In this document: piece by piece, positions 1-40,455 of the stretch | How positions within the stretch are numbered: the stretch's first letter is position 1 | Layout: each line of letters begins with the position of its first letter | Source: Alphaproteobacteria bacterium | GTDB lineage: Bacteria > Pseudomonadota > Alphaproteobacteria > Micropepsales > Micropepsaceae | Assembly (NCBI GenBank): GCA_028292825.1 | Contig: JAQGLO010000028.1 | Coordinates: 1-40,455 of the forward strand | Direction: 5' to 3' | Length of the DNA stretch: 40,455 nt | Translations under genes and position numbers: made by a program | The notes under the pieces: generated by a model | Databases searched by the model: none | The model's input: the letters and a program-made list of their open reading frames with translations, nothing else | What the model was told of the DNA's origin: nothing

Positions 1-22
1 TGGGCAATGAAAGGGACCAAAG

Positions 23-388
23 ATGGCTCTTTACGAGCATCTCCTGATCGCGCGCCAGGACATCAGCGCGCAACAGGTGGACGCACTGGCCACCCATCTC
101 AAGACCATCGTCGAAGGCGAAGGCGGCAAGATCGAGAAGCAGGAATACTGGGGTCTTCGGGGCCTGGCATACCGCATCAAGAAGAACCGCAAGGGCCATT
201 ATGTCCTCTTGAACATCAACGCACCGTCGAACGCCGTGGTCGAGCTGGAACGCCAGCTGAAGATCAACGAAGACGTGCTGCGCTACATCACCGTCAAGGT
301 GGACCAGTTTGACGTGTCGTCGAACAAGGCCCGTCGCGACGAAACCCCGGCCAAGGCCGAGGGCGAGACTGAGGAGACCGTGCAATGA
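23..388 (+). CDS. rpsF: 30S ribosomal protein S6
   Basis: S6 is a small-subunit ribosomal protein that binds 16S rRNA as a heterodimer with S18. The 121-residue product opens with the family's typical strand ([14 protein letters not shown]) and has the conserved [20 protein letters not shown] segment in the middle. The last 25 residues (after the VDQFDV segment) are a charged tail rich in Lys, Glu and Ala, common in alphaproteobacterial S6. The ATG at 23 is preceded by a purine-rich stretch (AAAGGGACCAAAG). It is the first gene of an rpsF-rpsR-rplI operon and its stop overlaps the rpsR start by four bases (ATGA), so S6 and S18 are probably translationally coupled. Identification is secure. 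Confidence 0.98.
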
Positions 389-714
389 GCTATGGTGGAA
401 ATCGTGACGGCGGCGCCCCGCGTGGCGGCGATCGCGAAAGTGGACGTGGCGGCGACCGCGAAGGCGGCCGCGGCGGACGCGAGGACGGCGCCCGCCGTCC
501 CTTCTTCCGCCGGAAGAAGACCTGCCCCTTCTCGGGCGATAACGCGCCCAAGATCGACTACAAGGACGTCAAGCTTCTGCAGCGCTTCATTTCCGAGCGC
601 GGCAAGATCGTGCCGTCGCGCATCACCGCGGTCAGCAACAAGAAGCAGCGTATTTTGGCCAACGCCATCAAGCGCGCCCGCTTCATGGCGCTGCTTCCCT
701 ATGTCGTGAAGTGA
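385..714 (+). CDS. rpsR: 30S ribosomal protein S18 with RG-rich N-terminal extension
   Basis: S18 partners S6 on the platform of the 30S subunit. The conserved core starts near residue 37 ([15 protein letters not shown]) and ends with the usual [14 protein letters not shown]-type tail. In front of it is a 35-residue low-complexity stretch of Gly, Arg, Asp and Glu with repeated GGDRE and RGG units, making the protein 109 residues against about 75-90 for most S18 proteins. No ATG, GTG or TTG occurs in frame between codon 1 and the core, so the extension must be made if S18 is translated from this locus. The start overlaps the rpsF stop. The role of the tail is unknown; it should be disordered and could bind RNA. 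Confidence 0.97.
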
Positions 715-724
715 GGATCTGACC

Positions 725-1312
725 ATGCAAGTCATTTTGCTCGAACGCGTCGAGAAGCTGGGCCAGATGGGCGATGAAGTCCGCGTCAAGGACGGCTTCG
801 CCCGAAATTTCCTGCTACCCAAGAAGAAAGCGCTACGCGCCACCAAGGCGAACCGCGACTTTTTCCAGACCCAGAAGACGCAGCTGGAAGCCAACAACCT
901 GAAGCTGAAGGGCGAGGCCGAAAAGATCGGCAAGAAGCTCGACGGCCAGAAGTTCGTGCTGCTGCGCCAGGCCGGCGACCGCGGCCAGCTCTATGGTTCT
1001 GTCAGCCCGCGCGACGTCGCGGACGCGATGGAAAAGGGCGGCTTCAAGGTCGACCGTCACCAGGTGTCGATTAGCGTCGCCATCAAGTCGATCGGCCTGT
1101 TCACCCTGCCGGTGGTGCTGCACCCCGAAGTGAAGGTGAACATCGTCGTCAATATCGCCCGCAGCGAGGACGAAGCCGAGCGCCAGGCGCGCGGTGAAGA
1201 CGTGTTGGCGGAAAAGACCGATGCCGAAGTGGCCAAAGTCGCGGCCGAAGACCTGTTCGAGGAAGGCGCGGCCCCGGCCGAAACCGCCGAGGAAGGGTCC
1301 AAGGAAGCCTGA
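725..1312 (+). CDS. rplI: 50S ribosomal protein L9
   Basis: L9 binds 23S rRNA near the L1 stalk and has two globular domains joined by a long helix. The N-terminal domain is clear: [19 protein letters not shown], then [15 protein letters not shown]. The C-terminal domain spans roughly residues 75-150 ([14 protein letters not shown], then a V-x-L-HPEV motif). The final 45 residues are an acidic, Ala/Glu-rich tail, giving 195 residues against about 150 in E. coli; such tails are usual in alphaproteobacteria. It lies 10 bases after rpsR and is the last gene of the operon, with a strong intrinsic terminator 22 bases after the stop. In related genomes dnaB commonly follows rplI; here it does not. 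Confidence 0.97.
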
Positions 1313-1334
1313 AGGCTTTTCGACACAGAACTGC

Positions 1335-1364
1335 AAAAGGGCCGGGAAAATCCCGGCCCTTTTT
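1335..1364 (+). terminator. Rho-independent terminator of the rpsF-rpsR-rplI operon
   Basis: A perfect 13-bp stem (AAAAGGGCCGGGA / TCCCGGCCCTTTT) with a three-base AAA loop, followed directly by further T residues. It begins 22 bases after the rplI stop. The A-rich foot of the stem means it could also work to some degree on the other strand. Confidence 0.93.
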
Positions 1365-1449
1365 CTTTGGTGAAATCGCGGACACGGGGTTGCCCTGCGC
1401 GATGGGCATACCCACCTCACGCACACCAAAGGCTGGCAGCAAAAGGAAT

Positions 1450-1821
1450 ATGCCCGTGAGCAGACCCGTGAAAATTCCCGGCCCCGATCATCCCATCACC
1501 ATCACCCCCTTCGCCGGTCGCGTCGTGGTGAAAGCGGACGGCAAAATTGTCGCTGACAGCCGGCGCGCACTGGTGCTGCAGGAAGCCTTCTATCCGCCGG
1601 TGCATTACATTCCGCGCGAAGACGCCGATGCGGCGCTGCTGGGCGCGTCGGACCATACCACCTACTGCCCTTACAAAGGCGAGTGCAGCTATTTCAGCCT
1701 GCCCGGCGTCCCGGATGCGGTGTGGATGTATGCCAAGCCCTACGAGGCCGTGGCGGCGATCCAGGATCATCTGGCCTTCTATCCCAGCCGGGTGGACAGC
1801 ATAGAATTGCTGCCTGACTGA
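1450..1821 (+). CDS. DUF427 domain-containing protein
   Basis: A protein of about 123 residues matching the DUF427 family by sequence feel. Seen here are the strand PFAGRVVVKADGKIVADS, then YIPREDADAALL, then TTYCPYKGECSYFS, and AWxYAKPYEA-like residues (VWMYAKPYEAVAAIQDHLAF) near the end. The family has a compact beta fold and no agreed function. Start choice: ATG 1450 is in frame, but the AAAAGGA sequence at 1441-1447 sits only two bases before it and eight before the in-frame GTG at 1456, so GTG may be the true start. An earlier ATG at 1390 adds a tail unlike the family. It stands alone on the plus strand after the L9 terminator and its stop abuts the stop of the convergent SRPBCC gene. 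Confidence 0.82.
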   Translation: MPVSRPVKIPGPDHPITITPFAGRVVVKADGKIVADSRRALVLQEAFYPPVHYIPREDADAALLGASDHTTYCPYKGECSYFSLPGVPDAVWMYAKPYEAVAAIQDHLAFYPSRVDSIELLPD

Positions 1822-2277
1822 TCACGCCGTCAGCGACACTTCCAGCTTGTCCATGAGCCAATTGGTGCCGTGCTCGCGGCTGCCGGCATCGTCATAGCCG
1901 TCCAGAAAGTCGCCATGTTCGGTGACGACTAACTTGGTGCCGTCGCCATCACCTGTCAGTTCGATGGTGGCCTGGGATACGGAAATCTTCTTGCCATCCA
2001 GGTGCATCACATAGCTGTAGATGACGCGCCGGTTTTCCACGATGTCGCGATAGACACAGTCAAAGCTCGACACCATGCCGCCGGGGTGACGCCCCACCAG
2101 CGTCTCGCGCCCGCCCTCACGGAAGTCGAAGCTTTTTTCATGCTGGTCCCAGCCAGGCGGGCCGGCAAACCATTTGGCTTTTTGCCGTTCATCGGCAAAA
2201 GCGGCGAACACGCGCGCCGGGCTCGCCTTCCAGTGGCGGGTGATGGTGAAGCTGGCATGGACCACGGAATGCGTCAC
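1822..2277 (-). CDS. SRPBCC / AHSA1-like domain protein
   Basis: A 151-residue single-domain protein of the START/SRPBCC superfamily (activator of Hsp90 ATPase homologue 1-like). The N-terminal strand-helix ([20 protein letters not shown]), KWFAGPPGW, the FDFREGGRE strand and the C-terminal helix ([11 protein letters not shown]) follow the family layout. The fold makes a hydrophobic pocket; the ligand is unknown. It is the third gene of a minus-strand unit: ArsR-type regulator, truncated SRPBCC copy, this gene. ArsR plus SRPBCC is a recurrent pairing in proteobacteria in which the regulator controls the SRPBCC gene. It starts 21 bases after the truncated copy ends, so it is probably co-transcribed. 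Confidence 0.9.
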
Positions 2278-2298
2278 GGATTTCTTTTCAGATAGACG

Positions 2299-2451
2299 TC
2301 AAGTTTTTCCAGGACACGGCCCAGCCGCCCCTGCGGTCGCGTGCCATTGCGCGAAAACCTTGGGCTCCGACCAGGCGCGGAAGGCGCGCGCAACTGGGTG
2401 AAGGTAATGGCGCTCCAGCACGATGGTCGCCGGTATCGCGCGCTTGCTCAT
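2299..2451 (-). pseudogene. Truncated SRPBCC/AHSA1 gene (N-terminal fragment)
   Basis: The reading frame gives 50 residues starting [19 protein letters not shown], then [17 protein letters not shown], which aligns with the first 40 residues of the SRPBCC gene just downstream (helix plus the Trp-containing loop). After that it runs into a Gly/Ala/Pro stretch and a stop. The remaining two thirds of the domain are missing in every frame, because only 21 bases separate the stop from the next gene. Its ATG overlaps the ArsR stop (ATGA), so it is still in a translated position. Most likely it is a paralogue of its neighbour that lost its 3' end by deletion. A functional 50-residue peptide cannot be excluded but seems less likely. 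Confidence 0.65.
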
Positions 2452-2783
2452 GTCTCGTCCTCGGCTTTGGCAGCATTCAGAAAAGCGCCCAGCCTGTCGA
2501 GATTGCGCGCCCACATGGCGCGGCGGTCGGCGACCCAGTGTTCGGCCTGGCTGAGCATTGCCGGATTGACCTGGCAGGTGCGCACCCGGCCAACCTTGGC
2601 GCTTGTGACCAGACCGGCCTCCTCGAGCACCTTCAGGTGCAGCATGGCGGCAGGCAGCGACATGGGCAGCGGCCGGGCCAGTTCGCTGACCGTGGCAGGG
2701 CCCTGGGTCAGCCTCTCAACAATGGCGCGGCGGGCGGGGTCGGCCAAGGCAGCGAAAGTCTTGTCGAGGCTATACTCAAGCAT
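2448..2783 (-). CDS. ArsR/SdpR-family winged-helix regulator
   Basis: A 111-residue winged-helix DNA-binding protein. Visible are the ArsR-type first helix ([20 protein letters not shown]), the helix-turn-helix ([21 protein letters not shown]), the KVLEEAGLV turn and the wing ([15 protein letters not shown]). No metal-binding CxC pair is present in the recognition helix, so it belongs with the SdpR-like regulators that accompany SRPBCC genes rather than with metal sensors. ATG 2783 is chosen because the family starts this way ([13 protein letters not shown]); a longer frame to 2864 would run through the promoter and an operator. It is the first gene of the unit and its stop overlaps the next start. 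The operator-like repeats upstream suggest autorepression. Confidence 0.88.
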
Positions 2784-2792
2784 ACGCTTAAG
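2775..2792. promoter_or_regulatory. Candidate ArsR operator O2, over the start codon
   Basis: Imperfect inverted repeat CTCAAGC-ATAC-GCTTAAG (one mismatch between the 7-base arms). It contains the ATG (2781-2783, read on the minus strand) of the ArsR-type gene. The core TCAAGC-N4-GCTTAAG is identical to the one at 2815-2831. Binding here would block the start of the transcript. Confidence 0.6.
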
Positions 2793-2813
2793 GATCCTGG
2801 TACAAAAGAAATT

Positions 2814-2831
2814 GTCAAGCACTTGCTTAAG
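2814..2831. promoter_or_regulatory. Candidate ArsR operator O1 overlapping a TTGACA -35 box
   Basis: Inverted repeat GTCAAGC-ACTT-GCTTAAG, with the same TCAAGC-N4-GCTTAAG core as O2 and starting exactly 39 bases from it. It overlaps a consensus -35 hexamer TTGACA read on the minus strand (2818 to 2813). No good -10 hexamer is seen at 16-18 bases (best is ATCCTT), so the promoter assignment is weaker than the operator. Confidence 0.6.
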
Positions 2832-2927
2832 TGTTCGGCCCTGTCTTCCAAGCATGGCGCCCAAGCCTTGCCGCGATTATCCCCGCTTTCGCATTTGCGG
2901 TATAACCGCGCTTCACAGGAGCACTCC

Positions 2928-3752
2928 ATGTCCGTCCAGACCCAGCTCAAGCGCGTAACGGTCCCGCAGATTCGCGCCCACAAAGGCGCGAGCCCCGTTG
3001 TGGTGCTCACCTGCTATCACGCCCACACGGCGCGGCTGCTCGATCAGCACGTCGACATCATGCTGGTGGGCGATAGCTTGGGCATGGTGATGCACGGGCT
3101 TGAAACCACGCTGGGCGTGACGCTGGACATGATGATCACCCACGCCAAGGCCGTGATGCGCGGCTCGTCCAAGGCGCTGGTGACGGTGGACATGCCGTTC
3201 GGCAGCTATGAGGAAAGCCCTCAGGTCGCGTTCCGCAATGCCGCCCGCATCATCCAGGAAACCGGCGCCACCGCGGTGAAGCTGGAAGGGGGCACCCGCA
3301 TGGCCGAAACCATTCGCTATCTGACCGAGCGCGGCGTGCCCGTGATGGGCCATATCGGCCTCACCCCACAGTCGGTGAATGTGATGGGGGGCTTCAAGAC
3401 CACCGGCCGGACGCTGGAGGAATGGCCCGCTATCCTGGCCGACGCCAAGGCGGTGTCCCAGGCCGGTGCCTTCGCCGTGGTGCTGGAAGGCATGGCTGAA
3501 CCCCTGGCCGCCAAGATCACCCAGGACATCGCCATCCCCACCATCGGCATCGGGGCCAGTCCCGCCTGCGACGGCCAGGTGCTGGTGATGGAGGACATGC
3601 TGGGCCTCAATCCCAACCCGCCAAAATTCGTGCGCCAGTATGCCCAGCTGGGTCCGGCGATCGAGGAAGCGGTGGCGGCCTATGCGCGGGATGTACGCGA
3701 ACGGCGCTTTCCGGGGGTGGAAAATGTCTACCCCATGAAAAAAGCCCAGTAA
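2928..3752 (+). CDS. panB: 3-methyl-2-oxobutanoate hydroxymethyltransferase
   Basis: PanB transfers a hydroxymethyl group from 5,10-methylene-tetrahydrofolate to alpha-ketoisovalerate, making ketopantoate, the first committed step of pantothenate and coenzyme A synthesis. The 274-residue product is full length for this TIM-barrel family. Motifs seen include [16 protein letters not shown], the metal-site strand [31 protein letters not shown], and [13 protein letters not shown], with [22 protein letters not shown] towards the C-terminus. ATG 2928 has a good Shine-Dalgarno (CAGGAG, six bases upstream) and matches the family start; longer open frames upstream run through the ArsR gene. panC is not in the window. 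It is divergent from the ArsR unit; a short perfect repeat (GCGGT-ATA-ACCGC) lies at 2897-2909 in its leader. Confidence 0.96.
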
Positions 3753-3887
3753 AAGCCGCTTTTCCCAGACGATTCTTACGGCCCTGCGCATTGCGCCAAG
3801 CCTGCGCGCGGGCTAATTAACACGCCTTCTCAATGGCTTCGGCTGACGCCGGAGCCGGGCCATCAGGCTCGAACCGAGGAATGCCCT

Positions 3888-4625
3888 GTGAGTGATATTT
3901 TCCGCGAGGTCGAAGAAGACGTTCGCCGCGAGAAGGCCCAGAAATTCTGGAAGGCCTGGGGCAATTATATCATCGCGCTGGCTGTACTGCTGTTTGCCGG
4001 TATCGGTGGCTGGCAACTGTGGCAGCGCCACGACCAGCAGCAGCGCGAAACCCTGGCCACCCAGTTCATTGCCGCCCAGCGCATTTCCAATCCGCGTGAC
4101 GCCGCCAGCGCCATGTCGGATCTCTCCAAGGATGCCGGCAAGGGCTATGGCCTGGTGGCGCGTCTCTCCCAGGCCAATGCCATGGTGGCGGCGGGACAGC
4201 AGAAGGACGGCGTGGATCTCTACAAGCAGATCGCCAAGGACGACAGCGGCACTATCGGCACGGTGGCACGCCTGCGTGCCGCTTGGGTCACCGCCGACAC
4301 CGCCACCCGCTCCGAACTGGCGGACCTGCTGGCGCCCCTGAACCAGCCTGGCAATGCTTGGCGCGAGAATGCGCTGGAAGTCCTGGCTTATGCCGATTAC
4401 CGCGCCATGGACATGAAGTCGGCGCAGGCCAAGTATGCCGAGCTCGCCATCGATCCCGAAGCGCCCGACGCGCTGCGCGCCCGCGCCAAGGCGATGGCCG
4501 CCTATCTCAAGAATGGAGGCGCCGTTACCTATGGCGCCGTGCCGCCCGAAGTCGTGACCGCACCGCCCGGCATGGCCGCCTCCGCAGGCGCCGCCATGCC
4601 CGCTCCGGCCCCGCCCGCGAAATGA
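3888..4625 (+). CDS. Membrane-anchored TPR protein (YfgM-like)
   Basis: A 245-residue protein with a short cytoplasmic N-terminus (SDIFREVEEDVRREK), one membrane segment at about residues 26-45 (WGNYIIALAVLLFAGIGGWQ), and a periplasmic helical region of TPR-like repeats, ending in a Pro/Ala-rich tail. This layout fits the YfgM/TPR_21 family, which sits beside bamB and der in many proteobacteria; E. coli YfgM associates with the SecYEG translocon and periplasmic chaperones. The start is GTG at 3888, with GAGGA seven bases upstream. The stop overlaps the bamB start (ATGA), indicating one operon with bamB and probably der. Function here is inferred from family and context. Confidence 0.85.
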   Translation: MSDIFREVEEDVRREKAQKFWKAWGNYIIALAVLLFAGIGGWQLWQRHDQQQRETLATQFIAAQRISNPRDAASAMSDLSKDAGKGYGLVARLSQANAMVAAGQQKDGVDLYKQIAKDDSGTIGTVARLRAAWVTADTATRSELADLLAPLNQPGNAWRENALEVLAYADYRAMDMKSAQAKYAELAIDPEAPDALRARAKAMAAYLKNGGAVTYGAVPPEVVTAPPGMAASAGAAMPAPAPPAK

Positions 4626-6016
4626 TCATGAAAACGCGCATTCTGATTGCCTTGATGGCTGTGAGCCTCCTGACGGGTTGCGCCGTCACCGACGAAATCG
4701 GCAGCTGGTTCTCTTCCGCCGGCAAGAAATCCACCCTGCGCGGCGTGCGCATCCCCGTGATGTCGCTGGACGAAAACCTCAAGCCCGACCCCACCATCGC
4801 CACAACGCCGGTGGTGCTGCCCGCGCCGTATCGCAACACCGAATGGCCACAGCCCGGCGGCTATGCCGGCAACGCCATGTATCACCTGTCGGCGCCGGGC
4901 CGGCTGCGCGAAGTCTGGCGCGAGAGCGCCGGCAAGGGCACCGATATCGATTCCGCCCTCACCTCCACGCCAGTGATCGGCGGCGGGATGATCTTTGCAC
5001 TGGATTCCGAGGCGCATATCTATGTCTTCCGCGCCGGCAACGGCCAGGAAGTCTGGAACCGCCGCCTGGCGCCCAAGAACGGCACCGACATGCCGACCCT
5101 GTGGGGGCTTCTTGGCAAGCCGAACACGGTGGAGCCACCCCAGGGCATGGGCGGCGGCGTCGCCTATGACGACGGCAAAATCTTCGTGACGTCGGGATTC
5201 GGCGTGGTGATCTGTATGGATGCCAAGACCGGCAAGGACATCTGGCGCAAGGATCTGGGCATGCCCATCGTCAATGCGCCGGTGGTCAATGGCGGGCGCA
5301 TCTTCGTCTCCACCCATGACAATCATTTCTACGCCCTGGCCGAGGCCGATGGCCGCCAGTTGTGGGATCACCAGGGCATCACGGAAGCCGCCGGCATCCT
5401 GGCCTCGACCAATGCGGCGGTGTCGGGCGAAACAGTGATCGTGCCCTACACCTCGGGCGAGGTCTTCGCGCTGCGGGTGCAGAATGGCCAGGTCGGCTGG
5501 AGCGATGTGCTGTCGCGCAGCGGCCATGTCACGGCGCTATCCCAGCTGGACGATATCGCCGGTCGCCCGGTGATCGATCGCGGCGTGGTCTATGCCATCA
5601 GCCAGTCAGGCCTGATGGCCGCGTTCAGCCTGAACACCGGTGAACGCATGTGGGCGCGCGACGTTGGCGGCATCGAGACGCCCTGGGCCGCGGGCGACTT
5701 CGTCTATGTGCTGGACCTGAATGCGCGCGTAATCTGCCTGACCCGCAAGGAAGGCAAGGTTCGCTGGATCCACCAGTTGCCGCAATATGAAGATCTGAAC
5801 AAGAAGCGCCATCCCATCCTCTGGGCCGGTCCGGTGCTGGTGCAGGACAAGCTGATCGTCACCTCGTCCGATGGCTATGCCCAGGCACTGTCGCCCTATG
5901 ACGGCAAGCTGGCGGGCCGGGTGGAAATTCCCGGTGCCACCACCATCGCGCCCATCGTCGCCGACGGCACCCTGTATCTCTATACCGCCGACGCTGAACT
6001 CGTCGCGCTCCGATAG
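4622..6016 (+). CDS. bamB: Outer-membrane assembly lipoprotein BamB (PQQ-type beta-propeller)
   Basis: BamB is the propeller lipoprotein of the BAM complex, which inserts beta-barrel proteins into the outer membrane. The 464-residue product begins with a lipoprotein signal peptide (KTRILIALMAVSLLTGC; Cys is the lipidation site at about residue 20). It then carries repeated PQQ-like blades: WNRRLAPKNG, VVICMDAKTGKDIWRKDLG, FYALAEADGRQLWDHQG, VFALRVQNGQVGW, AFSLNTGERMWARDVGG and ICLTRKEGKVRWIHQLP. Starts at 4622 and 4628 are both possible; 4622 overlaps the preceding stop, and the signal peptide works from either. The gene lies between a YfgM-like gene and der, the same neighbours as in other proteobacteria, which supports BamB over an alcohol dehydrogenase-type PQQ enzyme. 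Confidence 0.93.
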   Translation: MIMKTRILIALMAVSLLTGCAVTDEIGSWFSSAGKKSTLRGVRIPVMSLDENLKPDPTIATTPVVLPAPYRNTEWPQPGGYAGNAMYHLSAPGRLREVWRESAGKGTDIDSALTSTPVIGGGMIFALDSEAHIYVFRAGNGQEVWNRRLAPKNGTDMPTLWGLLGKPNTVEPPQGMGGGVAYDDGKIFVTSGFGVVICMDAKTGKDIWRKDLGMPIVNAPVVNGGRIFVSTHDNHFYALAEADGRQLWDHQGITEAAGILASTNAAVSGETVIVPYTSGEVFALRVQNGQVGWSDVLSRSGHVTALSQLDDIAGRPVIDRGVVYAISQSGLMAAFSLNTGERMWARDVGGIETPWAAGDFVYVLDLNARVICLTRKEGKVRWIHQLPQYEDLNKKRHPILWAGPVLVQDKLIVTSSDGYAQALSPYDGKLAGRVEIPGATTIAPIVADGTLYLYTADAELVALR

Positions 6017-6025
6017 GCATGTGCG

Positions 6026-7441
6026 ATGCGGCTGAAGCTCGCCATCGTCGGACGCCCCAATGTTGGGAAGTCGCGACTTTTTAACCGGCTGGCGGGACGC
6101 ACCGCCGCGATCGTGCACGACACGCCCGGCGTGACCCGCGACCGCCAGTCCGTGGATGCCGAGTATGACGGGCTGAGCCTGACCCTGATCGATACCGCTG
6201 GCTTTGAAGACGGTCTTCCCGGCAGCATTCCCAACCGCATGACCCAGCAGACCATCACGGCAATAGCGGAAGCCGAAGCGCTGCTGTTCGTGATCGACGC
6301 CCGCGCCGGCGTGACGGCGGGCGACGAAATCATCGCCGCCGCCCTGCACAAGGCAGGCAAGCCGGTGATCCTGGCCGCCAACAAGTGCGAAGGCCGCGTC
6401 CAGGTCATGGACGATGTCTATGGGCTGGGCTTTGGGGAGCCGTTGCGCATTTCCGCCGAGCATAATCTCGGCATGGAAGACCTGGTCGCCGCACTGGAGC
6501 CGCTGGCATCCCCTGCCCCCGCGCAAAGCGAAGAAGACGACGAAGACGATCTTGAAGAAGATTTCGAGGAAGACTTCAGCGAAGACGACGAGCCGCTGGA
6601 AGATGTGGTGGTCAACTATCTCGACCGGCCCCTGCGGCTGGCCCTGGTGGGACGGCCCAATGTCGGCAAGTCGTCGCTGTTCAACCACCTTCTGGGCGAG
6701 GAACGCTCGTTGGTGGGACCGGAAGCCGGCCTGACGCGCGATTCCATCACTGCGCCGTGGAAGGCGGGCGAACGCGAAGTGCTGCTGCACGATACCGCAG
6801 GCCTGCGCAAGAAGGCACGGGTGGCGGGCGAAACACTGGAAGAGATGTCGGTCGCGTCCACGCTGGAGGCCATAAGGTTCGCCGATTGCGTAATCATCAT
6901 GGTCGACGCCAACGCGCCGTTCGAAAAACAGGACCTGACGATTGCCGACCTGATCGCGCGCGAAGGCCGCGCCGTGGTGTTTGCGCTGAACAAGTGGGAT
7001 CTGCTGCCGAACAAGGCGGGCGCCATCAGCCGCATGCGCCAGAAGCTGGACGAATCGCTGCCCCAGATCGCGGGCGCGCCGCTGATCGCCACCTCGGCGC
7101 GCACCGGCGAAGGCATTGACCGACTGGAAGGCGCCATCTTCGAGGCGGACCGGGCGTGGAACAGCCGCGTCTCGACCTCCACGCTGAACCGTTTCCTGAA
7201 AGAGGCACTGCAGCGCCACGCCACGCCCGCCATATCCGGCCGCCGGGTGCGCATCCGCTACATGACGCAGAGAAAGGCGCGGCCGCCGTCTTTCACGCTT
7301 TTCGGCAACCAGCTGGACGCATTGCCGGAAGCCTATCTGCGCTATCTGGCAAACGGCTTGCGCGAGAATTTCAACCTGAAGGGCACACCGCTGCGCTTCA
7401 GCGTGCGCAACAGCAAGAATCCCTACGATCCAAAACGCTGA
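6026..7441 (+). CDS. der: Ribosome biogenesis GTPase Der (EngA)
   Basis: Der has two tandem GTPase domains and a KH-like C-terminal domain and is needed for 50S subunit maturation. First domain: Walker A GRPNVGKSRLFNRL, G2 GVTRDR, G3 DTAGFE, G4 NKCE. Second domain: GRPNVGKSSLFNHL, LTRDS, DTAGLRKKARV, NKWD. The KH domain runs from about residue 370 to the end and contains RYMTQRKARPPSF. The linker between the two G domains (about residues 168-195, bases 6530-6605) is almost entirely Asp and Glu, more acidic than in many homologues. It starts nine bases after bamB with little Shine-Dalgarno, so it is likely co-transcribed with bamB. It converges on the SDR gene, with three bases between the stops. 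Confidence 0.97.
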   Translation: MRLKLAIVGRPNVGKSRLFNRLAGRTAAIVHDTPGVTRDRQSVDAEYDGLSLTLIDTAGFEDGLPGSIPNRMTQQTITAIAEAEALLFVIDARAGVTAGDEIIAAALHKAGKPVILAANKCEGRVQVMDDVYGLGFGEPLRISAEHNLGMEDLVAALEPLASPAPAQSEEDDEDDLEEDFEEDFSEDDEPLEDVVVNYLDRPLRLALVGRPNVGKSSLFNHLLGEERSLVGPEAGLTRDSITAPWKAGEREVLLHDTAGLRKKARVAGETLEEMSVASTLEAIRFADCVIIMVDANAPFEKQDLTIADLIAREGRAVVFALNKWDLLPNKAGAISRMRQKLDESLPQIAGAPLIATSARTGEGIDRLEGAIFEADRAWNSRVSTSTLNRFLKEALQRHATPAISGRRVRIRYMTQRKARPPSFTLFGNQLDALPEAYLRYLANGLRENFNLKGTPLRFSVRNSKNPYDPKR

Positions 7442-7444
7442 TCG

Positions 7445-8155
7445 TCACTTCTTGAAGTGGATGATCGTTTCGTTGTGATCCCAGGACGGCGACAGCATCT
7501 CCACCACCTTGTACGCCATGTCTTCCGGCGCGGGCAGCGTGGCGGGGTCTTCGCCGGGCATGGCCTTGCGGCGCATGGCGGTGCGCATGGGGCCGGGATT
7601 GATCAGGTTGACCTTGATCGGGCCGCCTTCGCATTCCGCGGCATAGGTGAGCGCCAGGCTTTCCAGCGCCGCCTTGCTGACCGCATAGGCGCCCCAGAAA
7701 GGCGTGTGCTTCCTGGCCGCGCCACTGGTGACGAACAGCACCCGCCCCGCATCGGACGCGCGCAGCAGCGGATCCATCGAACGCAGCAGTCGCCAGTTGG
7801 CGGTGAGGTTGACCTCCATCACTTCGGTGAAGGTTTTGGGTTCCATGTGGGTGACGGGCGTCAATTGGCCCAGCACACCGGCATTGCCCATCAGCGCATC
7901 CAGCCGGCCCCAGCGCTCATGGATCGATGCGCCCAGCCGGTCAATGGCATCGAAATCGCGCAGGTTCATCGGCACCAGGGTTGCGCTGCCGCCGGCCTTC
8001 TGGATTTCGTCATCGACTTCTTCCAGGCCGCCCACGGTGCGCGCCACGCAGATGACATGCGCCCCCGCCGCGCCCAGTGCGATGGCGGCCGCCCGGCCAA
8101 TGCCCCGCGACGCGCCAGTAACCAATGCGATACGTCCAGTGAGTGTCTGGGTCAT
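7445..8155 (-). CDS. Short-chain dehydrogenase/reductase (SDR)
   Basis: A classical SDR of 236 residues with a Rossmann fold. The NAD(P) motif is VTGASRGIGRAAA (TGxxxGxG), followed by the NAG motif (MGNAGVLG). The catalytic residues are Ser in VTSGAA and Tyr-x-x-x-Lys in YAVSKAALES, with PGPMRT after it. The substrate is unknown. SDRs of this type follow purF in many alphaproteobacteria, so it is a fixed member of this neighbourhood rather than a random insertion. The gap from purF is 78 bases and holds two hairpins. The start ATG at 8155 has an AT-rich leader (AATAAATAA) without a clear Shine-Dalgarno. Confidence 0.92.
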   Translation of the reverse strand: MTQTLTGRIALVTGASRGIGRAAAIALGAAGAHVICVARTVGGLEEVDDEIQKAGGSATLVPMNLRDFDAIDRLGASIHERWGRLDALMGNAGVLGQLTPVTHMEPKTFTEVMEVNLTANWRLLRSMDPLLRASDAGRVLFVTSGAARKHTPFWGAYAVSKAALESLALTYAAECEGGPIKVNLINPGPMRTAMRRKAMPGEDPATLPAPEDMAYKVVEMLSPSWDHNETIIHFKK

Positions 8156-8168
8156 TTATTTATTGTCG

Positions 8169-8205
8169 CATTTTCAGGGAAAATGCTCCGGGGCGCAACG
8201 CGCCC
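8169..8205 (-). other. Two adjacent hairpins between purF and the SDR gene
   Basis: In transcript (minus-strand) order there is GGGCGC-GTT-GCGCCC (8205-8191), then five bases, then CATTTTC-CCT-GAAAATG (8185-8169), both with perfect arms. Neither has a following run of T on the minus strand, so they are not standard terminators. They could stabilise the purF mRNA end or lower expression of the SDR gene. Confidence 0.45.
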
Positions 8206-8233
8206 TTCCATCGATTTCGTCATGGTAGAAGTC

Positions 8234-9691
8234 CTAGGCCACGTCCGCCAGCAGCGAGAGCTGCCGCGTGCCGCCCGAAATGTCGGTCAGCGAGATGGGA
8301 TAGTCGCCGGTGAAGCAGGCATCGCAAAAGGCGGGCTTAGCGGCCAGCCGCTCCGACTTGCCCATGGCGCGATAAAGGCCATTCATGGAAATGAAGGCCA
8401 GGCTGTCGGCGCCGATGAACTGGCGCATCTGCTCCACATCCATTTTGTGGGCAAGTAGGTCATCGGTGTTGGGCGTGTCCACACCATAGAAGCAGCTGTG
8501 GGTGGTGGGCGGCGACGAGACGCGGAAGTGCACTTCCGCAGCGCCGGCATCGCGCACCATGGAGACGATCTTCTTGGAGGTGGTGCCGCGCACGATGGAG
8601 TCGTCGACCAGGATCACCCGCTTGCCCTTGAGCGTATCGCGGTTGGGGTTGTGCTTCAGGCGAACGCCCAGATGGCGGATGGAATCGGTCGGCTCGATGA
8701 AGGTGCGACCGACATAATGGTTGCGGATGATGCCCAGTTCGAACGGTATCCGCGCCGCATTGGCGAAGCCCAGAGCGGCGGGCACGCCGCTGTCCGGCAC
8801 CGGGATCACCATGTCGGCATCGACCGGAGATTCTTCCGCCAGCACCGCGCCGATATTCTTGCGCGCCTCGTACACATTGCGGCCTTCCAGGGTGGAATCC
8901 GGGCGCGCGAAATAGATGTATTCGAAGACGCAGAAACGGTGCTGCTGCGGCTTGAAGGGGAAATGGATATGGACGCCGTCCTTGTCCACCACAACCATCT
9001 CGCCCGGCTTGACGTCGCGCACATAGGTCGCGCCGATGATGTCGAGGGCGCAGGTCTCCGAGGCGAAGATATAGGCGCCGTCCAGCTGGCCCAACACCAG
9101 CGGGCGTACACCATTGGGATCGCGCACGCCGATCAGCTTCTTGGAGGTCAGCGCCACCAGCGAATAGGCGCCTTCCACCTGGCACAGCGCGTCGATCAGC
9201 TTGTCGACGATGCGATGCTTGGCTGAGCGCGCCGCCAGATGGATGATGGTCTCGGTGTCCGACGTGCTCTGGAAGATCGCCCCCTGCCCCACCAGCTCGG
9301 TGCGCAGGGTGTGGGCGTTGGTCAGGTTGCCGTTATGGGCAATGGCAAGGCCGCCGCCCGCCAGGTCGGCGAACATGGGCTGGATGTTGGCGGCACGGGC
9401 ACCGCCCGAGGTGGAATAGCGGTTGTGGCCGATGGCGAAGTGGCCCTTGAGATTGCGCGCGGCCGGCGAATTGCGGCCGAACACATCACCCACCAGGCCC
9501 ATGTGGCGCTCGGCAGTGAAATGCCCGTTCTCGAAGGTGACGATGCCGCAGGCTTCCTGGCCGCGATGCTGCAGGGCGTGCAGCCCCAGCACCGACAGCG
9601 CGCCCGCATCCGCATGGCCGAAGATACCAAACACGCCGCATTCTTCGTGCAGCGAGTCCGCGTCCCACAGGTGTTCCGATTCATCGATCAT
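8234..9691 (-). CDS. purF: Amidophosphoribosyltransferase
   Basis: PurF makes 5-phosphoribosylamine from PRPP and glutamine, the first step of purine synthesis. The 485-residue product has an N-terminal glutaminase domain with the catalytic Cys at position 18 (EECGVFGIFG), so a 17-residue propeptide must be removed, then HALQHRGQE and FAIGHNRYST. The phosphoribosyltransferase domain carries the PRPP motif VILVDDSIVRGTT. Cysteines in FCVFEY, THSCFYG and FCDACFTG correspond to the [4Fe-4S] ligands of the Bacillus-type enzyme, so this is the iron-sulfur, propeptide-processed class, not the E. coli class. The start overlaps the cvpA stop by four bases; cvpA-purF pairing is widespread. Confidence 0.97.
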   Translation of the reverse strand: MIDESEHLWDADSLHEECGVFGIFGHADAGALSVLGLHALQHRGQEACGIVTFENGHFTAERHMGLVGDVFGRNSPAARNLKGHFAIGHNRYSTSGGARAANIQPMFADLAGGGLAIAHNGNLTNAHTLRTELVGQGAIFQSTSDTETIIHLAARSAKHRIVDKLIDALCQVEGAYSLVALTSKKLIGVRDPNGVRPLVLGQLDGAYIFASETCALDIIGATYVRDVKPGEMVVVDKDGVHIHFPFKPQQHRFCVFEYIYFARPDSTLEGRNVYEARKNIGAVLAEESPVDADMVIPVPDSGVPAALGFANAARIPFELGIIRNHYVGRTFIEPTDSIRHLGVRLKHNPNRDTLKGKRVILVDDSIVRGTTSKKIVSMVRDAGAAEVHFRVSSPPTTHSCFYGVDTPNTDDLLAHKMDVEQMRQFIGADSLAFISMNGLYRAMGKSERLAAKPAFCDACFTGDYPISLTDISGGTRQLSLLADVA

Positions 9692-10433
9692 CGGTGGTTT
9701 CCGCCGGTTTCGATGAGTTTGTCTAACGCCTGACGGTCACCTGCGCCATAGGATTTATTCGCAGTTGCGGTCGTCTTTTGCTGCGCAGGTTCCCGCGTGG
9801 TTTTGGGGACACTGTTTGCTGCGCCATTGCGGCGTATCAGCTCTGCCATGGGGTCATGGCTGTCAGCAGGCGGAGAAATGGAGGCTCTTTCCGGTTCCAC
9901 CGGCGACGGGGCCTGGCGGACCACTTCGTGCTGGGGAATAAAATGATGATCACCCTGGTCGGGAACCACGCTCAGCAGAACCTCGGAGGTGGACTGCACC
10001 ATGGGGAGCAGCTGCGCCTGTGTCACCCAGCGCGGCTGCTGGCGGATGGGGACGAAATAGGTGAAGGCCAGATAGGCCAGGCCCACCACCACCAGCCCGC
10101 GCACCACGCCAAAGGCCACGCCGGCGGCGCGGTCCAGGGGGCCGATAGGCGAATGTTTCACGCTTTCGCTGAAGCGGTGGCTCATGAAGGCCAACGGGAT
10201 GAACACCGCCAGGAACACCGCCGCATAGGCCAGCAGCGAGGCCAGCCAGGCCTCGTTCACCAGGCTGCGGGTTAACGGGACGATATAGGGCCCAAAATAG
10301 AGGCAGCCAAAGGCGGCGGCCACCCAGGCGAAGATGGTAAGGGTTTCCCACAGAAAGCCGCGCCAGCAGGCATACCCCGCCGACACGATGATGATCAGGA
10401 CGATCAGGCAGTCGAGGAAGGAGACCGACAGAT

Positions 10434-10437
<4 letters not shown>
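9688..10437 (-). CDS. cvpA: CvpA family membrane protein
   Basis: CvpA is an inner-membrane protein named for colicin V production and usually found next to purF; its biochemical role is not settled. The 249-residue product has four predicted membrane segments within the first 130 residues (CLIVLIIIVSAGYACWRG, TIFAWVAAAFGCLYFG, LLAYAAVFLAVFIPLAF and GVVRGLVVVGLAYLAF). A conserved PIGPLDRAAGVAFG loop lies before the last one. The C-terminal 100 residues are a polar, Pro- and Ser-rich cytoplasmic tail. It overlaps radA upstream and purF downstream, each by four bases, so radA, cvpA and purF are one tightly coupled operon. Confidence 0.93.
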
Positions 10438-11822
<1,385 letters not shown>

Positions 11823-12149
11823 GCGCTCATGGGTACAAAAGAGGAACGGGAATGGCAAGTGCGCGGATAAGCGGGGGAAAGCGCGCTTGCCGCCGGGGCG
11901 ATATTTGCACCCCTGCCCGGGACAGTGTTCCAACGATTCCAGCGACTTCCCGATTAGTCGTTTTGATGAATGGCTGCCATCCCCTCCCCCCTGGGCGCTG
12001 GACAAGATGTGCAAAAGGGCGCGACGGGACGATCTCATGGCACCATTGTCGCACGGCGCGCAGGCGTGTGGATTGGCACGAAGCGCAGATGACGTGAACC
12101 GCACCGCCGTTACGAGGTCAGATTATTTTTGGCCCGTGTGGATTGGTGG
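11823..12149. other. Gene-free interval between mlaF and radA (327 bases)
   Basis: No convincing gene on either strand. It must hold the end of the alr-mlaE-mlaF transcript and the promoter of radA-cvpA-purF (both minus strand). A 12-base direct repeat CGTGTGGATTGG occurs at 12065-12076 and 12135-12146. No terminator with a T tract and no near-consensus -35/-10 pair was recognised. Confidence 0.6.
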
Positions 12150-12917
12150 CTAGGCCTTCACGGCCATCTTGATCGGGCCATCCGCCCGACCGTGGATGAA
12201 CTGTTCCACGTATGGGTTGCCGCTATGGTCGATGTCGCCGGTCGGACCGGTCCAGATGATCTTGCCGCCATAGAGCATGGCGATCTTGTCCGAAATCTTC
12301 CGCGCACTGGCCATGTCATGGGTGATGGACAGCGCGGTGGCGCCGACATCCTTCACGGTGCTGACGATCAGGTCGTTGATCACGTCGGCCATGATGGGAT
12401 CCAGGCCGGTGGTGGGTTCGTCGAAGAAAATGATTTCCGGATCGGCGGCGATGGCGCGGGCCAAGCCGACGCGCTTCTGCATGCCGCCCGACAGCTCCAC
12501 CGGGAACAGCTCGCCGACATCAGCGGAAAGCCCCACTTTGGCCAGCTTCTGAAACGCAATGTCGCGGGCCTTCCTGCGGGCCATGCCGCGGCCCTGGATA
12601 AGCCCGAACGCGACATTCTCCCATACCAGCATGCTGTCAAACAGCGCGCCGCCCTGGAACAGCATGCCGAACTTCTTCAGCACCTTGTCGCGCGCTGCGC
12701 CGTTGACGTGGGTGATGTCCTCGCCGTCCACCAGGATGGTGCCCTCGTCCGGACGGATGATGCCGAGAATGGACTTGATGGTCACCGACTTGCCGGTGCC
12801 CGAACCGCCGATAATGACCAGCGATGTCTTGGGTTCGATCACCAGGTCGACGCCATCCAGCACCACCTTGGAGCCAAAGCGCTTCTTCACACCGCGAAGT
12901 TCGATTTTCGGGATCAT
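12150..12917 (-). CDS. mlaF: ABC transporter ATPase, MlaF-like (lipid asymmetry)
   Basis: ATP-binding subunit of an MCE/Mla-type phospholipid transporter. The 255-residue product has Walker A GGSGTGKSVT, Q-loop FGMLFQGGALFDSM, signature ELSGGMQKRV, Walker B IIFFDEPTTGLDP and the switch His in SITHDM. The GGALFDSMLVWENV segment is typical of MlaF-type ATPases. The start ATG 12917 overlaps the mlaE stop by four bases. mlaE and mlaF are present but no mlaD/MCE-domain gene is in the window, so the substrate-binding partner must be elsewhere, or the pair serves a different MCE protein. Confidence 0.92.
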   Translation of the reverse strand: MIPKIELRGVKKRFGSKVVLDGVDLVIEPKTSLVIIGGSGTGKSVTIKSILGIIRPDEGTILVDGEDITHVNGAARDKVLKKFGMLFQGGALFDSMLVWENVAFGLIQGRGMARRKARDIAFQKLAKVGLSADVGELFPVELSGGMQKRVGLARAIAADPEIIFFDEPTTGLDPIMADVINDLIVSTVKDVGATALSITHDMASARKISDKIAMLYGGKIIWTGPTGDIDHSGNPYVEQFIHGRADGPIKMAVKA

Positions 12918-13690
12918 GAGGTGTGAAACAGGATGGCGGTGAGGATGAAGTCGGCGGCCAGGATCAGGATCGAGGACGACACCACCGCATTGGTGGTGGC
13001 GTTGCCCACGCCTTGGGCACCGCCCTTGGAATTGAAGCCATTGTAGCAGCCCATCAGCGCCACGATGAAGCCGAACACCGCCGCCTTGATCAGGCCCGAG
13101 ATGATGTCCTGATGGGTGGCAAAATCGACCGTGTTCTTCAGATAGGTGCCGCCGGTGAAGCCCAGATTCTGGGTCGCCACCAGATAACCGCCATAGACCC
13201 CGATGGTGTCGCCGATCGCCGTCAGCACAGGCATGGCGATCACCGCCGCGATCAGGCGCGGCACCACCAGATACTTGATGGGATTGGTGGCGAGGGTGGT
13301 CAGGGCATCGATCTGCTCGGTCACCTTCATGGTGCCGATCTCGGCGGCGATGGCCGCGCCGACGCGGCCCGCCACCATGAGCCCGGCAATCACCGGCCCA
13401 AGCTCGCGCGTGATGCCCAGCACCACGATCTGCGGCACAATGGCCTCGGCGCCATAGCGGTTGCCGCCCAGATAGATCTGCAGCGCCAGCACCGCGCCGA
13501 TACACAGCGCCGTCAGTCCGACCACGGGCAACGAGTAATAGCCAATGCTCATCATCTGCCGCACCACCAGGCCGCCATAGATGGGCGGGCTGAACACGGC
13601 GGCGACCGAGCGGCCGGTGAAGCTGGCCAGCTTGCCGATATGCGCCAGCACCGTGGTCACGGCGTGGCCGATATGCGTGAGAAAATTCAT
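12914..13690 (-). CDS. mlaE: ABC transporter permease, MlaE family
   Basis: Membrane subunit of the same lipid transporter. The 258-residue product has the MlaE hallmarks: the ALCIGAVLALQIYLGGNRYG segment, ELGPVIAGLMVAGRVGAAIAAE, GTMKVTEQIDAL, and NPIKYLVVPRLIAAVIAMPVL. Five to six hydrophobic segments are seen after an N-terminal amphipathic stretch. It starts 22 bases after alr and overlaps mlaF, so it belongs to a dnaB-proximal operon containing alr. The ribosome-binding site before ATG 13690 is weak (AGCAAAAAGC). Confidence 0.93.
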   Translation of the reverse strand: MNFLTHIGHAVTTVLAHIGKLASFTGRSVAAVFSPPIYGGLVVRQMMSIGYYSLPVVGLTALCIGAVLALQIYLGGNRYGAEAIVPQIVVLGITRELGPVIAGLMVAGRVGAAIAAEIGTMKVTEQIDALTTLATNPIKYLVVPRLIAAVIAMPVLTAIGDTIGVYGGYLVATQNLGFTGGTYLKNTVDFATHQDIISGLIKAAVFGFIVALMGCYNGFNSKGGAQGVGNATTNAVVSSSILILAADFILTAILFHTS

Positions 13691-13712
13691 GCTTTTTGCT
13701 TGTCGCTCCGGC

Positions 13713-14858
13713 TCACGCCGACGCTCCCTCTACATACACGCGCGGCAGACGATGCCCCAGCCGGGTGAGGATTTCATATTCGTTGGTGCCGGCAGCTTTT
13801 GCGGCATCCCGCAGCGTAACGGTATCGCCGATCAACTCCACGTCATCGCCCACGCGCGGCGGCTCGGCCATGTCGGTGACGTCCAGCACCAGCACGTCCA
13901 TCGAGACGCGGCCCGTGATGGGTGCGCGCACGCCATGGATGGCGGCAAAACCCTGGTTGGAGGCGGTGCGGGGGATGCCGTCGGCATATCCCAGCGCCAC
14001 GGTGGCAAGCATGGTGGGCCTTTTTGCGCGGAAGGTGGCTGCGTAGCCAACGCTTGCACCACTGTCAATTCGGCGCAGCTGCAGCAGCTTGCCGGTCAGT
14101 GCGAAAGTCGCCTGCATCAGGTTCTGCCCATTTGCCTGCGGGTTGGCGCCATACAGGCCAATGCCCGGACGCACCAGATCGAAATGATACTCCGGTCCCA
14201 GCATGGCGCCATGGCTGGCGGCCAGGCTGGCGGGCGCGGCCGGCAGCATGGCCAGCGCCTGCTGGAAGCGCGACAGCTGCTCGGCATTCATCTTGCTGGC
14301 GGCGTCGTCGCCGCAGGCCAGATGGCTCATCACCAGCACGATATTCAGCCCGGCAAGGCGCACACGCGCTTCGCCGGACAGAATGGCAAGCTCGTCGCCG
14401 GGCAGGCCCAGGCGGTTGATGCCGGTATCGACATGCAGCACGGCATCCAGGCTGGTGCGGGTCGCACCAGCCGCCGCACTCCAGGCGGCGATCTCGGCCA
14501 GGCTGTTCAGCGCCGGGGTCAGGCGGTGGGTGAGAAGCGCGGGCACCGCATCGGGCTGCGCCCCGTCCAGCACGAAGATGCGCGCATCGGGCAGCAGTTT
14601 GCGCAGGCGTATGCCTTCTTCCAGTCGCGCCACGAAGAAGCTGTCGCAGCCCACACCCGCCAGCATCGGCGCAATCCGCGCCGCGCCCAGGCCATAGGCA
14701 TCGGCCTTCACCACGGCGGCCACCGAAGCGGGTCCAACCATACGGCGATAGGTGCGGTAGTTGGCGGCGATGGCTCCCAGTCGCACGGTAATGCGCGTCG
14801 CCTGGAAATCCTCCTCGGTCATGGGCTCAGCATGAAGCCTGCAGGCGGCGGCGTCCAT
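13713..14858 (-). CDS. alr: Alanine racemase
   Basis: A PLP enzyme that converts L- to D-alanine for peptidoglycan. In the 381-residue product the PLP lysine lies in VAAVVKADAYGLGA near residue 50. HVDTGINRLGLP, SHGAMLG and RPGIGLYGANP follow, and the catalytic Tyr region is GYAATFRA with ALGYADGIPR and RVSMDVLVLDVTD behind it. ATG 14858 is chosen because GGGGAGA lies five bases upstream and because it overlaps the stop of the preceding gene by one base (TGATG); a frame to 14906 would run back into that gene. It is followed by mlaE. In relatives alr usually follows dnaB directly; here one unknown gene comes between. Confidence 0.95.
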   Translation of the reverse strand: MDAAACRLHAEPMTEEDFQATRITVRLGAIAANYRTYRRMVGPASVAAVVKADAYGLGAARIAPMLAGVGCDSFFVARLEEGIRLRKLLPDARIFVLDGAQPDAVPALLTHRLTPALNSLAEIAAWSAAAGATRTSLDAVLHVDTGINRLGLPGDELAILSGEARVRLAGLNIVLVMSHLACGDDAASKMNAEQLSRFQQALAMLPAAPASLAASHGAMLGPEYHFDLVRPGIGLYGANPQANGQNLMQATFALTGKLLQLRRIDSGASVGYAATFRAKRPTMLATVALGYADGIPRTASNQGFAAIHGVRAPITGRVSMDVLVLDVTDMAEPPRVGDDVELIGDTVTLRDAAKAAGTNEYEILTRLGHRLPRVYVEGASA

Positions 14859-15631
14859 CAATTCTCCCCGTTCATGTTGCGGTAGCCCGGCGTGACATGG
14901 GTGCAAGGCATCTGCTGCAGGATGGGGCAGCCGCCCTGCCCGGGAATCTGGCCATTCTGCAGGTCGCGCTGGATGCGGTCAGCGCCGGTGTTGAGATCGA
15001 AGGTCTGCGGCGGCGCTTCCTTCAGGCGCGACAACTGGCTGGGCGGCACCAGCACCAGGTTGCCATTGGGCAGGCGCATGCCGCGCCACGGCACACCGGC
15101 GCCACCCAGCCCCAGGCAGACGCGGCGTTCGACCGTGGTCAGATGCTCCCAGTTGCCGGCACTGCAGGCAAGCGTGCGGCCGACCGCGCCCAGGATGTCG
15201 CCGGGCACCGCGGGCTGGTTGGGTTCGATGTCAGGGATCGGCGGCGGCTTGGGGATGATGATGGGCGCCGACATCATCACCGGCGGCCGGGGACTGTCCA
15301 CGTCCGGATTGATGATGTGCTGGGGCGTGGAATCATGGCCCGCCGAATCCAGCGTCAGGATGGTTTCGGTCATGGGCCTGGTGCGGTCGCTGAAGGGGCG
15401 GATGGAGATCACAACCCCGAAGATGATCAGCAGGTGGAGGATGATCACCAGCACCCAGGACACGGTGCGCTTGGCCGCCTCGCGCCGCTGGTCCGCAGGC
15501 GTCAGCGGCCGGCCGGGGCGCAGGAACGGGTGCGCCAGGGATACGCCGGGTATGGCGTCCAGGGGAATGTCGAGCGTGGTCGCCAAGAGTCCTAAATCCG
15601 TCCCAAACCGTTCCCCGCTCTGCCCCACCAT
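14858..15631 (-). CDS. Unknown single-pass membrane protein with proline-rich periplasmic part
   Basis: I do not recognise this family. From ATG 15631 it has 257 residues: a 50-residue N-terminus with a basic patch (RREAAKRT), one membrane helix (VLVIILHLLIIFGVVI, about residues 52-70), a proline-rich stretch (IIIPKPPPIPDIEPN), then a Cys-containing region. That region has LACSAGNWEHLTTVERRVC, and CPILQQMPC occurs near the end, possibly giving two disulfides. This is a TonB/TolA-like layout but lacks a recognisable TonB C-terminal domain. ATG 15631 has no clear Shine-Dalgarno; a start at 15718 would overlap the divergent glycosyltransferase start. It ends in TGATG with alr, so it is co-transcribed with cell-wall and envelope genes. 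Confidence 0.7.
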   Translation of the reverse strand: MVGQSGERFGTDLGLLATTLDIPLDAIPGVSLAHPFLRPGRPLTPADQRREAAKRTVSWVLVIILHLLIIFGVVISIRPFSDRTRPMTETILTLDSAGHDSTPQHIINPDVDSPRPPVMMSAPIIIPKPPPIPDIEPNQPAVPGDILGAVGRTLACSAGNWEHLTTVERRVCLGLGGAGVPWRGMRLPNGNLVLVPPSQLSRLKEAPPQTFDLNTGADRIQRDLQNGQIPGQGGCPILQQMPCTHVTPGYRNMNGEN

Positions 15632-15712
15632 ATAGAAGCGGATGCGCACACAAAACAGGCCAAACAAGGTCAGGAATGGCGGAAAACCGGCGAAAATGCT
15701 AACGCTATCGCC

Positions 15713-16495
15713 ATGCATATCTATCTGATCAACCTAGGGCGGCGGCCGGACCGGCTGGCGGCCATGACGGCGCAGGCGCAGGCCCTGGGACTTGGCCTGG
15801 ACCGGGTTGAGGCGGTGGATGCCAGGGTCGCGGACCTGGGCGCGATGGACCGCTGGTTCAAGGCGGGCGGACCGCTGGGGGAAATTCCGCAGGGCGACAA
15901 GGCCTGCCTGCTGTCGCATCGCGCGGCGTGGCAGATGTTCCTGGGCACCGGCGACGATCATGCCGTATTTCTCGAGGATGACGTAAGGCTAAGCGCCTGC
16001 GCGGGATCTCTGCTGGTGAGCGACAACTGGATCCCGGCCGGCGTGAGCGTGGTGAAGCTGGAGCATTACGGCCCGCCGGGGCAGCGGGTGCTGCTGTCCG
16101 ATCTGCGCGCTGTGGGCGAAGACTTCCAAATGGGCCGGATGCTGTCGCGGCATACCGGCGCGGCTGCCTATATCCTATCGCGCGTCGCCGCCGAGACCCT
16201 GCGTGATGTCACCTGCTTCGACCTGCCGGTGGATCACCTGATCTTCAATCCCAACAATTCGCGCTTGTTTGCAAAACTGGCGCCCTGGCAGCTGGTGCCC
16301 GCCATCGCGCGGCAGCAGGAATTCGTGGGCGAGAAGTCCGACATCGAAGGGACCCGCCTGGGCCTGCGCAAGTTCGGCTGGACGTATGCGAAACGCGAGC
16401 TGGTGCGCTTCGCCTATGACATGCGGCTGGTGCCCCGGCAGATCGCGGCGCTGCTGAAGGGTGCGAAGCTCGTGGCGATGAAAACCGCGGATTAA
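15713..16495 (+). CDS. Glycosyltransferase family 25 protein
   Basis: A 260-residue protein of the LPS-glycosyltransferase type (GT25). The N-terminal strand MHIYLINLGRRPDRLAAM, KACLLSHRAAWQ and the acidic metal/nucleotide-sugar motif AVFLEDDV are all present, as is TGAAAYILSRVAA in the second half. Such enzymes add sugars (often galactose) to lipooligosaccharide or other envelope glycans; the acceptor is unknown. It is the only plus-strand gene within the minus-strand dnaB-to-SDR block. Its 3' end overlaps the 3' end of dnaB by four bases and its 5' end is close to the divergent unknown membrane gene, as if inserted between dnaB and alr. Confidence 0.87.
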   Translation: MHIYLINLGRRPDRLAAMTAQAQALGLGLDRVEAVDARVADLGAMDRWFKAGGPLGEIPQGDKACLLSHRAAWQMFLGTGDDHAVFLEDDVRLSACAGSLLVSDNWIPAGVSVVKLEHYGPPGQRVLLSDLRAVGEDFQMGRMLSRHTGAAAYILSRVAAETLRDVTCFDLPVDHLIFNPNNSRLFAKLAPWQLVPAIARQQEFVGEKSDIEGTRLGLRKFGWTYAKRELVRFAYDMRLVPRQIAALLKGAKLVAMKTAD

Positions 16496-17937
16496 TGCGA
16501 CGGTACGTTGCCGTCATCCGCCATGTTGCTGAAGCGGGTGAAGTTGCCTTCGAACACCAGGTCGATGGAGCGCGTGGCGCCGTGGCGGTGCTTTTCCACC
16601 AGCACTTCGGCGCGGTTGGTGGCGCGCTCCAGCTTTTCCATCCATTTGGCATGGTCGGGCGTGCCGGCATCCGGCTCGCGAGTCTTGAGGTAATATTCCT
16701 CGCGATAGACGAACATCACCACGTCGGCGTCCTGTTCGATGGAACCGGATTCGCGCAGGTCCGACAGTACGGGGCGCTTGTCGTCGCGGGCATCGACGCC
16801 ACGTGACAGCTGCGACAAGGCCAGGACGGGGACGTTCAGTTCCTTGGCCAGGGTCTTGAGGCCCTTGGTCACTTCGGTGATTTCCTGCACGCGGTTTTCA
16901 TGGCGGCGCGACGGCTCCACCAGTTGCAGATAGTCGATGATGATCAGGCCGATATTCTTCTCGCGCTTCATGCGCCGGGCGCGGGCGGCGATCTGGGCGA
17001 TGGAAATGCCGCCGGTATCGTCAATGTAAAGCGGCAGGCTCGACAGCTCCTGCATGGTGAGGACGAATTTCTCCCATTCGCTCTCGCTGAAACGGCCGTT
17101 GCGGATTTTCCATCCCTCGATCTCGGTCTGCTCGGACAGGATACGCGCGGAGAGTTGCTGCGCCGCCATTTCCAGGGAGAAGAACAGCACCGGGGCGCCG
17201 CTGGGATATTCGGCACTGGCTTCCAGGTCGCGCATATATTGCTGGGCGGCGTGGAAGGCCATGTTGGTGCCCAGCGCCGTCTTGCCCATGCCGGGACGCC
17301 CAGCCAGGATCAAGAGGTCCGACGGCTGCAATCCGCCCAGCAGATTGTCCACATCGGTGAAACCGGAGGTGACACCGGAGATGCGCCCGCCGCGGGCGGC
17401 GGCGCGTTCGGCCGCCTCCACCGTGCGCTTCAGCGCCTCGTGGAAATCCAGCGCGCCTTCGCCATACTTGTTGGTCTCGGCCACCGCATAGAGGGCCTTC
17501 TCGGCCTCGGCGATCTGGTCCCTGGAGGTCTTCTCGGTCGGTGCGTCGTAAGCCGTGTTGACGATATCCTCGCCGATACGGATCAGGCTGCGCCGGACAT
17601 AATGGTCGGACAGGATATTGGCGAAGTCACGCACATTGGGAATGGACGGGGCGGCGGCGCGCAAACCTTCGAAGTAGGCCTGGCCGCCCACCTCGATCAC
17701 GCCGGGATCGGCCTTCATCGTGGAATGCAGGGTCAGCGGCGTTACAACCATGCCGCCGCGCTCGATCATCTGGGACATGGTCTCGAAGATGCGGCCATGC
17801 AGGGGATCGTAGAAATGATCCGGCTTCACCAGCGCGCTGGCGCGTTCCATCGCACGGTTGTCCACCAGGATCGCGCCCAGCAGAGCCTGCTCAACCTCGA
17901 TATCATAGGGGGCGTGACGGTAGGCTTCTTGTTCCAT
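16492..17937 (-). CDS. dnaB: Replicative DNA helicase DnaB
   Basis: DnaB is the hexameric helicase that unwinds DNA at the replication fork. The 481-residue product has the N-terminal domain (DIEVEQALLGAILVDN, then DHFYDPLHGRIFE), a linker, and the RecA-like C-terminal domain. That domain has Walker A GRPGMGKTALG, FFSLEMAAQQLSARIL, Walker B IGLIIIDYLQLV and ALSQLSRGVDAR, with SGSIEQDADVVMFVYREEYY near the end. ATG 17937 is preferred over 17979 because the protein then starts MEQEAYRHAP like relatives and has AAAGAG just upstream. It converges with the GT25 gene. In related genomes it usually follows rplI; here it is 16.6 kb away on the other strand. Confidence 0.96.
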   Translation of the reverse strand: MEQEAYRHAPYDIEVEQALLGAILVDNRAMERASALVKPDHFYDPLHGRIFETMSQMIERGGMVVTPLTLHSTMKADPGVIEVGGQAYFEGLRAAAPSIPNVRDFANILSDHYVRRSLIRIGEDIVNTAYDAPTEKTSRDQIAEAEKALYAVAETNKYGEGALDFHEALKRTVEAAERAAARGGRISGVTSGFTDVDNLLGGLQPSDLLILAGRPGMGKTALGTNMAFHAAQQYMRDLEASAEYPSGAPVLFFSLEMAAQQLSARILSEQTEIEGWKIRNGRFSESEWEKFVLTMQELSSLPLYIDDTGGISIAQIAARARRMKREKNIGLIIIDYLQLVEPSRRHENRVQEITEVTKGLKTLAKELNVPVLALSQLSRGVDARDDKRPVLSDLRESGSIEQDADVVMFVYREEYYLKTREPDAGTPDHAKWMEKLERATNRAEVLVEKHRHGATRSIDLVFEGNFTRFSNMADDGNVPSH

Positions 17938-18071
17938 GGCTCTTTGCTCAGCGGGCGAGCAATCAACCGAGAGATGCATGTGCGGGCAAGCACATTGGCC
18001 ATCCGCTCACAGGCGCGACGCGGCCGTGTGCGGAGCATATCAAGCCCTAGTGGGCATTCACAGGCGGCCGA

Positions 18072-18860
18072 CTATTCCGCAGCGATCCCCGCCGCATGGA
18101 AGGCATCCTCGCGCTGGCGCGCCCGCCCGGCACGGACCGATTCGATCAGGACGAAATCCTGGGCGTACAACCGCGCGATGCGGCGGCGCTGGGCCGGGTT
18201 CAGCAACAGCGCGATACGGCTGCTGCGGTTCAGCCAGGGCACAGGGCCGACACCATGGGGCGCCAGCCAGGCGGCGAGCGCATCATCATCCTCGCCATAG
18301 AGGAACAGGTTGCGCACCAGCACCGTGTCCCCGTCGCATACAAACCAGCTTTGTGGACGCATGACAAAGTCCAAGTCGAGCGGTTCGCGGTCTTCCAGGA
18401 AGGAAAGATAATCGTCCACCGTCACGACATGCGCGGTCTGGCGCGCGAAGACATCGCTAAGGCGGCAGCTGGGCGTACCGCCGGCCCGCACAAAGGCATA
18501 GGCGCTGGCGAAACGGTCGAAGGGATCGCGCAGCACCGCGAAACTCTGGGCGCGTGCCCACAGTTTGGGGTGAACCGTGCGATAGTAACGGGCGCTGTAG
18601 TGATGGGTGCAGCCTTCACCATACAAAGCGCGGCTGATGGAGGTGCCGGCGGCACGCGGCACATGCACGAAGATCAGGTTGCGTTGGGCCATCTGCTCCG
18701 GGACCCGCCACCAGAAAGCCCGCATCGCGGCCGGCAGGACGCGGCAGGCCTGATCGTAGATGTCTTCCTCGTAATAAGCCCCGAACACCAGGCGATTGAT
18801 GCTCTTGGGATCGGGCAAAGCCGGCCAGATTGTAGGAGCTTCGTTACAGGCGGATGACAT
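18072..18860 (-). CDS. Sulfotransferase family 2-like protein
   Basis: Probable PAPS-dependent sulfotransferase, 262 residues. The phosphosulfate-binding loop is FVHVPRAAGTSISRALYG (about residues 63-80). The 3'-phosphate-binding strand is SFAVLRDPFDRFASAYAFV, with Arg and Ser at the expected places. This pair is typical of the Sulfotransfer_2 family, whose members often sulfate polysaccharides. The first residue of the loop triplet is Arg (PRAAGT) rather than the common Lys (PKTAGT). ATG 18860 is used; a TTG at 18890 is also in frame and no Shine-Dalgarno decides between them. It follows a 181-base intergenic region with nested palindromes. The acceptor is unknown. Confidence 0.8.
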   Translation of the reverse strand: MSSACNEAPTIWPALPDPKSINRLVFGAYYEEDIYDQACRVLPAAMRAFWWRVPEQMAQRNLIFVHVPRAAGTSISRALYGEGCTHHYSARYYRTVHPKLWARAQSFAVLRDPFDRFASAYAFVRAGGTPSCRLSDVFARQTAHVVTVDDYLSFLEDREPLDLDFVMRPQSWFVCDGDTVLVRNLFLYGEDDDALAAWLAPHGVGPVPWLNRSSRIALLLNPAQRRRIARLYAQDFVLIESVRAGRARQREDAFHAAGIAAE

Positions 18861-18938
18861 GGCGGCAGGCCTGGTGGAGGTCGCCCTCAACGGCTAACGG
18901 CTTTGCGGTTCCATATCTCTGCAACGATTTCGTCTAAG

Positions 18939-18970
18939 TGTCGCAATCTATCGCATATGCGAGCGCGACA
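18939..18970. promoter_or_regulatory. Nested palindromes upstream of the sulfotransferase gene
   Basis: A perfect 12-base palindrome TCGCATATGCGA (18951-18962) lies inside outer arms TGTCGC (18939-18944) and GCGACA (18965-18970). The surrounding stretch is AT-richer than its neighbours. It sits about 80 bases upstream of the sulfotransferase start and could be an operator. No regulator gene is adjacent. Confidence 0.4.
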
Positions 18971-19041
18971 AAAACCTGGATAAATTGACCGCTTTGTAAT
19001 GTGGCGTGCGAAAACTATGTGACCGCCGTTTATGACATTTG

Positions 19042-20442
19042 TTATGCAACGCGCGACTGTTCTGCGATGGCGTGGATGTGCTTCATGTCGGTGACAAACT
19101 GTCTCCAGGCCATTGCCTTGTCCTCTTGCGGCATGCGCAGCAGAAAAGACGGATGGATGGTGATGAAGCCCGGACGTCCATCCAGCACGATGGGGCCGCG
19201 ATTGGCGCCGACCGCCAGCGGCTTGCCAGCCAAGGCCAGCGCGGCAGTAGCGCCCAGTGCGACCACGAGCCCCGGCTTCACCAGATCAAGCTCCTTTTCC
19301 AGCCACCAGCGGTAATGCCTGACCTCGCCGGCCGTCGGCTTGCTGTGAATGCGACGCTTGCCGCGCGGCTCGAATTTGAAATGCTTGACGGCGTTGGTGA
19401 CATATACGGCGCGGCGGTCGATGCCGGCTTCTGCCATAGCCTTGTCCAGCAACTGTCCGGCAGGACCGATGAACGGCTTGCCGGCCATGTCTTCCTGGTC
19501 GCCCGGTTGCTCGCCGACAAAGGCGATCGGCGCGTGCAGCGGTCCCTCGCCCAGCACCGCACGCGTGCCACCCTTTACCATCGGCTCGGAGGCGGCGATC
19601 AGGCGGTTAAGGGCCGCGAGCGATTTCGGCGCCTGGTCGGACATTGCGGCGACGGCTTTTTTCGGATCGCGTTTGCGGGGCATGGCCTGTTGCTGCTCGA
19701 TCATCTGCTTAACGCGCAAAGGTGCCGATCGGATCAGATCGGTGATGGCTGCAGCCTCTGGCAGGTTTTTCCAGTATTTCTTCGCCATATGCCCGCGCAT
19801 GACATCGGGATTGAGCCGCGCCGGATTGAAGGTGGATTCATAGTAGCTGCGCCAGCCCGCCTCGAAGGCGTCGCCGGTCGGCGCATCGGACTTCATCGCG
19901 GGCGGACCGACGGTTAGACTGTTGCGGTCCCAGTGCAGCGATCCCACCGGCGTCAGGATGCTCCAATACATTCCGCGAAAGCGGTCGACAAAAAACTGCG
20001 CGGTCGCTTCGATGATGAAATGTTCCGGCTCGAACCAGGCGACAAAGCGTTCCTCCTCCGCCTCTGCTCTGCGGAAACGCACAAAGGCATGCATCTTGTG
20101 CAGGTCACGGCGGACCGATTTTTCCATGCCATGCAAGCGATGGATCAGCGGATCGCTGGCGATTTCGGGCAAGGCGCGCTCGCCATGGCGGACGCGCCAG
20201 ACCAGCTGGTACAGCAGCGAATAGCGTTCCGGATCCCGGTGGCATACCAGCAGCGCGATCTTTTCCGCGACCCCGCGCGGCAGGGCAATTGGCGGGCTTT
20301 CATCCCCCGGTTCAGCGGCAAACAACGATGGTGCCGTGTCCCAGATCACCTCATGCGGGCGCGCACCGTCGGCGATCAGGCAGCGCAGCGCCGCGCGGAA
20401 GCCATCCAGATCGGCGGCCGGCTTCAAGCTGATGCGCCTCAC
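19042..20442 (-). CDS. DUF4130 / UdgX fusion (uracil-DNA glycosylase superfamily)
   Basis: A 466-residue two-domain protein. Residues 1-250 are the DUF4130 (TIGR03915-like) domain found with radical SAM repair proteins. Residues 270-466 are a UdgX-type uracil-DNA glycosylase domain: motif A GEQPGDQEDMAGKPFIGPAG (310-329), the UdgX R-loop KRRIHSKP with His366, and IHPSFLLR (429-436). In UdgX this His forms a covalent bond with the abasic site after uracil removal. Unlike characterised UdgX proteins, the glycosylase domain contains no cysteine at all, so it cannot hold the usual [4Fe-4S] cluster. The start is GTG 20442, overlapping the stop of the radical SAM gene (GTGA), so the two proteins are made together. 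It is probably under SOS control through the upstream gene. Confidence 0.9.
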   Translation of the reverse strand: MRRISLKPAADLDGFRAALRCLIADGARPHEVIWDTAPSLFAAEPGDESPPIALPRGVAEKIALLVCHRDPERYSLLYQLVWRVRHGERALPEIASDPLIHRLHGMEKSVRRDLHKMHAFVRFRRAEAEEERFVAWFEPEHFIIEATAQFFVDRFRGMYWSILTPVGSLHWDRNSLTVGPPAMKSDAPTGDAFEAGWRSYYESTFNPARLNPDVMRGHMAKKYWKNLPEAAAITDLIRSAPLRVKQMIEQQQAMPRKRDPKKAVAAMSDQAPKSLAALNRLIAASEPMVKGGTRAVLGEGPLHAPIAFVGEQPGDQEDMAGKPFIGPAGQLLDKAMAEAGIDRRAVYVTNAVKHFKFEPRGKRRIHSKPTAGEVRHYRWWLEKELDLVKPGLVVALGATAALALAGKPLAVGANRGPIVLDGRPGFITIHPSFLLRMPQEDKAMAWRQFVTDMKHIHAIAEQSRVA

Positions 20443-21647
20443 GCAAACAGGCTCATCTGCCGCGCTGGAGTCAGCCGGGCGCGCAGGTCGGCGCGATCGG
20501 TCAGCCGCGCGGGGCTGTGATCGGCGGCGATCAGGAATGGTGTGGCCCGCTTGATACCCGGTGACAGGCGTCCGATATCGGCCAGACGCAGCCGGGTGTA
20601 TCGCCGGGTGGTGATGATCGCGTCCACTGCCCGCGTGCCCAGGCCCGGCACCCGCAGCAGCATCTCGCGCGCGGCCTTGTTCACATCGACCGGAAACAGG
20701 GCCCGGTTTTTCAGTGCCCAGGCCAGCTTGGGGTCAATTTCCAAGTCGAGCATGCCGTCCGTGCCGCCCGCCGCAATTTCCGGTACCGAGAAACCATAAT
20801 AGCGCAGCAGCCAGTCGGCCTGATACAGCCGGTTCTCACGCCGCAGTGGCGGTGGCTTGGCCGACAGAAGCGCGCTGGCTTCGGGAATGGGGCTGAAGGC
20901 TGAATAATAGACACGCCGCAACGCATAGCGGCTGTACATCACGGCACTTGAAGTCAGGACTGTTTCATCGCTCGCGTCGTCAGCACCCACAATCACCTGG
21001 GTGGACTGGCCGGCAGGTGAAAAACGCCGCCGCTCTTCTTTCGCCTCCGCGATGCGGTCCGTCATCTGACCCATGGCGGTAGCGATGGTCGCGCTGTCCT
21101 TTTCCGGCGCCAGCGCCTTCAGGCTTTCCGGCTTGGGCAGTTCCAGGTTGATGGACATGCGGTCAGCGAACAGGCCCGCCTGCTCGATCAGCCATGGGCT
21201 GGCTTCGGGAATGGATTTGAGGTGGATATAACCGGCGAACTGTTGGGCCCGCAGGTTTTTCGCCACTCGCATCATCTGCTCCATGGTGTAATCGGGTGAC
21301 TTGATGATACCCGACGAAAGAAACAGGCCTTCGATATAGTTGCGCTTGTAGAATTCCAGGGTGAGAGTCACCACCTCGGCCACGCTGAAGCGGGCACGCG
21401 CCACGTTGGAGGAGCGCCGGTTGATGCAATAGGCACAGTCGAACAGGCAGTAGTTGGTGAGCAGGATCTTCAGCAGCGAAACGCAACGCCCGTCCGGCGT
21501 ATAGGCGTGGCAGATGCCGGCGCCAGTGGTCGAGCCGATGCCATTCTTCGACGCTTTGCGACCTTTGCTGCCCGAAGACGCGCAGGAGGCGTCATACTTG
21601 GCGGCGTCGGCCAGAATACGCAGCTTCTTCTCCAGCAATTCATCCAT
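20439..21647 (-). CDS. Radical SAM/HhH protein, putative DNA modification or repair
   Basis: A 402-residue protein matching the TIGR03916-like 'putative DNA modification/repair radical SAM protein'. The cluster motif is CLFDCAYC (Cys77, Cys81, Cys84), binding [4Fe-4S] and S-adenosylmethionine. Other landmarks are YIEGLFLSSGI, GYIHLKSIPEAS and FSPIPEASALL. The C-terminus carries a helix-hairpin-helix DNA-binding motif (LLRVPGLGTRAVDAII, near residue 330). The reaction it performs is not known. It is translationally linked to the DUF4130-UdgX gene, a recurrent pairing. ATG 21647 lies three bases from a perfect alphaproteobacterial LexA box and about where transcription should start, so the mRNA may be leaderless. 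Confidence 0.9.
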   Translation of the reverse strand: MDELLEKKLRILADAAKYDASCASSGSKGRKASKNGIGSTTGAGICHAYTPDGRCVSLLKILLTNYCLFDCAYCINRRSSNVARARFSVAEVVTLTLEFYKRNYIEGLFLSSGIIKSPDYTMEQMMRVAKNLRAQQFAGYIHLKSIPEASPWLIEQAGLFADRMSINLELPKPESLKALAPEKDSATIATAMGQMTDRIAEAKEERRRFSPAGQSTQVIVGADDASDETVLTSSAVMYSRYALRRVYYSAFSPIPEASALLSAKPPPLRRENRLYQADWLLRYYGFSVPEIAAGGTDGMLDLEIDPKLAWALKNRALFPVDVNKAAREMLLRVPGLGTRAVDAIITTRRYTRLRLADIGRLSPGIKRATPFLIAADHSPARLTDRADLRARLTPARQMSLFA

Positions 21648-21649
21648 AT

Positions 21650-21664
21650 GTTCACGTTACGTTC
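21650..21664. promoter_or_regulatory. LexA (SOS) box, GTTC-N7-GTTC
   Basis: GTTC at 21650-21653, seven bases, GTTC at 21661-21664: an exact match to the alphaproteobacterial LexA consensus. It overlaps the -10 region of the radical SAM-UdgX promoter and also lies 37 bases before the divergent GNAT gene, so LexA could control either or both. Confidence 0.8.
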
Positions 21665-21682
21665 CAATCCTTTAAAGCGCAA
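21654..21682 (-). promoter_or_regulatory. Candidate promoter of the radical SAM-UdgX operon
   Basis: On the minus strand, -35 TTGCGC (21682-21677), 17-base spacer, -10 TAACGT (21659-21654). Transcription would begin seven bases on, at the A of the ATG (21647), giving a leaderless mRNA. The LexA box covers the -10 hexamer. Confidence 0.5.
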
Positions 21683-21700
21683 GGCTGATAAGAAAGTTCC

Positions 21701-22381
21701 ATGCATCCGCTTGATCGTCCGGTTTGGAACGCTTTGACCACGCGCCAGTCTTCGCTGGCGCGTGGTGATGGCGGCGCGCTGCGCTTCGATCCCGACTACG
21801 GGCTGTTCGCGGCGACGGCCGATGACAGCACAGATGCAATAGCTGCGCTGGTGGCACTGGTGCCGGAGTCCGGCGCAGTGGGACTGGTGGAAGCCAGTGC
21901 GATGCGGCTACCGCCTGCGCTAGCGGTGAAAGACGCGATCTGCAACCAGATGATCGCGGATCGTATCGTGGCTGCGGAACCCAAATTCGCCGTTACGGCG
22001 CTGGGTGATGGCGACGCAGAAGAAATGATGGCGCTGGCGAGCCTGACGCAACCGGGCCCTTTTTTCCGCAAGACCCACATGCTGGGCGATTTCATCGGCG
22101 TCAAGCAGAACGGCACGCTGGTGGCGATGGCGGGCGAGCGGATGAAGCCTGCCGGCTTCACCGAGGTCAGCGGCGTGTGCACCCATCCAGGACATCGTGG
22201 CAACGGTTATGCCGGCGGGTTGATGCGGATCGTCGCCGAAAAGATTCTGGCGCGCGGGGAAATCCCGTTCCTGCATGTCTATGCCGACAATGCCGGTGCC
22301 ATCGCGCTGTATGAAACGCTGGGCTTCCGCTTCCGCGCCGCCCTGCACTTCACGCTGCTCAGTCGTAATCCGTTTCCCTGA
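21701..22381 (+). CDS. GNAT family N-acetyltransferase (FR47-like)
   Basis: A 226-residue protein whose C-terminal half is a GNAT domain. The acetyl-CoA loop is THPGHRGNGYAGGLM (Q/R-x-x-G-x-G/A pattern), after the strand VSGVCT and before FLHVYADNAGAIALYETLGF, the usual C-terminal signature. The N-terminal 100 residues are of unknown fold. The substrate is unknown. It is divergent from the SOS-type repair operon with 53 bases between starts, so it may share the LexA box. Its last 23 bases overlap the 3' end of the convergent GST gene. The Shine-Dalgarno (AAGAAAG) is modest. Confidence 0.88.
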   Translation: MHPLDRPVWNALTTRQSSLARGDGGALRFDPDYGLFAATADDSTDAIAALVALVPESGAVGLVEASAMRLPPALAVKDAICNQMIADRIVAAEPKFAVTALGDGDAEEMMALASLTQPGPFFRKTHMLGDFIGVKQNGTLVAMAGERMKPAGFTEVSGVCTHPGHRGNGYAGGLMRIVAEKILARGEIPFLHVYADNAGAIALYETLGFRFRAALHFTLLSRNPFP

Positions 22382-22952
22382 ACGGCTGCAGCTGTTCGGC
22401 GCGTGCCGACAGCGCCGCAAGCTTTGGAAAATCCGCCACCGGCACCAAGTCGGACATGACGTGCTGGGTAAAGCGCCAGGCGACGGCCGTGGTGATGTCC
22501 GGCTGCTGAATTGCGCCACCGGTGAACCAGTCTGGTGCAACTTCGCGTTCCAGTGCGCCATAAGCGGTGAGCAGCTGGCGGCGCACCCGGTCGACCCAGG
22601 GTTCATGCTGCTTTTCCGACGGGCGCAGGTTGCGCTCATAGACGATGGCGACGGTCTTCTCGCAGGCGGCCAGCGCCAGGCCGATCTGGCGCAGGGCGCG
22701 GGTATTATCCGTGAGCATCAGGTCGCGGCCGCTAACGCGCGCAATATGCTGCAGGATCAGCGTGGATTCCATCAGCACCGTGCCGTCATCGGCGATCAAG
22801 GTCGGCGCCTTCACCACCGGATTGAGGGCGGCGAACTGGTCGAAATGCCGGAACACCGACACCGACTGATGTTCGAACGGCAACCCCAGCACCTTCAGCG
22901 ACACCGCCACGCGGCGCACAAAAGGCGAATCCAGCATTCCGATCAGCAGCAT
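22359..22952 (-). CDS. Glutathione S-transferase family protein
   Basis: A 197-residue GST-like protein. The N-terminal thioredoxin fold shows MLDSPFVRRVAVSLKVLGL with Ser as the likely thiol-activating residue, NPVVKAPTLIADDG with the cis-Pro, and the ES glutathione-binding pair in VLMESTLILQHI. The all-helical C-terminal domain follows (DITTAVAWRFTQHV). ATG 22952 has GGGGGA six bases upstream, better than the frame's far start at 23021. It lies 74 bases after a GNAT gene on the same strand, so it could be the last member of the VOC-DUF72-GNAT transcript or have its own promoter. Confidence 0.9.
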   Translation of the reverse strand: MLLIGMLDSPFVRRVAVSLKVLGLPFEHQSVSVFRHFDQFAALNPVVKAPTLIADDGTVLMESTLILQHIARVSGRDLMLTDNTRALRQIGLALAACEKTVAIVYERNLRPSEKQHEPWVDRVRRQLLTAYGALEREVAPDWFTGGAIQQPDITTAVAWRFTQHVMSDLVPVADFPKLAALSARAEQLQPFRETDYD

Positions 22953-23026
22953 GACATATCCCCCGATATCCGGCGTGATGGTCGCGGCGACGGCGCGACT
23001 TGGCAACATCGCGCCTTGCATAATGG

Positions 23027-23533
23027 CTATGCGAGCAATTTCTCCAGCACCACGAAATGCAGATCATCACGCGTCGGCACGCCCCAACGGTCGTCGCCAT
23101 AGGGGAAAGGCCGCGTCTCGCCGGTCGCGACATAGCCGCGCCGCTGATACCAGCCGATCAGCTTGTCACGCATCCAGATCACCGTCATCTCCATGCGCGT
23201 GGCGCCCAGGTTTCTCGCGCGATTTTCCGCTTCCGCCAGTAAACGGCGGCCCAGCTGCGCATCCTGGCGACCGGGATCCACCGTCAGCATGCCGACATAG
23301 AAAGTATCGCCCACGCTCTTTTCCAGGCTGTAGCAGCCCAGCAGCGCGCCCTCTTCCCGCCAGACAAACAGCGGCAGGCCCGCCGCCAGTTCGGCCTGAA
23401 GATCGTCCAGGCGGACACGGTCGCCCTTGATATAGCCGCCCTCCGCCGCCCAGCCATCGCTGCCGCGATAGGCGCAGTTCATGAGAGCAACGACCTCCGG
23501 CAGGTCGGCCTGCGTGGCCGGCGAGATGGTCAT
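23027..23533 (-). CDS. GNAT family N-acetyltransferase
   Basis: A 168-residue single GNAT domain. It begins MTISPATQADLPEVVALMN and has YVGMLTVDPGRQDAQLGRRLL, the acetyl-CoA-binding region with an R-x-x-x-LG-R pattern, then ARNLGATRMEMTVI and WYQRRGYVATGE near the end. The substrate is unknown. ATG 23533 overlaps the stop of the DUF72 gene by four bases (ATGA), so the two are translationally coupled. The frame is open much further upstream, but that part is the DUF72 gene read in another frame. Confidence 0.9.
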   Translation of the reverse strand: MTISPATQADLPEVVALMNCAYRGSDGWAAEGGYIKGDRVRLDDLQAELAAGLPLFVWREEGALLGCYSLEKSVGDTFYVGMLTVDPGRQDAQLGRRLLAEAENRARNLGATRMEMTVIWMRDKLIGWYQRRGYVATGETRPFPYGDDRWGVPTRDDLHFVVLEKLLA

Positions 23534-24315
23534 TTCAGGTCTGCGATGATGGCCTGGGCGGCGGCCGGATTTTTGTCCTTGGCGCCGCTGATCACGAACA
23601 GGAAGACGTCGCGTTTCTTTTTGGGCGCGGCGGGCGCAAGCAATTTCAGATCCTTCGGCGCGCCGCCCTTTTCCCAGTCCTGCGCCCGTTCGGCCCATTT
23701 GCGGATCGCGGCCTTGGAATAGCCCAGCTTTTCCTTTTCCTGGGTGCCCATGGCACGGACATAAACGAAATCCGCCGTCACATCGGCGATCACCGGGAAA
23801 TCGCTGTCGGCGCCGGTGATGATGGCAACGCCATGGCCCGCGCACAGTTCGACGAAAGCCTTGTCCCTGAAGCTGTCGTTCCGCACTTCCACGGCATGGC
23901 GGACTGTCTGGTCGCCGACTTTCCCGGGCAGCAATTTCAGGAAAGCCTCGAAATCCGCGGGGTCAAACTTTTTGGTCGCCATGAACTGCCAGTTCACCGG
24001 CCCCAGTTTGTCCTTCAGTTCGGTAACACCGCTGTCAAAGAACCGCCTGATGCTGTCGCCCGCCTCCGCCAGCACCCGGCGATTGGTGGCGAAGCGCGGA
24101 CCTTTCAGCGTGAAGACAAACCCCTCCGGCGTCTGCGCATGCCAATTGCGGAAACTCTCCGGCTTCTGCGAGCCGTAATAGGTGCCGTTGACCTCGATGG
24201 CCGTCAGATGCGTGCTGGCATATTCCAGCTCGCGCTTCTGCGGCAGGCCCTTGGGATAAAAATTGTCGCGCCAGGGTTCAAAGACCCAGCCGCCCATGCC
24301 GACATAGATGCTCAT
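23530..24315 (-). CDS. DUF72 domain-containing protein
   Basis: A 261-residue protein of the DUF72/YecE family, a TIM-barrel-like fold of unknown activity. Typical pieces are the N-terminal GMGGWVFEPWRDNFYP, the ELEYASTHLTAIEVNGTYYG segment and FVFTLKGPRFATN, followed by PVNWQFMATKKFDP, AVEVRNDSF and DFVYVRAMG. The start at 24315 gives the conserved MSIYVGMGGW opening; there is no clear Shine-Dalgarno. It lies 40 bases after the VOC gene, so it is probably read from the same ECF-type promoter, and it overlaps the GNAT gene. Confidence 0.92.
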   Translation of the reverse strand: MSIYVGMGGWVFEPWRDNFYPKGLPQKRELEYASTHLTAIEVNGTYYGSQKPESFRNWHAQTPEGFVFTLKGPRFATNRRVLAEAGDSIRRFFDSGVTELKDKLGPVNWQFMATKKFDPADFEAFLKLLPGKVGDQTVRHAVEVRNDSFRDKAFVELCAGHGVAIITGADSDFPVIADVTADFVYVRAMGTQEKEKLGYSKAAIRKWAERAQDWEKGGAPKDLKLLAPAAPKKKRDVFLFVISGAKDKNPAAAQAIIADLK

Positions 24316-24355
24316 GCGTGAAATAAACGCATGAGCATCCACTGCCTGCAAGTCT

Positions 24356-24760
24356 CTATTTCGGGGGTCCGTTCAATGCCCAAAGCACACCGAAAGGGTC
24401 CTTGACCTGACCATAGCGGTCGCCCCAGAACATGTTCTCGGGCTTCATCACGGCAGTGCAGCCCGCCCCCACGGCGCGGTCGAACCAGATGTCGGCGTCC
24501 TCCACCCGCAGCATGATGCTGAAGCCCGAATGCGGCGCCACCGGGTGGCCGTGCTCGGGGTAGAAGTCACTCATCATGACAGATGAGCCATTGATGTAGA
24601 GATGGGCATGCATGGTGCGACCCTTGTCATCGGCCGGCATCACCATAGCCACTTCGGCCGCCAGCGCTTTCTGGTAGAAATCCACCGCCTTCAGGGCGCC
24701 CTCGATCGACAGATAGGCAATGGCGCCGCCCTTGATTTCGGGACGCTGTTCTTCAGTCAT
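24356..24760 (-). CDS. VOC family protein (glyoxalase/PhnB-like)
   Basis: A 134-residue vicinal-oxygen-chelate protein. The two beta-alpha-beta-beta-beta halves are visible: AIAYLSIEGALKAVDFYQKA with MHAHLYINGSSVMMSD, and GFSIMLRVEDADIWFDRAV with WGDRYGQVKDPFGVLWAL. Members include metalloenzymes and small-molecule binding proteins; the activity here is unknown. ATG 24760 has a strong AAAGGAGA five bases upstream. Its promoter has the exact TGTCGG-N17-CGTCCTT pattern shared by the two other ECF-type promoters in the cluster, marking it as a sigma-factor target. Confidence 0.92.
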   Translation of the reverse strand: MTEEQRPEIKGGAIAYLSIEGALKAVDFYQKALAAEVAMVMPADDKGRTMHAHLYINGSSVMMSDFYPEHGHPVAPHSGFSIMLRVEDADIWFDRAVGAGCTAVMKPENMFWGDRYGQVKDPFGVLWALNGPPK

Positions 24761-24785
24761 GATAATCTCCTTTGGTTATGCCTTT

Positions 24786-24815
24786 AAGGACGGCGTCGCG
24801 CAGAGCGATCCGACA
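24786..24815 (-). promoter_or_regulatory. ECF-type promoter P1 (VOC-DUF72-GNAT operon)
   Basis: Minus strand: TGTCGG (24815-24810), 17 bases, CGTCCTT (24792-24786), then 25 bases to the VOC start. The two hexamer/heptamer boxes and the spacing are identical in P2 and P3. Confidence 0.82.
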
Positions 24816-24831
24816 CTTCGATTGTGAAACT

Positions 24832-26073
24832 TCATCCCGCATCCTGCAGCAGCCGGTCCAGGTGCTGACGGATATGGGCCGCCTGCGCTGGCGTATCGGC
24901 CAGCGCGATGGCGCGATCGAAAGCCGTTCGCGCCTCAATGTTGCGCCCCAACTGCAACAGGAATGCCCCGCGCGCCCCGAAATAGGGAAAATAGCGGCCC
25001 AGTTGCGCCTCCAGCGGGGCGATCATGTCCAGCGCCGCCTGCGGTCCATGCAGTTTTGCTACCGCCACGGCACGGTTCAGCGTAATCACGGGCGAAGGCT
25101 GCATCCGCTCCAATGCCAGGTACAGCCCGTCGATACCCGCCCAGTCCGTGTCGGCGGCGGTGGCGGCTCGGGCATGGGTGGCGGCGATGGCCGCCTGTAC
25201 CTGATAGGGGCCGGGCCGGTTGTGGCGCAGGGCCTTGTCGACCAGCGCCAGGCCTTCCTGGATCGCGGAGGCATTCCACAGCGACCGGTCCTGGTCGTCC
25301 AGCAACACCGCTTCGCCATCGACATCGAACCGCGCTGCCAGCCGCGCCTGTTGCAGCAGCATCAGCGCGGCGAGCCCCATAATCTCGGGCTCGGTCTGGA
25401 ACAGGCGCAACAGCATCCGCGCCAGACGGATGGCCTCGTCACACAAAGGCGCGCGAACGGGATCGTCGCCGGCGCTGTAGCCTTCGTTGAACAGCAGATA
25501 GAGCATGGCTGCCACCACGCCCAGACGTTCCGCACGGTCTGCGGGACCAGGCGCTTCAAACGGCACCTCGGCCCTGGCAATGCGCTGCTTGGCGCGCGTG
25601 ATACGCTGCTCCATCGCCGCCTCGCTGACCAGGAAGGCGCGCGCGATCTGAGCCACTGTCAGGCCGGACACGATGCGCAGCGCCAACGCGATCTGCTGCG
25701 TCGCCGGCAGGTCGGGATGGCAGCAGATGAACAACAGCCGCAGGACATCGTCACGATACTGCGAATCGTCCAGCCGCTCGGCCAGCGGGGTCTCCACATC
25801 GTCCAGGTCGGAAATCACGTCATCGGGCGGCAGCGGGCCGTTGCGCGCATCCTTGCGCACCCCGTCCAGCGCGGCGTTGCGGCCGACCAGGATCAGCCAA
25901 TTGGTGGGATCACGCGGCGGACCATTTTGCGGCCAGTTTTTCAGCGCGCGCAGGCTGGCTTCCTGGAACGCCTCCTCGGCCCGGTCCATGTCGCGGAAAT
26001 AGCGCAGCAGCGCACCCACCGCCTGCGGGCGGGCCGCGGTTATCGCGCCATGGATCCACGCCATGTCCGTCAT
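24832..26073 (-). CDS. ECF sigma factor with C-terminal TPR-like extension (ECF42 type)
   Basis: A 413-residue sigma factor. The sigma-2 region covers about residues 5-75 (FRDMDRAEEAFQEASLRAL, then NWLILVGRNAALDGVRKD). Sigma-4 covers about 105-160 (QIALALRIVSGLTVAQIARA, then VSEAAMEQRITRAKQRI). A helical extension of 250 residues follows (GVVAAMLYLLFNEGY, AIRLARMLLRL, VITLNRAVAVA), as in the ECF42 group, where it replaces an anti-sigma factor and affects activity. No anti-sigma gene is present. ATG 26073 shares one base with the stop of the YCII gene (TGATG), so sigma and YCII are one operon, transcribed from P2, which carries the same motif as the targets. That implies positive autoregulation. 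Confidence 0.93.
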   Translation of the reverse strand: MTDMAWIHGAITAARPQAVGALLRYFRDMDRAEEAFQEASLRALKNWPQNGPPRDPTNWLILVGRNAALDGVRKDARNGPLPPDDVISDLDDVETPLAERLDDSQYRDDVLRLLFICCHPDLPATQQIALALRIVSGLTVAQIARAFLVSEAAMEQRITRAKQRIARAEVPFEAPGPADRAERLGVVAAMLYLLFNEGYSAGDDPVRAPLCDEAIRLARMLLRLFQTEPEIMGLAALMLLQQARLAARFDVDGEAVLLDDQDRSLWNASAIQEGLALVDKALRHNRPGPYQVQAAIAATHARAATAADTDWAGIDGLYLALERMQPSPVITLNRAVAVAKLHGPQAALDMIAPLEAQLGRYFPYFGARGAFLLQLGRNIEARTAFDRAIALADTPAQAAHIRQHLDRLLQDAG

Positions 26074-26462
26074 CAATAGGCCTTGACCACTTCCCTGGGC
26101 GCATTGGGCCGGGCTTCCGGCACATACAGCGCGATGGGTCGGATCTCATAGGTGCTGGTGGGGTTGGCATCCGACAATTGACGCGCCACGTCCAGGGCGC
26201 CTTCCAGGTCGGGCACGTCGATCACATAGAAACCTAGCAACTGTTCCTTGGTCTCGGCAAAGGGGCCGTCGATCACCAAGCCCGGCCCGCGCACCGTGGT
26301 GGCGGCGGTGGTGGGCAGCAGACGCAGGGAGGGACCCAGCTTGCCTTCCTTCACCAGCTTTTCATGCACCACCGCCAGGCGCGCCATGACGGCGTCGTCT
26401 TCCTCCTTGCTCCAGGACCAGACGACGTCTTCCTTGTTGTAGCAGAGAAGGGTGTAGAGCAT
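26073..26462 (-). CDS. YCII/DGPF-domain protein, partner of the ECF sigma factor
   Basis: A 129-residue YCII-related protein with the name-giving DGPF motif in VIDGPFAETKEQLLGFYVID. Other landmarks are the first strand MLYTLLCYNKED and LEGALDVARQLSDANPTSTYEIRPI. DGPF proteins are the hallmark neighbours of ECF42 sigma factors; their biochemical role is unknown. ATG 26462 has AAAGGTG upstream, while the longer frame to 26504 would cross promoter P2. It is first in the operon and the sigma gene follows with a one-base overlap. Confidence 0.92.
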   Translation of the reverse strand: MLYTLLCYNKEDVVWSWSKEEDDAVMARLAVVHEKLVKEGKLGPSLRLLPTTAATTVRGPGLVIDGPFAETKEQLLGFYVIDVPDLEGALDVARQLSDANPTSTYEIRPIALYVPEARPNAPREVVKAY

Positions 26463-26483
26463 CGCGCACCTTTGAATTGTTCG

Positions 26484-26513
26484 AAGGACGCGCAAGTATG
26501 CCAAAGCCCGACA
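26484..26513 (-). promoter_or_regulatory. ECF-type promoter P2 (YCII-sigma operon)
   Basis: Minus strand: TGTCGG (26513-26508), 17 bases, CGTCCTT (26490-26484), 21 bases before the YCII start. Same boxes and spacing as P1 and P3; back to back with P3. Confidence 0.83.
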
Positions 26514-26543
26514 TGTGACGGAAAAAATAAATCACCAAGTTCC

Positions 26544-26573
26544 TGTCGGGACCGTCCCATTTCCGCCGTCCTT
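26544..26573 (+). promoter_or_regulatory. ECF-type promoter P3 (SRPBCC-VOC-YCII operon)
   Basis: Plus strand: TGTCGG (26544-26549), 17 bases, CGTCCTT (26567-26573), 34 bases before the SRPBCC start. Its -35 lies 30 bases from the -35 of P2. Confidence 0.83.
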
Positions 26574-26607
26574 GGGTCAGACTTTGACGCAAAATCCGGA
26601 GGAACCC

Positions 26608-27063
26608 ATGGCCCACGAAATGTCCTTTACCCGCCTGCTGGATGCCCCGGCCGACAAGCTGTTCCGGCTGTGGACCGATCCCGCCCGCATGCCGGAATGG
26701 TTCTGCCCCAAGCCCTGGACGGTGCGCGATGTGCAAATGGACATACGCCCCGGCGGCGCCAGCACCATGACCATGCAGGGGCCGAACGGCGAAAGCTTCC
26801 CCAGTCTCGGCCAGTATCTGGAGATCGTACCGAACCGCCGCATCGTCTTCACCGACGCCTTCACCGGCGACTGGAACACCAAGGACGGCGCGCCCTTCTT
26901 CGTGGGCATCGTCGAGTTCGAGCCCGAAGGCGACAAGACCTGTTACACCTGCACCGTGCGCCACTGGAGCGAGGAAAGCCGTTCCCAGCATGAACAGAGG
27001 GGCTTTTACAGCGGCTGGGGTATCGTCGCCGACCAGTTGGAAGCGCTTGCGAAAACCATTTGA
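26608..27063 (+). CDS. SRPBCC / AHSA1-like domain protein
   Basis: A 151-residue START-like protein: FTRLLDAPADKLFRLWTD, MPEWFCPKPW, VQMDIRPGGASTMTM, then VPNRRIVFTDAF and the C-terminal helix FYSGWGIVADQLEAL. The fold binds hydrophobic ligands; the ligand is unknown. ATG 26608 has a strong CGGAGGA five bases upstream, and the frame's earlier start at 26515 would cover promoter P3. It is the first gene of a three-gene plus-strand operon (SRPBCC, VOC, YCII) divergent from the sigma operon, a common gene content around ECF42 sigma factors. Confidence 0.92.
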   Translation: MAHEMSFTRLLDAPADKLFRLWTDPARMPEWFCPKPWTVRDVQMDIRPGGASTMTMQGPNGESFPSLGQYLEIVPNRRIVFTDAFTGDWNTKDGAPFFVGIVEFEPEGDKTCYTCTVRHWSEESRSQHEQRGFYSGWGIVADQLEALAKTI

Positions 27064-27073
27064 GGAGCACGCC

Positions 27074-27538
27074 ATGACGGTAAGAAGCATCACGCCCTTT
27101 CTCTGGTTCGACACCCAGGCCGGGGACGCCGCGAACTATTATGTCTCGCTATTTGCCAATTCGCGCATCCTGCAGACCTCCCATTATGGCGACTTCATGC
27201 CGGACAAGGCCGGCCAGATCATGGTGGCGGATCTGGAACTGGCCGGGCAACGCCTGACCTTCATGAACGGCGGTCCCCACTACAAGCTGGATGCGGCCTT
27301 CTCGCTGTCCGTGGCCTGCGAGGACCAGGCCGAGCTCGACCGGCTATGGGAAGCGTTGAATCACACGCCCAGCGCCTGCGGATGGACGACAGACAAGTTC
27401 GGCGTTGTGTGGCAGATCAACTATGCCGGCCTGCCCGAACTGATGCGCGACCAGAAGCACACCAACAAGGTGATGGCCGCCATGATGACCATGATCAAGA
27501 TCGACATCCAGAAACTGAAGGATGCCGCGGCCGCATAG
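27074..27538 (+). CDS. VOC family protein (PhnB/3-demethylubiquinone methyltransferase-like)
   Basis: A 154-residue protein of the PhnB-like branch: ITPFLWFDTQAGDAANYYV, SLFANSRILQTSHYG, LELAGQRLTFMNGG, FSLSVACEDQAELDRLW and WTTDKFGVVWQINYAGLPEL. Despite an old family name (3-demethylubiquinone-9 3-methyltransferase), members have no methyltransferase fold and their activity is unknown. It begins ten bases after the SRPBCC gene with TGAGGAG as ribosome site and is followed after 23 bases by the second YCII gene, so it is the middle member of the P3 operon. Confidence 0.91.
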   Translation: MTVRSITPFLWFDTQAGDAANYYVSLFANSRILQTSHYGDFMPDKAGQIMVADLELAGQRLTFMNGGPHYKLDAAFSLSVACEDQAELDRLWEALNHTPSACGWTTDKFGVVWQINYAGLPELMRDQKHTNKVMAAMMTMIKIDIQKLKDAAAA

Positions 27539-27561
27539 CCGCCGGGCCAAGGAGACAGACA

Positions 27562-27912
27562 ATGCGTGTGATGGTGTTTGTGAAATCCACCGAGGATGGC
27601 GAAAAGGGCCTGTCCCCGCAGCCCTGGACAAGCGAAATGATGGCGGCGATGGGCCGCTTCAATGATGAACTGCGCGCCGCCGGCATTCTGGACATCTGCG
27701 ATGGCCTCCAGCCCTCCGCGCACGGCAAGCGTGTCGCATTCGATGGCACAAGGCGCACCGTGATCGACGGGCCGTTTGCCCATCCCACCGAACTGGTCGC
27801 CGGCTTCTGGATCTGGAACGTCAAGGACATGGAGGAGGCCGTCGCCTGGGTGAAACGCTGCCCCAACCCCATGCCCGGTCCCAGCGAGATCGAAATCCGG
27901 CCTTTCTATTGA
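27562..27912 (+). CDS. YCII/DGPF-domain protein (second copy)
   Basis: A 116-residue YCII-like protein with VIDGPFAHPTELVAGFWIWN (DGPF motif) and a C-terminal EIEIRPFY. It is distantly similar to the YCII protein in the sigma operon. ATG 27562 has AAGGAGA upstream with good spacing. It is the last gene of the P3 operon and faces the ArsC-like gene; the 29 bases between the stops show no clear terminator. Having one DGPF protein in each divergent arm is noteworthy. Confidence 0.92.
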   Translation: MRVMVFVKSTEDGEKGLSPQPWTSEMMAAMGRFNDELRAAGILDICDGLQPSAHGKRVAFDGTRRTVIDGPFAHPTELVAGFWIWNVKDMEEAVAWVKRCPNPMPGPSEIEIRPFY

Positions 27913-27941
27913 GGCTGACTTGCCGCACTGAAGCTGGCCAT

Positions 27942-28289
27942 CTAGCTGCTGAACAATTCCTGGTACTGATCGGGTTTGAATCCGACGGTCAGCTTGGCCT
28001 TCACGTCCAGCACCGGGCGCTTGATCATGCCGGGCTGGGCCAGCATCAGGGCTATGGCCTTCGTCTGTGTCAGCCCGTCCTTGTCGGCGTCCGGCAGCTT
28101 TCTGAAGGTGGTTCCGGCGCGGTTGACCAGCACCTCCCAGCCCACTTTCTTTGCCCAGCCTTCCAGCGTGGCTTTGTCGATGCCCAGCTTCTTGTAATCA
28201 TGGAAATCGTGCGCGATCCCGTGCGCCTCCAGCCAGGTGCGCGCCTTCTTCATGGTGTCGCAGTTGGGAATTCCGTAAATCGTCGTCAT
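27942..28289 (-). CDS. ArsC/Spx-family thioredoxin-fold protein (YffB-like)
   Basis: A 115-residue protein of the ArsC-related family: MTTIYGIPNCDTMKKARTWL, HDFHDYKKLGIDKATLEGW, NRAGTTFRKLP, MIKRPVLDVKAKLTVGFKPD. One Cys sits in the active-site loop (PNCDTMKKA), without a CxxC partner. This resembles YffB-type proteins of unknown role rather than a proven arsenate reductase. ATG 28289 gives the family start; a longer frame to 28352 is not conserved-looking. It follows aqpZ by 93 bases on the same strand and may share its transcript. Confidence 0.88.
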   Translation of the reverse strand: MTTIYGIPNCDTMKKARTWLEAHGIAHDFHDYKKLGIDKATLEGWAKKVGWEVLVNRAGTTFRKLPDADKDGLTQTKAIALMLAQPGMIKRPVLDVKAKLTVGFKPDQYQELFSS

Positions 28290-28382
28290 GCGCAATCTCG
28301 AAGGATATGGGAGGTCAGACATCCACGCCGGCGCGCGGCACTGTCGCGTCACCCCGCGCCACGGCGTCAGCCCGCGGCATGA

Positions 28383-29099
28383 CTATTTTCCGGCAACGTC
28401 GACAGGAGCCGGATCGTTGGGGCTCAGCCACTTGTAGGTGAAGCCCGCGATCGCCGCGCCCACGATCGGCGCCACCCAGAACAGCCATAGCTGCTCCAGC
28501 GCCCAGCCACCCGCGAACAAGGCCGGCGCGGTGGAACGCGCCGGGTTGACACTGGTGTTGGTCACCGGGATGGAGATCAGGTGGATCAGCACCAGGCACA
28601 GGCCGATGGCGATGGGCGCGAAGCCCGCAGGGGCCCGACCATGGGTCGAACCCAGAATCACGAACAGGAAGGCGAAGGTCATCACCACTTCGCAGACCAG
28701 CGCGGCGGTCAGGGAATAGCCGCCCGGCGAATGCTCGCCATAGCCGTTGCTGGCGAAACCGGCATGGACATCGAAACCAGCATGGCCCGAGGCGATCAGG
28801 TAGAGGATGGCCGCGCCCGCGATGCCGCCCGCGACCTGGGCGATGATATACCCCGGCAGGTCGCGCGCCGGGAACCGGCCGCCCGCCCACAGCCCCACCG
28901 ACACGGCGGGATTGAGGTGGCAACCCGAGACATGTCCGATGGCGAAGGCCATGGTCAGGACGGTCAGGCCAAAGGCCAAGGATACGCCGACAAAGCCGAT
29001 ACCCAGCGCCGGGAAGGCCGCGGCCAGGACCGCCGATCCGCATCCGCCCAGCACAAGCCAAGCCGTCCCGATGAATTCGGCTGCCAGTTTGCGAGTCAT
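28383..29099 (-). CDS. aqpZ: Aquaporin Z-type water channel
   Basis: A 238-residue MIP-family channel with six membrane helices and both NPA half-helices: [17 protein letters not shown] and [15 protein letters not shown]. The selectivity-filter Arg follows the second NPA, and His appears in [14 protein letters not shown], as in water-selective AqpZ. It starts [16 protein letters not shown], like E. coli AqpZ. ATG 29099 has GGGGAGGG four bases upstream. It is divergent from a TetR gene, with a long inverted repeat between them, which suggests that the TetR protein controls it. Confidence 0.95.
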
Positions 29100-29188
29100 G
29101 CCACCCTCCCCTTTCTGATTCCACCCACGGCGAGGCTAGGTCCGCAAACGCACAGAGTCGATTGGCCGCTTGTGCCAACGCGAAATTT

Positions 29189-29229
29189 ACAATACGTAAA
29201 GTAAAACACTGACAGGCTTTACATATTGT
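29189..29229. promoter_or_regulatory. Candidate TetR operator between aqpZ and tetR
   Basis: A 13-base inverted repeat, ACAATACGTAAAG (29189-29201) and CTTTACATATTGT (29217-29229), one mismatch, 15-base spacer. The left arm overlaps a smaller palindrome TTTAC-AATAC-GTAAA (29187-29201). The right arm covers the TTG start of the TetR gene, so binding would block its expression. Confidence 0.7.
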
Positions 29230-29735
29230 CAAGTGAAACGCACATCCGCATCCTGGACGCCGCCTTGGCCTGCACCAGCCGGGAAAAAGGGCTTACCATG
29301 GCAGGGGTCGCAGCCCAGGCGGGACTGTCGCGCCAGGCGGTTTATCTGCATTTTCCCAACCGCGGCCAGTTGCTGGCGGCGCTCGCTGCCTATGCCGCCC
29401 GGCCTGTGGAGCAGCAATTCGCTGCCATCACCGCCGCCCCCAGCGCCCGGGTTGCGTTGGCAGCCATGATCTCCGAACTGGCAGCCAGCCACCCGGTGCT
29501 GGCGAGACTGGGCGATCCGGGCGACGGACGTCTGGCGCTGTGTGCCGCCATAGTGGACCGCTTCCGGGCGGAAGGCGCCTTGGCACCCCATCTCTCCCCC
29601 GACACCGCGCGTGACCTGCTGTGGAGCCTGACCTCGCCCGCCCTATGGCAAGACCTGGTGACCGGCCGCGGCTGGCCGGTGGAGCGCTATCGCAACCATG
29701 TCGGCTTCCTGGCCGTGGGCGCGCTGACCCGCTGA
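29226..29735 (+). CDS. TetR-family transcriptional regulator
   Basis: A 169-residue regulator with an N-terminal TetR helix-turn-helix (ILDAALACTSREKGLTMAGV, then AQAGLSRQAVYLHFPNRGQL) and a short helical ligand domain. The only usable start in the frame after the stop at 29202 is TTG 29226, which has no Shine-Dalgarno; a downstream start would remove the first helix. Start and operator overlap. It is divergent from aqpZ and converges on the DUF1345 gene with three bases between stops. Likely autorepressor and regulator of aqpZ; the inducer is unknown. Confidence 0.88.
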   Translation: MSSETHIRILDAALACTSREKGLTMAGVAAQAGLSRQAVYLHFPNRGQLLAALAAYAARPVEQQFAAITAAPSARVALAAMISELAASHPVLARLGDPGDGRLALCAAIVDRFRAEGALAPHLSPDTARDLLWSLTSPALWQDLVTGRGWPVERYRNHVGFLAVGALTR

Positions 29736-29738
29736 AGC

Positions 29739-30410
29739 CTAGAACAGCGCCGCCGCCAAATTGATCATGGTGGCCAGGATGGCGGTGTTGAAGCCAAAGG
29801 CCACGATGGAATGCAAGGTGCCGACGCGGCGCATCTGGCGCGACTTGAAGACGATGTCCGCGGTCTGTGACGTGGCGCCGATCACAATGGCGAAATGCAC
29901 GAAGTCCCAATAGTCGGGCTCTTCCTCGCCATAGCCGAAATCCAGGCCGCGCTGGTGATCGGCGCTCTGGGCCTCGCCCAGGAAATAGACATGAGCATAG
30001 TGCATGGCGAAGACCACCTGCACGAACAGCCAGGACAGGACCACGGTGCCCGCCGCCAGCGCTACCCGATAGCCACCGTCATGGCCCTTGGCCTGCGACA
30101 GTTCCGCCACCAAAGCGCCGATGCTGGCCACCGCCGCCAGCAGGGTCAGCAGCAGCATCAGATGGCCGCCCTCATCATGGGCGATGGCACGACGCTTCAT
30201 GCAATGGGCATCGGCGCCGGACATGTACAAAAATGCCAGCCCCAGAAACAGAAGCACGCCGCCATTCCAGCCGATCAGGCCGCGGGTAATGGCACGCTCG
30301 CCAAAGGGCGCGGTGACAAAGAACAGGGCCACACCGAATGCGATGGCGGTGAGGAGATGCGGCCTGCGCAGCAGGGGACGCACGCATTTCCGTATGACTT
30401 TCGTCGGCAT
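29739..30410 (-). CDS. DUF1345 membrane protein
   Basis: A 223-residue membrane protein matching DUF1345, with about five hydrophobic segments (LLTAIAFGVALFFVTAPFG, GVLLFLGLAFLYMSG, LMLLLTLLAAVASIGALVAE, AGTVVLSWLFVQVVFAMHYA and TAILATMINLAAALF). The family pattern HYAHVYF, then DYWDFVHFAIVIGATSQTAD, is clear. Function is unknown; relatives are small integral membrane proteins. It lies 83 bases downstream of the OsmC gene on the same strand. Confidence 0.9.
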   Translation of the reverse strand: MPTKVIRKCVRPLLRRPHLLTAIAFGVALFFVTAPFGERAITRGLIGWNGGVLLFLGLAFLYMSGADAHCMKRRAIAHDEGGHLMLLLTLLAAVASIGALVAELSQAKGHDGGYRVALAAGTVVLSWLFVQVVFAMHYAHVYFLGEAQSADHQRGLDFGYGEEEPDYWDFVHFAIVIGATSQTADIVFKSRQMRRVGTLHSIVAFGFNTAILATMINLAAALF

Positions 30411-30493
30411 TGCTGGCCCCCACTGCGGAATCGCCGCGATGTTACGCTTCCGGCACGTCCTGGCACGGCGGGCAGCGTGAAACTTTTGTCACT

Positions 30494-30976
30494 TCAGTCG
30501 GCGCAAGCTTCCAGCATGCAGGCCATGTGGCCCGAACCATTGACTGGGTCCGGGTCTGGCGCGGGCGGCGGCGGCAACAGCGACGCCTTCACGTCCGACC
30601 CGCGTGCCAGGGTCAGGTGGACGGGGCAGCGCTCGGCGATCTCCATCAGCCGCGCGCGCTGGATATCGTCCAGGGCGCCTTCCAGCGTGATATCGAGCGC
30701 GAAATTGTCACGCGCATTCAAGCCCGCGCGGCTGTGGCGCACTGCGGCGCGTACTTTGTCCAGAGGCCAGCCCTTGCGGGCAGCATACAGCCGGATGGTC
30801 ATGGTGGTGCAGGCCCCAAGCGCGGCCGAGATCAGATTGTAGGGATTGGGCCCCCCGCCCAGACCACCCGCCGAGACCGGCTCGTCGATCAGGAAAGTGG
30901 CATCGCCCACCCGTGCCTCGACCTGATATTTACCCAGGCCGGTTTCGGCGACCAGGATGGTTTCGGATTCGGTCAT
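30494..30976 (-). CDS. OsmC family peroxiredoxin-like protein
   Basis: OsmC-type proteins reduce organic hydroperoxides through a pair of cysteines. Here the first is in ISAALGACTTMTIRLYA and the second in EIAERCPVHLTL, as expected. The N-terminal half has DEPVSAGGLGGGPNPYNL, typical of the YhfA/OsmC branch. The 160-residue protein ends with a Pro-rich stretch (SLLPPPPAPDPDPV) and two further Cys-Met residues that extend past the domain. ATG 30976 has GGAG eight bases upstream; the frame reaches 31036 but without a better start. Confidence 0.91.
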   Translation of the reverse strand: MTESETILVAETGLGKYQVEARVGDATFLIDEPVSAGGLGGGPNPYNLISAALGACTTMTIRLYAARKGWPLDKVRAAVRHSRAGLNARDNFALDITLEGALDDIQRARLMEIAERCPVHLTLARGSDVKASLLPPPPAPDPDPVNGSGHMACMLEACAD

Positions 30977-31141
30977 GACATGGCTCCGGTGTTGCGCAGC
31001 CATCCTAAAGTGAAACATTCCGGATGAATATGCCACGATTGACCGCGCGAAAGGGCAGTTTCGCCGCCTTGGGGTTGGCGCCTGAAAAAAGCGGTAAAGA
31101 TATTCTTAGCCTTCACTGCGCGATTGTTTTGCATCGGGCTT

Positions 31142-31357
31142 ATGTCCGCGCGATCATCAGCCATGGGAAGTTCTATCACTTCGGTGACACAGATGGTCTC
31201 CACGGCGGGGGACCTGCGCCGGGACGCAAAGCAGATCAGCCAGCCCGAACTGGCAGCCAAATTCCATCAGGCGGCGACAGATCTGGAAACCAAGGCCTTC
31301 GCGCGCGTGGGCCAGACCAGCCCGCTGATCGGCAAACTGCTGGATACCTTCGTCTAA
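31142..31357 (+). CDS. Small hypothetical protein
   Basis: An unrecognised 71-residue frame. From ATG 31142 it runs through an uncharged stretch with several Ser and Thr and then an amphipathic helical part (QPELAAKFHQAATDLETKAF). ATG 31163 is an alternative start. Upstream is an AT-richer stretch with GGTAAAGATATTCTT (31092-31106) that may hold a promoter. Its end overlaps the 3' end of the convergent SRAP gene by four bases, a pattern seen at other gene ends here. The competing frame starting at 31024 has an unnatural composition. Moderate to low confidence that it is translated. Confidence 0.45.
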   Translation: MSARSSAMGSSITSVTQMVSTAGDLRRDAKQISQPELAAKFHQAATDLETKAFARVGQTSPLIGKLLDTFV

Positions 31358-32007
31358 AACAGTCCCACCGGATCTGACACGATGGGTTTTCTGCGCCTGC
31401 TGCTTCTGGCGCGCTCCTCGCGGCTCATGGTCCAGCGCATATCTTCCACCGTCCGCAGGCAAGCCTTGGCTTGCGCCGGAGCGACGTCGGTTTCGCCCAG
31501 CCACGCCGCCCAGTCGTCCGGCGCCAGCACGGCCGGCATGCGATCGGTGGGCAAACCCGCCAGCAATGCATTGGCAGGCGCCGTCGCCATCACGCAAGCC
31601 AGCATTGACTGCCCCGCAACGCAAAAGCGCCGCCAGATGAACGCGACGCCGATGGGACCGGCCGGCAGGACAGTGTGCTGCTCGCCGCTTTCAGGTGCCT
31701 CGTTGAAAGTCTGCATCAGCACGATACCGCGCTGGCCATCGCGAAAGACCCCGGCGAAACTCGGCGTGGTGTCGATGGTCTCGCTGCGCGCATGGATGGG
31801 GCGCGGCTTGCGCCAGTCGGACGGATCCGGAAAACCCCAGCGCATGGGGACCACACGCCGCACGCCCTCGTGCCATACGATCACCGGCAGATTGCCCATC
31901 ACGCGATAGGTTACCGGGCGATCCGCGTCATCGGACGATGGCGGCGTGCTGTAGATATAGTCCACGATTTCCGTCCAGGATGCCTTGGCCGTGAACTTGC
32001 CGCACAT
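31354..32007 (-). CDS. SRAP (YedK/HMCES) family protein with altered active site
   Basis: SRAP proteins crosslink to abasic sites in single-stranded DNA through Cys2 and protect them. The 217-residue product starts MCGKFT, giving the catalytic Cys2 after Met removal. MRWGFPDP, then HARSET (72-77), FNE (Glu103) and TDRMPAVLAPDDWAAWL (154-170) follow the family order. Two positions differ from E. coli YedK: the Asn of NAR(A/S)ET is His72, and the His of HDRMP is Thr154. Cys2, Arg74 and Glu103 remain. It may be a divergent subfamily with changed chemistry. It starts two bases after a small DUF768-like gene, so the two form an operon. No LexA box was seen before that operon. Confidence 0.87.
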   Translation of the reverse strand: MCGKFTAKASWTEIVDYIYSTPPSSDDADRPVTYRVMGNLPVIVWHEGVRRVVPMRWGFPDPSDWRKPRPIHARSETIDTTPSFAGVFRDGQRGIVLMQTFNEAPESGEQHTVLPAGPIGVAFIWRRFCVAGQSMLACVMATAPANALLAGLPTDRMPAVLAPDDWAAWLGETDVAPAQAKACLRTVEDMRWTMSREERARSSRRRKPIVSDPVGLF

Positions 32008-32009
32008 CG

Positions 32010-32285
32010 TCAGACGGTCCCGGCATCCACCGTCACAGGCATCACCTTTTCATAAGCGCCCGTCAGATAATCGTCGATATCGCCGACCGCCCGGGCGAGG
32101 TCACCGCCGCTGATTCCCTCCTCGCGTGCGTCGCTGGTGATCTGAGAGGCCAGCCGCTCAATCTCCCGTGGCAGATCTGCGAGACCCGGCACGTTGTAAA
32201 CATTGGAAGAAATCCATTCCCGGACAAAGTTCCCGGCTTTTTCGGTGCGTTCATTCAGCGATTGTGCGTGCGATGATTTGGTCAT
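32010..32285 (-). CDS. Small helical protein, DUF768-like
   Basis: A 91-residue protein with a charged N-terminus and a helical pattern: GNFVREWISSNVYNVPGL, then EIERLASQITSDAREEGI and DLARAVGDIDDYLTGAYE. The FxxxWISxNV opening recalls the DUF768 family of small alphaproteobacterial proteins; the match is by eye and tentative. ATG 32285 is used. It ends two bases before the SRAP start, so the two are co-transcribed, and it is divergent from the HWE kinase gene with 49 bases between starts. Confidence 0.65.
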   Translation of the reverse strand: MTKSSHAQSLNERTEKAGNFVREWISSNVYNVPGLADLPREIERLASQITSDAREEGISGGDLARAVGDIDDYLTGAYEKVMPVTVDAGTV

Positions 32286-32334
32286 GCGCGTGGTATAGCA
32301 CATCTCTGCGCCGGTTTCCGGCGGCAAGGAGCCG

Positions 32335-33057
32335 ATGCTAAACCGAAGGCTGACGGCCCAGAATACCTATCTGACCGAGATGCTGAAGCAGGCCGGCTTG
32401 GATGCTGAGGCGCGCGATGTCGCGGAACGCATCCAGACCGTCCTGACCGACGAAATCCATCACCGCATGAAGAACATGCTGACCATGGTGACGGCGATCG
32501 TGCGTCAGAGCATGCGTGCCTCCGCCAGCCTGTCGGAAGCGGAAGCGGCCATCAGCGTGCGGCTGCTGGCAATGTCCAAGGCACATGATCTGCTGCTGAA
32601 GGCGGACTGGAAGTCCGCCGGCCTTCTGGACGTCGTGCACGGCGCCACCGAACAGCACGACACAACCGAAGGACGCTTCGTGATTGCGGGCAGTGCCCTC
32701 CAGATCAACTCCGCCGCCATACTGCCGCTGACGCTGGCGCTGAACGAACTTTGCACCAATGCGATCAAGTATGGCGCGCTGGCCAAGGCCGGCGGCAAGG
32801 TGACAATAAGCTGGCTGGCGAACGAAGAACGCCTCACCCTGCGTTGGGTGGAGTGCGGAGGTCCTGTTGTCATCGCGCCCGCGCGCAACAGTTTTGGTAC
32901 GCGCCTGATCGAGCAGGCCCTGCCCCGCCAACTGGGCGGCACCGGTCACATGATCTTCCCGCCGGCCGGGGTTGAATTTGAACTTGTTATTCCGCTGGAC
33001 CGGCTGTTGCCCCTGCCTGTCCACGCCGCTCCGAAGGAAAACACCATCCATGCTTGA
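32335..33057 (+). CDS. Stand-alone HWE-type sensor histidine kinase
   Basis: A 240-residue kinase consisting of a short N-terminal helix and the catalytic core only; no PAS, GAF or membrane segment is present. The phospho-acceptor is His43 in the HisKA_2 motif EIHHRMKNMLTMV. The N box is LALNELCTNAIKYGAL, RWVECGGP contains the W-x-E pair of the HWE family, and FGTRLIEQAL is the glycine-rich end. Kinases of this class often feed the alphaproteobacterial general stress response (PhyR-type receivers), but no receiver gene is in the window. Start ATG 32335 follows AAGGAG closely. The end overlaps the next small gene by eight bases. Confidence 0.9.
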   Translation: MLNRRLTAQNTYLTEMLKQAGLDAEARDVAERIQTVLTDEIHHRMKNMLTMVTAIVRQSMRASASLSEAEAAISVRLLAMSKAHDLLLKADWKSAGLLDVVHGATEQHDTTEGRFVIAGSALQINSAAILPLTLALNELCTNAIKYGALAKAGGKVTISWLANEERLTLRWVECGGPVVIAPARNSFGTRLIEQALPRQLGGTGHMIFPPAGVEFELVIPLDRLLPLPVHAAPKENTIHA

Positions 33058-33235
33058 CCGCCCGACCTATACCGAACGCGCCTTTGCGCTGGCGCAATCG
33101 GGCAGTGCGGGAAGCCTGAAAGCCATCCGCCAGCAACTCAAGGCGGAAGGCTATTCCGAGGCCGGTCAACTGAGCGGCACCAGTATTCGCGGTCAGTTGA
33201 TCCGGCTGATAGCAGCGAACAAGGTCGCGCCCTGA
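33050..33235 (+). CDS. Small conserved-looking protein of unknown function (61 aa)
   Basis: Not recognised. The 61 residues form two helical parts (ERAFALAQSGSAGSLKAIRQ and SIRGQLIRLIAANKVAP) with a short loop. ATG 33050 lies inside the 3' end of the kinase gene, preceded by AAGGAAA, and its stop overlaps the next start (TGATG). Being sandwiched by overlaps between the kinase and the RMF-like gene strongly suggests it is a real, co-translated gene. Confidence 0.7.
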   Translation: MLDRPTYTERAFALAQSGSAGSLKAIRQQLKAEGYSEAGQLSGTSIRGQLIRLIAANKVAP

Positions 33236-33423
33236 TGAGCAAGCAAACAGAGGCCGATGCCTTCGCGCTGAGCCGTGCCTATGCGCAAGGCTGGAACGCG
33301 GCGAAACGACCCTGGACGCTCGAGGCCTCGGGGGACCGGCGCAAAGTCGAAAATCCCTACACCTCAGAGCCGGAAAGAGCGCGTTGGAACGAAGGCTTCG
33401 CATTGTCCCAAAGCGGACGCTGA
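33235..33423 (+). CDS. RMF-like small protein (62 aa)
   Basis: A 62-residue protein whose layout recalls ribosome modulation factor and CrpP-type proteins: SRAYAQGWNAAK, a basic linker, then NPYTSEPERARWNEGF. RMF has the same order (G-Y-x-x-G repeat, C/N-P-Y, R-x-x-W-x-x-G-W/F). RMF dimerises and silences ribosomes in stationary phase. The match is by motif order only and is tentative. The start overlaps the preceding stop by one base, placing it third in a kinase operon, which would fit a stress role. Confidence 0.65.
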   Translation: MSKQTEADAFALSRAYAQGWNAAKRPWTLEASGDRRKVENPYTSEPERARWNEGFALSQSGR

Positions 33424-33490
33424 CCTTTCCACCGGTAAGGTGCGCGCAATAGCGTCATGCCATCCGCCACAGCAGCGTATAGGTTGGACA

Positions 33491-33519
33491 TGCAACCCGG
33501 TTCCGTTCCGGGCGTTGCA
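33491..33519. other. Strong hairpin between the kinase operon and the transglutaminase gene
   Basis: TGCAA-CCCGG, a seven-base loop (TTCCGTT), CCGGG-(CG bulge)-TTGCA: ten paired bases with one two-base bulge. It lies 68 bases after the RMF-like stop. No T run follows on either strand, so it is not a classical intrinsic terminator. The remaining 175-base interval shows nothing else clear. Confidence 0.4.
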
Positions 33520-33598
33520 TCTGCGGCCCGTTGATACCGTCGGGCAGCGGAAACGCGGCAATAGCGGTTATGAATGACGCAACCCATCGAGGTATCCC

Positions 33599-34417
33599 TT
33601 GCTGATCCGTGCAGGATTTGAAATCGCCTTCGAATGCACGGCCCCCACGCCCATGATGCTGCAGGTTCATGTGCGGCCGGAGCGCGAAGGCGATCTGGAA
33701 CAGCCCGAACATCTTCGGACTCAGCCCTTCACGCCTTACACCAGCTATCTCGACGAATTCGGCAATCGCTGCACGCGTCTGGTCGCACCGGCGGGCGTGC
33801 TGCTTCTCTCCAATCTTTTCCGCATTCGCGACAGCGGGGTACAGGAAACCCTTCCCTGGGGAGCGCAGGACACACAGGTCAATGCGCTGCCGGATGCGGT
33901 GCTGGTCTATCTGCTGGGCAGCCGTTATTGCGATACCGACCGGCTGGCCACGGAAGCCTGGGCCATGTTCGGCAAAATTGCGCCGGGCTGGCCGCGGGTG
34001 CAGGCCATCCTGGATTACACGCACAATCACATCACGTTTGGCTACCAGCATGCCCGCGCCGACCGCACCGCGTCTGAGAGCCATCGCGAAAAGAAGGGTG
34101 TTTGCCGCGATTATGCCCATCTGGCGATCACGCTCTGCCGTTGCATGAATGTCCCCGCGCGCTATTGCACGGGATATCTGGGAGATATCGGCGTACCGGC
34201 CGATCCGGCGCCGATGGACTTCAGCGCCTGGTTTGAAGTGTTTCTCGACGGGCGCTGGCACACGGTTGATGCACGTCACAACAAGCCTCGCATCGGCCGC
34301 ATCCTGATGGCGCGCGGACGTGATGCCACCGATGCTGCCATTTCGACGGCATTCGGCGTGGCAAAGCTGGCGCGGTTCGAAGTCATCACCGAGGAAGTGA
34401 AATCCGGCCAGATCTGA
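33599..34417 (+). CDS. Transglutaminase-like protease-fold protein
   Basis: A 272-residue protein with a beta-rich N-terminal domain and a transglutaminase-like core. The nucleophile Cys is in KKGVCRDYAHLAI. The next motif, MDFSAWFEVFLDGRWHTVDAR, holds the Asp but has Ser where a His-Ala-Trp-Phe pattern puts the catalytic His; I recall both versions in relatives, so this may be a subfamily trait. The C-terminus has RIGRILMARGRDATDAA. The start is TTG 33599, the only start after an in-frame stop at 33575, and GAGGT six bases upstream supports it. Substrate unknown; likely a peptidase or amidase-type enzyme. Confidence 0.88.
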   Translation: MLIRAGFEIAFECTAPTPMMLQVHVRPEREGDLEQPEHLRTQPFTPYTSYLDEFGNRCTRLVAPAGVLLLSNLFRIRDSGVQETLPWGAQDTQVNALPDAVLVYLLGSRYCDTDRLATEAWAMFGKIAPGWPRVQAILDYTHNHITFGYQHARADRTASESHREKKGVCRDYAHLAITLCRCMNVPARYCTGYLGDIGVPADPAPMDFSAWFEVFLDGRWHTVDARHNKPRIGRILMARGRDATDAAISTAFGVAKLARFEVITEEVKSGQI

Positions 34418-34519
34418 CGCGCCATTCGCCAAGCTGCTTTGGCCATGCTATGGGCTGCCAATCCCCCAGCGCGGCGTGGCGTATCTGGGTCTGGAAAGTC
34501 CGCGGCATGGGAAGATCAC

Positions 34520-34729
34520 ATGAGCGCAGACACGCAGGTTGATTATCTGGAATACAAAATCACCGTCTCGGAAGACGCCGGCAGGTTCACGGCCCGCGTG
34601 AGCCGCGAAGGCGCTTTGATAGAGCATGACGGTCATGCGTCGGAAGTCTGGGCTGCTGCCAGCTGTGCCAGCCTGGACCGCGCGGTCCTGATCGCCAAGA
34701 CTGCCATCGATAGCGACCGCGTCAGATAA
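34520..34729 (+). CDS. Small hypothetical protein (69 aa)
   Basis: Not recognised. The 69 residues begin with a strand pattern (YLEYKITVSEDAGRFTARVS) and end in a helix (LDRAVLIAKTAIDS), a compact alpha/beta domain in appearance. ATG 34520 has only GAAGA nearby as ribosome site. It stands alone between the transglutaminase-like gene and the TonB-dependent receptor. Its amphipathic pattern and codon use match the neighbours, so I think it is real, at moderate confidence. Confidence 0.6.
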   Translation: MSADTQVDYLEYKITVSEDAGRFTARVSREGALIEHDGHASEVWAAASCASLDRAVLIAKTAIDSDRVR

Positions 34730-34835
34730 CGTAATAGATTTTTGCGTGATGGCACCCGGACGGCCTCTGGGTAATTGTGCCCTTCCCATAAAATATGGCT
34801 GAAAAGGCGAGAAAACTGCTCTGGACAACACTACC

Positions 34836-34864
34836 TTGTCATGCAAGATATTATGCATTGATAA
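34836..34864 (+). promoter_or_regulatory. Candidate promoter of the TonB-dependent receptor gene
   Basis: TTGTCA (34836-34841), 17 bases, TGATAA (34859-34864), in a markedly AT-rich stretch. The spacer holds an inverted repeat ATGCA-N8-TGCAT (34841-34858) that could be an operator. Transcription would start about nine bases before ATG 34880. Confidence 0.5.
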
Positions 34865-34879
34865 CTAGTGGAATTGTTC

Positions 34880-36871
34880 ATGCGCGCCATGCTTTGGGTT
34901 GTAGCTGCCTTGGCTCTCGACTTGGCGCCTGTGATGGCCGCCGACCAAGGCGTGAGCGTTTACCCGGCGGAGTTCTTCAGCAGTTCTCACCCCGCAACCG
35001 CCCGCGACATGATTTCCCGCCTGCCCGGCTTCGTCTTCGACCAGGGCGACGACGCTCGCGGCTTTGCCGGCAGCGCCGGCAATGTGCTGGTGGACGGTGC
35101 CCGCCCCACCGCCAAGACGGACGATCTGGACACTATCCTGTCGCGCATTCCCGCCGACAATGTCGAGCGCATCGAACTGATCCGAGGCGGCGTGCCGGGC
35201 ATCGACATGCAGGGCAAGAATGTCATCGCCAATGTCGTGCGCAAGACGCAGGACAGCGGCCAGACCATCCTGACTCTGGGCAATACCTTGATCGAGGACG
35301 GCGAATGGGTGCCGGCCGCGCGGCTGGAATATCATGGCCGCAGGGGTGCCATCAGTTATGAAGGTTCGCTGGCCCGCACCGCGGATCAATGGGATGACTC
35401 CCCCGGCAACGGCTATCGGCGGGTCACCGACGCCAGCGGCGTGACCTACGACCACGCCCGCAGCTACGGCATCATGCAGTTGGGCTGGGCCGCGCATGGC
35501 GGCATCACCGCACCGCTGTTGGGCGGAGAATGGAACAACAACTTCACCTTGCAGACCACGGATTTTTCAAACGGCATCGCCTATTCCGGCGACGGCGGCT
35601 CGCGCTTCGACAACACGGCCAGAAAACGCAATGGCGAATTCGGCAGCCACTGGAAAGGCTTTGTGCTGGGCGATGTCAACTTGGAGACATTGGTTCTGGA
35701 GCGTGTCGGCGACGAGCATGACAGCAACACCGACGCCGCGCCGGGCCTGAACGAAGCCTTTCTCGCCAACAGCAGCAGCGGTGAAACCATCGGCCGCGTT
35801 ACTGCGCGCTACGCTGTCATGCCGACCCTGAATATCGAGGCAGGCGGGGAAGCCGCCTATAATTTCCTGGATGGCGGTTCCAGCTACAACTCCAACGGCG
35901 CGGCCATCGCCCTGCCCAACGCCAATGTCTTTGTGGACGAGCGTCGTGGGGAACTGTTCGCCAACGCGACCTGGAAGATCACGCCCACCTGGTCGCTGGA
36001 GGGCGGCGCGCGGCTGGAATATTCCAATATCGCCGAAAGCGGCGATACCAACCTGTCGCGCAGCTTCTTCTACGCCAAGCCGCGCGCGCTGCTGACCTGG
36101 GACGCCGACGACCAGACCCAGATACGCGCGCGTGCGGAGCTGAAAGTCGGCCAGCTGAATTTTTCCGACTTTGTGGCTTCCAGCGACCTGAACAGTTTCG
36201 GCGTGTCGGGCGGCAACGCCAATCTGAGACCCGAGCAGCGCTGGCAGGCGGAAGCGGCCATCGAGCGGCGCTTCCTGGGCAAAGGCGCGCTGGTGCTGAC
36301 CCTGCTGCATGAAGACATCACGGACCTGCAGGATTATGTCCCGATCGGTGGCGGCCTGGACGGCCCGGGCAATATCGCCCATGCGCTGAGCGACACCATC
36401 ACCCTTGCGGGCACGGTCCCGCTGGACTGGCTTGGCATCCCAAACGCCCTGCTGAAGCCCAACCTGAGCTGGAATTTCAGCAGCCTGCGCGATCCCGTCA
36501 CGGGCCAGAACCGCCCGATTTCGGGCCAGCGCGACCACCGCCTGACGTTTGAATTCGACCAGGACTTGCCCGACTGGCGTTCCAGCTGGGGCTTTGGCTT
36601 CCAGCCCATCTCACAGCAGTGGCACAACTACCGCATCGACCAGATCAGCAAGATCGGCATTCATGTGCCTTACACCTATCTGTTCTGGACCTATAATCCG
36701 GCGCCGGACTGGAACATCAAGATACAAGGCGACAATGTCACGCCCTATCGATTCGAGCTGGAGCAGGACATCTATGCAGGCCCGCGCAATCTGTCTCCGC
36801 TGTCGCGGATCCAGGACGCGCAGCTGCGCACCCGGCCGCGACTGTTCGTGCAGTTGCGCAAGACGCTTTGA
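34880..36871 (+). CDS. TonB-dependent outer-membrane receptor
   Basis: A 663-residue receptor. It has a signal peptide (MRAMLWVVAALALDLAPVMA, cut before ADQG), then a TonB-box-like VSVYPAEFF. The plug domain is ATARDMISRLPGFVF, GNVLVDGARPTAKTDDL, then LSRIPADNVERIELIRGG and GKNVIANVVRK. The rest is a beta-barrel of alternating strands (LEYHGRRGAISYEGSLA, WSLEGGARLEYSNIAES and others). At 663 residues it is smaller than most sugar-type TonB receptors and ends LFVQLRKTL. A GTG at 34868 is also in frame, but ATG 34880 gives a normal signal peptide. It converges on the dehydratase gene. The substrate is unknown; the neighbours suggest a sugar acid or oligosaccharide. Confidence 0.92.
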   Translation: MRAMLWVVAALALDLAPVMAADQGVSVYPAEFFSSSHPATARDMISRLPGFVFDQGDDARGFAGSAGNVLVDGARPTAKTDDLDTILSRIPADNVERIELIRGGVPGIDMQGKNVIANVVRKTQDSGQTILTLGNTLIEDGEWVPAARLEYHGRRGAISYEGSLARTADQWDDSPGNGYRRVTDASGVTYDHARSYGIMQLGWAAHGGITAPLLGGEWNNNFTLQTTDFSNGIAYSGDGGSRFDNTARKRNGEFGSHWKGFVLGDVNLETLVLERVGDEHDSNTDAAPGLNEAFLANSSSGETIGRVTARYAVMPTLNIEAGGEAAYNFLDGGSSYNSNGAAIALPNANVFVDERRGELFANATWKITPTWSLEGGARLEYSNIAESGDTNLSRSFFYAKPRALLTWDADDQTQIRARAELKVGQLNFSDFVASSDLNSFGVSGGNANLRPEQRWQAEAAIERRFLGKGALVLTLLHEDITDLQDYVPIGGGLDGPGNIAHALSDTITLAGTVPLDWLGIPNALLKPNLSWNFSSLRDPVTGQNRPISGQRDHRLTFEFDQDLPDWRSSWGFGFQPISQQWHNYRIDQISKIGIHVPYTYLFWTYNPAPDWNIKIQGDNVTPYRFELEQDIYAGPRNLSPLSRIQDAQLRTRPRLFVQLRKTL

Positions 36872-36874
36872 CGA

Positions 36875-38131
36875 TTATCCCCACCACACTTCGCCAGGCG
36901 CGAGGTGGGCTTTTGCCACGTCGGGATCGATGTCGAAGCCAAGGCCCGGCTTGTCCTCGATCACGAAATAGCCGTCCTTCCAGTAGGGCCCTTGGTGCGT
37001 GACAAGCGTCGGCCACCAGTCCACCCAGTTGGCCAGTTCGTGGATGCGGAAGTTGCGCATGGAGGCGGCGGCATGGGCACTCGCCGCCGTCCCGATGGGG
37101 CTGGCCGGATTGTGCGCCGCGGTCCAGATGCCATAGAGGTCGGCCAGGTCGGAGACACGCTTGGCCTCGAACAGGCCGCCCATCTTGGGAATGTCCAGAT
37201 GCACGCCGGCGCAGGCCTGGTGGATGATCAGATCCTTGAACCCTGCCATCAGATACAGGTTCTCGCCGGTGCAGATCGGCGTGTTGGTGGCGTGCGCCAC
37301 CCGCGCCATCGTCTCCCAATTCTCCGGCGGCGTGGGGTCTTCCACCCACATGGGCTGCACATGCTCCAGCGCGTTGCAATATTTGATCACGTCATTGACG
37401 GCGTATTTCCAATGGCACTCGATCGCCATGTCGATGTCGGGGCCGATGCCGGCGCGTACCCGGTCCATGCGATCCACCAGCCGGCCGACATCCTTGTTGG
37501 TGAGCTGGTTGGTGTAGGGATCGTGCCCGGGCTCGGAGAAGTTCGGGTCGGCGGTGCGCGGCACCGCATCGCCCTGAAACTTGAAGGCGGTGAAACCATA
37601 GGGATTGTCGGCCTTGGCCGCCGCCGCCTGATCGCCCCAGCTGCGGGGGTCTTCAGGATGGCTCTTGGGTGCCTGCAGCGTGTGATAGAAGCGCACCTTG
37701 TCGCGGAAACGTCCGCCCAGCAGGTCGCACACCGGCACGCCCAGCAGCCGCCCCGCCAGGTCCCACAGCGCGATCTCGATGCCCGAGGAGGCATGCACGG
37801 TGACGCCGCCGATGGCGCCATAGCCGCCATTGAGGAACAGCATCTTGGTCGCCAGCTTGAGCACGTTCAGCGGGTCTTCGCCGATCAACTGGTCCTTGAA
37901 GCGCGTCAGGATCATGTCCTTGACGCCCGGGCCCCAGTAACCCTCGCCGATACCGTACACACCGGCATCGGTTTGGATCTTGATCAGGTTCCAGTCCCAG
38001 GTGCCGCGGATGACCATCACCTTGACGTCGGTGATCTTGACCTTCCGGCGCAGTGCTTCGGCCCGCGCCTGGAATGGCAGGGCGAAGCAGGAAGCGGCGC
38101 CCAGGTTGGCGAGCAGTTTGCGGCGATCCAT
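36875..38131 (-). CDS. Exported enolase-superfamily dehydratase (mandelate racemase/GalD-like)
   Basis: A 418-residue member of the mandelate racemase/muconate lactonising group, closest in feel to sugar-acid dehydratases such as D-galactonate or mannonate dehydratase. Metal ligands are probably Glu238 (in IECHW), Glu264 (VEDP) and Glu290 (TGEN), with His240 and His340 (AAHNP) as candidate acid/base residues. It is unusual in carrying an N-terminal twin-arginine-type signal (MDRRKLLANLGAASCFALPF, then QARAEA), implying periplasmic location after folding. ATG 38131 has AAGGA seven bases upstream. It lies ten bases after the cupin gene and converges on the TonB receptor gene. The exact substrate cannot be told. 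Confidence 0.88.
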   Translation of the reverse strand: MDRRKLLANLGAASCFALPFQARAEALRRKVKITDVKVMVIRGTWDWNLIKIQTDAGVYGIGEGYWGPGVKDMILTRFKDQLIGEDPLNVLKLATKMLFLNGGYGAIGGVTVHASSGIEIALWDLAGRLLGVPVCDLLGGRFRDKVRFYHTLQAPKSHPEDPRSWGDQAAAAKADNPYGFTAFKFQGDAVPRTADPNFSEPGHDPYTNQLTNKDVGRLVDRMDRVRAGIGPDIDMAIECHWKYAVNDVIKYCNALEHVQPMWVEDPTPPENWETMARVAHATNTPICTGENLYLMAGFKDLIIHQACAGVHLDIPKMGGLFEAKRVSDLADLYGIWTAAHNPASPIGTAASAHAAASMRNFRIHELANWVDWWPTLVTHQGPYWKDGYFVIEDKPGLGFDIDPDVAKAHLAPGEVWWG

Positions 38132-38141
38132 CAGGTGATCC

Positions 38142-39083
38142 TTATTTTGCAGGGGCGGTGGAATCGGCCTGCTCGTAGTGCACCTGGCCTTCCTTGTACC
38201 GCGGTGTCATGGCCAGGCGGGTGCAGGAACCCGTGTTGGCAGTGCAGCTGGCACGATGCCAGCGTTCGTTGGGGGCCGTGATCACATCACCGAGCTGGCC
38301 TTCAGCGAGGTTCTTCTCGCCCGAGATTTTCACGGTGAGCTGACCTTCGATGATCACCCAGGCTTCCACCATATTCTCGTGGAAATGACCCCAGGCGGTG
38401 TCTGGCGGCAGCTTGGCCAGGTTGCCGCTGCGGATGATGTGCGCCGAGGTGTGGCCGTCCAGCGCGAACTCACGGCTCTTGCCGTCCGCCGCCACGACAT
38501 CCTTGTTGAAGTCCAGGAACGGCGTGTTCGGCGCGTCATAGCCGCCCGTGGAAGTGATCTTGGCCTGGACATACTTCCACCCCTTCACCGGAGTCGGGGT
38601 CTCGGTAACCGGATAGCTGGGCATCTGGCCCGCCGGCGTCACCCGCCAGAACACCACCGGCTCGGTGCCGGTATTCTCCAGGCTGTAGGCAAGGCGCGGG
38701 GCGACGTCGATCAGGTAGCCCTTGGTGGCGGTGGTGGTCGGCTGGCCGTCGATTGTCACCTTCATCTGGCCGGAATAGACCCACAGGAAGGCTCGGTCGT
38801 CGGAATAGAACAGGGACTTGGTCCTCTCGCCCGGGGCGAGGCTGACATAGCGGCCGTCATAATCGCGGGTGAGGAGAACCTTCTGCTCCCAGCTCGCCTG
38901 CCCGGCATGCGCCTTCAGGATATCGGCGATGTGAGTGACCGGCTTGTTGGGGCCGTCATAGGGCGTCTCGGGTGTCTTCTGCGCCGCCCACACGATCCGC
39001 TCGGGGCCTTTCTCGCCGCCGGCCTGGGCGAAGGCGGGTGTCGTGAACGCCAGAGCGATGGCGGCAGCAGCGAGACGGTTCAT
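38142..39083 (-). CDS. Exported double-cupin protein
   Basis: A 313-residue protein with a Sec signal peptide (MNRLAAAAIALAFTTPAFA, cut before QAGG). Two cupin-like barrels follow: the first around residues 75-165 (YVSLAPGERTKSLFY, AFLWVYSGQMKVTIDG), the second around 205-295 (TAWGHFHENMVEAWVIIEGQ, then GDVITAPNERWHRASC). The second has His-x-His-type and Glu/His residues suited to metal binding; the first lacks them. Activity unknown. It is first in an operon with the exported dehydratase, so both probably act on the same periplasmic compound. It is divergent from the LamG-like gene with a 101-base gap. Confidence 0.82.
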   Translation of the reverse strand: MNRLAAAAIALAFTTPAFAQAGGEKGPERIVWAAQKTPETPYDGPNKPVTHIADILKAHAGQASWEQKVLLTRDYDGRYVSLAPGERTKSLFYSDDRAFLWVYSGQMKVTIDGQPTTTATKGYLIDVAPRLAYSLENTGTEPVVFWRVTPAGQMPSYPVTETPTPVKGWKYVQAKITSTGGYDAPNTPFLDFNKDVVAADGKSREFALDGHTSAHIIRSGNLAKLPPDTAWGHFHENMVEAWVIIEGQLTVKISGEKNLAEGQLGDVITAPNERWHRASCTANTGSCTRLAMTPRYKEGQVHYEQADSTAPAK

Positions 39084-39129
39084 GATCCTGTTCCCCGAAT
39101 ATTGTTTTCGTTGCCGGGGAGATTGCAGC

Positions 39130-39157
39130 GGCGCGAAAACCCCGTCAACGTCGCGCC
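39130..39157. promoter_or_regulatory. Inverted repeat between the cupin and LamG-like genes
   Basis: Perfect 7-base arms GGCGCGA (39130-39136) and TCGCGCC (39151-39157) with a 14-base spacer, in the middle of the gap between two divergent genes. A candidate operator for a shared regulator. No regulator gene lies next to it. Confidence 0.45.
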
Positions 39158-39184
39158 AGAACAACAAAGAGCTGGGGAGATTTT

Positions 39185-39895
39185 ATGAGCAGGTGCAGCA
39201 TTGCCGGCGTCGTGCTTTTGTGCGGCTTGGCGATTTCCGCCAGTGACGCTTGGGCGCAGTCGCAGACCGTCTGGAAGTTCGACAATCTTTCCCGGATCGG
39301 CGGCCTGACGCCCAAGGTTGAAGGCCAGCCGGTGCTGGTGGATTCGCCCATCGGCAAGGCGGTGCAATTCAACGGCAAGGACACCGGCCTGTTCTTCGAC
39401 AGCCGCCCGCTGGTGGGCGCCGCCACCTTCACCATTGAAGGCATCTTCCGCCCCGAAGGCGGCGACTTCGAACAGCGCTGGATGCATGTGGTCGAAACCG
39501 ACCCCGCAACCGGATTGGACGCCGCGCCAAAAGGCACCAGCGACACCAATCCGCGCTTCATGTTCGAGGTGCGCGTGAAGGACGGCAACTGGTACCTGGA
39601 CGGCTTCGTCAACAGCAAGGCCGGGAGCAAGGCGCTGATCGATCCCACCAAGCTCCATCCCGTCGGCCCCTGGTATGCCGTGCAGCAGAGCTATGACGGC
39701 AAGACCTATCGCACCTACGTCAATGGCGTGCTGGAGAATGAAGGCGAGGTTGCCTTCACGCCCCATGGACCCGGCCATGTCATGGTCGGCGTCCGTGTCA
39801 ACCATTTGAACTGGTTCAAGGGATCGGTGGCGGAGCTGCGTTTCACGCCGCGGGCGCTGAAGCCGGCGGAATTCCTTACGGTGCCCGCTCAGTAG
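39185..39895 (+). CDS. Exported LamG/concanavalin-like protein
   Basis: A 236-residue protein with a signal peptide (SIAGVVLLCGLAISASDAWA, cut before QSQT). One jelly-roll domain of LamG/ConA type follows: GKAVQFNGKDTGLFFDS, ATFTIEGIFRPEG, RFMFEVRVKDGNWYL, WYAVQQSYDGKTYRTYVNGV and FKGSVAELRFTPRALKPAEF. This domain usually binds carbohydrates and is common in glycan-degrading loci; no catalytic domain is attached. ATG 39185 follows GGGGAG with good spacing. It is divergent from the cupin-dehydratase operon and probably part of the same system. Confidence 0.88.
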   Translation: MSRCSIAGVVLLCGLAISASDAWAQSQTVWKFDNLSRIGGLTPKVEGQPVLVDSPIGKAVQFNGKDTGLFFDSRPLVGAATFTIEGIFRPEGGDFEQRWMHVVETDPATGLDAAPKGTSDTNPRFMFEVRVKDGNWYLDGFVNSKAGSKALIDPTKLHPVGPWYAVQQSYDGKTYRTYVNGVLENEGEVAFTPHGPGHVMVGVRVNHLNWFKGSVAELRFTPRALKPAEFLTVPAQ

Positions 39896-39964
39896 CGCCT
39901 GCCCGGTAAAAGACAGACGCGAGCATTCAAGAAAAGCCGGACGGGGGGAAGCTGTTGCCGGTAT

Positions 39965-39983
39965 AAGGGAAAGGCGTTCCCTT
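39965..39983. other. Hairpin in the leader of the MarC-family gene
   Basis: Perfect inverted repeat AAGGGAA-AGGCG-TTCCCTT, ending 12 bases before the ATG at 39996. It overlaps the usual ribosome-binding zone, so it could affect translation. Confidence 0.4.
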
Positions 39984-39995
39984 CGCGGCTCCGTC

Positions 39996-40455
39996 ATGTT
40001 CGATTTTGTTCCGGCTTTTGTTACCTTGTTCGTGGTGATCGATCCCATCGGCCTGGGACCCATGTTCATGGGGCTGACCGCGGGCCTGCCGGAATCGGCC
40101 AAGCGCCGCATCGGGCTGGAAGCCAGCATCATCGCCTTCATTGTGCTGGCGGGTTCGGCGCTGTTCGCCGACGCGCTGTTGCGGGCACTGGGCATCAGCT
40201 TGGCGGCCTTTCGCATTGCCGGCGGGCTGCTGCTGTTCGTGATCGCCTTCGAGATGGTGTTCGAGCGGCGGCAGGAGCGTAAAGGCCATGACGCCACGCC
40301 GGAGGGCCTGTCGAAGATCGCCGCCTTCCCGCTGGCGGTGCCGTTGATGGCGGGACCGGGCGCCATCACCGCCTGCGTGCTGCTGGCGGGCCAGGCGCAT
40401 GGCAGCTGGGCCGCGCTGGGCGAACTGATCGGCATCATCGCCCTGATGCTGGTCA
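39996..40455 (+). CDS. MarC family integral membrane protein (partial, runs off the end)
   Basis: The first 153 codons of a MarC/NAAT-type membrane protein, cut by the window edge. It opens MFDFVPAFVTLFVVIDPIG, with the conserved D-P-x-G in the first helix, followed by membrane segments (ASIIAFIVLAGSALFADAL, FRIAGGLLLFVIAFEM) and the conserved PLAVPLMAGPGAITACVLL before the break. MarC proteins were once linked to multiple antibiotic resistance but that was not upheld; function is uncertain. ATG 39996 matches the family start. About 50-60 residues should lie beyond the window. Confidence 0.88.
   Translation, partial: MFDFVPAFVTLFVVIDPIGLGPMFMGLTAGLPESAKRRIGLEASIIAFIVLAGSALFADALLRALGISLAAFRIAGGLLLFVIAFEMVFERRQERKGHDATPEGLSKIAAFPLAVPLMAGPGAITACVLLAGQAHGSWAALGELIGIIALMLV

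Follow-up and report, generated by a model that had tools for sequence, protein, structure and literature searches.

Gene content of the cluster and identity of its sigma factor

The window, by which we mean the whole 40,455-nucleotide stretch analysed, contains a cluster of genes arranged in three transcription units. On the minus strand, a VOC (glyoxalase superfamily) gene (24356–24760; PF00903, E 1.4e-16) makes up the first unit, and a YCII/DGPF protein gene (26073–26462; PF03795, E 3e-21) forms the second together with a gene for a 413-amino-acid sigma factor (24832–26073). This YCII–sigma operon runs from 26462 down to 24832. The third unit, the SRPBCC–VOC–YCII operon (26608–27912), lies on the plus strand and comprises an SRPBCC (AHSA1-like) gene (26608–27063; PF08327, E 7e-31), a VOC-type gene of the 3-dmu-9_3-mt/PhnB-like kind (27074–27538; PF06983, E 5e-37) and a second YCII gene (27562–27912; PF03795, E 2e-14). 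The stop codon of the minus-strand YCII gene overlaps the sigma start codon as TGATG, so the two genes are probably translationally coupled; the most likely start codon of the sigma gene is the ATG at 26073, not an upstream TTG. The DGPF motif of the YCII protein is invariant or nearly so in the alignment. The VOC, SRPBCC and YCII families are small-molecule-binding or detoxification-type, so it is reasonable to guess that the cluster responds to a reactive or toxic metabolite.

The sigma gene product matched sigma2 (PF04542) and sigma4 (PF08281) above the cut-off, with no match to sigma1 or sigma3, and carries DUF6596 (PF20239) at residues 183–281. In an AlphaFold2 model built from 26 relatives, the C-terminal extension was all-helical repeats up to residue 412; this half of the protein had a pLDDT of ∼90, and low-confidence stretches fell in the sigma part. 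With the model as query, Foldseek retrieved both ECF sigma factors and TPR proteins, with modest E-values (∼1e-3 to 1e-2 for TPR), and Pfam TPR_2 was found in the extension below the cut-off only. On this modest fold similarity and the sub-threshold Pfam match, we describe the predicted extension as TPR-like; ECF42 members have a C-terminal extension of ∼200 residues containing TPR repeats. A sequence search for a solved structure of a full-length relative returned ECF sigma domains only. Among the neighbouring genes scanned, no anti-sigma factor family was recognised, which agrees with the sequence-only reading that had preceded this analysis. The genome assembly (2.94 Mb, 82% complete) contains a single DUF6596 sigma gene.

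Multiple lines of evidence support the earlier proposal that this is an ECF42-type sigma factor. A TPR extension and a YCII neighbour are features of the ECF42 group (reviewed in PMC8999054), and here a YCII (PF03795) gene lies directly upstream of the sigma gene. The protein shares 67% identity with the sigma factor of the RpoE10 (ECF42) locus in S. meliloti. We recovered the S. meliloti promoter sequences in two loci (L103 and L104), and both promoters at the sigma locus are base-for-base those printed for SMc01151 and SMc01149 (PMC6180224); therefore, the sigma factor encoded there is RpoE10, which is classed as ECF42. In addition, the target promoter expected of this group (TGTCGR, 17 nt, CGTC) lies before the cluster's own genes, as it does in the RpoE10 promoters. 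Domain make-up, predicted structure, the YCII/DGPF neighbour, the identity with the RpoE10-locus protein and the shared promoter motif together support assignment to ECF42. Pseudomonas putida ECF-10 and the Streptomyces venezuelae ECF42 proteins Sven_0747/4377/7131 also combine a TPR-like C-terminal extension and a YCII/DGPF neighbour with the absence of an anti-sigma factor (PMC8999054), and are more distant.

Promoter motifs in the cluster and across the genome

A pattern scan of the window for TGTCGG-N17-CGTCCTT gave exactly three matches: P1 (24786–24815, minus strand) before the VOC gene, P2 (26484–26513, minus strand) before the YCII–sigma operon and P3 (26544–26573, plus strand) before the SRPBCC operon. 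Indeed, the sequence-only reading had picked out these three sites by their shared TGTCGG, 17 intervening bases and CGTCCTT. Dinucleotide shuffles of the window contained 0.00 ± 0.00 matches. Genome-wide, the same three sites are the sole exact copies in the 82% complete assembly, in which the reversed control pattern has one exact match; the motif does not occur at chance frequency. Allowing one mismatch added five sites across the whole assembly, four within open frames and one between plus-strand frames and directed away from them. With two mismatches there were 88 sites vs 155 for the reversed control, i.e. no excess in the whole assembly. Relaxing the −10 element to CGTCNT yielded one extra site (CGTCAT) in the assembly, which coincides with an acyl-carrier-like gene's start codon, and counts equal to those of the control (4 vs 4). 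We rejected this site as a promoter of that gene because it is too near the start codon. Further targets in the genome were likewise rejected, since the one-mismatch sites lie in frames or face away, sites with two mismatches do not rise above background and the CGTCNT site falls on a start codon. The regulon had been called complete, but in an 82% complete assembly further targets could be missing.

By analogy with the mapped start of S. meliloti SMc01149, 9 nt after CGTC (PMC6180224), transcription is predicted to begin at 24780 from P1, 26478 from P2 and 26579 from P3. Direct reading showed a purine-rich ribosome-binding site and then an ATG downstream of each predicted start; the predicted P2 leader is 16 nt, with AAAGG ahead of the ATG at 26462. 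The −35 boxes of P2 and P3 are divergent and separated by 30 bp, and the gap holds an A/T tract (26522–26532) that reads as a T-tract for P2 and an A-tract for P3. In relatives, a T-tract is conserved ahead of P2, and A-tracts ahead of P1 and P3.

The closest known system is the S. meliloti RpoE10 regulon, which consists of SMc01151-rpoE10, SMc01149-SMc01148 and SMb20475-SMb20474 (PMC6180224). The SMc01149 promoter is TGTCGG-N17-CGTCCTT, those of SMb20475 and SMc01151 are TGTCGG-N17-CGTC, and the SMc01149 and SMb20475 operons were induced by RpoE10 overexpression (PMC6180224). The likeness to ECF42-type promoters, suggested in the sequence-only reading, is thus an identity with published RpoE10 promoters. 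The two systems share a YCII–sigma operon, SRPBCC and glyoxalase-like targets, TGTCGG-N17-CGTC promoters (one of them with CGTCCTT) and sigma factors that are 67% identical. In contrast to the single cluster here, the S. meliloti targets are divided between the chromosome and pSymB, and its SRPBCC operon is placed downstream of the sigma gene, not in divergent orientation to it.

Conservation of the sites in relatives

We examined conservation in a sample of 80 alphaproteobacterial loci. TGTCGG-N17-CGTC was present upstream of the YCII gene of the YCII–sigma operon in 61 of 79 regions, upstream of the SRPBCC (AHSA1) gene in 15 of 16 and upstream of the VOC gene in 16 of 22. The 17-nt spacer was almost universal, and other lengths between 5 and 30 nt gave at most two sites in any set. 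P2-type sites usually ended ∼22–30 nt before the YCII gene. The conserved −10 core in relatives was CGTC followed by C or T (A less often) and then T; the full CGTCCTT was typical at P1 and P3, and was one of several variants at P2.

The family is present in 14 of 61 related genomes. The exact motif adjoins the sigma gene in six genomes (G000, G003, G016, G030, G036 and G044), and all three sites are kept in the same-genus genomes G016 and G030. The cultured relative Hyphomicrobium facile DSM 1565 (L010) likewise has all three. In 47 sampled relatives that lack DUF6596, the motif was at background, ∼0.2 per genome. Distribution within the genus is patchy, with a DUF6596 sigma gene in 10 of 37 genomes including this one, a pattern suggestive of recurrent loss or transfer.

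Beside other DUF6596 sigma genes, at five loci from the same genus or class, we found TGTCGA-N17-CGTC and not TGTCGG; −35 recognition therefore seems to differ between branches. The Streptomyces venezuelae ECF42 proteins named above have a TGTCGA-type −35.

Two other origins for the three sites were considered. As a common sequence ahead of three neighbouring transcription units, they might not be ECF promoters but operators for a conventional DNA-binding regulator. However, the motif is asymmetric, consists of two blocks at a fixed 17-nt spacing, is directed towards the genes at promoter distance and is identical to mapped ECF42 promoters, which makes this reading very improbable. Even less credible is that the sites arose by chance or by recent duplication of one promoter segment. 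Their clustering within 1.8 kb would fit such an origin, but chance is ruled out by the shuffles, the genome scan and the conservation, and recent duplication by direct reading of the spacers and flanks of P1, P2 and P3, which are mutually dissimilar as had been claimed. In addition, relatives conserve each of the three sites separately, contradicting both.

Regulation of the sigma operon and the P2 spacer element

The cluster is very probably a self-contained ECF42 regulon of one sigma factor and three TGTCGG-N17-CGTC promoters, with activity most likely gated by the extension. The sigma factor produced from the YCII–sigma operon would direct RNA polymerase to P1, P2 and P3, and so to the VOC gene, its own operon and the SRPBCC–VOC–YCII operon. 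Its activity would be held and released by the TPR-like C-terminal extension instead of an anti-sigma factor, and the extension probably contacts a partner, e.g. the co-encoded YCII protein. P2 would provide positive feedback, with basal sigma perhaps supplied by a second promoter that overlaps P2. Regulons of the same layout and motif have already been published, and the cluster is a further ECF42 example of a stress-type switch known from other bacteria; it adds a compact, single-cluster regulon from a draft alphaproteobacterial genome.

Positive autoregulation through P2, as put forward from the position of this site, is likely from the conservation of the motif before the YCII gene, but fared less well in comparison with S. 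meliloti. There, overexpression of RpoE10 left the YCII-rpoE10 operon unchanged despite an intact upstream motif, and its 5′-RACE start overlaps the motif (PMC6180224). Because the S. meliloti operon is unresponsive, autoregulation here may be weak, masked or absent. As the P2 motif is kept across the class, autoregulation is worth re-testing after the S. meliloti negative.

The P2 spacer contains CATACT (26495–26500, minus strand), which belongs to a conserved, P2-specific element. CATA.T occurred at spacer position 8 in 20 of 35 non-redundant P2 sites vs 0 of 29 P1/P3 sites (Fisher p 2e-7, a value that ignores shared ancestry), and in 12 of 24 non-redundant P2 sites outside Bradyrhizobium. 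It was seen in many P2-type sites of loci L006–L084 and also in four others (L092, L094, L100 and L115), with the consensus GGGCATA.T. In ten P2 sites CGTC has decayed to CGTT, and the element is kept in nine of them. A search for a TTGACA-like −35 at a suitable distance from CATA.T gave best matches of mostly 3/6, hardly above those at P1/P3.

This second element in the sigma operon's own promoter, previously unreported, may give basal expression: CATA.T may act as the −10 in a housekeeping promoter that overlaps P2, supplies basal sigma and starts near CGTC. More generally, and only tentatively, P2-type promoters of alphaproteobacterial ECF42 systems could be interleaved pairs, in which the spacer of the ECF42 promoter carries a housekeeping −10 (CATA.T) at position 8. 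If so, basal sigma would come from the same 30 bp that carry the feedback, and the two holoenzymes would be mutually exclusive. The element bears on how basal levels are maintained for a sigma factor that lacks an anti-sigma factor. An overlapping promoter could also explain why the S. meliloti operon did not respond and why its start lies on the motif, although CATA.T is absent there at the P2 offset.

A stronger version holds that P2 is not driven by ECF42 in practice, the housekeeping sigma factor using the overlapping CATA.T and only P1 and P3 being true ECF42 targets. The unresponsive S. meliloti operon with its start on the motif points this way, as does a −10-like sequence that is conserved, at a single offset, in P2 sites alone and persists where CGTC has become CGTT. 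We nevertheless consider it unlikely, since TGTCGG-N17-CGTC precedes the YCII gene at most loci and is better kept than the spacer element, CATA.T has no clear TTGACA-like −35, and S. meliloti, where the operon did not respond, lacks CATA.T at this offset. ECF42-directed transcription from P2 as well as from P1 and P3 therefore remains the preferred reading.

In six Bradyrhizobium loci, P2 has CGTT at the −10 and, ∼2.4 to 3.6 kb upstream of it, there is a TGTCGG-N17-CGTC site; in these loci a longer transcription unit may have taken in the sigma operon.
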